Source: a virus
Length of the DNA stretch: 33,879 nucleotides
IMG/VR virus record: IMGVR_UViG_3300000116_000089
Location: 1 to 33,879 of that record
Direction: 5' to 3' (one strand)
The notes under the pieces were generated by a model. The model was given only the letters and a program-made list of their open reading frames with translations. It was not told where the DNA came from and made no database searches. The translations under genes and the position numbers were made by a program. Positions 1 through 33,879 of the stretch are shown here, in pieces; the first letter of the stretch is position 1; the number at the start of each line of letters is the position of its first letter.

Positions 1-711
1 AACTGGTAAAGTTACATTGGCTACAAGAGTTGTAGCATTAGTAAATGTTACACTGTTAGCATTAACAATCGCACCTGTACTTGCTTGTAGTTCAACACTT
101 GGTATGGTTACAAAACCAGCACCTGAAATTGTTACATTGGTTGCAGAATTAGTAACCACTGATGGTGAAACACCTGAGATAGTTGGATAAACAACTGATG
201 CTGGAGTTGCAAAACTTAAAGCTCCACTTCCATCTGTTTTTATAAATTGTCCACTACTTCCATCAGCACTTGGTAAAACCCAAATTTTATCACCTGATAA
301 AGCTGGTGCTTCAAAACCTACATAGTTTGAACCCTCATAAAATCTTAATTCGTTATTAGAGCCACCAATAGATAAATTGCCAGCAGTAGTTAAAGCACCA
401 CCATCAGCAATACTTAAAGCATCATCGCCATCTGTGAATTCAATTAATGCTGTTCTTATAGAATCAGATTTAAAATATTCTACAGTGTCATTGGTTTGGT
501 CTAATACTAATACTGGAATATTTGCATCGTTGTCTTCGTTTCTTATGTATAAAGTATTCGATGAAGTATCCATCCAAAACTGATTTGCATAAGTAGTCGA
601 TGGTGCAGATGTACCACTCGATGTAGATGCTAAACCTTTTAAAGCAAGGTTTAAATCACTTCTCGTATTTGGAAATGTTTGGTTTGCTATATCGTAATCG
701 TGTTGGCTCAT
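1..711 (-). CDS. Tail fibre / IPT-TIG protein, partial at left edge
   Basis: The gene starts at an ATG at 711 (N-terminus MSQHDYDIANQ) and stays open for 237 codons to the window edge, so the C-terminus is missing. Residues 1-60 resemble the N-terminal attachment region of marine phage fibre proteins (Asn/Ser/Thr-rich, with a FWMDTSSNTLYIRNE-type element). Residues from about 175 (PTISGVSP, then NVTISGAGF) match an IPT/TIG immunoglobulin-like domain, commonly found in surface-exposed phage fibres. It follows the J-like tail-tip gene with a 41-bp gap, so it is probably a receptor-binding or tip-attached fibre. A GGAG sits about 12 nt before the start. The family assignment is by motif reading. 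The fibre role is inferred from position. Confidence 0.75.
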   Translation of the reverse strand, partial: MSQHDYDIANQTFPNTRSDLNLALKGLASTSSGTSAPSTTYANQFWMDTSSNTLYIRNEDNDANIPVLVLDQTNDTVEYFKSDSIRTALIEFTDGDDALSIADGGALTTAGNLSIGGSNNELRFYEGSNYVGFEAPALSGDKIWVLPSADGSSGQFIKTDGSGALSFATPASVVYPTISGVSPSVVTNSATNVTISGAGFVTIPSVELQASTGAIVNANSVTFTNATTLVANVTLPV

Positions 712-752
712 TTAATTATAAACTCCAATTTAATTTTATTCTATCACCCAAT

Positions 753-3674
753 TTAACTAGACTCAAGATAACCATAGCCTTTAGCTACATAATCAAAAGT
801 TCTATTTATCACTGTTCCACTAGAATTTTTAAATTTAACTGTGAAACCTGTTGCAGTCTTATTTGTTATTTCATAAAAATCTCCTGTTGCTAAATTACTA
901 GCAGAAATTCCCAGAGCCTGAACATCTTTGAATGCTGGAATATAAGTAACTGCTTTACCACCACTTGCAGTTCCACTTGAAATACTTCCTTGGCCATAGG
1001 TTCTATCAGGCATATCTATTGTCGCAGATAAAACAGAAATAGCTGGAGCAGATGATAAAGTTTGTGTTGTCAACTTGGCTCTTAATTTAATATACCTAGC
1101 TTTATAATCTCCTAAAACATAGTTCCTATAATCTGTGTATGAGCTGTTGTCATTACTAGTTGATATTAGTATTTGTACGTTTACATCATCAAACTCTGTG
1201 TATGAACCATCAAATAACCCCTCACGGCTGTCAAATTGGCCTGTAAAGGCATCAAATAAGTTTGTAGGGTCAAACCGTGTGAACTCGCAACTAATCGTGA
1301 CTCTTGAGGTAAATATGCCACCTGTATCTATTACTGGAAAATCATATAAACCCTCGACATTATCCTCCGTGCTACCACCCTCATCAAAGTTTCCTGACTG
1401 TGCATCAAAGTTTCCTGTAGCATCATCAAATAGTTCTCCAGTTAATAATTGCAAGTAAGAAACTCCAGCTCGCTCGACCACATAAACATCTGATTTAGTT
1501 CCAGCAAAATTTGGATTTTGTGTTTGTGTAGAAACAACGTTAAAGTTGTAATCAATTTGATTTAATATGACTACTGACTTTGTTGAGTTTAAACTTGTTA
1601 TTCCTAAAACATCAATTGCTTTAATCATATATGTTCCAGTTCTAGCTGGTAAAGATACTGTGCTCGCTGGCCTAGAAACTTTTTGTGCGAGTATCATTCC
1701 CTCTTCAAAAGTTGGAGATGCAGTATCCGTTGTATGCCTAACAACATAATGAGATAAATCTAAATCTGGTACTGGAGTCCATGATAGTTCTGCTTGGCCA
1801 TTAATTATATTAACTGCAAAATTTGTTACATCAGATGGTGGAGCAGTTTTACCAACTACTGTATGTTGTATAGTTGTGTATGATGAATAAACATTAAAAG
1901 AGTTTACTGCTCTTGCTCTAATATTATAAATTGCTCCATCTTGTGCATTAACTAATTCAAAAATATTTGCTTTAGATTTTCCTAAAGAAATAAAATCACT
2001 TCCAGCAACATTACTATTTTGAGCTTCTACTTCAAACTCGTTTGTAGTTCCTTGGTTCGATGTGCATGTAACAATTAAAACTGCTATTGGTGTTTCTGAA
2101 AATGTTCTTAACTCATCTGTAGCAGAAAGACTAGGTGAAGATACTGTTGTAGGACTAGGCAAGGTTGTGTTGTCTAAACTAAATTCTGTTTCTTCTGCAT
2201 TCCAATCATAAACAGAAGATGATGTTTCTTTTAATTGCAAGCCAATATATACACCAGCCGTGTTTACTGTAAAATTCCATTCAGCAACTTGGAATATTTT
2301 ATTATTAAAACCCAATCTTGTATTATGTACTTGTACAGTGTCACCAACTTGCAAAGTAAATCCTTTCATACTTACTTGTGTTGATATTTGCATTTGTTGT
2401 CTTACTGTAAATAAATTAATTTTAGCAATTCTTTGAGCCATGCTACTAGACTTAGTAAACGGTAAATCAATATCTGCATAAACTGTTTCACCATCGGCTT
2501 CGACAAAAGTAGATGATGTAACCATTGGATAATCTGTTGGTTGCCAATCAGTTTCATCACTTGTAAATATTCCTTTTACCGTATTAAAAACATCTGTTCT
2601 TGATTGTTTTGTGGCCAACGTAATCCCACCAATAAAATCATCTTCAGTTAAAGTTAAGCTAGGTGCTACATATTTACCACCTTTCAAGATAAACTTTCCA
2701 TTACTATAAGAAAGAATACCAAAACATGAAGTCAACATATCGTTAATAATTTCCATTGGTGCAATATCGGAATAAATAACGCCATGAGACTCATATCTTT
2801 TTTCAGTACCACCAGTAGATAAAGTTATGTTTTCATCGCAAATGTTTGCCATACTTGTAAATGAAGCTGTGTCTATAGTTCCAGTATCTATCCCTAAACC
2901 AATTCTAGTATCAGTCATATAATCATAAATACATAAAGCTGGGTTTGATGAAAAAGCAGTTGAGTTATTTCTAATATCTAAAACTTTTTTTCCTTTAATT
3001 ACAGCACTAACATTTGGTAGGCCGTTTGGAAAAACATCTGAGTCATAAGAAATTTTTATATAAAGATAAGCAATTCCTTTTAAATTATGCTCATTAGTCC
3101 AACTTGTTTCTGCTACTAAGTCTGCATCAGCTTCTTGGTCATCTAATCCTAGATGATATTTTATTCTTGTTGTTCGTTGTCCATCTTCGTATATTGAGTC
3201 GGTCGCAAATTTACTAGGAGATGTTACTTTATATCTTGTTATTCCATTTGCATCAGTTCCATCAGAAGCTAGAGTTAATTCTTCATCTGCAAAATATACT
3301 TCATCAATAGAATTAACTTCATGCGATGCTAGTTGTACTACTATATGTAAATATTTATTATTTTGTGATACATCCATAAAGAGAATACCACCTGATTTTT
3401 TTGAAATACCGTAAACCATATCTCTCGGAATGATAGGTTGTTTAATCATCAAGGAACGGTTACTAGTCTCTTGTGCATAAGACTGTTGTTGCATGGAGCT
3501 ATTCCTAGATTTAGGTTTAGTCATTAAAGCACTACCAACTACAACTGCACCAGTAATAATCGCACCAGCAGTTAGATAACCTAGAATACCACCAGTAGGG
3601 TCAAAAGTTATAGCTACAGCTATTACAACGGCTGTTACGATTGCACTAACAATACTATTGACTGTACTTCCCAT
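753..3674 (-). CDS. Tail-tip / host-specificity protein (J-like, Phage-tail_3 type)
   Basis: This 973-aa protein is the likely central tail hub, the homologue of lambda J and GTA gp15. The N-terminus has two hydrophobic stretches (about residues 8-25 and 30-50), as in other tail-hub proteins. The middle (about 340-480, around LTEDDFIGGITL and LQVGDTVQVHNTRLGF) resembles the putative phage tail protein family PF13550. Residues around 610-720 (PSDVTNFAVNIINGQAELSW) look like a fibronectin type III domain. Around residues 745-830 there are repeated FD-containing turns (FDDATGNFDAQSGNFD and FDAFTGQFDSREGLFD). Position fits: it follows DUF2163 and the HlyC-like gene and precedes a fibre. GAGG lies upstream of the ATG. 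The structural role is confident. Receptor specificity is inference. Confidence 0.9.
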   Translation of the reverse strand: MGSTVNSIVSAIVTAVVIAVAITFDPTGGILGYLTAGAIITGAVVVGSALMTKPKSRNSSMQQQSYAQETSNRSLMIKQPIIPRDMVYGISKKSGGILFMDVSQNNKYLHIVVQLASHEVNSIDEVYFADEELTLASDGTDANGITRYKVTSPSKFATDSIYEDGQRTTRIKYHLGLDDQEADADLVAETSWTNEHNLKGIAYLYIKISYDSDVFPNGLPNVSAVIKGKKVLDIRNNSTAFSSNPALCIYDYMTDTRIGLGIDTGTIDTASFTSMANICDENITLSTGGTEKRYESHGVIYSDIAPMEIINDMLTSCFGILSYSNGKFILKGGKYVAPSLTLTEDDFIGGITLATKQSRTDVFNTVKGIFTSDETDWQPTDYPMVTSSTFVEADGETVYADIDLPFTKSSSMAQRIAKINLFTVRQQMQISTQVSMKGFTLQVGDTVQVHNTRLGFNNKIFQVAEWNFTVNTAGVYIGLQLKETSSSVYDWNAEETEFSLDNTTLPSPTTVSSPSLSATDELRTFSETPIAVLIVTCTSNQGTTNEFEVEAQNSNVAGSDFISLGKSKANIFELVNAQDGAIYNIRARAVNSFNVYSSYTTIQHTVVGKTAPPSDVTNFAVNIINGQAELSWTPVPDLDLSHYVVRHTTDTASPTFEEGMILAQKVSRPASTVSLPARTGTYMIKAIDVLGITSLNSTKSVVILNQIDYNFNVVSTQTQNPNFAGTKSDVYVVERAGVSYLQLLTGELFDDATGNFDAQSGNFDEGGSTEDNVEGLYDFPVIDTGGIFTSRVTISCEFTRFDPTNLFDAFTGQFDSREGLFDGSYTEFDDVNVQILISTSNDNSSYTDYRNYVLGDYKARYIKLRAKLTTQTLSSAPAISVLSATIDMPDRTYGQGSISSGTASGGKAVTYIPAFKDVQALGISASNLATGDFYEITNKTATGFTVKFKNSSGTVINRTFDYVAKGYGYLESS

Positions 3675-3686
3675 TTTTAAAAACCT

Positions 3687-4118
3687 CTAATATTTATATT
3701 TACCATTGCCTAGGTATTTCCAATTTTTTCTTTTATGTACTTTAAAATCTTCTGTAGTTCTTAACCAATTTAACTCACCATCAATGCCCAATAAAGATGT
3801 GAAATAATCTCTTGTCCATCTATGCATAGTAACAATATTGCCAGTATTAACAGTATCGATATGCCAACATATGTTGCCACTATTCCAAAAATGAAAAAGC
3901 ATTTGGCCTGTCTTAATATAATGGTCTTCACATTTTTCATTCATAAATGCCCAATTAGTAAATCCTACCACTTTATTATTTTCGTAGTGAAGTTTATATT
4001 GCTTTAATAAAAAAGATTGCTCGATGTGAGTTTTAAGTTGTTCTCTTGTATTATTTTTATATCTATCAAAAGATTTATATAAATCTATTACGATTTCCAT
4101 TTCTTCTTTTATGCTCAT
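3687..4118 (-). CDS. HlyC/RtxC-like toxin-activating acyltransferase homologue in the tail module
   Basis: The 143-aa protein resembles the HlyC family (PF02794), which transfers fatty acyl groups from ACP to lysines of RTX toxins and has a GNAT-related fold. Residues 40-44 (QYKLH), 52-58 (GFTNWAF) and 78-88 (WNSGNICWHID) line up with the HlyC core (QY, SWA, W-SGD-W-ID). Asp88 matches the family catalytic aspartate (Asp92 in E. coli HlyC). The catalytic histidine found about 20 residues before QY in HlyC is not seen; the nearest histidine, His31, is only 9 residues before. It lies between DUF2163 and the J-like gene, where GTA-type phages usually carry an NlpC/P60 peptidase. I see no Shine-Dalgarno, so it may be translated by coupling to the gene ending 6 bp upstream. 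The fold is likely. Activity is uncertain. Confidence 0.68.
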   Translation of the reverse strand: MSIKEEMEIVIDLYKSFDRYKNNTREQLKTHIEQSFLLKQYKLHYENNKVVGFTNWAFMNEKCEDHYIKTGQMLFHFWNSGNICWHIDTVNTGNIVTMHRWTRDYFTSLLGIDGELNWLRTTEDFKVHKRKNWKYLGNGKYKY

Positions 4119-4124
4119 AATTCA

Positions 4125-4718
4125 TTATGGAGTTTTTACTGGCACTTGTACACCAGCTCCCCAACTTATTGATTTATTCTGCAACCCTGTCACAAAACTA
4201 CAACCTTTGTCTCCAGCAAAAAGTTCTTGCTGGTCTTGGTCGGTGTATCTTCTGTCTATTGGTTTTTCTAATGTTATTAATTTATTCTCAATGGTAAAAA
4301 CTAAAACAGATGATTCGCCATCTTCATTTAAAACCATTGTGTCAATAAAACCTGAGAAAATTTCATAAGGAGTATCGACAATAGCATCAGCATTATTTGT
4401 AGTCGTTAAAACACCAAAATAAACTTCGCATACCATTCCTGAAGTATCCTCTGTGAGACCAGCAGATAGGATAGCCGTATCAAGGCCGTTTAATGTTATC
4501 TGCATACCAGTTGCTTTAGTATCAAAAGTTTCCAATACATTAGATATTTGTAAAATATTTCCTGAACCAATATAAGTGTTGCCACCTATAATCAAGTCAG
4601 CATAAGTAGTGGCCAACAAAAGTGAACCACTTGTAAAGTTCATTTTTACAGCATAAAACGGTCTAAGTGCCGAGCTCGTTAGCTGTGTCGAAAATGAACT
4701 ACCGATACTTCTAGCCAT
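4125..4718 (-). CDS. Minor tail protein, DUF2163 / phage BR0599-like
   Basis: The 197-aa protein matches the pattern of DUF2163/BR0599 tail proteins (GTA gp13-like, functionally comparable to lambda L). The N-terminus LRPFYAVKMNF is followed by the Y-G-GNILQISN region, then YEIFSGFIDT near residue 125, and a C-terminal DKGCSFVTGLQNKSISWG. These proteins form part of the distal tail or tip and contact the J hub. The stop is 6 bp from the next gene, and the start is 4 bp downstream of the Lys-rich small gene, so it is tightly packed in an operon. Unusually, the gene immediately before it belongs to the capsid block and not to the tail tube/tape-measure block. The C-terminus is short compared with lambda L. 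Confidence 0.78.
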   Translation of the reverse strand: MARSIGSSFSTQLTSSALRPFYAVKMNFTSGSLLLATTYADLIIGGNTYIGSGNILQISNVLETFDTKATGMQITLNGLDTAILSAGLTEDTSGMVCEVYFGVLTTTNNADAIVDTPYEIFSGFIDTMVLNEDGESSVLVFTIENKLITLEKPIDRRYTDQDQQELFAGDKGCSFVTGLQNKSISWGAGVQVPVKTP

Positions 4719-4721
4719 AAC

Positions 4722-4949
4722 TTATTTTTTAGTTACTTTTTTCTTTGCAACTTTCTTTTTAGTTACTTTTTTTTCTGTAGCTTTTACAGTTTTTGTTTCT
4801 ATTGCAAAACCATTATCCATTAAGTTTTGTGCAAGTGATACTTGCCAATCTTCTTTGCAGTCAATAATTTCATCTATTTTATATTCTCTTGTAGCATTAC
4901 CACTGGCATTAGCTACTCCAAAAACGTTTGCTGTTATTTTAATTTGCAT
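4722..4949 (-). CDS. Small protein with Lys-rich repeat tail, unknown
   Basis: This 75-aa protein has a strong ribosome-binding site (AGGAGATAAAAATG). I do not recognise the first 55 residues (MQIKITANVFG..., with a DEIIDCKEDW segment). The last 20 residues are a repeat of KKVTKK/KKVAKK units, strongly basic and comparable to histone-H1-like or HU tails. The encoding DNA shows two copies of a TTAGTTACTTTTTTC-type word. It lies between the decoration gene and DUF2163. It could be a capsid-internal or DNA-contacting accessory protein or a head-tail factor. This is inference from charge and position only. Confidence 0.6.
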   Translation of the reverse strand: MQIKITANVFGVANASGNATREYKIDEIIDCKEDWQVSLAQNLMDNGFAIETKTVKATEKKVTKKKVAKKKVTKK

Positions 4950-4971
4950 TTTTATCTCCTAAGTTAATCGA

Positions 4972-5013
4972 AGTGGTGGCCATTGTTTTTTACAACGATG
5001 AGCGACCACCACT
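4972..5013 (-). other. Intergenic mRNA hairpin upstream of the Lys-rich gene
   Basis: The arms AGTGGTGG (4972-4979) and CCACCACT (5006-5013) form a perfect 8-bp inverted repeat. A small TTGT/ACAA inner stem sits in the loop. The element lies between the stop of the decoration gene and the ribosome-binding site of the 75-aa gene. On the - strand no U-run follows it, so it is more likely an mRNA processing or stability hairpin protecting the abundant capsid messages than a terminator. Function is inferred. Confidence 0.5.
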
Positions 5014-5035
5014 CCTAGACTAATAACTAGCCAAT

Positions 5036-5482
5036 TTAGACATTAATAGAATAAGTATCTGTTGCATCTACTGGATTACCTTGAACACCAGTGATACTCA
5101 TTGGAGTACCATTGGAATGAGTTCCAGTTGCATCGATTCTTACACGAACATATCTTTTTCCACCTATATAACCAATAGTGGTTATTTGAGGTGTCTCGCC
5201 ATTGGCATCAAGAGTTAAAAAAACTCCAGCTCCACTGACAGCTTTTCCTGTAACAGATTTTGAAGATGTTACGGCCGAGAAGCTACTGTTATCATCTGAA
5301 TCTTCTAAATAAAATTCAAACTTAACTGAGCTACTCAAAGTATCTCCCTCTGCACCTGTATTGACAGTTAATACACAAGACTCAAAACCTTGTAAATCAA
5401 CTCCAGTACCATTTGTGTCACCAGTTATTACTGCTGGTACTACGACTGATACCGTATTTGTATTGTTAGCTAAATCTCTCAT
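5036..5482 (-). CDS. Putative capsid decoration protein
   Basis: The 148-aa protein follows the major capsid gene by 11 bp and has the best ribosome-binding site of the head genes (AAGGAGG), consistent with high expression. The sequence reads as an all-beta domain. It includes FEFYLEDSDDNSSFSAV near residue 52 and GGKRYVRVRIDATGT near residue 106, a pattern seen in small proteins encoded directly after HK97-type capsid genes in many phages. There are no cysteines apart from one near residue 32 and no membrane segment. The decoration role is inferred from position, size and beta composition. A head-completion role is the alternative. Confidence 0.6.
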   Translation of the reverse strand: MRDLANNTNTVSVVVPAVITGDTNGTGVDLQGFESCVLTVNTGAEGDTLSSSVKFEFYLEDSDDNSSFSAVTSSKSVTGKAVSGAGVFLTLDANGETPQITTIGYIGGKRYVRVRIDATGTHSNGTPMSITGVQGNPVDATDTYSINV

Positions 5483-5493
5483 ACTGTACCTCC

Positions 5494-6708
5494 TTATGTA
5501 CTAATATTTTGTAATTGAATTGCTTCAGCATTAACTACAGCACCACCAACTCTTCTGCGAGCTAAGTAACGTGTGTTACCAACATTCGCTTGAGAATAAG
5601 GGTCTCTCATAATTGACATGCTAATCCTATCGACTAAAGTATATGCTCTAGCAAAGTCACCAAAGGCAACTGGCTTTGTTCCAGCAGATACGTTAACCAT
5701 ATCTTTTGCTAGTACATAACCATACCCAGCTATTGTAGATGGAGCTCCTGAAACTAAGTTTAATCCAACATGGAAAACTTTTTGTCCAGCAGTATCTTCT
5801 AGTTGCAATATTTTAGCAAATGTTCCTCTGTTCATTACAAACTTTGCATTTCTTAGGTAATCAGATTTGATTGCATAAATTAAATCATAAAGACCATCAG
5901 CAGTTAGATTATTTGCATTACCTGAGTTAGTAGTTGCAACACCTTGCGATGCATCTGTAAACCCAAATGGTTTACCAACTCCGTTACCAGTTACTAAAGC
6001 TGTTCCCTCGGCAACTGCAAATTGTTCAGCAAACTCAGTAGCCATTTCTGACTCCATGTTGAATGCAGAATCTTCTAACAGTGCTTGAGAAATATCAACC
6101 ATAGCATAACATTCATGAGCATCAATACTCATTAGGCCAGTGCCGTATCCTGTGGTCTCACTTCTTGTAGCAGTTTCATTAACCCATTGTGCTGAGAATT
6201 GACCAGTTCTTTTTGGAATCTCAATACCACGGTTTGATGTTTGTCTAACTCTAACCAGTGAACGCATTGGAGAAAATTCAGTCACAGACTTAATTAACTC
6301 AGCAACGTATTCAGTCGGTGCATAGTATCCACCTAATGAATCATCAGACTCATAAAGTGATTTTATTTCACTTGGCATCTCTGTTCCTTTACGGAGATAA
6401 TCACCAAATGCTTTCATTTGTATATCAACTGTTTTAGCAGAATTACCAGTTTCAGGTCTTGCTATAGCAGTTTCTAATTTTTCTAGTTTCGCTTCAGCTT
6501 CAGAAAGTGCTTTTGCTTGCATTTCAATTTCTTGCTTTTGCTCTACAGCTCCAGCAACATCATTAGCAAGTTTATCTACTTTTTCTTGAAGCAAAGGGTC
6601 AGCGACTCCTTTCTTTTTGATTTCATCGATATTCTTTTGGTTCTCAGCTTTAAATTCTTCAAAGCTAGTTCCAAGAGTTTCGATTACATCTTTAATTTCT
6701 TCAGACAT
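5494..6708 (-). CDS. Major capsid protein, HK97 family
   Basis: The 404-aa protein has the HK97 capsid layout (PF05065). Residues 1-100 are a charged coiled-coil delta domain (MSEEIKDVIETLGTSFEEF..., acting as scaffold). The mature shell domain starts about residue 110 (MKAFGDYLRKG). Characteristic strings include DSLGGYYAPTEYVAELIK, GNGVGKPFGF, AKFVMNRGTFAKI and, near the end, RARRR-like YLARRRVGGAVVNAEAIQ. The S78 protease gene immediately upstream would cleave the delta domain. The start has AGAGG 6-11 nt upstream. It forms the icosahedral shell. Confidence 0.96.
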   Translation of the reverse strand: MSEEIKDVIETLGTSFEEFKAENQKNIDEIKKKGVADPLLQEKVDKLANDVAGAVEQKQEIEMQAKALSEAEAKLEKLETAIARPETGNSAKTVDIQMKAFGDYLRKGTEMPSEIKSLYESDDSLGGYYAPTEYVAELIKSVTEFSPMRSLVRVRQTSNRGIEIPKRTGQFSAQWVNETATRSETTGYGTGLMSIDAHECYAMVDISQALLEDSAFNMESEMATEFAEQFAVAEGTALVTGNGVGKPFGFTDASQGVATTNSGNANNLTADGLYDLIYAIKSDYLRNAKFVMNRGTFAKILQLEDTAGQKVFHVGLNLVSGAPSTIAGYGYVLAKDMVNVSAGTKPVAFGDFARAYTLVDRISMSIMRDPYSQANVGNTRYLARRRVGGAVVNAEAIQLQNIST

Positions 6709-6717
6709 AAAATACCT

Positions 6718-7368
6718 CTATGTTTTTAGTTTATTAGTTAATGCTTTGATGCTATCAACAACATCCCGTTGGTCAACCACATGGTATGACTTATGAAGTA
6801 TCATCGCAGTTTGTTTCGCAACTGGAATTGAAGTTACACCTACATCCCGTAGGTATTTTTCAATTTCCCGTTCCGACATTTCAGCTAACTTAACTTTCGT
6901 TACTTTAGCTTTTGGGTTCATTGGAAAAGTCACAAGTGACACTTCCATTAAATCAACTTCTTTAATTATCCTACGTTTCTTTTTATCATCGTACTTATAA
7001 CCATCAGGTGATAAGCGATAGCCAATTGACATAGAATCTAATGCACCCATTTTCATGAGCTCGAATACTTCTCTTCCTTTTTGTGTTCCCATGGCAAGTC
7101 GGCCTTTAAGATATAGGCCTTTAGAATCTTCTGTTAAAGAATCTACGACTCCAATAGGTTCATCGGATTTGTGTTGATATAAAAGTTTTATGGATTTTGG
7201 GTTACGTTCGCCTAAAGTTTTTAAAAATGCACCTTTACGAATTACATCGTTTCCTAAATCTTGGTTGTTGAATATGGATGCATAACCCTCGAACGTACCA
7301 TCATCATCGGCATCAATTTCTTTGTACTCGCAAAGCAAGTCTAAATGTTCGTTTATAATTTCAGGCAT
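6718..7368 (-). CDS. Prohead protease, HK97 family (peptidase S78)
   Basis: The 216-aa serine protease would cleave the capsid delta domain during head maturation. Family hallmarks are EGYASIFNNQDLGNDVIRKGAF (residues 27-48, an S78 signature region), His66 in LLYQHKSDEPIG, Ser114 in DSMSIGYRLS and Glu142 in DLMEVSLVTFP. These match the His/Ser/Glu active-site arrangement of HK97 gp4. GGAGATAG lies before the ATG. It sits 9 bp upstream of the capsid gene, as usual. The C-terminal 50 residues are a probable self-processing tail. Confidence 0.95.
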   Translation of the reverse strand: MPEIINEHLDLLCEYKEIDADDDGTFEGYASIFNNQDLGNDVIRKGAFLKTLGERNPKSIKLLYQHKSDEPIGVVDSLTEDSKGLYLKGRLAMGTQKGREVFELMKMGALDSMSIGYRLSPDGYKYDDKKKRRIIKEVDLMEVSLVTFPMNPKAKVTKVKLAEMSEREIEKYLRDVGVTSIPVAKQTAMILHKSYHVVDQRDVVDSIKALTNKLKT

Positions 7369-7436
7369 TTACTATCTCCATACATTGATAGCTCCATTCT
7401 AACACCCAAAAATACTTTAATACAACAACTGTAGGC

Positions 7437-7467
7437 AAAAAAAAGGGCATCACATTTTGTGATACCC
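7437..7467 (-). terminator. Rho-independent terminator after the 86-aa gene
   Basis: Read on the - strand, GGG-(T)-ATCAC pairs with GTGAT-(C)-CCC across a short AAAAT loop (stem positions 7445-7453 and 7459-7467, one mismatch) and is followed at once by eight T residues (complement of 7437-7444). It lies between the stop of the 86-aa gene and the prohead protease, closing a one-gene unit inside the late operon. Read-through must occur, or a second promoter must exist, for the capsid genes downstream. Confidence 0.8.
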
Positions 7468-7488
7468 TCATGAGGAAAATTTATTTAT

Positions 7489-7749
7489 CTATTTTGATTG
7501 GAAAACACCTAGGTCTTTTGTTTTACCATTCTTATTAGTAATTATAACTCTCTTGCCTTTTCCTTTCCAACTTACTGCTTGATAATTTTCTTCATCATAA
7601 AGTTTATAATCTATACCTAACATTCTTTTTATATATCTGAATGAGTATTCAGCAGAGTTTGCTACTGGTACAGCTCGAGCTGTTGCATTTTCTATCTCAG
7701 CTATAAGTTCTAAAGTTTCGTAGTCAGTAAGTTTAATTGTAGTTGTCAT
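7489..7749 (-). CDS. Unknown 86-aa protein with its own promoter and terminator (moron-like)
   Basis: I do not recognise this protein. It has an N-terminal segment of predicted helices (KLTDYETLELIAEIENATARA), then Tyr-rich and basic residues with a KGKGKRVIITNKNGKTKDLG strand-turn-strand end. It has no cysteines, signal peptide or membrane segment. It lies between head morphogenesis and prohead protease, yet has a near-consensus promoter (7806-7833), operator-like repeats and a terminator (7437-7467). That is the hallmark of a moron, a gene independently expressed within a late operon. Its control region closely resembles that of the amidoligase operon at 20.2 kb, so it is probably co-regulated with it. 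A DNA-binding, host-takeover or peptide-substrate role is possible but unsupported. Confidence 0.75.
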   Translation of the reverse strand: MTTTIKLTDYETLELIAEIENATARAVPVANSAEYSFRYIKRMLGIDYKLYDEENYQAVSWKGKGKRVIITNKNGKTKDLGVFQSK

Positions 7750-7799
7750 ATTTGTATCCTCTGTTTCATTAAATTTAAGAGTTTTTTTATCAACTCCAT
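7746..7799 (-). CDS. Possible 17-aa leader peptide ahead of the 86-aa gene
   Basis: An ATG at 7799 lies about where transcription from the 7806-7833 promoter should begin, so it would be leaderless. It opens a 17-codon frame (MELIKKLLNLMKQRIQI) whose TGA overlaps the ATG of the 86-aa gene (ATGA). Translation could couple to the downstream gene. The amidoligase leader also has a short frame (MKRIQR) ending in an ATGA overlap, which gives some weight to this. It may equally be chance in a short leader. Confidence 0.3.
   Translation of the reverse strand: MELIKKLLNLMKQRIQI
7779..7796 (-). promoter_or_regulatory. Leader hairpin of the 86-aa gene
   Basis: On the - strand GAGTT (7792-7796) pairs with AACTC (7779-7783) across the 8-nt loop GATAAAAA. 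The hairpin starts 9 nt after the -10 box, so it would form at the 5' end of the transcript. The amidoligase leader has a comparable 5' hairpin with an 8-nt loop beginning GACAAA. Possible roles are mRNA stability or protein binding. Confidence 0.45.
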
Positions 7800-7805
7800 G
7801 TATTA

Positions 7806-7833
7806 ATTATACCTAATAGGACAATATGTGCAA
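7806..7833 (-). promoter_or_regulatory. Sigma70-type promoter of the 86-aa gene
   Basis: On the - strand there is TTGCAC (7828-7833), a 16-bp spacer and a perfect TATAAT (7806-7811). The spacer contains GTCC-TATTA-GG, a CC-N5-GG palindrome touching the -10 box. The promoter at 20194-20222 shares both hexamers and 12 of 16 aligned spacer positions. Initiation is expected near 7799. Confidence 0.8.
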
Positions 7834-7855
7834 GCTCTTTTATGGCCAATATGTG
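7822..7855 (-). repeat. Direct repeat overlapping the -35 box, probable operator
   Basis: On the - strand CACATATTGGCC (ending the copy at 7844-7855) and CACATATTGTCC (7819-7830) match at 11 of 12 positions and are spaced 25 bp apart. The second copy overlaps the -35 hexamer. Such placement suits a repressor or activator bound to one face of the DNA. The regulator is unknown; candidates are the HTH proteins at 16822-17073 and 22665-22922. Confidence 0.5.
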
Positions 7856-7954
7856 AAATAATTACATAAATATGGCTTATTTTGTAAAAAATGGCTCTCT
7901 TACAGCTCGTTCTTGGCTTTTTTTGATACCCTCGCTTGTGGTTGCCTATGGCTA

Positions 7955-8809
7955 TTATTCAATAAACTCAACCATATCAGCATCTACCACATCTACAAAA
8001 CAACGGCAATTAATTACATTTGATGCTCCACCTCTATCATCTCCAGCAGTTGCCATCGGCAGTTCTATGCTTCCTGAACGTGTTGGAGTTAAAACCATAA
8101 AGTCTTCATCTCTCTCTACTATCTTTCCGTTCATATCTGCATGCCACTGTCTAGTTCTTGAGTCTAATGCACTGCCCCAAATTTTAACTGGCCTATCAAG
8201 TTTCAAAGATTTTGCTGTTTGCAATATTCCATAGTTCATTGCTTGATGAGTTTCTGTTCTTGCAATTGTCTTTGCTCTCGTTGAAGAGAAAGCTGTTGAC
8301 TCAGAAATTAATTCTGCTGTTGCAATTTCGCTTAGACCCTCTGCAATACTGTAGCCAATTGTACTTTGTATTTTTGCTTTGGTAGTTTCAGTAATGTAAG
8401 TTACATGCTGTGCAGTTTCTTCACTTACATATTTTACAATTACATCAGGAGTATCTTCCAGCAATCTCATCCCAACTTTGGCAACTAAAGTCGGTGGTAC
8501 AAATATTCCATCATCACCATCAATTGGTACATCAGCTTTTTTCTGCATCTCTGTTCTCTTTAAAGTATTATCTGTCATAGTTTCAATAACAGTTTTTTGA
8601 TGTTTAGATAATATTAAATAGGCTTCTCTCCAAAACTTTTCAAAATATTCTCGGCCTACTAAGTTATCAAGTTCGTATTCAAACTTAGCCTTTCTGCTTT
8701 GCTTTGCAAAAAATTTAGTTAATTGGGATTCAAGTGGCCTAACTAATCTTAAAAATAATCTAAGATTTTCACGATATCTTTTTCTAGTGCTCAGTTTTAT
8801 TTTAGCCAT
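7955..8809 (-). CDS. Phage head morphogenesis protein (Mu gpF / SPP1 gp7 family)
   Basis: The 284-aa product is a minor head protein bound near the portal, thought to act in DNA packaging or ejection. The C-terminal half has the PF04233 pattern: IARTETHQAMNYGI, then KIWGSALDSRTRQWHADMNGK, and GGASNVINCRCFVDVV. The N-terminus is basic and helical. I chose the ATG at 8809 (MAKIKLSTRK) because AGGAAAC lies 9-14 nt upstream. An upstream in-frame ATG at 8848 would add 13 residues but overlaps more of the HNH gene and lacks a good ribosome-binding site. The overlap with the HNH stop is 13 nt, suggesting coupled translation. Confidence 0.9.
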   Translation of the reverse strand: MAKIKLSTRKRYRENLRLFLRLVRPLESQLTKFFAKQSRKAKFEYELDNLVGREYFEKFWREAYLILSKHQKTVIETMTDNTLKRTEMQKKADVPIDGDDGIFVPPTLVAKVGMRLLEDTPDVIVKYVSEETAQHVTYITETTKAKIQSTIGYSIAEGLSEIATAELISESTAFSSTRAKTIARTETHQAMNYGILQTAKSLKLDRPVKIWGSALDSRTRQWHADMNGKIVERDEDFMVLTPTRSGSIELPMATAGDDRGGASNVINCRCFVDVVDADMVEFIE

Positions 8810-9078
8810 TCTAAAGTTTCCTGTAAAAGTTCTGTCTGTGTTCCCCATTTCTGAGAAAAATATAAAGGATTCCTGTGATAGCTTTCATCTGAATTTCTAT
8901 GATGATATGGACACAAAGGAATCACTGAAAAGTTGTCTGACCTTTTTCCCATAGCACCACTTGGAATATGATGTAATTCTGATGGAGTATCAGGATATCC
9001 ATTTTTTTTACAAATTATGCAACCTAACTCTGCAACTCTTTGCATATGTTTTTTTTCGGCCAATGTTTTTGACTTCAT
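8797..9078 (-). CDS. HNH endonuclease, small (Ref/DUF968-like)
   Basis: The 93-aa protein contains a full HNH/treble-clef site: CIICKKNG (Cys20, Cys23), ELHHIPSGAMGKRSDNFSVIPLC and YHHRNSDESYH. The LHHI...IPLC..HH pattern is typical of the Ref / RecA-dependent nuclease and DUF968-type HNH group. The ATG overlaps the portal stop as ATGA, showing tight coupling. HNH nucleases encoded beside terminase and portal often take part in DNA packaging by nicking or stimulating terminase cleavage (established for HK97 gp74). That role is plausible here. Confidence 0.82.
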   Translation of the reverse strand: MKSKTLAEKKHMQRVAELGCIICKKNGYPDTPSELHHIPSGAMGKRSDNFSVIPLCPYHHRNSDESYHRNPLYFSQKWGTQTELLQETLEWLK

Positions 9079-11117
9079 AGTTTTCTTAATGTTCTAAACC
9101 TATGACCAACAATCGTATCCGTTGGTTCATCACCACGATAAACTTTAATTAAACAAGCTGGATTATCTTCTGTAGCATTAAGTGTAAACTCTGTATCAGG
9201 TACAGATAATTTTCCTGACTTTACAATTTTTGTAATCTTACCTTTGGCTCTGCCACCTGAACTATCCCATGAAACCATATCTCCTACTTTTAAAGAATCA
9301 GGCTCTGCCTTGTTTTCTCTTTCTCTCATGATTGCATTTCTTTTTGAAGTTGACCATGTAAATCCACTGTCTCCTCCCCAAAGCATCCATGCTATTTTTC
9401 CAGCACTAGGGTATCCATCTGTGCCACTGTTAAAACCACGGCCTTGTTTGTCTACTTCATGCCTACTAAAAAAACTATACATTCTCAAAACAGTATCAGG
9501 AGATAATCTTTGCTTTCTAACAAGTTGGTTTGCTCTTGCAACACCTACAGCAGTGCCACCACGGTTAAACTCTTTTCGCATCTCTAAACCACGTTTTGCA
9601 TTTGTTGACATTGAGTTAGTTGGCACTAAGTCTATATCGCTAACTGCTTTTTCATCCTGAAGAAGTGAATCGTATTCATCATGAGTTTTGCAAGGCATAT
9701 AAATAGTTTTTCCGTTTGCTTCCATAGTGTGAGTTCCAACACAGCCAATTGCTTCGGCTCTTGCTTCTGCTTCTTCTCTTGTTGAGTATTCATCTTCAGC
9801 TTTAATTCCATAAGCATCTTCATAATCTTTTTTTGCACGTTCTATTGTTGTTGGTTTTTTTTCATCAGGAGATTGCTCTGTCATTTCTCCAATTGGAAAT
9901 AAGTTACTTGGTATATACAATTCATCTCCACCACTTACTGACTCAAGGCCAAGTCTTTCTCTAGCTTCGTTTCTAGTTAAGATTCCTGAGTTAACTGCAC
10001 CTTGCACATTCTCATAAATTTGTTTTCTTTTTTCTGCCATCGCTGGAATAGAATCAATATCATATTGAAGTCTTATCTTGTCTCCATAAAGTGGAGATAG
10101 ATATTCGTTTAAGTCTGACTCAACTCTTTTTAACAAAGGAATAATTGTTTCTTCATACAAACCCAATTTTGCAGTTTCCATATTTGAGTAAGTATTGGCT
10201 TCAGGTATTCCGATTAATTGTGCTGGAACACCAAAAGCTAATGCAATTTCTCTAGCACTTAAATTAAGCAATTCTAAAAAATCCATATCTTTTGGGTTTA
10301 GACCTAACTGTTGATATTCAAAATCTCCCTCTAGCAACATTGGTCGGCCACTGTTAGTAGTACCTTGAAATCTTTGCTCTAAGTCTTCCAGCAATCTTGC
10401 ACGCTGGTCATCAGTTAATTCAGCCGACATTCCTTGCTCATCTTTAGGTTCAAACTTCAACATACCACTTGGAGTACAACCGTTCTTTAGTAAGGCCACA
10501 TTGTGCATACCAGCTAAGTTATGCTGGTCTATGTTGTAAGCACTAGCCATAATTGGAGAAAGGCCATAATGGTCATCTAAAGGATTCCATAGCTTAATTT
10601 GTTTTACTTGTCCGTTTGCTGTTACTTGGTCTACTGGATATTCGTTGACTATTTGTCCATCAACAACATAACAATAAGCATCAGGAATCATTGTGTCTCC
10701 ACTTTTAATCTTGATACGGTCAGGCCTGAGTAAATATAATTCATTTGGTTTTTTATCTTCAGTAGTATCTCTAAGTAGATATGAATTTCCTGAAATCATT
10801 AAATAAGAATATAGAGATGAAAAATATTCAATACCACTTTGTAAAGGGTTTGGTCTTTTTAATAAACTAATTAATTCATGATTATCTAATTTAGTATCTC
10901 CACTAAAACAATCTAATTTGACTGCACTGGCACTGTTAGATATTAACTGAATGCATCTCGATACCACTGGATTATTTTGGTATCCATCTTTTGCATACTC
11001 TTTGTACTTTCTGTTGGTGTTATAAGAATAAGCATCTAACTTATTAATCATAACTTTAGGCGACTCCTTTCTTTGTAGCTTAATATTTTGTTTTTTAAAT
11101 ATGTCAAATAATCCCAT
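9075..11117 (-). CDS. Portal protein (HK97 type) with multi-domain C-terminal extension
   Basis: Residues 1 to about 400 form the HK97-family portal (PF04860), with signatures YKEYAKDGYQNNPVVSRCIQ, LYLLRPDRIK, NLAGMHNVALLKNGCTPSG and the IALAFGVPAQLIGIPE region. The protein is 680 aa, well above the usual 400-450. About 425-490 is a small domain with EARAEAIGCVGTHTM and YMPCKTHDEYDS. About 497-607 is a domain seen in other phage head proteins (NAKRGLEMRKEFNRGGTAVG, SFFSRHEVDK, YPSAGKIAWMLWGGDSG). About 610-680 resembles the hypervirulence-associated TUDOR domain (VGDMVSWDSSGGRAKGKI, ATEDNPACLIKVY). AGGAG precedes the ATG. It forms the DNA entry ring of the capsid. The roles of the added domains are unknown. 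Confidence 0.93.
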   Translation of the reverse strand: MGLFDIFKKQNIKLQRKESPKVMINKLDAYSYNTNRKYKEYAKDGYQNNPVVSRCIQLISNSASAVKLDCFSGDTKLDNHELISLLKRPNPLQSGIEYFSSLYSYLMISGNSYLLRDTTEDKKPNELYLLRPDRIKIKSGDTMIPDAYCYVVDGQIVNEYPVDQVTANGQVKQIKLWNPLDDHYGLSPIMASAYNIDQHNLAGMHNVALLKNGCTPSGMLKFEPKDEQGMSAELTDDQRARLLEDLEQRFQGTTNSGRPMLLEGDFEYQQLGLNPKDMDFLELLNLSAREIALAFGVPAQLIGIPEANTYSNMETAKLGLYEETIIPLLKRVESDLNEYLSPLYGDKIRLQYDIDSIPAMAEKRKQIYENVQGAVNSGILTRNEARERLGLESVSGGDELYIPSNLFPIGEMTEQSPDEKKPTTIERAKKDYEDAYGIKAEDEYSTREEAEARAEAIGCVGTHTMEANGKTIYMPCKTHDEYDSLLQDEKAVSDIDLVPTNSMSTNAKRGLEMRKEFNRGGTAVGVARANQLVRKQRLSPDTVLRMYSFFSRHEVDKQGRGFNSGTDGYPSAGKIAWMLWGGDSGFTWSTSKRNAIMRERENKAEPDSLKVGDMVSWDSSGGRAKGKITKIVKSGKLSVPDTEFTLNATEDNPACLIKVYRGDEPTDTIVGHRFRTLRKL

Positions 11118-11126
11118 TATTAACTC

Positions 11127-12401
11127 CTAGCTAATTTTAAATACTGCACTGCCTGAATTTTGTAAAGATGTTATCGCCCAAACCAAAGCATCAACTCTGT
11201 CATCATGGTACTTATTGTTTCCACCTGTAAATTGGCACATCTGTTCCTCCAGTTCTTTAAACACTCCACAAAATTTTACACGACCTTGCTCGCATAAACT
11301 TGCTACTGGTTCAGCTCGAACCTGTTTTCCACGGCTCGCACGAACACTTCTAAACGGTACACTTTGGTCTTGAGTTCTTAATAATCTTTCAATTAAGTCT
11401 CCACCATTGTTAACCTCTGCTATAATCTTATCACATTCGTATTGTTTATAAAGTGATATGGCTTTCTTAATCCAAGCATCAGGAGAATAAATTCCACTTC
11501 CATCATGTAAAACATAATAAATATTATTGACATCACGGCCTACTACCATGATTCCAGTTTCATCACTATCCTCATTACTTGTAACGGCTGGGTCAATTGC
11601 TACATGGATTTTCTTTAAGTCAGTTGGAAATGTATTCACTCTGTTTTCTTCAATGTTTTTATAATTCCACAAAGCTCCCTCAACATCCTCAAGAATTTCA
11701 GCATACAATTCTTGTCGGCCTATCCTAGTTCCCTCATATCTTTCTCTTAGCATTGCTATAGAAGATTCAGCTAAGTTATCAATGTTCTCAAACGTGCTAC
11801 CACTTATAACTTTGGTGTCTGACCGTTTAGCCAACTCTTTTATTATCTTAGTCGGCCTTGGTGTTGTAGTGATAATGCATTTTGGATTTTGACCTAAACG
11901 TAATGCCATTAATAAATTATCCCACGTTTCTGTATATCGCCAACTGGCCAACTCATCGCACCATGCCCTATGAAATTGAACACCACGAAGCCTATCAGGT
12001 TCTATAGCTGGAAAGCCTATTATCTTTGAGCCGTTGTAGAAATGTATTTCGTTATCTGATTTGTTATACCCAACTTTGCTTAATAACTCAGGGTCAATGC
12101 TGTTTATAAATCCTGAGTCTCCAGCAAACACAACTCTTTTTAAGTCACCGTAAGTTGGTGCGACTACACCACAAACCACATTATCATTTATTAAACAGTA
12201 TTGAATAATATCCATAACCCCAGATTTTGTTTTTCCCCACCCTCGACCAGCTAGAAATAAATGGATGTTATGTTCGCTATCCTCATCAACTAATTGATTA
12301 GGCCTAGCTTTGCTATACCAGTCATAGAGTAGATTTACTGATATCTTTTTTTGGTAATTTAGTTGCTCGAATTGTTTCGACAACTGCTTTAAATTTATCA
12401 T
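11127..12401 (-). CDS. terL: Terminase large subunit
   Basis: The 424-aa packaging motor has an ATPase domain with Walker A AGRGWGKTKS (51-60) and Walker B with catalytic acid (RAWCDE, Asp149-Glu150). Its RNase H-like nuclease domain has HVAIDPAVTS (Asp270), an acidic DSDETGIMV segment, AEVNNGGDLIERLL and a late acidic pair NKYHDDRVDAL. It pumps DNA into the prohead and cuts concatemers. The start overlaps the TerS gene by 80 nt. No better ATG exists downstream before the ATPase core, though an alternative start codon inside the overlap is possible. The stop lies 9 bp before the portal gene. Confidence 0.95.
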   Translation of the reverse strand: MINLKQLSKQFEQLNYQKKISVNLLYDWYSKARPNQLVDEDSEHNIHLFLAGRGWGKTKSGVMDIIQYCLINDNVVCGVVAPTYGDLKRVVFAGDSGFINSIDPELLSKVGYNKSDNEIHFYNGSKIIGFPAIEPDRLRGVQFHRAWCDELASWRYTETWDNLLMALRLGQNPKCIITTTPRPTKIIKELAKRSDTKVISGSTFENIDNLAESSIAMLRERYEGTRIGRQELYAEILEDVEGALWNYKNIEENRVNTFPTDLKKIHVAIDPAVTSNEDSDETGIMVVGRDVNNIYYVLHDGSGIYSPDAWIKKAISLYKQYECDKIIAEVNNGGDLIERLLRTQDQSVPFRSVRASRGKQVRAEPVASLCEQGRVKFCGVFKELEEQMCQFTGGNNKYHDDRVDALVWAITSLQNSGSAVFKIS

Positions 12402-12705
12402 TTTGCTCGCTCATGTTATTAATTTCTAATACCTCTGTCTCTCTCCACTTGCATTGTGTTTTTAACCAAAATATACAAGCAGTAACATTTCCTCTGCTGT
12501 TACCAGTTGCAATCTTAAACAAGTTCTCGGTAACTTTTGCATTGGCCTGTGCTTTGCCAACTGATAATTCTTTTTCATAATGCTTTGTTAAAGTCGGTCT
12601 AGTGATATCAAGGATTGAGCATATCTGTTCTTGTGGCAAGCCAAGTCCTGATAACTGTCTTACCATGTTTGAAGTCTCTTCACTTTTCTTTACAATTTTT
12701 GGCAT
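12322..12705 (-). CDS. terS: Terminase small subunit (putative)
   Basis: The 127-aa product lies directly upstream of TerL. It has an N-terminal HTH (LGLPQEQICSILDITRPTLTKHYEKELSVG), a helical oligomerisation stretch (AKVTENLFKIATG) and FWLKTQCKW, a pattern typical of small terminase subunits that recognise phage DNA. I prefer the ATG at 12705 (MPKIVKKSEETSN). An in-frame ATG at 12768 would lengthen it and overlap the ParB gene. A TTGACA-N17-TATAAA promoter ends only about 10 nt before 12705, so a transcript from it may be leaderless. Confidence 0.82.
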   Translation of the reverse strand: MPKIVKKSEETSNMVRQLSGLGLPQEQICSILDITRPTLTKHYEKELSVGKAQANAKVTENLFKIATGNSRGNVTACIFWLKTQCKWRETEVLEINNMSEQNDKFKAVVETIRATKLPKKDISKSTL

Positions 12706-12714
12706 ATATATCTT

Positions 12715-12743
12715 TTTATAATGTAAAAATAAACTTCTGTCAA
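12715..12743 (-). promoter_or_regulatory. Candidate late promoter in front of TerS
   Basis: On the - strand there is a perfect TTGACA (12738-12743), a 17-bp spacer and TATAAA (12715-12720). It overlaps the end of the ParB gene and directly precedes TerS, the natural start of a packaging/head operon. Initiation would fall near 12708, leaving about 3 nt before the ATG at 12705. In AT-rich DNA chance matches occur, but the fit and the position are both good. Confidence 0.55.
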
Positions 12744-13315
12744 ATAAACTCTTTACCTGTTTCTTCATTGATAGCTTTTCTGTTAGTGTAGTTTTGCCAT
12801 AGTTGAATTATCAAAGCACATTCACCATCACTACAAATTAGTTTATTTTTCCCTAGTATCCATACTTCTCCAGCCTTAGTAGTAGGATTACTTACCTCTA
12901 AAGTATCTGATAAATTAAAATCAGGTATTAGGTTGCTTAATGCTTTTTCATTAAAGCCAGTCAGCTTTAAGTTAAAGCCATCATCTTTTATAAATTGCAT
13001 ATTTAATTTCAAAAAGTCTCGCTTCCAACTACTCGACTCAGTTAGTTTGTTATCAGCAATGCAATATGTTTTCTTTTTAGCTTCACTCCAACTGGTCGCC
13101 ACAATGCAAGGAACATCCTTAATTCCTATAATTTTTCCAGCTAATACTCGGCCATGGCCAGCAATAATCTCATTATGCTCATCAATCAAAACTGGCATAG
13201 TCCAACCAAACTCTTTTATAGACTCAGATATTTGCAAGACTTGTTCAGATGTATGCACCCTAGGATTAGAGTCATAAGCAATAAGCTCATCAATGTTTTT
13301 ATTTATTATCTGCAT
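12740..13315 (-). CDS. ParB-like protein carrying the remnant of a deleted DNA methyltransferase
   Basis: Residues 1-100 form a ParB N-terminal domain (SNPRVH, SIKEFGWTMPVLIDE, IIAGHGRVLAGKIIG). In many phages this domain is fused to an N6/N4 DNA methyltransferase whose start reads like GDLWILGKHRLLCGDS and whose end reads like WQNFTGKKA-ETGKSF. Here residues 149-164 (GEVWILGKNKLICSDG) run directly into 171-190 (QLWQNYTNRKAINEETGKEF). The entry and exit strands of the methyltransferase are therefore present, but the catalytic body, including a DPPY-type motif, is missing. The 191-aa length fits a deletion. GAGG precedes the ATG. The ParB part may still bind or cleave a substrate; methylation is not expected. 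Confidence 0.78.
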   Translation of the reverse strand: MQIINKNIDELIAYDSNPRVHTSEQVLQISESIKEFGWTMPVLIDEHNEIIAGHGRVLAGKIIGIKDVPCIVATSWSEAKKKTYCIADNKLTESSSWKRDFLKLNMQFIKDDGFNLKLTGFNEKALSNLIPDFNLSDTLEVSNPTTKAGEVWILGKNKLICSDGECALIIQLWQNYTNRKAINEETGKEFI

Positions 13316-13826
13316 CTACATCCTCAACCAAACTTGGATACCAAGACTTGGAATATTTATAATTAGCTATATCTTTTTTTTCAAAAACTCCCTCTGTATA
13401 CAACAAATCTATTTCTGCTTTAGTACCACCAATGGCTTTAGCCAATGCTCTAGGCTCATAACCAAAGTAATCAATTAATTCTTTAACCATCTCGGCCATT
13501 CTCCATGCAACATGATTTCCCTTGGCACGATTCATTCTAACGGTAAGTATCATTGCCTTGTCTCTAGTTATTGCAAATACTACACAAGGTACTTGGCCTT
13601 TATATTTTTTATAAATTTTTTCATTGTCTAATGATAACTGCACTCTATGAAAACCATCAACAATAATCATTTGTTGGGTTACTATTACTGGTTGTATCCA
13701 ACCGTACTCCAAAATGTTTCTTGCTAAACTATTTAGCTCCGTACTTAAAACAACATTTGGATTATAACTATTGCCAAGTAACAGACTCGCATCAATCCAT
13801 TCTATTTTTTCAACTGGGTCTTTCAA
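13299..13826 (-). CDS. ParB-like protein paired with the PAPS-reductase-like enzyme (IbrB-like)
   Basis: The 175-aa protein has a ParB/sulfiredoxin-like core: NPNVVLSTELNSLARNILEYGWIQPVIV, IIVDGFHRV and VRMNRAKGNHVAW. The C-terminus has an HTH-like segment (ALAKAIGGTKAEIDLL). It starts with TTG at 13826, supported by a strong AAGGAG 7-8 nt upstream, and overlaps the preceding gene by 17 nt. ParB-like proteins next to PAPS-reductase-like ATP-pyrophosphatases occur as IbrB/IbrA pairs in E. coli prophages, where they were named as regulators of immunoglobulin-binding genes; their chemistry is unresolved. It may be the nuclease or substrate-recognition partner. Confidence 0.72.
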   Translation of the reverse strand: MKDPVEKIEWIDASLLLGNSYNPNVVLSTELNSLARNILEYGWIQPVIVTQQMIIVDGFHRVQLSLDNEKIYKKYKGQVPCVVFAITRDKAMILTVRMNRAKGNHVAWRMAEMVKELIDYFGYEPRALAKAIGGTKAEIDLLYTEGVFEKKDIANYKYSKSWYPSLVEDVDADNK

Positions 13827-14895
13827 TTTGTTTCTCCTTTGGTAGTGGTTGTATTGGTCTTTTGTATTGACCAGCTAGAAAATAATTCAAAATATAATCT
13901 ACTGGATATGCTATAGGGTCTCCACGGTGAGCAACAACAGTCTCAATAAACTGCTCATAGGCTTCATGTTTTTGTTTAGCATCTGTTATATTTTCTTTTA
14001 TATACTCAAAGACAGTATCTAGGTTTTTACCATATTTATTTAAAATGCTTTTTCTATCAAACTCCTTGTAGTATTTATCTTGTAAAATCATCTCAGGAAA
14101 TATTTCAATAATTTGGGAGTAAAACCAAGGGTCGTATGTTTTTAACTTATGAAACTTTTTTGCATTTTCAGTATGAACTGGTGTTGCAACTCTTAGTGAG
14201 TCAGCATTCCATAATTGCTCATTATAAATATGACAATACTTTATTTTCTTTTCATAGAAGTATCTAAAAACATCATTTTCTTGCCAATCAAATATCGGCT
14301 TACATAATTTAATATTTTTTGCATCAGACTTTCTAGGTGTATTAATATAATTCTCATTCAGTTTAACCATACAAGATGCATACCTAGTCAATGACTCAGA
14401 TGCTCTAATACCATTTACAAATGCAATTTTGCCACGATAAAAACTAGCTGTATAAGAATCCATATTGTGCTGGTTGAAAACCCTATTGTCAGTAGCCTGA
14501 GTTTGTATAGCAAATTCAGGTATTGGCCTAACGTGTTTTCTTTTTTTATCCCACTGAACATATGTTGATGTTTTCCCTAATATAAATTTTTGTGAATACA
14601 TTGGAACGGCAAAATATTTCATGTCAATCCAATCCTTGTCTTTATAATCTTTTACAAACTCTATAACTGACTGTGGAATTAATTCTTCATCTCTAAAAAC
14701 CACGTTAATTTTTTCTTTGATACCCAATTTTTCTTGCACTTCTTTACATAAATGTAATGTTGCTAAACTATCTTTGCCACCACTAAACATAACCACAACA
14801 GTATCGAATGCATTGTAGATATGCTCTATTCTTTTCAGTGATTCTTCGTAGACATTAGTTTCATTAAACTTCTGTATACGTTTTTTGTATTTCAT
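13810..14895 (-). CDS. PAPS-reductase-like ATP pyrophosphatase (IbrA / DUF3440-like)
   Basis: The 361-aa protein belongs to the PP-loop superfamily. SGGKDS (residues 38-43) binds ATP for adenylation. Downstream are DEELIPQSVIEFV, WDKKRKHVRPIPEFAIQTQ, FVNGIRASES, a CMVKL/KLCKPIFDW cysteine pair and the NADSLRVATPVH region. These fit PAPS-reductase/DUF3440 proteins rather than classic sulphate-assimilation CysH, because the C-terminal ECGIH-type motif is absent. Relatives (DndC, IbrA) act in sulphur transfer or remain uncharacterised. It overlaps the zinc-ribbon gene by ATGA and the ParB gene by 17 nt, so all are co-translated. A nucleic acid thiolation or modification role is inference only. 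Confidence 0.8.
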   Translation of the reverse strand: MKYKKRIQKFNETNVYEESLKRIEHIYNAFDTVVVMFSGGKDSLATLHLCKEVQEKLGIKEKINVVFRDEELIPQSVIEFVKDYKDKDWIDMKYFAVPMYSQKFILGKTSTYVQWDKKRKHVRPIPEFAIQTQATDNRVFNQHNMDSYTASFYRGKIAFVNGIRASESLTRYASCMVKLNENYINTPRKSDAKNIKLCKPIFDWQENDVFRYFYEKKIKYCHIYNEQLWNADSLRVATPVHTENAKKFHKLKTYDPWFYSQIIEIFPEMILQDKYYKEFDRKSILNKYGKNLDTVFEYIKENITDAKQKHEAYEQFIETVVAHRGDPIAYPVDYILNYFLAGQYKRPIQPLPKEKQIERPS

Positions 14896-15029
14896 TTTAA
14901 TCTTTCAGGAATTACTTTCTTTATATTACATAAACTACAACAGTGGCCTGAAGATAAAGGTTCAGCATTATGCTTGTCATGTTTATCTTTTAATTTTTTT
15001 TTACACAAGCAACAAATATTATTTTTCAT
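14892..15029 (-). CDS. 45-aa zinc-ribbon protein
   Basis: The short frame opens at an ATG at 15029 with an excellent ribosome-binding site (GGAGAAC) and ends in a TGA that overlaps the ATG of the PAPS-reductase-like gene (ATGA). The protein has Cys6-x2-Cys9 and Cys31-x2-Cys34, with extra Cys7 and Cys30, a pattern for one structural zinc, separated by a Lys/His-rich loop (KDKHDKHNAEP). It overlaps the ParB gene upstream by 11 nt. Tight coupling suggests it works with the PAPS-reductase-like and ParB proteins, perhaps as a nucleic-acid-binding or metal-carrier subunit. It does not match a named family I can identify. Confidence 0.8.
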   Translation of the reverse strand: MKNNICCLCKKKLKDKHDKHNAEPLSSGHCCSLCNIKKVIPERLK

Positions 15030-15621
15030 TTTGTTCTCCAATAAATAAATCTAATCTTTCTGCATGAGTATTCAAGTCAGGATAATCTAACTTTAGTTTT
15101 AAAAGAAAGTCATACCAACGGCCTTGCTGTTTTTCATTGTCAAAAATAATTGCATACTGAATAATTTTTTCAGAAAACTTTTCTTCATCCTCATGAGTAT
15201 CATCAGTCATATCAAATTCTGCTTTAATCTGTAGCTTTGGGTCTAACTGCATCTCATCAAGTGAAAATCCAATATCTTGTAACTCATTGATTTTAAAAGA
15301 TTTATGCAATATTTCGAAGTCAAAATCTCCAGCAGTATTTTTATTAAGCCGTACATTTAATTCTTTGAATTGACTTTCTGTTAGTGTTTTACTCGGAACA
15401 TAACAATCAACATATTGTATTCCCAATCTTTTAAGAATCGTTAATCTGCCATGGCCACCACAAATAGTAAAATCAGTATTGATAACTATTGGCTCGCATA
15501 TGCCAAACTTTGTAATGCTTTGTTGAAGATTATCTAACTTTTCATCAGATAAAATTCTAGGGTTCAAATCATATTCTTTTAAGTCGCTAACTTTTTGCTC
15601 TATCAAATCCCACTTATTCAT
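15019..15621 (-). CDS. ParB-like nuclease-domain protein
   Basis: This 200-aa protein is the third ParB-domain protein of the cluster. Motifs are LKEYDLNPRILSDEKLDNLQQSI, PIVINTDFTICGGHGRLTILKRLG and FKELNVRLNKNTAGDFDFEIL, all typical of phage ParB/RepB/Spo0J nuclease-like domains. The C-terminal 80 residues are acidic and unassigned. I chose the ATG at 15621, which overlaps the helicase stop and has GAGGA 8-12 nt upstream. A TTG 15 nt earlier is less likely. Unlike partition ParB proteins it lacks an obvious DNA-binding HTH domain. Confidence 0.75.
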   Translation of the reverse strand: MNKWDLIEQKVSDLKEYDLNPRILSDEKLDNLQQSITKFGICEPIVINTDFTICGGHGRLTILKRLGIQYVDCYVPSKTLTESQFKELNVRLNKNTAGDFDFEILHKSFKINELQDIGFSLDEMQLDPKLQIKAEFDMTDDTHEDEEKFSEKIIQYAIIFDNEKQQGRWYDFLLKLKLDYPDLNTHAERLDLFIGEQNEK

Positions 15622-16465
15622 AACCAGTATCCTCAAATGTTTTAGTTGAATTATTCCATGCTAGTGTGCAACTTCCAACATTTCCCTGAATGTCCACTTC
15701 TCTAACTTTGGCTACTCTAACTTCTGTCACTTGTTTTTCATAATCCCTAGTGACAATTATTCCTGTATCGGCTTTATTATTCCAATGGGCTGTGCCACTT
15801 ATATCATACAAGCTGTTGACCCTAAACATTCCATCAGCACCTCGTATTTGTTTGTTTGGATGAGCCACCATAAAAGATACAGTGTTTGTTTCCCTGTTGA
15901 ATCTTTTTATCTTAGATATCAATAAAGAAATGTGTTCATCTTCTCTCAAGTTTGCTCGGTTAGGATTAATCTCATTATAAGGGTCAATTATAAAAGCATC
16001 TATTCCAAATACATCTACACAATATTTACACCTATCTAATATCCAATCAATGTCAGGACTGTCACCTTTTGAGTCTAACAAATAAAAATGTTTGTCTATA
16101 AATTCTATCGCTTCAATGATTTCATTTTCATTCGCCCTATTCTCAAAGATACTATCAAAGGGTTTGTGTAAATACTTTTCACATAATCTTTTTAAATTCA
16201 CGGCTAAAGAATGCTCTGGAGAAAATATGCACCACTTAAAATTTTCATTCCTAGCTGTTCGCATTGCAATATCATAAACCAAACTAGACTTACCACAATT
16301 TGGAGTTCCAGTTACAATGTTAAATGATGGTTTTATTATCTTAAAATATTTATGTAAGTCATTAAAACCACAATGGTATTGCTTCTGTGTTTTGCCACTA
16401 TACAATTCCCATATTTCCTCAGTCAAATTTTTGGCAGTATATACTCCCTTTGGTTGGTCGCTCAT
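15614..16465 (-). CDS. Replicative DNA helicase (DnaB/T7 gp4 C-terminal-like)
   Basis: The 283-aa RecA-fold ATPase has Walker A GTPNCGKSS (53-61), an H1a-like glutamate (SPEHS, residue 84), Walker B FIIDPYN (Asp161), the sensor strand VSFMVAHPNKQ near 200, and the SGTAHWNNKADTGIIVTRD region typical of DnaB-family and Twinkle-like helicases. It lacks the N-terminal primase or DnaB interaction domain, so it probably relies on the preceding winged-helix initiator and the host primase and polymerase. AGGAG lies upstream of the ATG. It would unwind phage DNA at the replication fork. Confidence 0.88.
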   Translation of the reverse strand: MSDQPKGVYTAKNLTEEIWELYSGKTQKQYHCGFNDLHKYFKIIKPSFNIVTGTPNCGKSSLVYDIAMRTARNENFKWCIFSPEHSLAVNLKRLCEKYLHKPFDSIFENRANENEIIEAIEFIDKHFYLLDSKGDSPDIDWILDRCKYCVDVFGIDAFIIDPYNEINPNRANLREDEHISLLISKIKRFNRETNTVSFMVAHPNKQIRGADGMFRVNSLYDISGTAHWNNKADTGIIVTRDYEKQVTEVRVAKVREVDIQGNVGSCTLAWNNSTKTFEDTGYE

Positions 16466-16477
16466 CGTTGCTCCTAG

Positions 16478-16825
16478 CTATCCAGCTAAAAAATTTTTAT
16501 TCTTTTTCTTTTTTACTAAACTTAAACAAGTGTCTTTTCTTATATTAGTATTGTGTGAAGAATCTTCACATTGAATATAATAACCGTTGTAAGTCATTAC
16601 ACCTTTTCTTGTTTGCTCCTTTCTTATTAATTTCATATCAACTAACTTTTTTATATGAACAATTACACTTCTCCTACTTAACTGACAAACTTTGGCAATA
16701 TGTTCTTGGCTAGGATAACAATAATTATTTTTATCAGCATAATTCGACAACATAATCAAGACTAGCTTTGTTGTAGAATGTTTTGCATTTTGCTTCATTG
16801 CCCATGCCATTGCATTGAAACTCAT
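16478..16825 (-). CDS. Winged-helix replication protein (phage O-like / HTH_36)
   Basis: The 115-aa protein consists of a winged-helix domain. TTKLVLIMLSNYADKNNYCYPSQEHIAKVCQLSRRSVIVHIKKLVDMKLI is the standard HTH_36 arrangement found in phage replication initiators, with a basic tail (LVKKKKNKNFLAG). The ATG overlaps the upstream regulator stop as ATGA, and the helicase follows after 12 bp, the same pairing as lambda O-P or O-DnaC modules. It probably binds the phage origin and loads the helicase. The origin is not identified. A transcription-factor role is an alternative. Confidence 0.75.
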   Translation of the reverse strand: MSFNAMAWAMKQNAKHSTTKLVLIMLSNYADKNNYCYPSQEHIAKVCQLSRRSVIVHIKKLVDMKLIRKEQTRKGVMTYNGYYIQCEDSSHNTNIRKDTCLSLVKKKKNKNFLAG

Positions 16826-17073
16826 GATTTATTACTAAGCACTTTTTCCAAATTTAAAAACTCATCATGCCTTTCGCTGATAGGTGTTTTATAATAAAAA
16901 TCATTGGCTTGCACTAGCTCATTAGTTGCAGTTAATATTTTGGTCATATTCTCCCTGTTAGGAATCCTGTTTCCATATTTATATTTGTTAAGAGTATCTA
17001 TCTTAATTTTTGTAATCTCACTGAATTGCCACATAGTGGTTTCAGTTTGTTTTAAATATTCCGTTAAAGTCAT
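16822..17073 (-). CDS. HTH transcriptional regulator (Cro/CI-like)
   Basis: The 83-aa product starts at ATG 17073 behind a perfect AGGAG. An upstream in-frame start at 17160 lies inside the control region and is unlikely. The body is a single HTH: MTLTEYLKQTETTMWQFSEITKIKIDTLNKYKYGNRIPNRENMTKILTATNELV, matching the xre/Cro pattern (helix 2-turn-helix 3 at about residues 15-36). It is the first leftward gene next to the divergent control region, the classic position for a repressor that regulates both arms. No lysogeny genes are seen, so it may time expression rather than keep a prophage. Confidence 0.78.
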   Translation of the reverse strand: MTLTEYLKQTETTMWQFSEITKIKIDTLNKYKYGNRIPNRENMTKILTATNELVQANDFYYKTPISERHDEFLNLEKVLSNKS

Positions 17074-17203
17074 TGGTAATCTCCTAGGTTCTCTCCAGCT
17101 AAAGTACCATTGTTTAGTAATCTTAGTCAAGGTACATTTAAGACTTGTATCTATTGTCATATACTGCTACATTGAGTAATCCTAAACAATTACGGAGGTA
17201 AGG
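17074..17203. promoter_or_regulatory. Divergent control region between the two arms
   Basis: These 130 bp separate the leftward regulator and the rightward early genes. An inverted repeat TTGTTTAG (17110-17117) / CTAAACAA (17182-17189) has further similarity beside it (TAATC next to the left arm, GTAATC next to the right arm), suggesting paired operators. For the + strand a TATACT -10 (17160-17165) is present with only a poor -35 (TTTAAG, 17137-17142). For the - strand TTGACT (17125-17130) is followed by a weak -10 at about 17101-17107. Operators for the adjacent HTH protein are the simplest reading. Confidence 0.55.
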
Positions 17204-17533
17204 ATGAAGATAGACAAAAACATACCTATTCCATCAAGGAGTAAATCAAAAGATAAGTTACGACAAAACATGTATGACAGATATGGTTTTATATTCGAAC
17301 TTGAAGATGGCGACAGCTTAACTTGTAATAGAAATATGATAAATAATTATAAAAATTTTTGTAAGAAAGAAAGTATTGGTTTTACAACTAGGTGGGTTGA
17401 TGAAAGAGATTGGACAGTTGCTGGATATAGTGATGATGGAAATTATAGAATTTGGTTTTTTCCAACTAGAAGATTTGACAAGGCCAAGGAAAAAGAAATG
17501 GAATATATGAAAAATAAACAAAGGAGCAATTAA
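17204..17533 (+). CDS. First early protein, unknown, 109 aa
   Basis: This is the first rightward gene after the control region, with a strong ribosome-binding site (GGAGG about 7 nt before the ATG). The N-terminus IPIPSRSKSKDKLRQNMYDRYGF leads to a LEDGDSLTCNRNMINNYKNFCKKESIGFTTRWV segment and an IWFFPTRRFDKA end. Small phage proteins with an IPIP...GDS...TR.V...R-W pattern are common and uncharacterised. I cannot name a domain with confidence. It is rich in charged and aromatic residues and has no membrane segment. Early position suggests a host-takeover or DNA-binding role (inference). Confidence 0.8.
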   Translation: MKIDKNIPIPSRSKSKDKLRQNMYDRYGFIFELEDGDSLTCNRNMINNYKNFCKKESIGFTTRWVDERDWTVAGYSDDGNYRIWFFPTRRFDKAKEKEMEYMKNKQRSN

Positions 17534-17709
17534 TGAAATATTTTATATTACATAACTATGATGCCGATAAATGGGTATTGGTAACTAGGAAACCTCTTGA
17601 TGATGAAGTAAAAACTTATGCATTGTGCGATTCATTAAGAGACACAAACCCTAATGAAAAATACCGTGTGGTAGAATTAATGAGCAAAGAAAATTTGGAG
17701 GTAGTTTAG
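17533..17709 (+). CDS. 58-aa unknown early protein
   Basis: The ATG overlaps the upstream TAA (TAATG) and AAGGAG lies 7 nt before it. The 58-aa product (MKYFILHNYDADKWVLVTRK...) is acidic, with a beta-rich first half and a helix near the end (YRVVELMSKENLEV). Its TAG abuts the ATG of the ERF gene (TAGATG). No family recognised. The tight spacing on both sides supports it as a real operon member. Confidence 0.7.
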   Translation: MKYFILHNYDADKWVLVTRKPLDDEVKTYALCDSLRDTNPNEKYRVVELMSKENLEVV

Positions 17710-18177
17710 ATGAGCAAATTAACCGATGCACTATGTGAGTTTCAAACTCAAAACGTAAAGGCCTTAAAGGATGGAAAAAATCCAGCTTTTAAAAGCACTT
17801 ATGCAACAGTAGATGAAGTAATTCAAGCATTGCAACCAGCATCAGATTTAGGAATATCATATACACAAGTTTATGACTATGAGCTAAAAGAATGCAACGG
17901 TGTACTGCATAAAATATCTTTTCTAAAAACAACTTTATATCATCGTGATGATAAAGATAATGAACATGTAATTGAATCAAGGTTTCCAATGCAACTTAAC
18001 AATGATGCTAGGAATAAAAATCATGATTTTGTTTCAGCCAGTACATATGCAAGGAGGGTCTCATTAGTATCAGCTTTTGGCCTAGGCCTTGATGATGATG
18101 GCAATGCTAGTAATGGAAGTAAAGATGGAAATTCAACACCACCTACTACACCTACTACTGGCAGAAGAAGTATCTAA
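17710..18177 (+). CDS. ERF-family single-strand annealing protein
   Basis: The 155-aa recombinase resembles the ERF family (PF04404), which anneals complementary single strands during phage recombination and concatemer formation. Family strings are KNPAFKSTYATVDEVIQALQP (residues 22-42), MQLNNDARN-HDFVSASTYARRVSLVSAFGLGLDDDGNA (residues 96-130; the GxxxTYARRY-like element and the acid-rich end). The tail is a Gly/Ser/Thr/Pro linker (NSTPPTTPTTGRR), as in many ERF or SSB-associated proteins. The start ATG abuts the previous stop. It is probably co-expressed with the nuclease at 19261-19875. Confidence 0.88.
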   Translation: MSKLTDALCEFQTQNVKALKDGKNPAFKSTYATVDEVIQALQPASDLGISYTQVYDYELKECNGVLHKISFLKTTLYHRDDKDNEHVIESRFPMQLNNDARNKNHDFVSASTYARRVSLVSAFGLGLDDDGNASNGSKDGNSTPPTTPTTGRRSI

Positions 18178-18614
18178 TGGATAAAGAAGAAATAGAAAAG
18201 CAATTAAATAAATTTTTTGCCAAAGGCAAGGAGAAAAAAATGGATGATAATAAACCTGATATAAGGGTAGATGTAATAGCTGGTACTATGAATGACCCTC
18301 GCACGGATAGTGCTGGAGAAGTCGTAGATAAGGTTGTCAAATATGGCACTTTAGAAGATGGTACTCAGTACGGTAAAAAAGTTATATTGATAGATAGCTT
18401 AACCAAGGATAACAACCAAATATTTTGGATGTATCAGAAAGTTGGCCGAGCATACATCAACGATAACAAAACGGAAAAAAATAGTTATGACTTTAGTGGA
18501 GATATTGATGGAGGTGAGTTTGAAAAAACCCCTAAGAAATTCTTTGCATATAAGAAAATTAACGAAGATAATCAATCGGAATTTTATAGCTTGAGTCTAT
18601 TAGACAAGAAATAA
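18177..18614 (+). CDS. Unknown protein, possibly single-strand DNA-binding
   Basis: The 145-aa frame begins in a TAATG overlap with ERF. A second start at 18240 (MDDNKPDIRVDV) has a strong AAGGAG and may be the true one, giving 124 aa. The sequence is beta-rich and acidic (GKKVILIDSLTKDNNQIFWMYQKVGRAY, YDFSGDIDGGEFEKTPKKFFAYKK) with no catalytic motif. Its place between ERF and nuclease genes suits an SSB or recombination accessory. I do not recognise an OB-fold signature with confidence. Confidence 0.7.
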   Translation: MDKEEIEKQLNKFFAKGKEKKMDDNKPDIRVDVIAGTMNDPRTDSAGEVVDKVVKYGTLEDGTQYGKKVILIDSLTKDNNQIFWMYQKVGRAYINDNKTEKNSYDFSGDIDGGEFEKTPKKFFAYKKINEDNQSEFYSLSLLDKK

Positions 18615-18631
18615 TTCTCCGTAAGAGGATG

Positions 18632-18673
18632 GCACTAGTGAGTGATTTGATGTGTTGTCATTCTCACTAGTGC
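18632..18673 (+). repeat. 11-bp inverted repeat with two CACTAGTG palindromes
   Basis: GCACTAGTGAG (18632-18642) and CTCACTAGTGC (18663-18673) are perfect inverted copies around a 20-nt loop, in the 71-bp gap before the oxygenase gene. Each arm contains the 8-bp palindrome CACTAGTG, and their start points lie 32 bp apart, about three helical turns. It may be an operator for two dimers, or an mRNA hairpin just ahead of the AGGA ribosome-binding site at 18675. No U-run follows, so it is not a standard terminator. Confidence 0.65.
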
Positions 18674-18685
18674 TAGGAAAAAAAT

Positions 18686-19258
18686 ATGAGTATTAGTCCA
18701 ATTAAGCAAGAAGCGTTTGAAGTTGATTTAAGTAAGGATGCACAGTACGGAGTTATTCAATTCCCAATTGCAAAATCTACTTTAAATTCTGTATTGCATG
18801 AAATAAGTATTGCGAAGTTAGATGAAGAATCTGCCGAGATTAACTCCCAATTTAACGATAAAAGAAAAGTTAAGTTATGGCGAGTACCAATCAAAGGCCT
18901 GATTGGAAAAGTTATTACTAATGTTGTGAAAGAATTAAATAAAACATTTAACTATAGATTATCAGCAATCCAAGATATTCAATATCTTGAATATTCAGTT
19001 GGAGATTATTATAAACCCCATTCAGATATTTCAATTGGTATTAGTGCTATGAGAAAAATTTCAATAAGTTGGGTTTTAAATGAGGGGTTTACTGGTGGTG
19101 AATTAAAAATTTGGAATGGTGGTGAAGAGCAAATTATTGTTCCGACCACTGAGCATTTAATTGCATTCACAAGTTTTTTTACTCATGCAGTAACAGAAGT
19201 AACTCAGGGAACTAGATGTGTTTTAGTTTGCTGGATAAATGGTGAACAATGGAGATAA
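18686..19258 (+). CDS. 2-oxoglutarate/Fe(II)-dependent oxygenase (prolyl-4-hydroxylase type)
   Basis: The 190-aa protein carries the jelly-roll iron site His112-x-Asp114 (KPHSDIS) and the distal His167 with Arg177 (SFFTHAVTEVTQGTRCVLVCW), the metal- and 2OG-binding set of the P4H/PiuC-like family. Between them lie ISISWVLNEGFTGGELKIW, typical of the double-stranded beta-helix. Such oxygenases are frequent in marine phages. Substrates could be protein, nucleic acid or a small metabolite; none is shown by sequence. The gene is preceded by an unusual inverted repeat (18632-18673), so its expression may be separately controlled. AGGA ends about 8 nt before the ATG. Confidence 0.85.
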   Translation: MSISPIKQEAFEVDLSKDAQYGVIQFPIAKSTLNSVLHEISIAKLDEESAEINSQFNDKRKVKLWRVPIKGLIGKVITNVVKELNKTFNYRLSAIQDIQYLEYSVGDYYKPHSDISIGISAMRKISISWVLNEGFTGGELKIWNGGEEQIIVPTTEHLIAFTSFFTHAVTEVTQGTRCVLVCWINGEQWR

Positions 19259-19260
19259 CA

Positions 19261-19875
19261 ATGAAATCAAAAATTAACGATGAAATTATTGAGAAAACAA
19301 ATTATCCATCAGTTAGTAAAATAATAAATCATAAACCCAATTCTAAATTAATTAAGTGGAGAAAAGAAGTTGGAGAAGATGTTGCTGATTATATTGTAGA
19401 GCAAAGTGCAAAACGTGGAAAAGAAACTCATGAAATTATAGAAGCATATCTTTTAAAGAAACATCATGAAGTTTGCAATATTTTACCTAATGGTTTGTTT
19501 TTAAAAATGAAACATTATATTGACAGAATTAATTCAATTAAATTATTAGAGGGAAACTTGCTTAGTCATGAATTAAAAATGAAAGGCCGAGCAGACTGCA
19601 TCGCAAATTATGGTGATGAACTTTCTGTTATAGAATTTAAAACTACAAAAACATATCGAGAAAAACCAAAATTAGAATGGTGTTTGCAATGTACTGCATA
19701 TGCTTTGATGTATGAAGAAATTTATGGAACTAGAATAAATGATTTTATAATTATTTGTGCTGGAGAAGATGACTCTGTAATTGTTTTTAGAAGAGCAGTT
19801 ACAAAATTTGTTGAGCCATTAAAAGAATTAATTGAATCTTATAAAACCAATGGAGATAAAAATGAAACCCAATAA
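19261..19875 (+). CDS. PD-(D/E)XK-family exonuclease
   Basis: The 204-aa protein resembles phage and MGME1/Cas4-like PD-(D/E)XK exonucleases. Features are YPSVSKIINHKPNSKLIKWRK, a GKETHEIIEAYLLKK helix (the conserved His), GRADCIANYGDELSVIEFKTTK (the D...ExK core) and EWCLQCTAYALMYEEIYG (the Gln-Tyr motif). I chose ATG 19261 (MKSKINDE), with GGAG 8 nt upstream. An overlapping ATG at 19249 would add four residues. It probably degrades one strand to feed the ERF annealing protein. Its stop overlaps the next gene by 14 nt. Confidence 0.82.
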   Translation: MKSKINDEIIEKTNYPSVSKIINHKPNSKLIKWRKEVGEDVADYIVEQSAKRGKETHEIIEAYLLKKHHEVCNILPNGLFLKMKHYIDRINSIKLLEGNLLSHELKMKGRADCIANYGDELSVIEFKTTKTYREKPKLEWCLQCTAYALMYEEIYGTRINDFIIICAGEDDSVIVFRRAVTKFVEPLKELIESYKTNGDKNETQ

Positions 19876-20122
19876 TGAAAAAAACAAAGTCTTGAATAGA
19901 GAAATAAAAAAATGGACAGCTAGTCATAAAGATGTTTTGGATAGACTAACTAAATGCATTGATGTATTAAAGAAAAATTTAGATGACAACCAAAAAGCAT
20001 TTAATGATGTAGTGCATACAAAAGAATTTAATCCTAAACTGGCCGTGGAATATATAAGAAAGATTAACGAAGATATTAATGCAATTAACAGTATTTCTGC
20101 ATTAAAAATGAAAGAAAAATAA
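19862..20122 (+). CDS. 86-aa helical protein, unknown
   Basis: I take the ATG at 19862 (MKPNNEKNK) because GGAG lies 9 nt upstream. An in-frame ATG at 19832 is inside the nuclease gene and less likely. The product is all-helical and highly charged (REIKKWTASHKDVLDRLTKCIDVLKKNL), suggesting a coiled coil. It ends the recombination block; a weak T-run (ATCTTTTTTT) follows at 20122. No named family. It may be a partner of the nuclease (inference). Confidence 0.7.
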   Translation: MKPNNEKNKVLNREIKKWTASHKDVLDRLTKCIDVLKKNLDDNQKAFNDVVHTKEFNPKLAVEYIRKINEDINAINSISALKMKEK

Positions 20123-20193
20123 TCTTTTTTTAAATTAATTTTAAGAATGGCTATTTCATTGGCCTGTAGGGTATTAATTAGTGCTTTTATTAC

Positions 20194-20222
20194 TTGCACG
20201 TATCGTACCAATTCGGTATAAT
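20194..20222 (+). promoter_or_regulatory. Sigma70-type promoter of the amidoligase operon
   Basis: TTGCAC (20194-20199), a 17-bp spacer and TATAAT (20217-20222). The spacer contains TACC-AATTC-GGTA, a palindrome touching the -10 box. The distant promoter at 7806-7833 has the same hexamers and the same CC-N5-GG element. It sits in the 148-bp gap 20123-20270 upstream of the amidoligase; the rest of that gap shows only an ATTGGCC word shared with the upstream side of the 7.8-kb promoter. Confidence 0.82.
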
Positions 20223-20230
20223 AATTATAA

Positions 20231-20250
20231 CAGCTAGACAAACTTAGCTG
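20231..20250 (+). promoter_or_regulatory. 5' leader hairpin of the amidoligase operon
   Basis: CAGCTA (20231-20236) and TAGCTG (20245-20250) form a perfect 6-bp stem with the 8-nt loop GACAAACT, beginning 8 nt after the -10 box, so at the very 5' end of the transcript. The 7.7-kb leader has an equivalent hairpin with an 8-nt loop GATAAAAA. After it come GAGGATACAA and the start codon in both leaders. Confidence 0.55.
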
Positions 20251-20270
20251 GATATGAAGAGGATACAACG

Positions 20271-21077
20271 ATGAGAAAATTTGGAATTGAAATTGAGTTT
20301 ATAGGAAATGTTTCACGTGAAACTATGTGCGATAGAATCAATGCAGAAGTAGATGGTGTTAACATCATAACTGCTGGCTACATGGACAAATCAAATAAAT
20401 GGAGAATGAAAACTGATGGTAGTTTAGATGGTAGATATGCTATGGAATTAGTTACACCAATTCTTCAGACAGAAGATGACATAGCTAAACTAAAAGCAGT
20501 TATTAAAGTTATGGAAGCTAACGGTACTATCAATAGCAGTTGTGGTGTACATTGCCACGTTGATGTTAACGGTGCTGATAGTAAAGATATAAAAAAACTT
20601 ATGAAATTTTTATGCAAGTATGAAAGTGCTTTAGAAAGTTTAATTGCACCAAGCAGAAGAGGACAAAGTAGATGGTGTAAAAGTATCTACGAAACTGAAA
20701 CTGATTTAGTACAAACTTTTAATAGGTTGAATAACAAAACTGTTAGAAACTTAATTAACAATACTCAATATGCAAAGTTTGGAAGATACAGTAAATGGAA
20801 CTTTAAAAACTTTTGGTCGCAAGGTAGTTTTGAAAACAGATGTCACCAAGCAACTTTAAATGCAGATAAAGTCGAGCAGTGGGTTAGATTAAATGTTGCA
20901 TTGATAGAAGCTAGTTTTAACTTTAGAGGGCAAGTTGCTCATGCTAATGAGACTACAAAAACATTCGGTACTAAAAAATTACTTGATGATTTAAGAGCAA
21001 AGAAAGTTATTTCTTTGGAAACTAAAAAATTCTTCATGAGAAGATATAAGGAGCTTAACAATGAAGTTTGTAGATAG
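20271..21077 (+). CDS. Amidoligase (Amidoligase_2 family)
   Basis: The 268-aa enzyme belongs to the amidoligase family of the glutamine-synthetase-like fold, predicted to form amide bonds between amino groups and carboxylates using ATP. Motifs are FGIEIEF (4-10), YAMELVTPIL (56-65), CGVHCHVD (91-98) and, near the C-terminus, FENRCHQATLNADKVEQWVRL, the family arginine-rich end. It is the first gene of its own operon (promoter 20194-20222; GAGG before ATG) and overlaps a small gene by 17 bp, followed by a gamma-glutamylcyclotransferase. Comparative genomics has linked phage amidoligases with such cyclotransferases and predicted peptide-tag or crosslink chemistry. Substrates are unknown. Confidence 0.88.
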   Translation: MRKFGIEIEFIGNVSRETMCDRINAEVDGVNIITAGYMDKSNKWRMKTDGSLDGRYAMELVTPILQTEDDIAKLKAVIKVMEANGTINSSCGVHCHVDVNGADSKDIKKLMKFLCKYESALESLIAPSRRGQSRWCKSIYETETDLVQTFNRLNNKTVRNLINNTQYAKFGRYSKWNFKNFWSQGSFENRCHQATLNADKVEQWVRLNVALIEASFNFRGQVAHANETTKTFGTKKLLDDLRAKKVISLETKKFFMRRYKELNNEVCR

Positions 21078-21303
21078 TAGAAACGAATTTGTATTTAAAG
21101 CAAATACAAAAGTAGAGTTAGCCAATGAGTTATACAAAACAAGTTGGCTAAAGCATGATGCAGATGATGTTAATGACTGGTGTTACAAGGCCAGTCAAAG
21201 ACTAAACATGGTAGAGGATATTACTTTACAATACACTTACGATGACCTTGATGGTTTTATAAGTGAGTTAATTAAATTCAATATAATAGAGGAGATACAA
21301 TAA
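21061..21303 (+). CDS. Small protein between amidoligase and cyclotransferase
   Basis: The 80-aa acidic protein (MKFVDSRNEFVFKANTKVELANELYKTSWLKHDADDV...) has alternating helices and aromatic residues and no known motif. It overlaps the amidoligase by 17 nt and its TAA overlaps the cyclotransferase ATG (TAATG). Both overlaps imply coupled translation with the enzymes. It may be the peptide or protein substrate, or an accessory subunit, of the amidoligase system. This is inference from position only. Confidence 0.72.
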   Translation: MKFVDSRNEFVFKANTKVELANELYKTSWLKHDADDVNDWCYKASQRLNMVEDITLQYTYDDLDGFISELIKFNIIEEIQ

Positions 21304-21710
21304 TGTTATATTATTCTTACGGAGCAAATACAAATATAGACAACATGGCATACAGATGCCCTAAAGCAAAAGTCGTTAGTAGCTTAGTGCTACCTGACTA
21401 CAGATTAGTTTTTAGAGGTGTTGCTGATATTGAGCCAGCTAATTACAACCAAGTGCAAGGCGTACTTTGGGATATTACTTCTGAATGTGAAAATTCTTTG
21501 GATATATTCGAGGGTGTAGCCAGTGGCCTTTACAGAAAAGAATATTTCTGCATTAAGATAGGTGGCAAGGTAGAGGAAGTCATGTTCTACAAAATGAATA
21601 GCGATGGCTATGCTGACCCTAGCAAGCATTACTTTGATGGTATCCACGATGGTTACAAGCAAAATAATCTTGATGATACATTTTTATTCAATGCCTTGGA
21701 GAATATATAA
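21303..21710 (+). CDS. Gamma-glutamylcyclotransferase (AIG2-like)
   Basis: The 135-aa protein has the cyclotransferase fold signatures: YYSYGANTNIDNM (residues 3-15, the YG-N substrate-binding loop), VQGVLWDIT (51-59) and SLDIFEGVASGLYRK (65-79), where Glu70 matches the catalytic glutamate. These enzymes release 5-oxoproline from gamma-glutamyl amines. Paired with the amidoligase, it may remove or process gamma-glutamyl linkages made by that enzyme. It overlaps genes on both sides by the last base of the stop codon. Confidence 0.86.
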   Translation: MLYYSYGANTNIDNMAYRCPKAKVVSSLVLPDYRLVFRGVADIEPANYNQVQGVLWDITSECENSLDIFEGVASGLYRKEYFCIKIGGKVEEVMFYKMNSDGYADPSKHYFDGIHDGYKQNNLDDTFLFNALENI

Positions 21711-21877
21711 TGTTAGATAGAGATAAAAGAATAATTGAATACCTAAAATCTCGTATTGAAAAATACGAGAATGGCAATAAAAAAACGATGCACTATGAAA
21801 AAAGCATTATGGAAATGGAAGATTACAAATTAAATGTTTTAGTCTTAAATTTTTACAAAACAAAAGGTGAAGTATGA
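21710..21877 (+). CDS. 55-aa helical protein, unknown
   Basis: Short frame starting in a TAATG overlap with the cyclotransferase and ending in an ATGA overlap with the next gene. The 55-aa product is highly charged and predicted helical (RIIEYLKSRIEKYENGNKKTMHYEKSI). It has no signal, membrane segment or known domain. The tight overlaps support it as real. Confidence 0.68.
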   Translation: MLDRDKRIIEYLKSRIEKYENGNKKTMHYEKSIMEMEDYKLNVLVLNFYKTKGEV

Positions 21878-22116
21878 AAATAAATATTAGTGAAAGAGAT
21901 AGTATTGGTATTACTCAAAAAGATATTAACTTAAAACTTTGTGGTACTGATTGTGTTTATGCACATCATGTAAGTGTTGTGTATAACAAAAAAACTGGGC
22001 ATGTTTCTATGTTAAGTCCTGACATGATTCAAATGAGAGGGAATGAGCAATTTGAAACTATGCTAAATGAATCGTTACAAGAAGTAATGTCAATAGAAAA
22101 ACTGGGAGGTAAATAA
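21874..22116 (+). CDS. 80-aa unknown early protein
   Basis: ATGA overlap with the preceding gene; GGTG lies about 5 nt before the start. The 80-aa product (MKINISERDSIGITQKDINLKLCGTDCVYAHHVSVVYNKKTGHVSML) has a CGTDC pair and an AHH motif that could bind metal. The second half is acidic and helical. No family recognised. Its stop overlaps the next ATG (TAATG). Confidence 0.65.
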   Translation: MKINISERDSIGITQKDINLKLCGTDCVYAHHVSVVYNKKTGHVSMLSPDMIQMRGNEQFETMLNESLQEVMSIEKLGGK

Positions 22117-22286
22117 TGGATATTGAAACTTTATTACATATTAAAAAAATGCTTGATGAAAATGAATCAACTTTTCCCGTTAGATTTTATTCTTTATTAG
22201 CAGATAATGAAAGTTCAATTGATGAGTTTAAAGATGCATCAAACTTTGATTTTAATGTTGTAGAAAATACTGATGGCCAAGAATAA
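22116..22286 (+). CDS. 56-aa acidic protein, unknown
   Basis: Short frame in a TAATG overlap, with GGGAGG about 8 nt before the ATG. The 56-aa product is acidic (MDIETLLHIKKMLDENESTF...). It overlaps the DUF3310 gene by 14 nt at its end. No known motif. It is accepted because of the good ribosome-binding site and packed context. Confidence 0.65.
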   Translation: MDIETLLHIKKMLDENESTFPVRFYSLLADNESSIDEFKDASNFDFNVVENTDGQE

Positions 22287-22512
22287 TTCGGTAAACCATC
22301 CGAGTCATTATACTTATGGAAAAGTAGAATGTCTTGATGCAATTAAATCTTCATTAAGTCACGATGAATTTTGTGGCTTTTTGAAAGCACAATGCATAAA
22401 ATATTTATGGAGATATAAACATAAAAATGGTATAGAAGATTTAAGGAAATGCGATTTTTATATGCAAAGATTAATATGCGAGGAGGTTGGAAATGCAAAA
22501 AGAAGTAGATGA
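22273..22512 (+). CDS. DUF3310 protein
   Basis: The 79-aa protein matches the DUF3310 family (PF11753), found in many phages and sometimes labelled nucleotide-kinase-like without proof. Signatures are VNHPSHYTYGKVECLDAI (residues 7-24), the FCGFLKAQCIKYLWRYKHKNGIEDLRKC core and the YMQRLI helix. Its function is not established. It is usually in early replication regions, as here. Confidence 0.85.
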   Translation: MAKNNSVNHPSHYTYGKVECLDAIKSSLSHDEFCGFLKAQCIKYLWRYKHKNGIEDLRKCDFYMQRLICEEVGNAKRSR

Positions 22513-22711
22513 ATATTATAATGATGCAGAAGTTTATAAAGCTGATGTAGAAAAGTTTAGGCAAATAGTTAGCACAATTGATATTGCTAAATATAGCCAA
22601 CGTGAATTTTGTTCAATAGTGGATGAAATATTTAATGAAATTTTCCTAAAGGAGGAAATTTACGATGAAGAAAAAAACAAAAACAACCATGATAAAGAAT
22701 CATCTTTATAA
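22493..22711 (+). CDS. 72-aa acidic helical protein, unknown
   Basis: I take the ATG at 22493 (MQKEVDEYY), with GAGGAGG upstream; an in-frame TTG at 22487 would lengthen it by two residues. The product is strongly acidic and helical, with no cysteine motif. It overlaps DUF3310 by 20 nt and the next gene by 47 nt, and its last 15 residues are Lys/Asn-rich in the overlap. Function unknown. Confidence 0.62.
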   Translation: MQKEVDEYYNDAEVYKADVEKFRQIVSTIDIAKYSQREFCSIVDEIFNEIFLKEEIYDEEKNKNNHDKESSL

Positions 22712-22922
22712 TTATGGAAAGATAACTTCATGGGAAGCTATTACTAAATATAAAGCCACAAGACTAAGTGGAATTATATTTAACTTAAAAGCTGATGGCT
22801 GGCCAATTGAAAGTGAAATCAAAAAAACCCAATATGGGTCTTTTGCTGAATATTCAATTGATGTAAAATCTTCGGCTTGGAAAAAGTTTGAAAAAAATTA
22901 TAGGAGTTATAATGTTAGATAA
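22665..22922 (+). CDS. Small helix-turn-helix protein (HTH_39/HTH_55-like)
   Basis: The 85-aa protein has an excellent ribosome-binding site (AAGGAGG). Its HTH reads YNYGKITSWEAITKYKATRLSGIIFNLKADGWPIESE, matching the phage HTH pattern IT..EAI..Y.ATRLS..I..L...G..I. It resembles small DNA-binding proteins near the end of phage early operons and could control the shared promoters at 7.8 and 20.2 kb or the late switch (inference). The N-terminus is basic (MKKKTKTTMIKNH). Confidence 0.8.
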   Translation: MKKKTKTTMIKNHLYNYGKITSWEAITKYKATRLSGIIFNLKADGWPIESEIKKTQYGSFAEYSIDVKSSAWKKFEKNYRSYNVR

Positions 22923-23013
22923 GATAAAAGAAGTTTGTGATAACTTTAGCGATACGACCAAGGCTATTATATTTGTATCCATAATATCCATCTTTTGGTC
23001 TATCGTTATATAA
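22912..23013 (+). CDS. 33-aa single-pass membrane peptide
   Basis: The short frame at the end of the early operon has GGAG 6-9 nt before its ATG and overlaps the HTH gene by 11 nt. The product has a soluble start (MLDKIKEVCDNFSDTT) and a C-terminal hydrophobic stretch of 17 residues (KAIIFVSIISIFWSIVI), a probable inner-membrane anchor. The stop lies in the hairpin region that leads to the terminator. It may be a holin-like or superinfection-exclusion peptide. No family match. Confidence 0.55.
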   Translation: MLDKIKEVCDNFSDTTKAIIFVSIISIFWSIVI

Positions 23014-23031
23014 AGCCGATTATGGCTTTTG

Positions 23032-23062
23032 AGCTACTGATAAGGATATTGGTAGCTTTTTT
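23032..23062 (+). terminator. Rho-independent terminator of the early arm
   Basis: Stem AGCTAC-TGATA (23032-23042) pairs with TATTG-GTAGCT (23047-23057), 11 bp with two G-T pairs, an AGGA tetraloop and a following T6 run (23057-23062). A further perfect hairpin AAAGCC/GGCTTT (23012-23029) lies just upstream and overlaps the end of the 33-aa gene. It closes the rightward operon before it meets the leftward genes. Confidence 0.88.
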
Positions 23063-23066
23063 CTTT

Positions 23067-23087
23067 AAAACGGCCTTGTAATAGGCC
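23067..23087 (-). terminator. Weak leftward terminator in the convergent zone
   Basis: On the - strand GGCCT (83-87 end) pairs with AGGCC (72-76 end) across an ATTACA loop and is followed by G and four T residues. Three GGCC words in 30 bp (23072-23097) allow alternative pairings. It would stop late transcription after the distal tail gene. The gap 23014-23130 holds no gene. Confidence 0.5.
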
Positions 23088-23130
23088 TATTTCGGCCTTT
23101 AAATGACATGCCCCTTATACTAGTAACCCC

Positions 23131-23757
23131 TTAAATTACCTCTGAGCAAGCAAATGTGAATTTATAATTATTTGATTCATTCGCTGACCAACCTAAATCA
23201 TTCGTATCCATTCTCATAACTGCTTTTGTGTTTTCATAAATCACAGCAGAATTATCCCCAATTTGGGTTTTTAATGGTGGCTCGATTGGTAAAGTGGCTA
23301 CACCACTGGAGTTTGAAGTTACATCTGAAATTATCATATGCAGTTTTGAACTAGCACCTGAACCCAGTTGGATGTAATCACCAGCTTTAAAAATTAAAGT
23401 TGAAGCATTCGCTCCATCAATTGTTATATCATAAGCACCAACAGAAGCACTCGCATTAGTTTGTATGTTAGATGTTAGGCCACCTCTAATAGTTCTTGCA
23501 TCAGGGTCGCCAAGTAAAAATGTTCCAGCACGACCATGAAGTTGTAAAAAAAAAGCTGTCCATGATGAAGATTGCTCACGATTCATAGTTGGCAATTCAA
23601 CTGTTGTTTGCCAAACTGCTCCACCAAAATCTGCTGATTGGGATTTGTATGTGAACGGTGATTGTGTAACTGCAACTGTTCTTATAATTCTCCATTCACT
23701 GGTTTTAAAATTACTTGGCGAATTTGGGATTGATAAAGGGTAACTAGGTTCGGCCAT
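23131..23757 (-). CDS. Distal/minor tail protein
   Basis: The 208-aa protein follows the tape measure by 3 bp and is the last gene of the late arm, the position of GTA gp12-like (DUF2460) or lambda M-like tail proteins. It is beta-rich with SEWRIIRTVAVTQSPFTY at residues 20-37 and SSWTAFFLQLHGRAGTFLLGDPDARTIRG at 64-92, a pattern (W..F...L.G..G.F.LGDP) seen in distal tail proteins of marine phages. The precise family is uncertain; it may be DUF2460-like. It should connect the tail tube with the tip proteins encoded at 753-4718, which lie far away in this layout. GGAG precedes the ATG. Confidence 0.68.
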   Translation of the reverse strand: MAEPSYPLSIPNSPSNFKTSEWRIIRTVAVTQSPFTYKSQSADFGGAVWQTTVELPTMNREQSSSWTAFFLQLHGRAGTFLLGDPDARTIRGGLTSNIQTNASASVGAYDITIDGANASTLIFKAGDYIQLGSGASSKLHMIISDVTSNSSGVATLPIEPPLKTQIGDNSAVIYENTKAVMRMDTNDLGWSANESNNYKFTFACSEVI

Positions 23758-23760
23758 TTT

Positions 23761-25617
23761 TTATGCTCCAAAAGTTTTTGCAAAACTACCACCACGGCTT
23801 CTTGCTTCGGCCACGGCCGATACTGTCTGTTGTTTTATGCTAGGCATCATATTACGAATTTCGCTTCTTACGGTTTGTTGTACTCCAGTGCTAAAGTTTA
23901 ATGATTGATTAATTACTATTCCACCACCAGCACTAGGAACAATTGTTCCAGCAGATTTGGGAACAAACATTTCTGCTCCTCTTTCACCAACCATGTATGG
24001 AGTATTTGGATTTACATAACCTCCAAGTGCTTTACCACTTATAGGAGGTGTTAATCCTCCTCCAGTACCACCTCCACTTTGTAAACCATTAATACCACTT
24101 GCAAGACTTAAACCTGACATAACACTATCCATTAAATTAGGAGTCGCATTTCTAACTTCAGTTAATGATTCTTTTAGTCTTTTAATTAATGGCTCTAATA
24201 TTAATACTTGTACGATTACCGATACAATTTGGGATGCAACATCTTTCATAATTTGTTTTAATGCATCGCCAAACTTTTCACCCTCAACAACTGCTTTACC
24301 AAATGCATCGCCAATGGAAACTCCAGCATCATCAACAATAACATTTATTTCATCAAATATTTTTCCAATTTTTTTAGCTTGCTCTTGTAACTCTGCTTGT
24401 CTTTTTGCATTCTCACTTAATGCTTCAGAATTTTTTGCTATCTCGCCAGTGTTTAAATCAAAAATTTTATTTAATATTTCTAATCGTTCTTTTTCTATTT
24501 TAATTAATTCTGTTTGTCTTTCTAATTTTTTATTAAAGTCTTCAAAGATACCATCTAGTTTCATATATACTGCTATAGATACTAAAATTTTTCCAATAAC
24601 CATTAACATGTTTTTATCTAATTTGCTCATATTGAAAGCTAATGTTTTAACAGCTCCAATTACAACGAGTAGGCCAGCATAGAATCCAGCTAAAATATTT
24701 ACAGTAAATGTTGCAACAATTAACGAGCCAATAGCTTGTAATGTTTTACCTAAAGATATAAGTATGTTTTCAGCATTCATAATTGGAACACTTAATGCTT
24801 GACCAACAACACGACCGTATGCTTCTATTTTATTTTGATTATTTGCTAAAGCTGTATCAAGGTTTCTCATTTGACCTTTTAGTTTGTCAAAAAAACCATC
24901 GCCTACTGCTACTTGGAATTGGAAAAACTTATCTCCAATCATGGATGCAGTACCAGTTAAAGTTTTAGCTAGTTCATCTGATGCTTGACCAAACTTTCCA
25001 CCTTTACCAAATACTTCAAAAAATCTTTTTTGTGTATCTTCAATAGAAACTTTAGCTCCTACTTCAAAACCAAGCATGGCTCTAACACCACGGTCTCTAA
25101 ATAAATCTGCTGATGCAATACCACCAGCAAATGACCTTTGAATTTGTTCTGCTGTTATTTTAAAATCAAGACCAGTTATTGATGCTACGTTACCAGTAAC
25201 TTCTAAAAGCCTACCAAGTTCTTCTGCATCTTTTGAAACTACTGCAAGTGAACCTGACCCTCTTTGAATTTCACCTAATTGGAATGGTACTTGGCCAGCA
25301 TAAGTAACCATCTCTTGAAATGCTTTTGAACCCTCGCTAGCACTTCCAAATAAAGCATTCATCCTTACTTGTAAGTTTTCTATTTGTATTGAGGTATCAA
25401 GAAATCCTTTAATGGCTATGCCACCAAATACGGCCGTTAGAATGCCACCTACTTTTAGTGCTGTGGCCGAGAATCTATCTAGTGAAGCATTGGCACTTGC
25501 AAACGCTTTTGACATTGAACCACCAGCTTTGTTTGTACTAGCTTGTGCTTGTGCTAGACCTTTTTTAAGGCCTGTCAAATCTGCTTCAATCTTTACTAAT
25601 AACTTATCTAGTTCCAT
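23761..25617 (-). CDS. Tail tape measure protein
   Basis: The 618-aa protein sets tail length. It has an N-terminal coiled coil (MELDKLLVKIEADLTGLKKGLAQAQAS), a hydrophobic Gly/Ala segment (VGGILTAVFGGIAIKGFL, residues 57-74), the conserved tape-measure domain (FQEMVTYAGQVPFQLGEIQRGSGSLAVVS, TGLDFKITAEQIQRSFAGGIASADLFRDRG), two further hydrophobic stretches near 290-345, coiled coil from 360 to 470, and a Gly-rich C-terminus with MVGERGAEMFVPKSAG (a widely conserved tape-measure end). A length of 618 aa suggests a tail of order 90 nm by the usual 1.5 angstrom per residue rule. It starts 8 bp after the chaperone frameshift stop. Confidence 0.93.
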   Translation of the reverse strand: MELDKLLVKIEADLTGLKKGLAQAQASTNKAGGSMSKAFASANASLDRFSATALKVGGILTAVFGGIAIKGFLDTSIQIENLQVRMNALFGSASEGSKAFQEMVTYAGQVPFQLGEIQRGSGSLAVVSKDAEELGRLLEVTGNVASITGLDFKITAEQIQRSFAGGIASADLFRDRGVRAMLGFEVGAKVSIEDTQKRFFEVFGKGGKFGQASDELAKTLTGTASMIGDKFFQFQVAVGDGFFDKLKGQMRNLDTALANNQNKIEAYGRVVGQALSVPIMNAENILISLGKTLQAIGSLIVATFTVNILAGFYAGLLVVIGAVKTLAFNMSKLDKNMLMVIGKILVSIAVYMKLDGIFEDFNKKLERQTELIKIEKERLEILNKIFDLNTGEIAKNSEALSENAKRQAELQEQAKKIGKIFDEINVIVDDAGVSIGDAFGKAVVEGEKFGDALKQIMKDVASQIVSVIVQVLILEPLIKRLKESLTEVRNATPNLMDSVMSGLSLASGINGLQSGGGTGGGLTPPISGKALGGYVNPNTPYMVGERGAEMFVPKSAGTIVPSAGGGIVINQSLNFSTGVQQTVRSEIRNMMPSIKQQTVSAVAEARSRGGSFAKTFGA

Positions 25618-25625
25618 TGGTTAAC

Positions 25626-25844
25626 CTAATAATCAGGATATAGTTCTTTCATTTTATCAAGTTCATCTTTATCCATTGGAGATGAATCTTTACCCCCATT
25701 GTATTCTGAAAAACCTTTCATAGCTAGTGTGACTTCTTTGATAGACATATCCCAAAAAACATTGGTAGGTATGTGCATCATACCAACAACAATTTGAAGC
25801 CAACGGCTATACGGAATAGTTAGTTCGCTTGATGTAGTTGATTT
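25626..25844 (-). CDS. Tail chaperone frameshift extension (GT product, -1 frame)
   Basis: This frame has no start of its own. It is read after a -1 slip at the A10 run (25842-25851), giving 72 more residues: KSTTSSELTIPYSRWLQIVV, then MMHIPTNVFWDMSIKEVTLAMKGF and a MDKDELDKMKELYPDY end. MHIP--VFWDMS-KE is the hallmark of the GTA gp10.1 / Phage_TAC tail chaperone family. The fused G-T protein would be about 181 aa. It ends 8 bp before the tape measure, which such chaperones bind during tail assembly. Confidence 0.88.
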   Translation of the reverse strand, partial: KSTTSSELTIPYSRWLQIVVGMMHIPTNVFWDMSIKEVTLAMKGFSEYNGGKDSSPMDKDELDKMKELYPDY

Positions 25845-26170
25845 TTTTTTTCGCCATCATCATCAACATCTAAGGCTAATGATATAAGTTCTCCAATCAT
25901 TTTAATTGTTTCCAAGTAAGGTTGTGCATTAATGATTTCCTTTATTTTATTTTCATCAATATCGTTCCCACCTGAACGGATTGCTATAGTCAAAAATTTA
26001 ACACAATGCATGACAGTTATATCATGCTCTTGTAACATTTTTCCTATTTTAAGAATTGTAGTTCCAAACTCTTGTTCAATTCGGATAACAGCATCCATGC
26101 TCATCCTAGCTTTGTATTCTACAGAATCAAACTTTAATATCTTCTCTGCTCTTATTGGATTTACGCTCAT
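25820..26170 (-). CDS. Tail assembly chaperone, short form (GTA gp10-like)
   Basis: The 116-aa G-type protein starts at ATG 26170 (MSVNPIRAEKIL) behind a perfect AGGAG; the longer frame opening at 26221 is in the previous gene. Family strings are KARMSMDAVIRIEQEFGTTILKIGKML and VMHCVKFLTIAIRSGGNDIDENKIKEIIN, typical of GTA gp10 (PF11836). It ends in a charged DVDDDGEKKNQ tail created by the slip site. It wraps the tape measure during tail assembly together with the frameshifted form and is absent from the virion in related phages. Confidence 0.9.
   Translation of the reverse strand: MSVNPIRAEKILKFDSVEYKARMSMDAVIRIEQEFGTTILKIGKMLQEHDITVMHCVKFLTIAIRSGGNDIDENKIKEIINAQPYLETIKMIGELISLALDVDDDGEKKNQLHQAN
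25842..25851 (-). other. Programmed -1 frameshift site
   Basis: Ten consecutive A residues on the coding strand (GGCG-A10-TCAAC). The zero frame (GAA AAA AAA AAT CAA) continues for only ten codons to a stop. A -1 slip on A-AAA-AAA enters the conserved 72-residue extension. The position, between the two halves of a tail chaperone and just before the tape measure, matches the lambda G/GT arrangement. Confidence 0.85.
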
Positions 26171-26408
26171 TTTTATCTCCTTTGATAGTGCAATAAATAA
26201 ATAAAGTTTCTTTTCTATCACCTACATCTTGCACTGATTTAATTTCATAGTTTTTTTCTTTTAAAGAAACACCAACAGACTCTCCAGCTAATAGTTGACT
26301 GCATAATTTAGCATTGTACGGCAGTTCAATATCTAAACCGTTTGTGTCAACATTCACTAGACCTTTAAGTTTTTTACCATCTATTAATATTTCTTCTTCA
26401 ATCCACAT
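26127..26408 (-). CDS. 93-aa protein between tail tube and chaperone, unknown
   Basis: ATG at 26408 has AGGAG 7 nt upstream; a GTG codon 3 nt before is less likely. The N-terminal 70 residues are beta-rich (MWIEEEILIDGKKLKGLVNVD, AGESVGVSLKEKNYEIKSVQDVG). The C-terminus is basic and overlaps the chaperone start by 44 nt, an unusually long overlap. No named family recognised. It may be a tail-tube accessory. Confidence 0.62.
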   Translation of the reverse strand: MWIEEEILIDGKKLKGLVNVDTNGLDIELPYNAKLCSQLLAGESVGVSLKEKNYEIKSVQDVGDRKETLFIYCTIKGDKNERKSNKSREDIKV

Positions 26409-26418
26409 CACATAACTC

Positions 26419-26832
26419 CTAGACTGTTGCTATAGTTATTGCACCAGCACTTTCAAACGACATTGAATAAGTTACCGTGTCATTATATGTTCCTGAGTAG
26501 TCAATAGAAGTTACTTGGAAACTGCCAGTAAAGGTATTGAATGAAGGGATTATAAATTGAAAGTTACTAAATGTTGATGCATTGAATGATGTTAAAACTG
26601 ATTGCTCAGATGCACCATCTGTAAAAACTCCACTTCCTGAAATAGAAAATGATTTAATTCCACCATCAGCTAAAAGTGTTCTGACTCTTGCCGAGTCTTT
26701 ATTAGTAACATCTACTTGCTCTGAGTTTAATGTAATTGTTGTATCTCGCAGACCAGCTACAGTTGTGAATGTTTCAGGCGAACCAGCATTCCCAATTTTA
26801 ACTAATACTGCACTACCTTTTTGTACTGCCAT
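26419..26832 (-). CDS. Major tail tube protein (TP901-1 type)
   Basis: The 137-aa protein has the tail-tube pattern KGSAVLVKIGNAGSPETFTTVAGLRDTTITLNSEQVDVTNKDSARVR, SFSISGSGVF and YSGTYNDTVTYSMSFESAGAI, matching the TP901-1/phi13 major tail protein group (PF06199). It polymerises into the hexameric tube around the tape measure. AGAGG lies upstream of the start. It sits after DUF3168, as in GTA and HK97-like phages. Confidence 0.92.
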   Translation of the reverse strand: MAVQKGSAVLVKIGNAGSPETFTTVAGLRDTTITLNSEQVDVTNKDSARVRTLLADGGIKSFSISGSGVFTDGASEQSVLTSFNASTFSNFQFIIPSFNTFTGSFQVTSIDYSGTYNDTVTYSMSFESAGAITIATV

Positions 26833-26848
26833 AATATTTTACCTCTTA

Positions 26849-27259
26849 TTAATTATCATAAATAGTGAAATCTACTAACACTAATCCATGTCTTGTAATA
26901 CCATCTACTTCTGCAAATGATGTAGTGCTAACTACATAGCTCATTACACTGGATGCATTACTTACACCCATTGTAACATTATCAAGTAAAGTGTAAATCC
27001 TTTGTGATATATCTTTTATCTGTTTAGCTCCTCGATATTGTGACCATATGTCCAACTCGATTCTGTAAACATTTCCATCTAAACTTTTTGTGCCAACATT
27101 TGAAGTGCTTTCTCCTGTGATAACAACGTATGGATAGGCAGTTCCTTGTGGTGCAACACCATCAAATATTTTATTGTTTCCAAGTAATGTATCTAAATTG
27201 CTATCTCCTGATAGCAAGCTAAATAATGCTGATTGCAAATCAAAAGAATTTATTGCCAT
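26849..27259 (-). CDS. Tail completion protein, DUF3168
   Basis: The 136-aa protein matches DUF3168 (PF11367): FDLQSALFSLLSGDSNLDTLLGNNKIFDGVAPQGTAYPYVVITGES (residues 5-50), YRIELDIWSQYRGAKQIKDISQRIYTLL and the GLVLVDFTIYD end. Members cap or terminate the tail tube at the head-tail junction. The ATG overlaps the stop of the HK97 gp10-like gene as TAATG. Confidence 0.92.
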   Translation of the reverse strand: MAINSFDLQSALFSLLSGDSNLDTLLGNNKIFDGVAPQGTAYPYVVITGESTSNVGTKSLDGNVYRIELDIWSQYRGAKQIKDISQRIYTLLDNVTMGVSNASSVMSYVVSTTSFAEVDGITRHGLVLVDFTIYDN

Positions 27260-27648
27260 TATACTTTACCCACATTTTTTTGTTCGGCCTTTGCTCTTTT
27301 TACAGTGTTTCTAAAAGCAATACTTTTAGCTGATAAAAAATATCTATCCCATTTTGTTTCTAATTCTTCAGCATATTCTGTATTGGTATAAACTTTAGCG
27401 ACACCATCTGATACATGTTTAGGCATAACACTGTTAATCAAAGTGCTTGAGTCTATTGCTGGAGGGTTTCCAGCTCGTGACCTATTAGTTGCTGGATTAA
27501 TTGGGGTTCTTTGCATTGACTCTTTGGATTGTCTAGCCATATAAGTTGCCAATCTATCTACAAACCTATTTGCATTAGCAATATATTTAGACTCAACTTT
27601 TTTATAGTTAAATGGTTTCACTGATTTTATTGTTGCTTTAATTGGCAT
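27259..27648 (-). CDS. Head-tail joining protein, HK97 gp10-like
   Basis: The 129-aa protein fits the HK97 gp10-like family (PF04883): ANANRFVDRLATYMARQSKESMQRTPIN, the NRSRAGNPPA/DSSTLINSVMPKHV region and VYTNTEYAEELETKW. Such proteins sit at the neck and help join tails to heads. It begins in a TAATG overlap with the adaptor gene. Basic overall, with a Lys-rich C-terminus. Confidence 0.9.
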   Translation of the reverse strand: MPIKATIKSVKPFNYKKVESKYIANANRFVDRLATYMARQSKESMQRTPINPATNRSRAGNPPAIDSSTLINSVMPKHVSDGVAKVYTNTEYAEELETKWDRYFLSAKSIAFRNTVKRAKAEQKNVGKV

Positions 27649-27974
27649 TAGTTGGCCACTCCTTTAGTCGCAATAATTTCTTGATACTTAAATTTTCCCT
27701 CATCAATATCTTTGATGCTTTGGATATTATAATTCTCTGAGCGATAAACGATTCTATACTTTTCATTTAAACTAGAATTATATCTAATAGTAAATCTAAA
27801 TTGATTTGTTGCTCTAAGTTGGTCGCCAAATAATCCCTCTGACCCTGAAAGATTTTCTACCTTAGACCAATAAGCTGTAGTGCCTGACCATGTACTTGAT
27901 TGACCTCCACCAGCATCAATGCTTCCACCTAGTGTTTGTAATACAATCCTATTCCTAAATTCACCTAAATACAT
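27648..27974 (-). CDS. Head-tail adaptor (Phage_H_T_join)
   Basis: The 108-aa protein matches the head-tail joining family PF05521 (HK97 gp7/SPP1 gp16-like): YLGEFRNRIVLQTLGG, TAYWSKVENLSGSEGLFGDQLRATNQFRFTIRY and YRIVYRSENYNIQSIKDIDEGKFKYQEIIAT. It forms the neck stopper or adaptor ring. AAGGA precedes the ATG. A 126-bp gap containing a hairpin separates it from the gp6-like gene upstream. Confidence 0.92.
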   Translation of the reverse strand: MYLGEFRNRIVLQTLGGSIDAGGGQSSTWSGTTAYWSKVENLSGSEGLFGDQLRATNQFRFTIRYNSSLNEKYRIVYRSENYNIQSIKDIDEGKFKYQEIIATKGVAN

Positions 27975-28010
27975 ATTAATGATTCCTTAAAAATCGTGGG
28001 TTACTACCAT

Positions 28011-28054
28011 AAGCCGAGGGTTGAGAAACGGCCATTTTGCCCTATATACGGCTT
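28011..28054 (-). other. Structured intergenic RNA element before the head-tail adaptor
   Basis: In the gap 27975-28100, AAGCCG (28011-28016) pairs with CGGCTT (28049-28054), and inside GGG (28018-28020) pairs with CCC (28040-28042). There is a further GGC/GCC core. On the - strand no U-run follows, so it is not a simple terminator. It might be a processing hairpin or an RNA switch adjusting adaptor levels. The rest of the gap shows nothing clear. Confidence 0.45.
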
Positions 28055-28100
28055 CGCTTTTCTTGAATTTATGTATAAATATAAGCATTTTATTTAAAAC

Positions 28101-28775
28101 TTAGTAAATACCTCGATTTCGCACTTCACCTTGATATGGATTTGTGCTCATTCTTTTAACTCTGTAAGGCTCTAATAATTGCTTTGCCAATATAGGTGCA
28201 TCAATAGATTTTCCATCTACTAAATCTCCACGGTGTTCATTAAGGTAAGCAGAATACATTAAACATGCTTGTTTAATTTGTTGTGGAACATTTGCACTAG
28301 CTCCATAACCAGCAACATATTTAATTTCAAATCCATTCACTTGTCTTAACCCAGTTGGATAACTAATTCCTTTTTTTAAAGTAAATTTTGCTGGCAGTGA
28401 TGCATTGTCTAGTCTGTAATTAGAAGTTGCCCACGTTGTTGCTGTGTCATCTTCATCATAATATTTAACATGAGATATAGATGCTACTGGTGAACGTGGT
28501 AAAACAATATTTCTCTTTGGTAGCTGGACATCAATTCCAGTATAAATTCCCTCATCAATTAAATTTTCTAAATCATAAACTGTATCTAAAAATAATTCAT
28601 AAGTCTGTGTTGTTAAAGTTCGACCTGTATAATTTTGAGCCCACTGGTCAGAAGCTATTCTAATTGAACCTAAAACTGTATCATCATCTGAGCCATCTAC
28701 TTTTAGCCAAGATTTTATTTCAGCCAAGCTATTTACATAATCAGTTTGTGCAGTCTGTACTTTTAATCCAGCCAT
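28101..28775 (-). CDS. Head-tail connector, gp6-like
   Basis: The 224-aa protein matches the gp6-like connector family (PF05135): SLAEIKSWLKVDGSDDDTVLGSIRIASDQWAQNYTGRTL (residues 15-53), the ELFLD/IVLPRSPVASISHVKYYDEDD block and VPQQIKQACLMYSAYLNEHRGD. It assembles as a ring below the portal. I chose ATG 28775 (MAGLKVQTAQ), with GGAG about 9 nt upstream. The longer frame from 28808 is inside the small membrane gene. Confidence 0.92.
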   Translation of the reverse strand: MAGLKVQTAQTDYVNSLAEIKSWLKVDGSDDDTVLGSIRIASDQWAQNYTGRTLTTQTYELFLDTVYDLENLIDEGIYTGIDVQLPKRNIVLPRSPVASISHVKYYDEDDTATTWATSNYRLDNASLPAKFTLKKGISYPTGLRQVNGFEIKYVAGYGASANVPQQIKQACLMYSAYLNEHRGDLVDGKSIDAPILAKQLLEPYRVKRMSTNPYQGEVRNRGIY

Positions 28776-28776
28776 T

Positions 28777-28992
28777 TTAAAACTCCAAGGGATTTGAATT
28801 ACGAGCATTGATAGATTCTATCTTAGCTTTTAAAACTTGTATTTCAGCATTGTTAAGTTGCATTTGCTTTACATCAGGAAAAGATTTTGATTCTAATACT
28901 TCAATACGTTGTATAAGTTGACCTTGAAAAACAAAAAGTGAACCTAGAGTTATTACCAATCCTACTAATCCAGCTATCAATTTAATATCCAT
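28777..28992 (-). CDS. 71-aa membrane-anchored coiled-coil protein (spanin-like candidate)
   Basis: One N-terminal transmembrane helix (IAGLVGLVITLGSLFVFQ, about residues 6-23) is followed by a predicted coiled coil (QLIQRIEVLESKSF, NNAEIQVLKAKIESIN). That topology resembles a short inner-membrane spanin (Rz-like) or XhlA-like protein. It overlaps the secreted-protein gene by 11 nt, and GGAGAG precedes the start at some distance. The only lipoprotein candidate for a partner lies at 30631-30759. Function inferred from topology. Confidence 0.65.
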   Translation of the reverse strand: MDIKLIAGLVGLVITLGSLFVFQGQLIQRIEVLESKSFPDVKQMQLNNAEIQVLKAKIESINARNSNPLEF

Positions 28993-30634
28993 TTATTATT
29001 CTCTCCAGTTCTAATTTTGCTCTAATCTCATTTGCTTCAGCTTTTTCAATTCTTTTCTGAAATTTAGTTACTATATCATTGTATCCCAGTTGTTGGTTAA
29101 CGTAAATATTTCTGTTATCTATATACTCTTTTTGATATCCATAAGGAATATCACTTTTATATTCTAAAAGATTATCAAACATTTTAGAGTTTATATTTCC
29201 ATAATCTTCCATGCTCACGTTACTTTGCATGGCATTAGCTACAAGATAATTTGTAGAAATTAACCTCTGGTCGATTCTTTGAGTTGCATTATTTACTTTT
29301 TTGGTAATCTCAGCGATTGTAATGACTGGAATAACTTCTGCATTGGTTTCCTGATTATCAATAGTATTGTTATTGCTCTCGCTATTGATATCTCTATTAT
29401 CCACGGTAATCTCATCTGCTCCTTGCTCGCTTTCCGTACTGCTTTCTTCAACTGATTCAGTTGTTGTTGCTCTTTCGTTACTAGATGATACTTGCTCGCT
29501 ATTTCTTGTAGGCTCTGTGTTTTGTTCTGTAGCTTCATTAGTTCTAGGTGATTCAACTGACTCGCTCTGTTCTGCGACAATGGTTTCGCTTGAGGGTTCT
29601 GACTCTGTAGGTTCTTCTCTTGCAATTGGTGGCTCACTTCCAAATTCGGCTTCGACAAATTCTTTAAACTCTTCTGCTGTAAAACTTTCGATTTCTTTTG
29701 TTTCAATTCTTTCTTCAAAGTTTTCGATTTTTGTTGAGAATGATTCGAGGGTCGTTGGTTCTTCATAAGATATCTCCATTGGTATTTCTTCAAATTTTTC
29801 TATTGGTGAAAATTCTTTTAGTTCCATAGTTTGTACTGGTTCAAAAAAAACATTAACTACTCCAGCATTAATTTCTTCTTTTTTAATTTCTTTAAAATAC
29901 ACTTCTTCAAATGTTTGAACAACTAATTCAGGCTCTTGAAATATTTCAAATTTGAATTCTTCCATAGGAATAAATTCTATTGTTTCTACGTTACTAGATA
30001 ATGATTCTTCTATTCCTTGTATAGTTGTATTGATATGAGATGTTTGAGATGCTGTTAAAACAGTTGGCTCGTAAGTCATTATTACACTTACATTATCAAT
30101 ATTAGCACCACCAAGACCACGAGCAACACCATTAGTATCAGTGCCACTGATAAAAATGTTTCCAATGTTACTATCAACCCCTGAATATGAAATATTGTTT
30201 TCAAAAATTTTGCCATTAATATCCGTAACATTATATCTCTCCTGTGTAGTTGTCGATAAAATATTATTATCAGAATCTTTTATTTGTAATCTAATTGAAA
30301 AACTATCAGCTCCACCTTGGCCACCCCAACAACCAGCTACACCACATTCTCCGTTTTGAATTAAGACCGAGCTGTTTAAAGTGATACCGTTGTTTAATTG
30401 CTGTTGAGTTATAGTATCGCTTGTTAAACTAAAATCTTGTTCGATACTTCCTTGTAAGCCAAACTCTAAATCATAGTTTGAACCACAACAATCATTTAAG
30501 ACTTGGACTTCGCCTGTAGTAATCCAGTTGTTTGAATTGTTATTTTCAAAATCGCCATTAATGATTAAGTTACCTGTCTGCTCGGCAGACAGATAACTAA
30601 AGGGCAACATAATGAATATAATTAAGTATCTCAT
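28982..30634 (-). CDS. Secreted acidic low-complexity protein
   Basis: From ATG 30634 the 550-aa protein has a signal peptide (MRYLIIFIMLPFSYLSA, cleavage about residue 17) and an N-terminal jelly-roll-like domain (GNLIINGDFENN-NW, DCCGSNYDLEFGLQGS, CGVAGCWGGQGGADSFSIRLQI). Residues about 220-335 repeat Glu-Phe segments (FIPMEEFKFEIF, TFEEVYFKEI). About 335-430 is Ser/Glu/Thr/Asn-rich and disordered. The last 100 residues form a coiled coil. ATGA overlap with the lipoprotein gene implies coupling. The export signal in a phage protein is unusual; the target is periplasm, outer membrane or medium. I do not recognise a function. Confidence 0.75.
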   Translation of the reverse strand: MRYLIIFIMLPFSYLSAEQTGNLIINGDFENNNSNNWITTGEVQVLNDCCGSNYDLEFGLQGSIEQDFSLTSDTITQQQLNNGITLNSSVLIQNGECGVAGCWGGQGGADSFSIRLQIKDSDNNILSTTTQERYNVTDINGKIFENNISYSGVDSNIGNIFISGTDTNGVARGLGGANIDNVSVIMTYEPTVLTASQTSHINTTIQGIEESLSSNVETIEFIPMEEFKFEIFQEPELVVQTFEEVYFKEIKKEEINAGVVNVFFEPVQTMELKEFSPIEKFEEIPMEISYEEPTTLESFSTKIENFEERIETKEIESFTAEEFKEFVEAEFGSEPPIAREEPTESEPSSETIVAEQSESVESPRTNEATEQNTEPTRNSEQVSSSNERATTTESVEESSTESEQGADEITVDNRDINSESNNNTIDNQETNAEVIPVITIAEITKKVNNATQRIDQRLISTNYLVANAMQSNVSMEDYGNINSKMFDNLLEYKSDIPYGYQKEYIDNRNIYVNQQLGYNDIVTKFQKRIEKAEANEIRAKLELERIINGY

Positions 30635-30759
30635 TCTTTTATAGGTTCGTAAACCCAATTCTCGTTAGCTCCGTAAACTTTCATCTCGCCTAATGTAACT
30701 GTACCTGTAGTTGCACATGAATTTAATAAAAATAAACTAATTATTATTATCTTTTTCAT
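30631..30759 (-). CDS. 42-aa lipoprotein (possible o-spanin)
   Basis: The short frame begins at ATG 30759 with GGAAC upstream and ends in an ATGA overlap with the secreted-protein gene. The product has a basic start and hydrophobic core (MKKIIIISLFLL) followed by a lipobox LNSC with Cys15 as the lipidation site. The mature part is 28 residues. Small outer-membrane lipoproteins of this size serve as o-spanins in tailed phages, disrupting the outer membrane at lysis. It overlaps the gene upstream by 23 nt. The spanin role is inference. Confidence 0.72.
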   Translation of the reverse strand: MKKIIIISLFLLNSCATTGTVTLGEMKVYGANENWVYEPIKE

Positions 30760-31393
30760 TTTCGTTCCAAGTCATTGATGATTTTGTATCTACGTTTTTT
30801 TGTTTTGTAATTCTTTGTCTTTTTAACCATGCTTGATAATCAGGCCTTAGTTGAGGAAACTTATCCCAATATTCTTGTGCTTGTTTTCCAATCAAACCTA
30901 AAGCTGGACATACTGTACCAGCTTGTTCCATGCTATAAAAAACATCTGGGTCAGTACACAATAAATTTATGCTGGCCACTTTCATTCCATAACGAAAAAG
31001 CAATTCACTTTTTTTCCTTTTTTCGCACTCAGGGTCTAAAAAATATGAACCAAAACTTCCTGAAAAACCAATGACTGTTACACCAGCCGATAACGGTATA
31101 GTACAACTTGATTGTGAGTATATAGACATTGCTGGAGCATTAGCTGGATTGACAGCAGTTTCAGTTTTATTATTATTATTAGTAGTGTTATTTGTATCTG
31201 AGCTCGAACCACTTTGATATGTATTACTTGTTGTAGCTTCGTAGCCTTGAATGTTTGTTTGACTTCCACTTCCGTTAGCAGTTTGGTTTGAAGTAGCACC
31301 TGAAGATGTTACATCGGCCAGTGCATCTGATATTCCATATGCTAAAATCATTCCAATAAAAACTAAAGCAACTTGCCTATAAAAAGAGCACAT
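30737..31393 (-). CDS. Secreted Asn/Ser/Thr-rich protein, unknown
   Basis: The 218-aa protein has a signal peptide (FYRQVALVFIGMILAYGISDALA, cut about residue 27), then a 65-residue Gly/Ser/Thr/Asn-rich linker (SGATSNQTANGSGSQTN...). A C-terminal domain has conserved-looking cysteines (SCTIPLSAGVTVIGFSGSFGSYFLDPECEKRKKSELLF, LLCTDPD, CPALGLIG). AGGAG precedes the ATG. It lies between the holin-like gene and the lipoprotein, so it may act at the envelope during lysis. No enzymatic motif seen. Confidence 0.75.
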   Translation of the reverse strand: MCSFYRQVALVFIGMILAYGISDALADVTSSGATSNQTANGSGSQTNIQGYEATTSNTYQSGSSSDTNNTTNNNNKTETAVNPANAPAMSIYSQSSCTIPLSAGVTVIGFSGSFGSYFLDPECEKRKKSELLFRYGMKVASINLLCTDPDVFYSMEQAGTVCPALGLIGKQAQEYWDKFPQLRPDYQAWLKRQRITKQKNVDTKSSMTWNENEKDNNN

Positions 31394-31400
31394 CTTTTTT

Positions 31401-31835
31401 TTATCTCCTAACTAATGAACCACCAAAATATAATCCAATAATACTACTGACCACATGGGTGTCTAAAGGTGTGATTACTAAACCAACCATCGGTTTCCAT
31501 TGTGTTACATCTGTTGATGATGAGAAAATCCACCAGCCATTAGTTATAGCTTCTGTGTAACCAACATAAATTGGCATATCGGAATCAATGAAAGGTGCAA
31601 GTTTGGGTAAGACTAGAATTGCTACAACACATAAAAGTGCAATTACTCTACGAGTATTTTTTGTGAAAGGGTCATCAACTGCTCTTGCTTTATCAAATTG
31701 TTTTGTTTGAAATCCAGCTCGTTGCATTAAAAGTTTTTGCTCATCAGCTTTGTCTTTGCCTTTCTGAGCCATGATAGATAAAGCACCTCCGAGTATGGTA
31801 CTAAATCCCATGCTTATTAATTCCATTGGTATCAA
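31401..31835 (-). CDS. 3-TM holin-like protein (GTA_holin_3TM type)
   Basis: The product resembles the 3-TM GTA holin family (PF11351): GFSTILGGALSIMAQKGKDKADEQKLLMQRAGFQTKQFDKARA, TKNTRRVIALLCVVAILVLPKLAPFI, and a C-terminal hydrophobic stretch (VVSSIIGLYFGGS). It would permeabilise the inner membrane at lysis. I favour a TTG start at 31835 (MIPMELISMG), where GGAGG lies 8 nt upstream and TTGA overlaps the previous stop. ATG 31826 and TTG 31850 are alternatives. Confidence 0.82.
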   Translation of the reverse strand: MIPMELISMGFSTILGGALSIMAQKGKDKADEQKLLMQRAGFQTKQFDKARAVDDPFTKNTRRVIALLCVVAILVLPKLAPFIDSDMPIYVGYTEAITNGWWIFSSSTDVTQWKPMVGLVITPLDTHVVSSIIGLYFGGSLVRR

Positions 31836-32014
31836 TTCGCTAACCTCCAACTAAGTATTGCTATGATAATAGTTCCAATCCAAACTAAAACACCAACACC
31901 ACCTTTGCCGATATTAATAATTTTATATAATTCGACAATGTCTTTACTGTTTTGCTTAACAGTTTTATCCATAGACTCAAGCCTTTCCATTAATTGTTCG
32001 TTAGTAACTTTCAT
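31832..32014 (-). CDS. XhlA-like holin-associated membrane protein
   Basis: The 60-aa protein has a coiled-coil N-terminus (NEQLMERLESMDKTVKQNSKDIVELYKIIN) and a C-terminal transmembrane helix (VGVLVWIGTIIIAILSW), matching the XhlA layout (haemolysin XhlA, PF10779-like), which works with holins. Its ATG overlaps the fibre gene stop (ATGA), and its stop overlaps the next gene start (TTGA). Together with the 3-TM protein it forms the holin cassette. Confidence 0.8.
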   Translation of the reverse strand: MKVTNEQLMERLESMDKTVKQNSKDIVELYKIINIGKGGVGVLVWIGTIIIAILSWRLAN

Positions 32015-33063
32015 GTTGCTAGTGATATAACCCCATTAGTTCCTACCATTGGCATCTCTGCAAAAGCCATGTACCAATAAATTGTATTTTCTTGATTGTT
32101 TCCAGTAGATGTTGATGCAAGTCTAAACCCATTGCTTTCAAACTGAACATTAGCAGTGGTTTGACCACCACTAGCATTATATTTCATATTCCTTGTTCTT
32201 TGACCACCAATACCAAAACCTGTTAAGACTGATGACCTAGCTCCCCAGTCATCTCCACTAGCAGATGCACCTTTTAACAATATCCATTTAGGTTTGAATC
32301 CACAATACACTTTAGTTCCAGCAATATTTCCTGTGCCTGAATAAAATCCAAACTTACTAAAACCTTTTATTTCTGCAAAAGCATAAAAAATACATGCTTG
32401 ACTACTTGCATTACCAAGAGCAAGAGAACCTACTGAAAAAACAGTGCTTGTAGGTGCTGTGTCATTCCAACCTGTAGCATCATCTGAAGTACCACCTGTT
32501 CCACAAAATTGAATCAAATCAGTTTCAGGGTCAGCTATAAAAGTTTTACCCATATTCAAAGCTAAACCTCTATCAGAAGTAGCTGTAGATTTTGTGATTA
32601 CTATTTTTGGAGCTACACCAAGACCATGACCGATTGTTCCATTAGCTCCTGTGCCTGTAAATTGTCCTATTGATACACCAGCAGTCGTGTTTACTTGTAC
32701 TGTAGAATTAATACTTCCAGTAGTATTAGATGCTGTTGTGCCACCATTAGCTTTCCAACAAGCACCGATATATCTATCACTTGCATCATTAGTATTTGCT
32801 ATATTTCCAGTTAAAGTAAATCCATCTGAGGTATAACTAGCTACATAGGTTGTTGTATCAACAGGATTGTTTCCACTTGGACTCCAGTTTTTAGCAACAC
32901 CATCTGAAGAATTATTTAATATTGGGTTTCCAGTACCACTATAATTGTTAAACCAAAGTGAGTCAGGTTTAAAAGCCATGCCATTAATTGTGGTTGTGCT
33001 ATCACTTCCTGTCCATGTAGGAACATCAAAGTGGTCGTGTGGTTGAAATGAAATAAATGCCAT
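32011..33063 (-). CDS. Tail fibre protein, DUF7483-like
   Basis: The 350-aa protein resembles marine-phage fibre domains of DUF7483 type: CWKANGGTTASNTTGSINSTVQVNTTAGVSIGQFTGTGANGTIGHGLGVAPKIVI, FYAFAEIKGFSKFGFYSGTG, VYCGFKPKWILLKG and the NTIYWYMAFAEMP end. It is probably a receptor-binding or carbohydrate-contacting fibre, beta-rich and Ser/Thr/Asn-rich. In many phages this domain follows the SPRY-like domain in one polypeptide; here it is a separate gene 4 bp downstream of it. AGGA lies upstream of the ATG. Confidence 0.8.
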   Translation of the reverse strand: MAFISFQPHDHFDVPTWTGSDSTTTINGMAFKPDSLWFNNYSGTGNPILNNSSDGVAKNWSPSGNNPVDTTTYVASYTSDGFTLTGNIANTNDASDRYIGACWKANGGTTASNTTGSINSTVQVNTTAGVSIGQFTGTGANGTIGHGLGVAPKIVITKSTATSDRGLALNMGKTFIADPETDLIQFCGTGGTSDDATGWNDTAPTSTVFSVGSLALGNASSQACIFYAFAEIKGFSKFGFYSGTGNIAGTKVYCGFKPKWILLKGASASGDDWGARSSVLTGFGIGGQRTRNMKYNASGGQTTANVQFESNGFRLASTSTGNNQENTIYWYMAFAEMPMVGTNGVISLAT

Positions 33064-33067
33064 AATG

Positions 33068-33862
33068 TTATCCTGTGTTCTTAATGTTAGATGTGCAAAT
33101 ACTTAAGTAAGAATTTGGTGGAGCATATTCAAACGTTCCCTTACCAGCAGAATCTGCATTACCACTACTCACTGCTGTTGTACCAAAGCAACCTCTACCG
33201 AAGTTACAATACATATATCTATTGGCATTATTTGCTTGATTACTTGCTGATGTAACATTGATTCCCCAAAATTCATCTCCTTTAGCAAACGATAATCCAG
33301 CATTAGCACCTGTTGCTGGGTTTCCAGCATTTGAAGTTGAGGGTGCATTAAACCATGTACCATTTTTACCAAACCATATCTTAGATGTAGCTGATGTTAA
33401 ATCTACTGCCAACATAATGATATCATTTGCACTTGCTTGAACTCCATAGTTTACTGTGCCACCACCACCATCATCAATTAAGTTTGGTGTGCCAGTCATG
33501 GGTTGATAGGTAATTCCCTCACAACCATTTGAACCTGTCTCTTTTCCAACGATTGCATTAGCTCCCTCATTTCTCCATCTTCTTGATGCATGAGTACCAT
33601 TTTTATAAATTGATATTGTAACTGCATCTGCTGTTGTTCTATCTGATTGTGGTTTAAATTCTGCATACCATTTACCATCTGAAATCATCATTGTGCCATT
33701 AGCACCTCTAGCACTTGTTGATGTTCCTAAAAATGCTGTGCCTGAATGGTCTAACTCAGCAGAACCATCTACACCAGCTCCATATCCTTGATTTCTATCT
33801 AGTATCATAAAGTTGTTACTAGGTGTATCTGTGTCTTGTGTAAATGTTCCTGATGTAGCCAT
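33068..33862 (-). CDS. Tail fibre protein, SPRY-like domain
   Basis: The 264-aa protein has a concanavalin/SPRY-like fold pattern: MISDGKWYAEFKPQ, VQASANDIIMLAVDLTSATSKIWFGKNGTWF and RYMYCNFGRGCFG, ending FEYAPPNSYLSICTSNIKNTG, the usual junction to the DUF7483 part in marine phages. The ATG at 33862 has no clear ribosome-binding site. The frame is open upstream to the window edge (reading QSNN before the Met), so the true start could lie beyond the edge. In another frame the edge bases read WSK followed by two stops, which may be the end of an upstream gene. Confidence 0.75.
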   Translation of the reverse strand: MATSGTFTQDTDTPSNNFMILDRNQGYGAGVDGSAELDHSGTAFLGTSTSARGANGTMMISDGKWYAEFKPQSDRTTADAVTISIYKNGTHASRRWRNEGANAIVGKETGSNGCEGITYQPMTGTPNLIDDGGGGTVNYGVQASANDIIMLAVDLTSATSKIWFGKNGTWFNAPSTSNAGNPATGANAGLSFAKGDEFWGINVTSASNQANNANRYMYCNFGRGCFGTTAVSSGNADSAGKGTFEYAPPNSYLSICTSNIKNTG

Positions 33863-33879
33863 GTTATTACTTTGACCAC

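Follow-up and report, generated by a model that had tools for sequence, protein, structure and literature searches.

The window, a 33,879-nt stretch of an uncultured virus genome (positions 1 to 33,879 of IMG/VR record IMGVR_UViG_3300000116_000089), contains two promoter-like regions that resemble each other, here called sites A and B. Site A lies ahead of an 86-aa gene and site B ahead of an operon that starts with an amidoligase gene:

7369..7954, no strand: hotspot 1, from the MuF-like gene (7955-8848) to the prohead protease gene (6718-7368)
7489..7749, minus strand: 86-aa accessory gene at hotspot 1
7443..7469, minus strand: predicted intrinsic terminator (7469-7443) closing the 86-aa unit, 12-pair stem and T run
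7806..7833, minus strand: site A predicted promoter, TTGCAC (7833-7828), 16-nt spacer and TATAAT (7811-7806)
7812..7820, minus strand: site A palindrome CCTATTAGG (7820-7812), candidate operator abutting the −10, by analogy with palindromes at the same place in relatives
7778..7797, minus strand: site A predicted 5' hairpin GGAGTT-GATAAAAA-AACTCT, near the expected transcript start
7752..7761, minus strand: site A ribosome-binding string GAGGATACAA, start ATG at 7749
19832..20122, plus strand: 96-aa gene, the downstream side of which is hotspot 2 in relatives
20194..20222, plus strand: site B predicted promoter, TTGCAC (20194-20199), 17-nt spacer and TATAAT (20217-20222)
20208..20216, plus strand: site B imperfect palindrome CCAATTCGG, candidate operator abutting the −10
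20231..20250, plus strand: site B predicted 5' hairpin CAGCTA-GACAAACT-TAGCTG
20259..20268, plus strand: site B ribosome-binding string GAGGATACAA, start ATG at 20271
20271..21077, plus strand: amidoligase gene (PF12224), first gene of the operon at hotspot 2
21061..21303, plus strand: gene for an 80-aa protein, kept between the amidoligase and cyclotransferase genes in relatives L003 and L092
21303..21710, plus strand: gene for a gamma-glutamyl cyclotransferase-like protein

Two control regions and their genes

All parts that the original prediction had listed as shared (TTGCAC, TATAAT, spacer palindrome, hairpin and ribosome-binding string) are present at both sites. Aligned with a single gap, the spacers (16 and 17 nt) agree at 12 of 16 positions, and both core promoters enclose an inverted repeat, which is imperfect at site B. 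TTGCAC-N14-19-TATAAT occurs twice in the window, at sites A and B (N16 and N17), against 0.13 occurrences expected, and two or more were found in 0 of 100 shuffles; exact copies of GAGGATACAA are likewise confined to the two sites. The local alignment score of site A against site B (58) was reached by 0 of 20,000 Markov shuffles and by 14 of 20,000 when the hexamers, GAGGA and ATG were kept in place, which upholds the claim that the likeness exceeds a chance sigma70 match. Promoter, spacer palindrome and ribosome site account for most of the likeness, whereas the stems of the hairpins are unlike in sequence. Both regions are of sigma70 type, i.e., bacterial promoters with palindromes, and this reading of the sequence confirmed sites A and B as the probable control regions of two unrelated accessory genes in an uncultured virus of bacteria.

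Other claims needed revision. The hairpin of site B is remarkable by itself (fold z −3.9), whereas that of site A is not (z −1.3) and is convincing because it has a homologous, covarying counterpart in relatives. Short frames ending in ATGA do exist at both sites (MELIKKLLNLMKQRIQI and MKRIQR), but relatives do not keep them, so they are probably incidental, and leader peptides were dropped as a feature. The idea of site A as a second copy derived from the amidoligase region does not hold either: both are members of a family of control regions.

The 86-aa gene shares its strand with the head genes and has its own promoter-like site (7833-7806) and a strong terminator-like site, both recognized from sequence only. 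Its description as a lone gene was right and is sharpened by the 12-pair-stem terminator that follows it; on these signals, it is an independent insert, with a predicted promoter and terminator of its own, between the MuF-like and prohead-protease genes. No homologue of its product was found by tblastn in phages or viral contigs, nor in any relative locus tested; profile searches returned sub-threshold matches only, and the AlphaFold model was uninformative (pLDDT 41). A capsid search yielded 35 relative loci, most with 67-83% identity, in which the gap between the MuF and protease genes ranges from 86 bp to more than 2 kb and holds differing small genes, often antisense to the head operon. 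The matches lie up to 2,556 bp apart in L004, where a longer MuF reading frame takes up some of the distance. The gaps of L029 (86 bp) and L026 (121 bp) make hotspot 1 near-empty in these relatives, which could serve as an empty-site model. The genome-contig scan found no close prophage, its best hits being remote capsid matches (33% identity), and no integrase was noticed among the window ORFs read. Elsewhere in the window (12740-15636), a PAPS-reductase-like gene (13810-14895) sits among three genes that look ParB-like by eye; the one tested against the ParB_N profile scored below the cut-off.

The amidoligase assignment rests on a profile match (Amidoligase_2, PF12224; 103 bits against a cut-off of 22, E 2.5e-29). 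The operon comes after the 96-aa gene, at the second hotspot. Five phages have an amidoligase gene together with a cyclotransferase gene, though not at one fixed place in the genome (window 20271-21710, L092 4760-6166, L003 3684-5123, G021 12272-13706 and G029 14290-15721); in at least three, the 80-aa gene separates the two.

Control regions and operator classes in relatives

Palindromes in or beside the promoter were also found in the cassettes of relatives, whose control regions follow the same plan: a palindrome abutting or close to the −10, in many cases a leader hairpin, and then CGAGGAWAA and ATG. The site A leader is clearly akin to the leader family of relatives (TGGAGTTGATAAAAAGACTC...). 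The exact composite motif, put forward earlier as a query for related phages, proved not to be conserved; relatives keep the arrangement only. With GAGGATACAA included, the motif had no match in viral contigs, and without it there was one among 2.9 million, in an unrelated phage and over what reads as tRNA-like sequence, which we judged by eye to be a chance match.

The leader hairpin is supported by covariation. In an alignment of 12 leaders, in which the site B row is misaligned and the site B hairpin was judged separately, 95.6% of cells pair, four of six pairs show compensatory change, and the covariation score was reached by 0 of 500 shuffles. Scanned as single strands against composition shuffles, leader hairpins were mostly not significant one by one. 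Second cassette genes are preceded by a putative intercistronic H-type pseudoknot, GGTG-t-GGGTA-t-CACC-taaac-TACCC, located before the ribosome site (L004 5041 and 5415, L011 1931, L018 8889, L020 5614, L021 8985, L022 6595, L027 410 and G015 5904). Across only nine sequences, all of its cells pair, three pairs covary (in both stems), and 0 of 500 shuffles reached its covariation score. Rfam had no match in the loci scanned, and we offer both the 5' hairpin and the pseudoknot as candidate RNA elements.

We divided the palindromes into operator classes T (TATACTNNNAGTATA), C (ACCCANNNTGGGT) and D (TTGACANNNTGTCA). Most T and C sites in relatives precede cassette genes, some T-class leaders having no hairpin, and the D class precedes the amidoligase operon of L003 and the hotspot gene of L010. 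Exact TATACTNNNAGTATA and exact ACCCANNNTGGGT never occurred in one contig among the relatives scanned for both; the window has one exact C match, inside a coding region. After a helicase-based search had added 80 further loci, 58 of the 64 within-contig pairs (23 contigs with at least two sites) were of the same class (shuffle mean 42.3, maximum 57; 0 of 20,000 shuffles reached the observed value), in a test that was not blind, since some of these contigs had served to define the classes, and whose shuffles overstate independence because the contigs are related. The palindrome classes are nearly exclusive per phage, the mixed contigs being G022, L131 and G021 (at the amidoligase). Aligning whole control regions gave a more modest signal of pairing (3,531 of 100,000 permutations reached the observed value), probably because leaders are common to several classes. 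In G010 (L056 and L057), the ends seem repeated, part of a 144-aa gene (335-769) recurring at 35533-35679, suggesting a complete genome of about 35 kb.

The pairing of a hotspot gene with the amidoligase operon recurs. In L092, whose helicase is 72% identical to that of the window, the 96-aa, amidoligase, 80-aa and cyclotransferase genes follow the window order, and the contig end overlaps L010 perfectly (320 bp, 100%), so that the two probably represent one phage, the closest relative. Their only other blastn match joins the amidoligase promoter to the hotspot-gene promoter (84% over 56 bp), and this shared sequence is of the D class, unlike that of the window. In G021, hotspots 1 and 2 both have TTGACAGTTTGTCATATA, and the amidoligase operon, which sits elsewhere in the genome, has a D-like GGACATAAAGTCATATATA overlapping a T-like site. 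Hotspot 2 and the amidoligase operon share a further operator variant in G029, and T-class sites stand at both hotspots in G022 and G023. Hence, the proposed regulon joining a hotspot gene to the amidoligase operon gained strong support from L092/L010 and from the shared operators of G021 and G029, but its link to the 86-aa protein itself did not, as that protein had no homologue at the tested loci, where other genes replace it. Conversely, similar genes occur under different operators: a 103-aa cassette protein that is 97% identical between L004 and L032 belongs to a C-class operon in the former and has a T-class promoter in the latter, and the promoter of the family MTNLINEQ... is of the T class in L034 and of the C class in L021.

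These observations bear on whether the likeness of sites A and B reflects recent copying rather than selection for a shared regulator, as would be the case for a mobile regulatory cassette duplicated or spread by recombination, like the PeSLs of T4, and carrying no common regulation. Leader hairpins and ribosome sites common to different operator classes and genes are what such copying would leave behind, and the site A region scores higher against the control region of G015 (76) than against site B in the same test (41). However, operator class tracks the phage, not the gene or the leader, and what sites A and B share is mainly the promoter, the ribosome site and the palindrome between the hexamers, with stems that differ. 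We consider copying without common regulation unlikely.

Candidate regulators and the probable basis of the likeness

The window encodes two candidate regulators:

16825..17073, minus strand: gene for an 83-aa Cro-like HTH protein, candidate regulator
22665..22922, plus strand: gene for an 85-aa winged-helix protein (HTH_39), second candidate regulator

No HTH profile matched the 86-aa protein or the three proteins of the amidoligase operon. The Cro-like protein is present in most relatives, and its recognition helix varies between operator classes. Upstream of the Cro-like gene, every T-class VNSWKYG contig tested, these being close relatives of one another, has its own T operator core with zero or one mismatch, and D-like sites occupy this position in L129, L133 and L135. 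The corresponding control region of the window (17074-17203) had no clear copy of the cassette operator. Inverted half-sites GTACCATTG and CAAGGTAC in this divergent region resemble half of the site B operator, though too weakly to be taken for a copy. The KYYYGEK group, which has a different Cro recognition helix, also carries the T-class operator in its cassettes; the operator is therefore not one-to-one with Cro, which weakens the Cro-like protein as the sole determinant of operator class. The winged-helix protein was rejected as the determinant, with no match in the T-class contigs of the KYYYGEK group.

That two phage groups whose Cro recognition helices differ use one T-class operator is also what would be expected if the palindromes were sites of a host transcription factor, varying with the host. 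Against this, the site lies ahead of the Cro-like gene of the T-class VNSWKYG phages themselves, as a phage regulator predicts, and we regard a host regulator as improbable. That ordinary strong sigma70 promoters merely converged on similar sequence with no specific regulation is very improbable, since, although the −35, −10 and SD alone raise similarity greatly in shuffles that keep the hexamers, so few of the constrained shuffles matched the likeness of sites A and B and the palindrome classes are so nearly exclusive per phage.

We consider it likely that the accessory cassettes form a phage-specific operator-promoter regulon, with a mode of control like that of anti-CRISPR/Aca systems. This explanation draws on the shared sequence, the hotspots, the separate transcription-unit anatomy, the within-contig class concordance and the hairpin covariation. 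Sites A and B would then each control one accessory cassette, and the two cassettes would occupy insertion hotspots within the head-gene operon and, downstream of the 96-aa gene, in the early region. Both sites would combine a sigma70-type promoter, whose spacer holds a palindromic operator next to the −10, with a leader hairpin and a standard ribosome site. The operators would be bound by a regulator that the phage itself encodes, most likely a Cro-like repressor; all cassettes would fire together early in infection from host RNA polymerase and be silenced either ahead of late transcription of the neighbouring structural genes or in the course of it. Their products may serve host takeover or anti-defence. 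As related phages would have the same plan with an operator of their own, a cassette gene that moved would come under the resident operator. It appears that the interchangeable accessory genes of each phage answer to one private switch, with relatives having theirs, spelled differently, at equivalent places. More tentatively, and as a possibility that we do not hold to be the expected one, accessory genes may circulate while each phage imposes its own operator on cassettes at several hotspots, a kind of regulatory dialect, with downstream genes also carrying the conserved intercistronic H-type pseudoknot.

If the regulon exists, operator class could identify accessory genes, some perhaps with anti-defence roles, from their regulatory sequence only, an approach already used for archaeal viruses (PMC11065993) and applicable here to a large uncultured phage group. 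Mobile genes that enter another phage genome would also provide a natural experiment in the gain of new control signals.

Comparison with known systems

By analogy, two kinds of system come closest as working models: anti-CRISPR operons under Aca repression (PMC9410906) and the early regulatory sequences that genes of archaeal viruses have in common (PMC11065993). In anti-CRISPR operons, Aca HTH repressors bind inverted repeats in the promoter, and small accessory genes have their own promoter with such repeats (PMC9410906), as in our cassettes; in Mu-like phages of P. aeruginosa, anti-CRISPR genes occupy fixed variable regions (PMC4378225). Unlike those operons, the two units of the window have no recognized aca-like gene, so we did not file them as acr-aca operons, and one operator class would serve several separate cassettes. 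In SIRV2 and other archaeal viruses, anti-defence genes share an early regulatory sequence, with measured expression timing, such that many unrelated small genes of one virus are under one strong regulatory sequence (PMC11065993), similar to the arrangement proposed here. The promoters there are archaeal (TATA/BRE), whereas ours, as read from the DNA alone, are sigma70 promoters with palindromes.

The PeSLs of T4-type phages (Arbiol 2010, Comeau 2014, as cited in PMC4503421), called promoter-terminator motifs in one title, are promoter and stem-loop units tied to small-gene shuffling. A promoter-like site, a stem-loop and gene shuffling occur here too, but the order of parts and the phage group differ; here, the hairpin lies in the leader downstream of the promoter and the operator palindrome differs by phage. 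The SAS/ESAS elements of cluster K mycobacteriophages are likewise repeats at the start codons of unrelated genes, with an inverted-repeat consensus that varies by subcluster (PMC3203893). Their authors see little support for RNA hairpins (PMC3203893), whereas here the stems covary and the promoter hexamers belong to the element; near the starts examined here, the strings are GAGGATACAA or CGAGGAWAA, not the 13-bp GGGATAGGAGCCC.

Morons of lambdoid and Mu-like phages are single genes with a promoter and terminator, inserted between conserved genes (PMC4378225). The 86-aa unit fits this definition by its predicted promoter and terminator and by its flanks, which are adjacent in relatives (PMC4378225). 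Unlike morons, it would share a phage-specific operator common to several insertion sites. For C1 of phage P1 and the stoperators of L5, one repressor site is repeated across the phage genome. The L5 stoperators are mentioned in PMC3203893. In contrast to both, the candidate sites described here lie in accessory-cassette promoters, and their sequence class varies between related phages.
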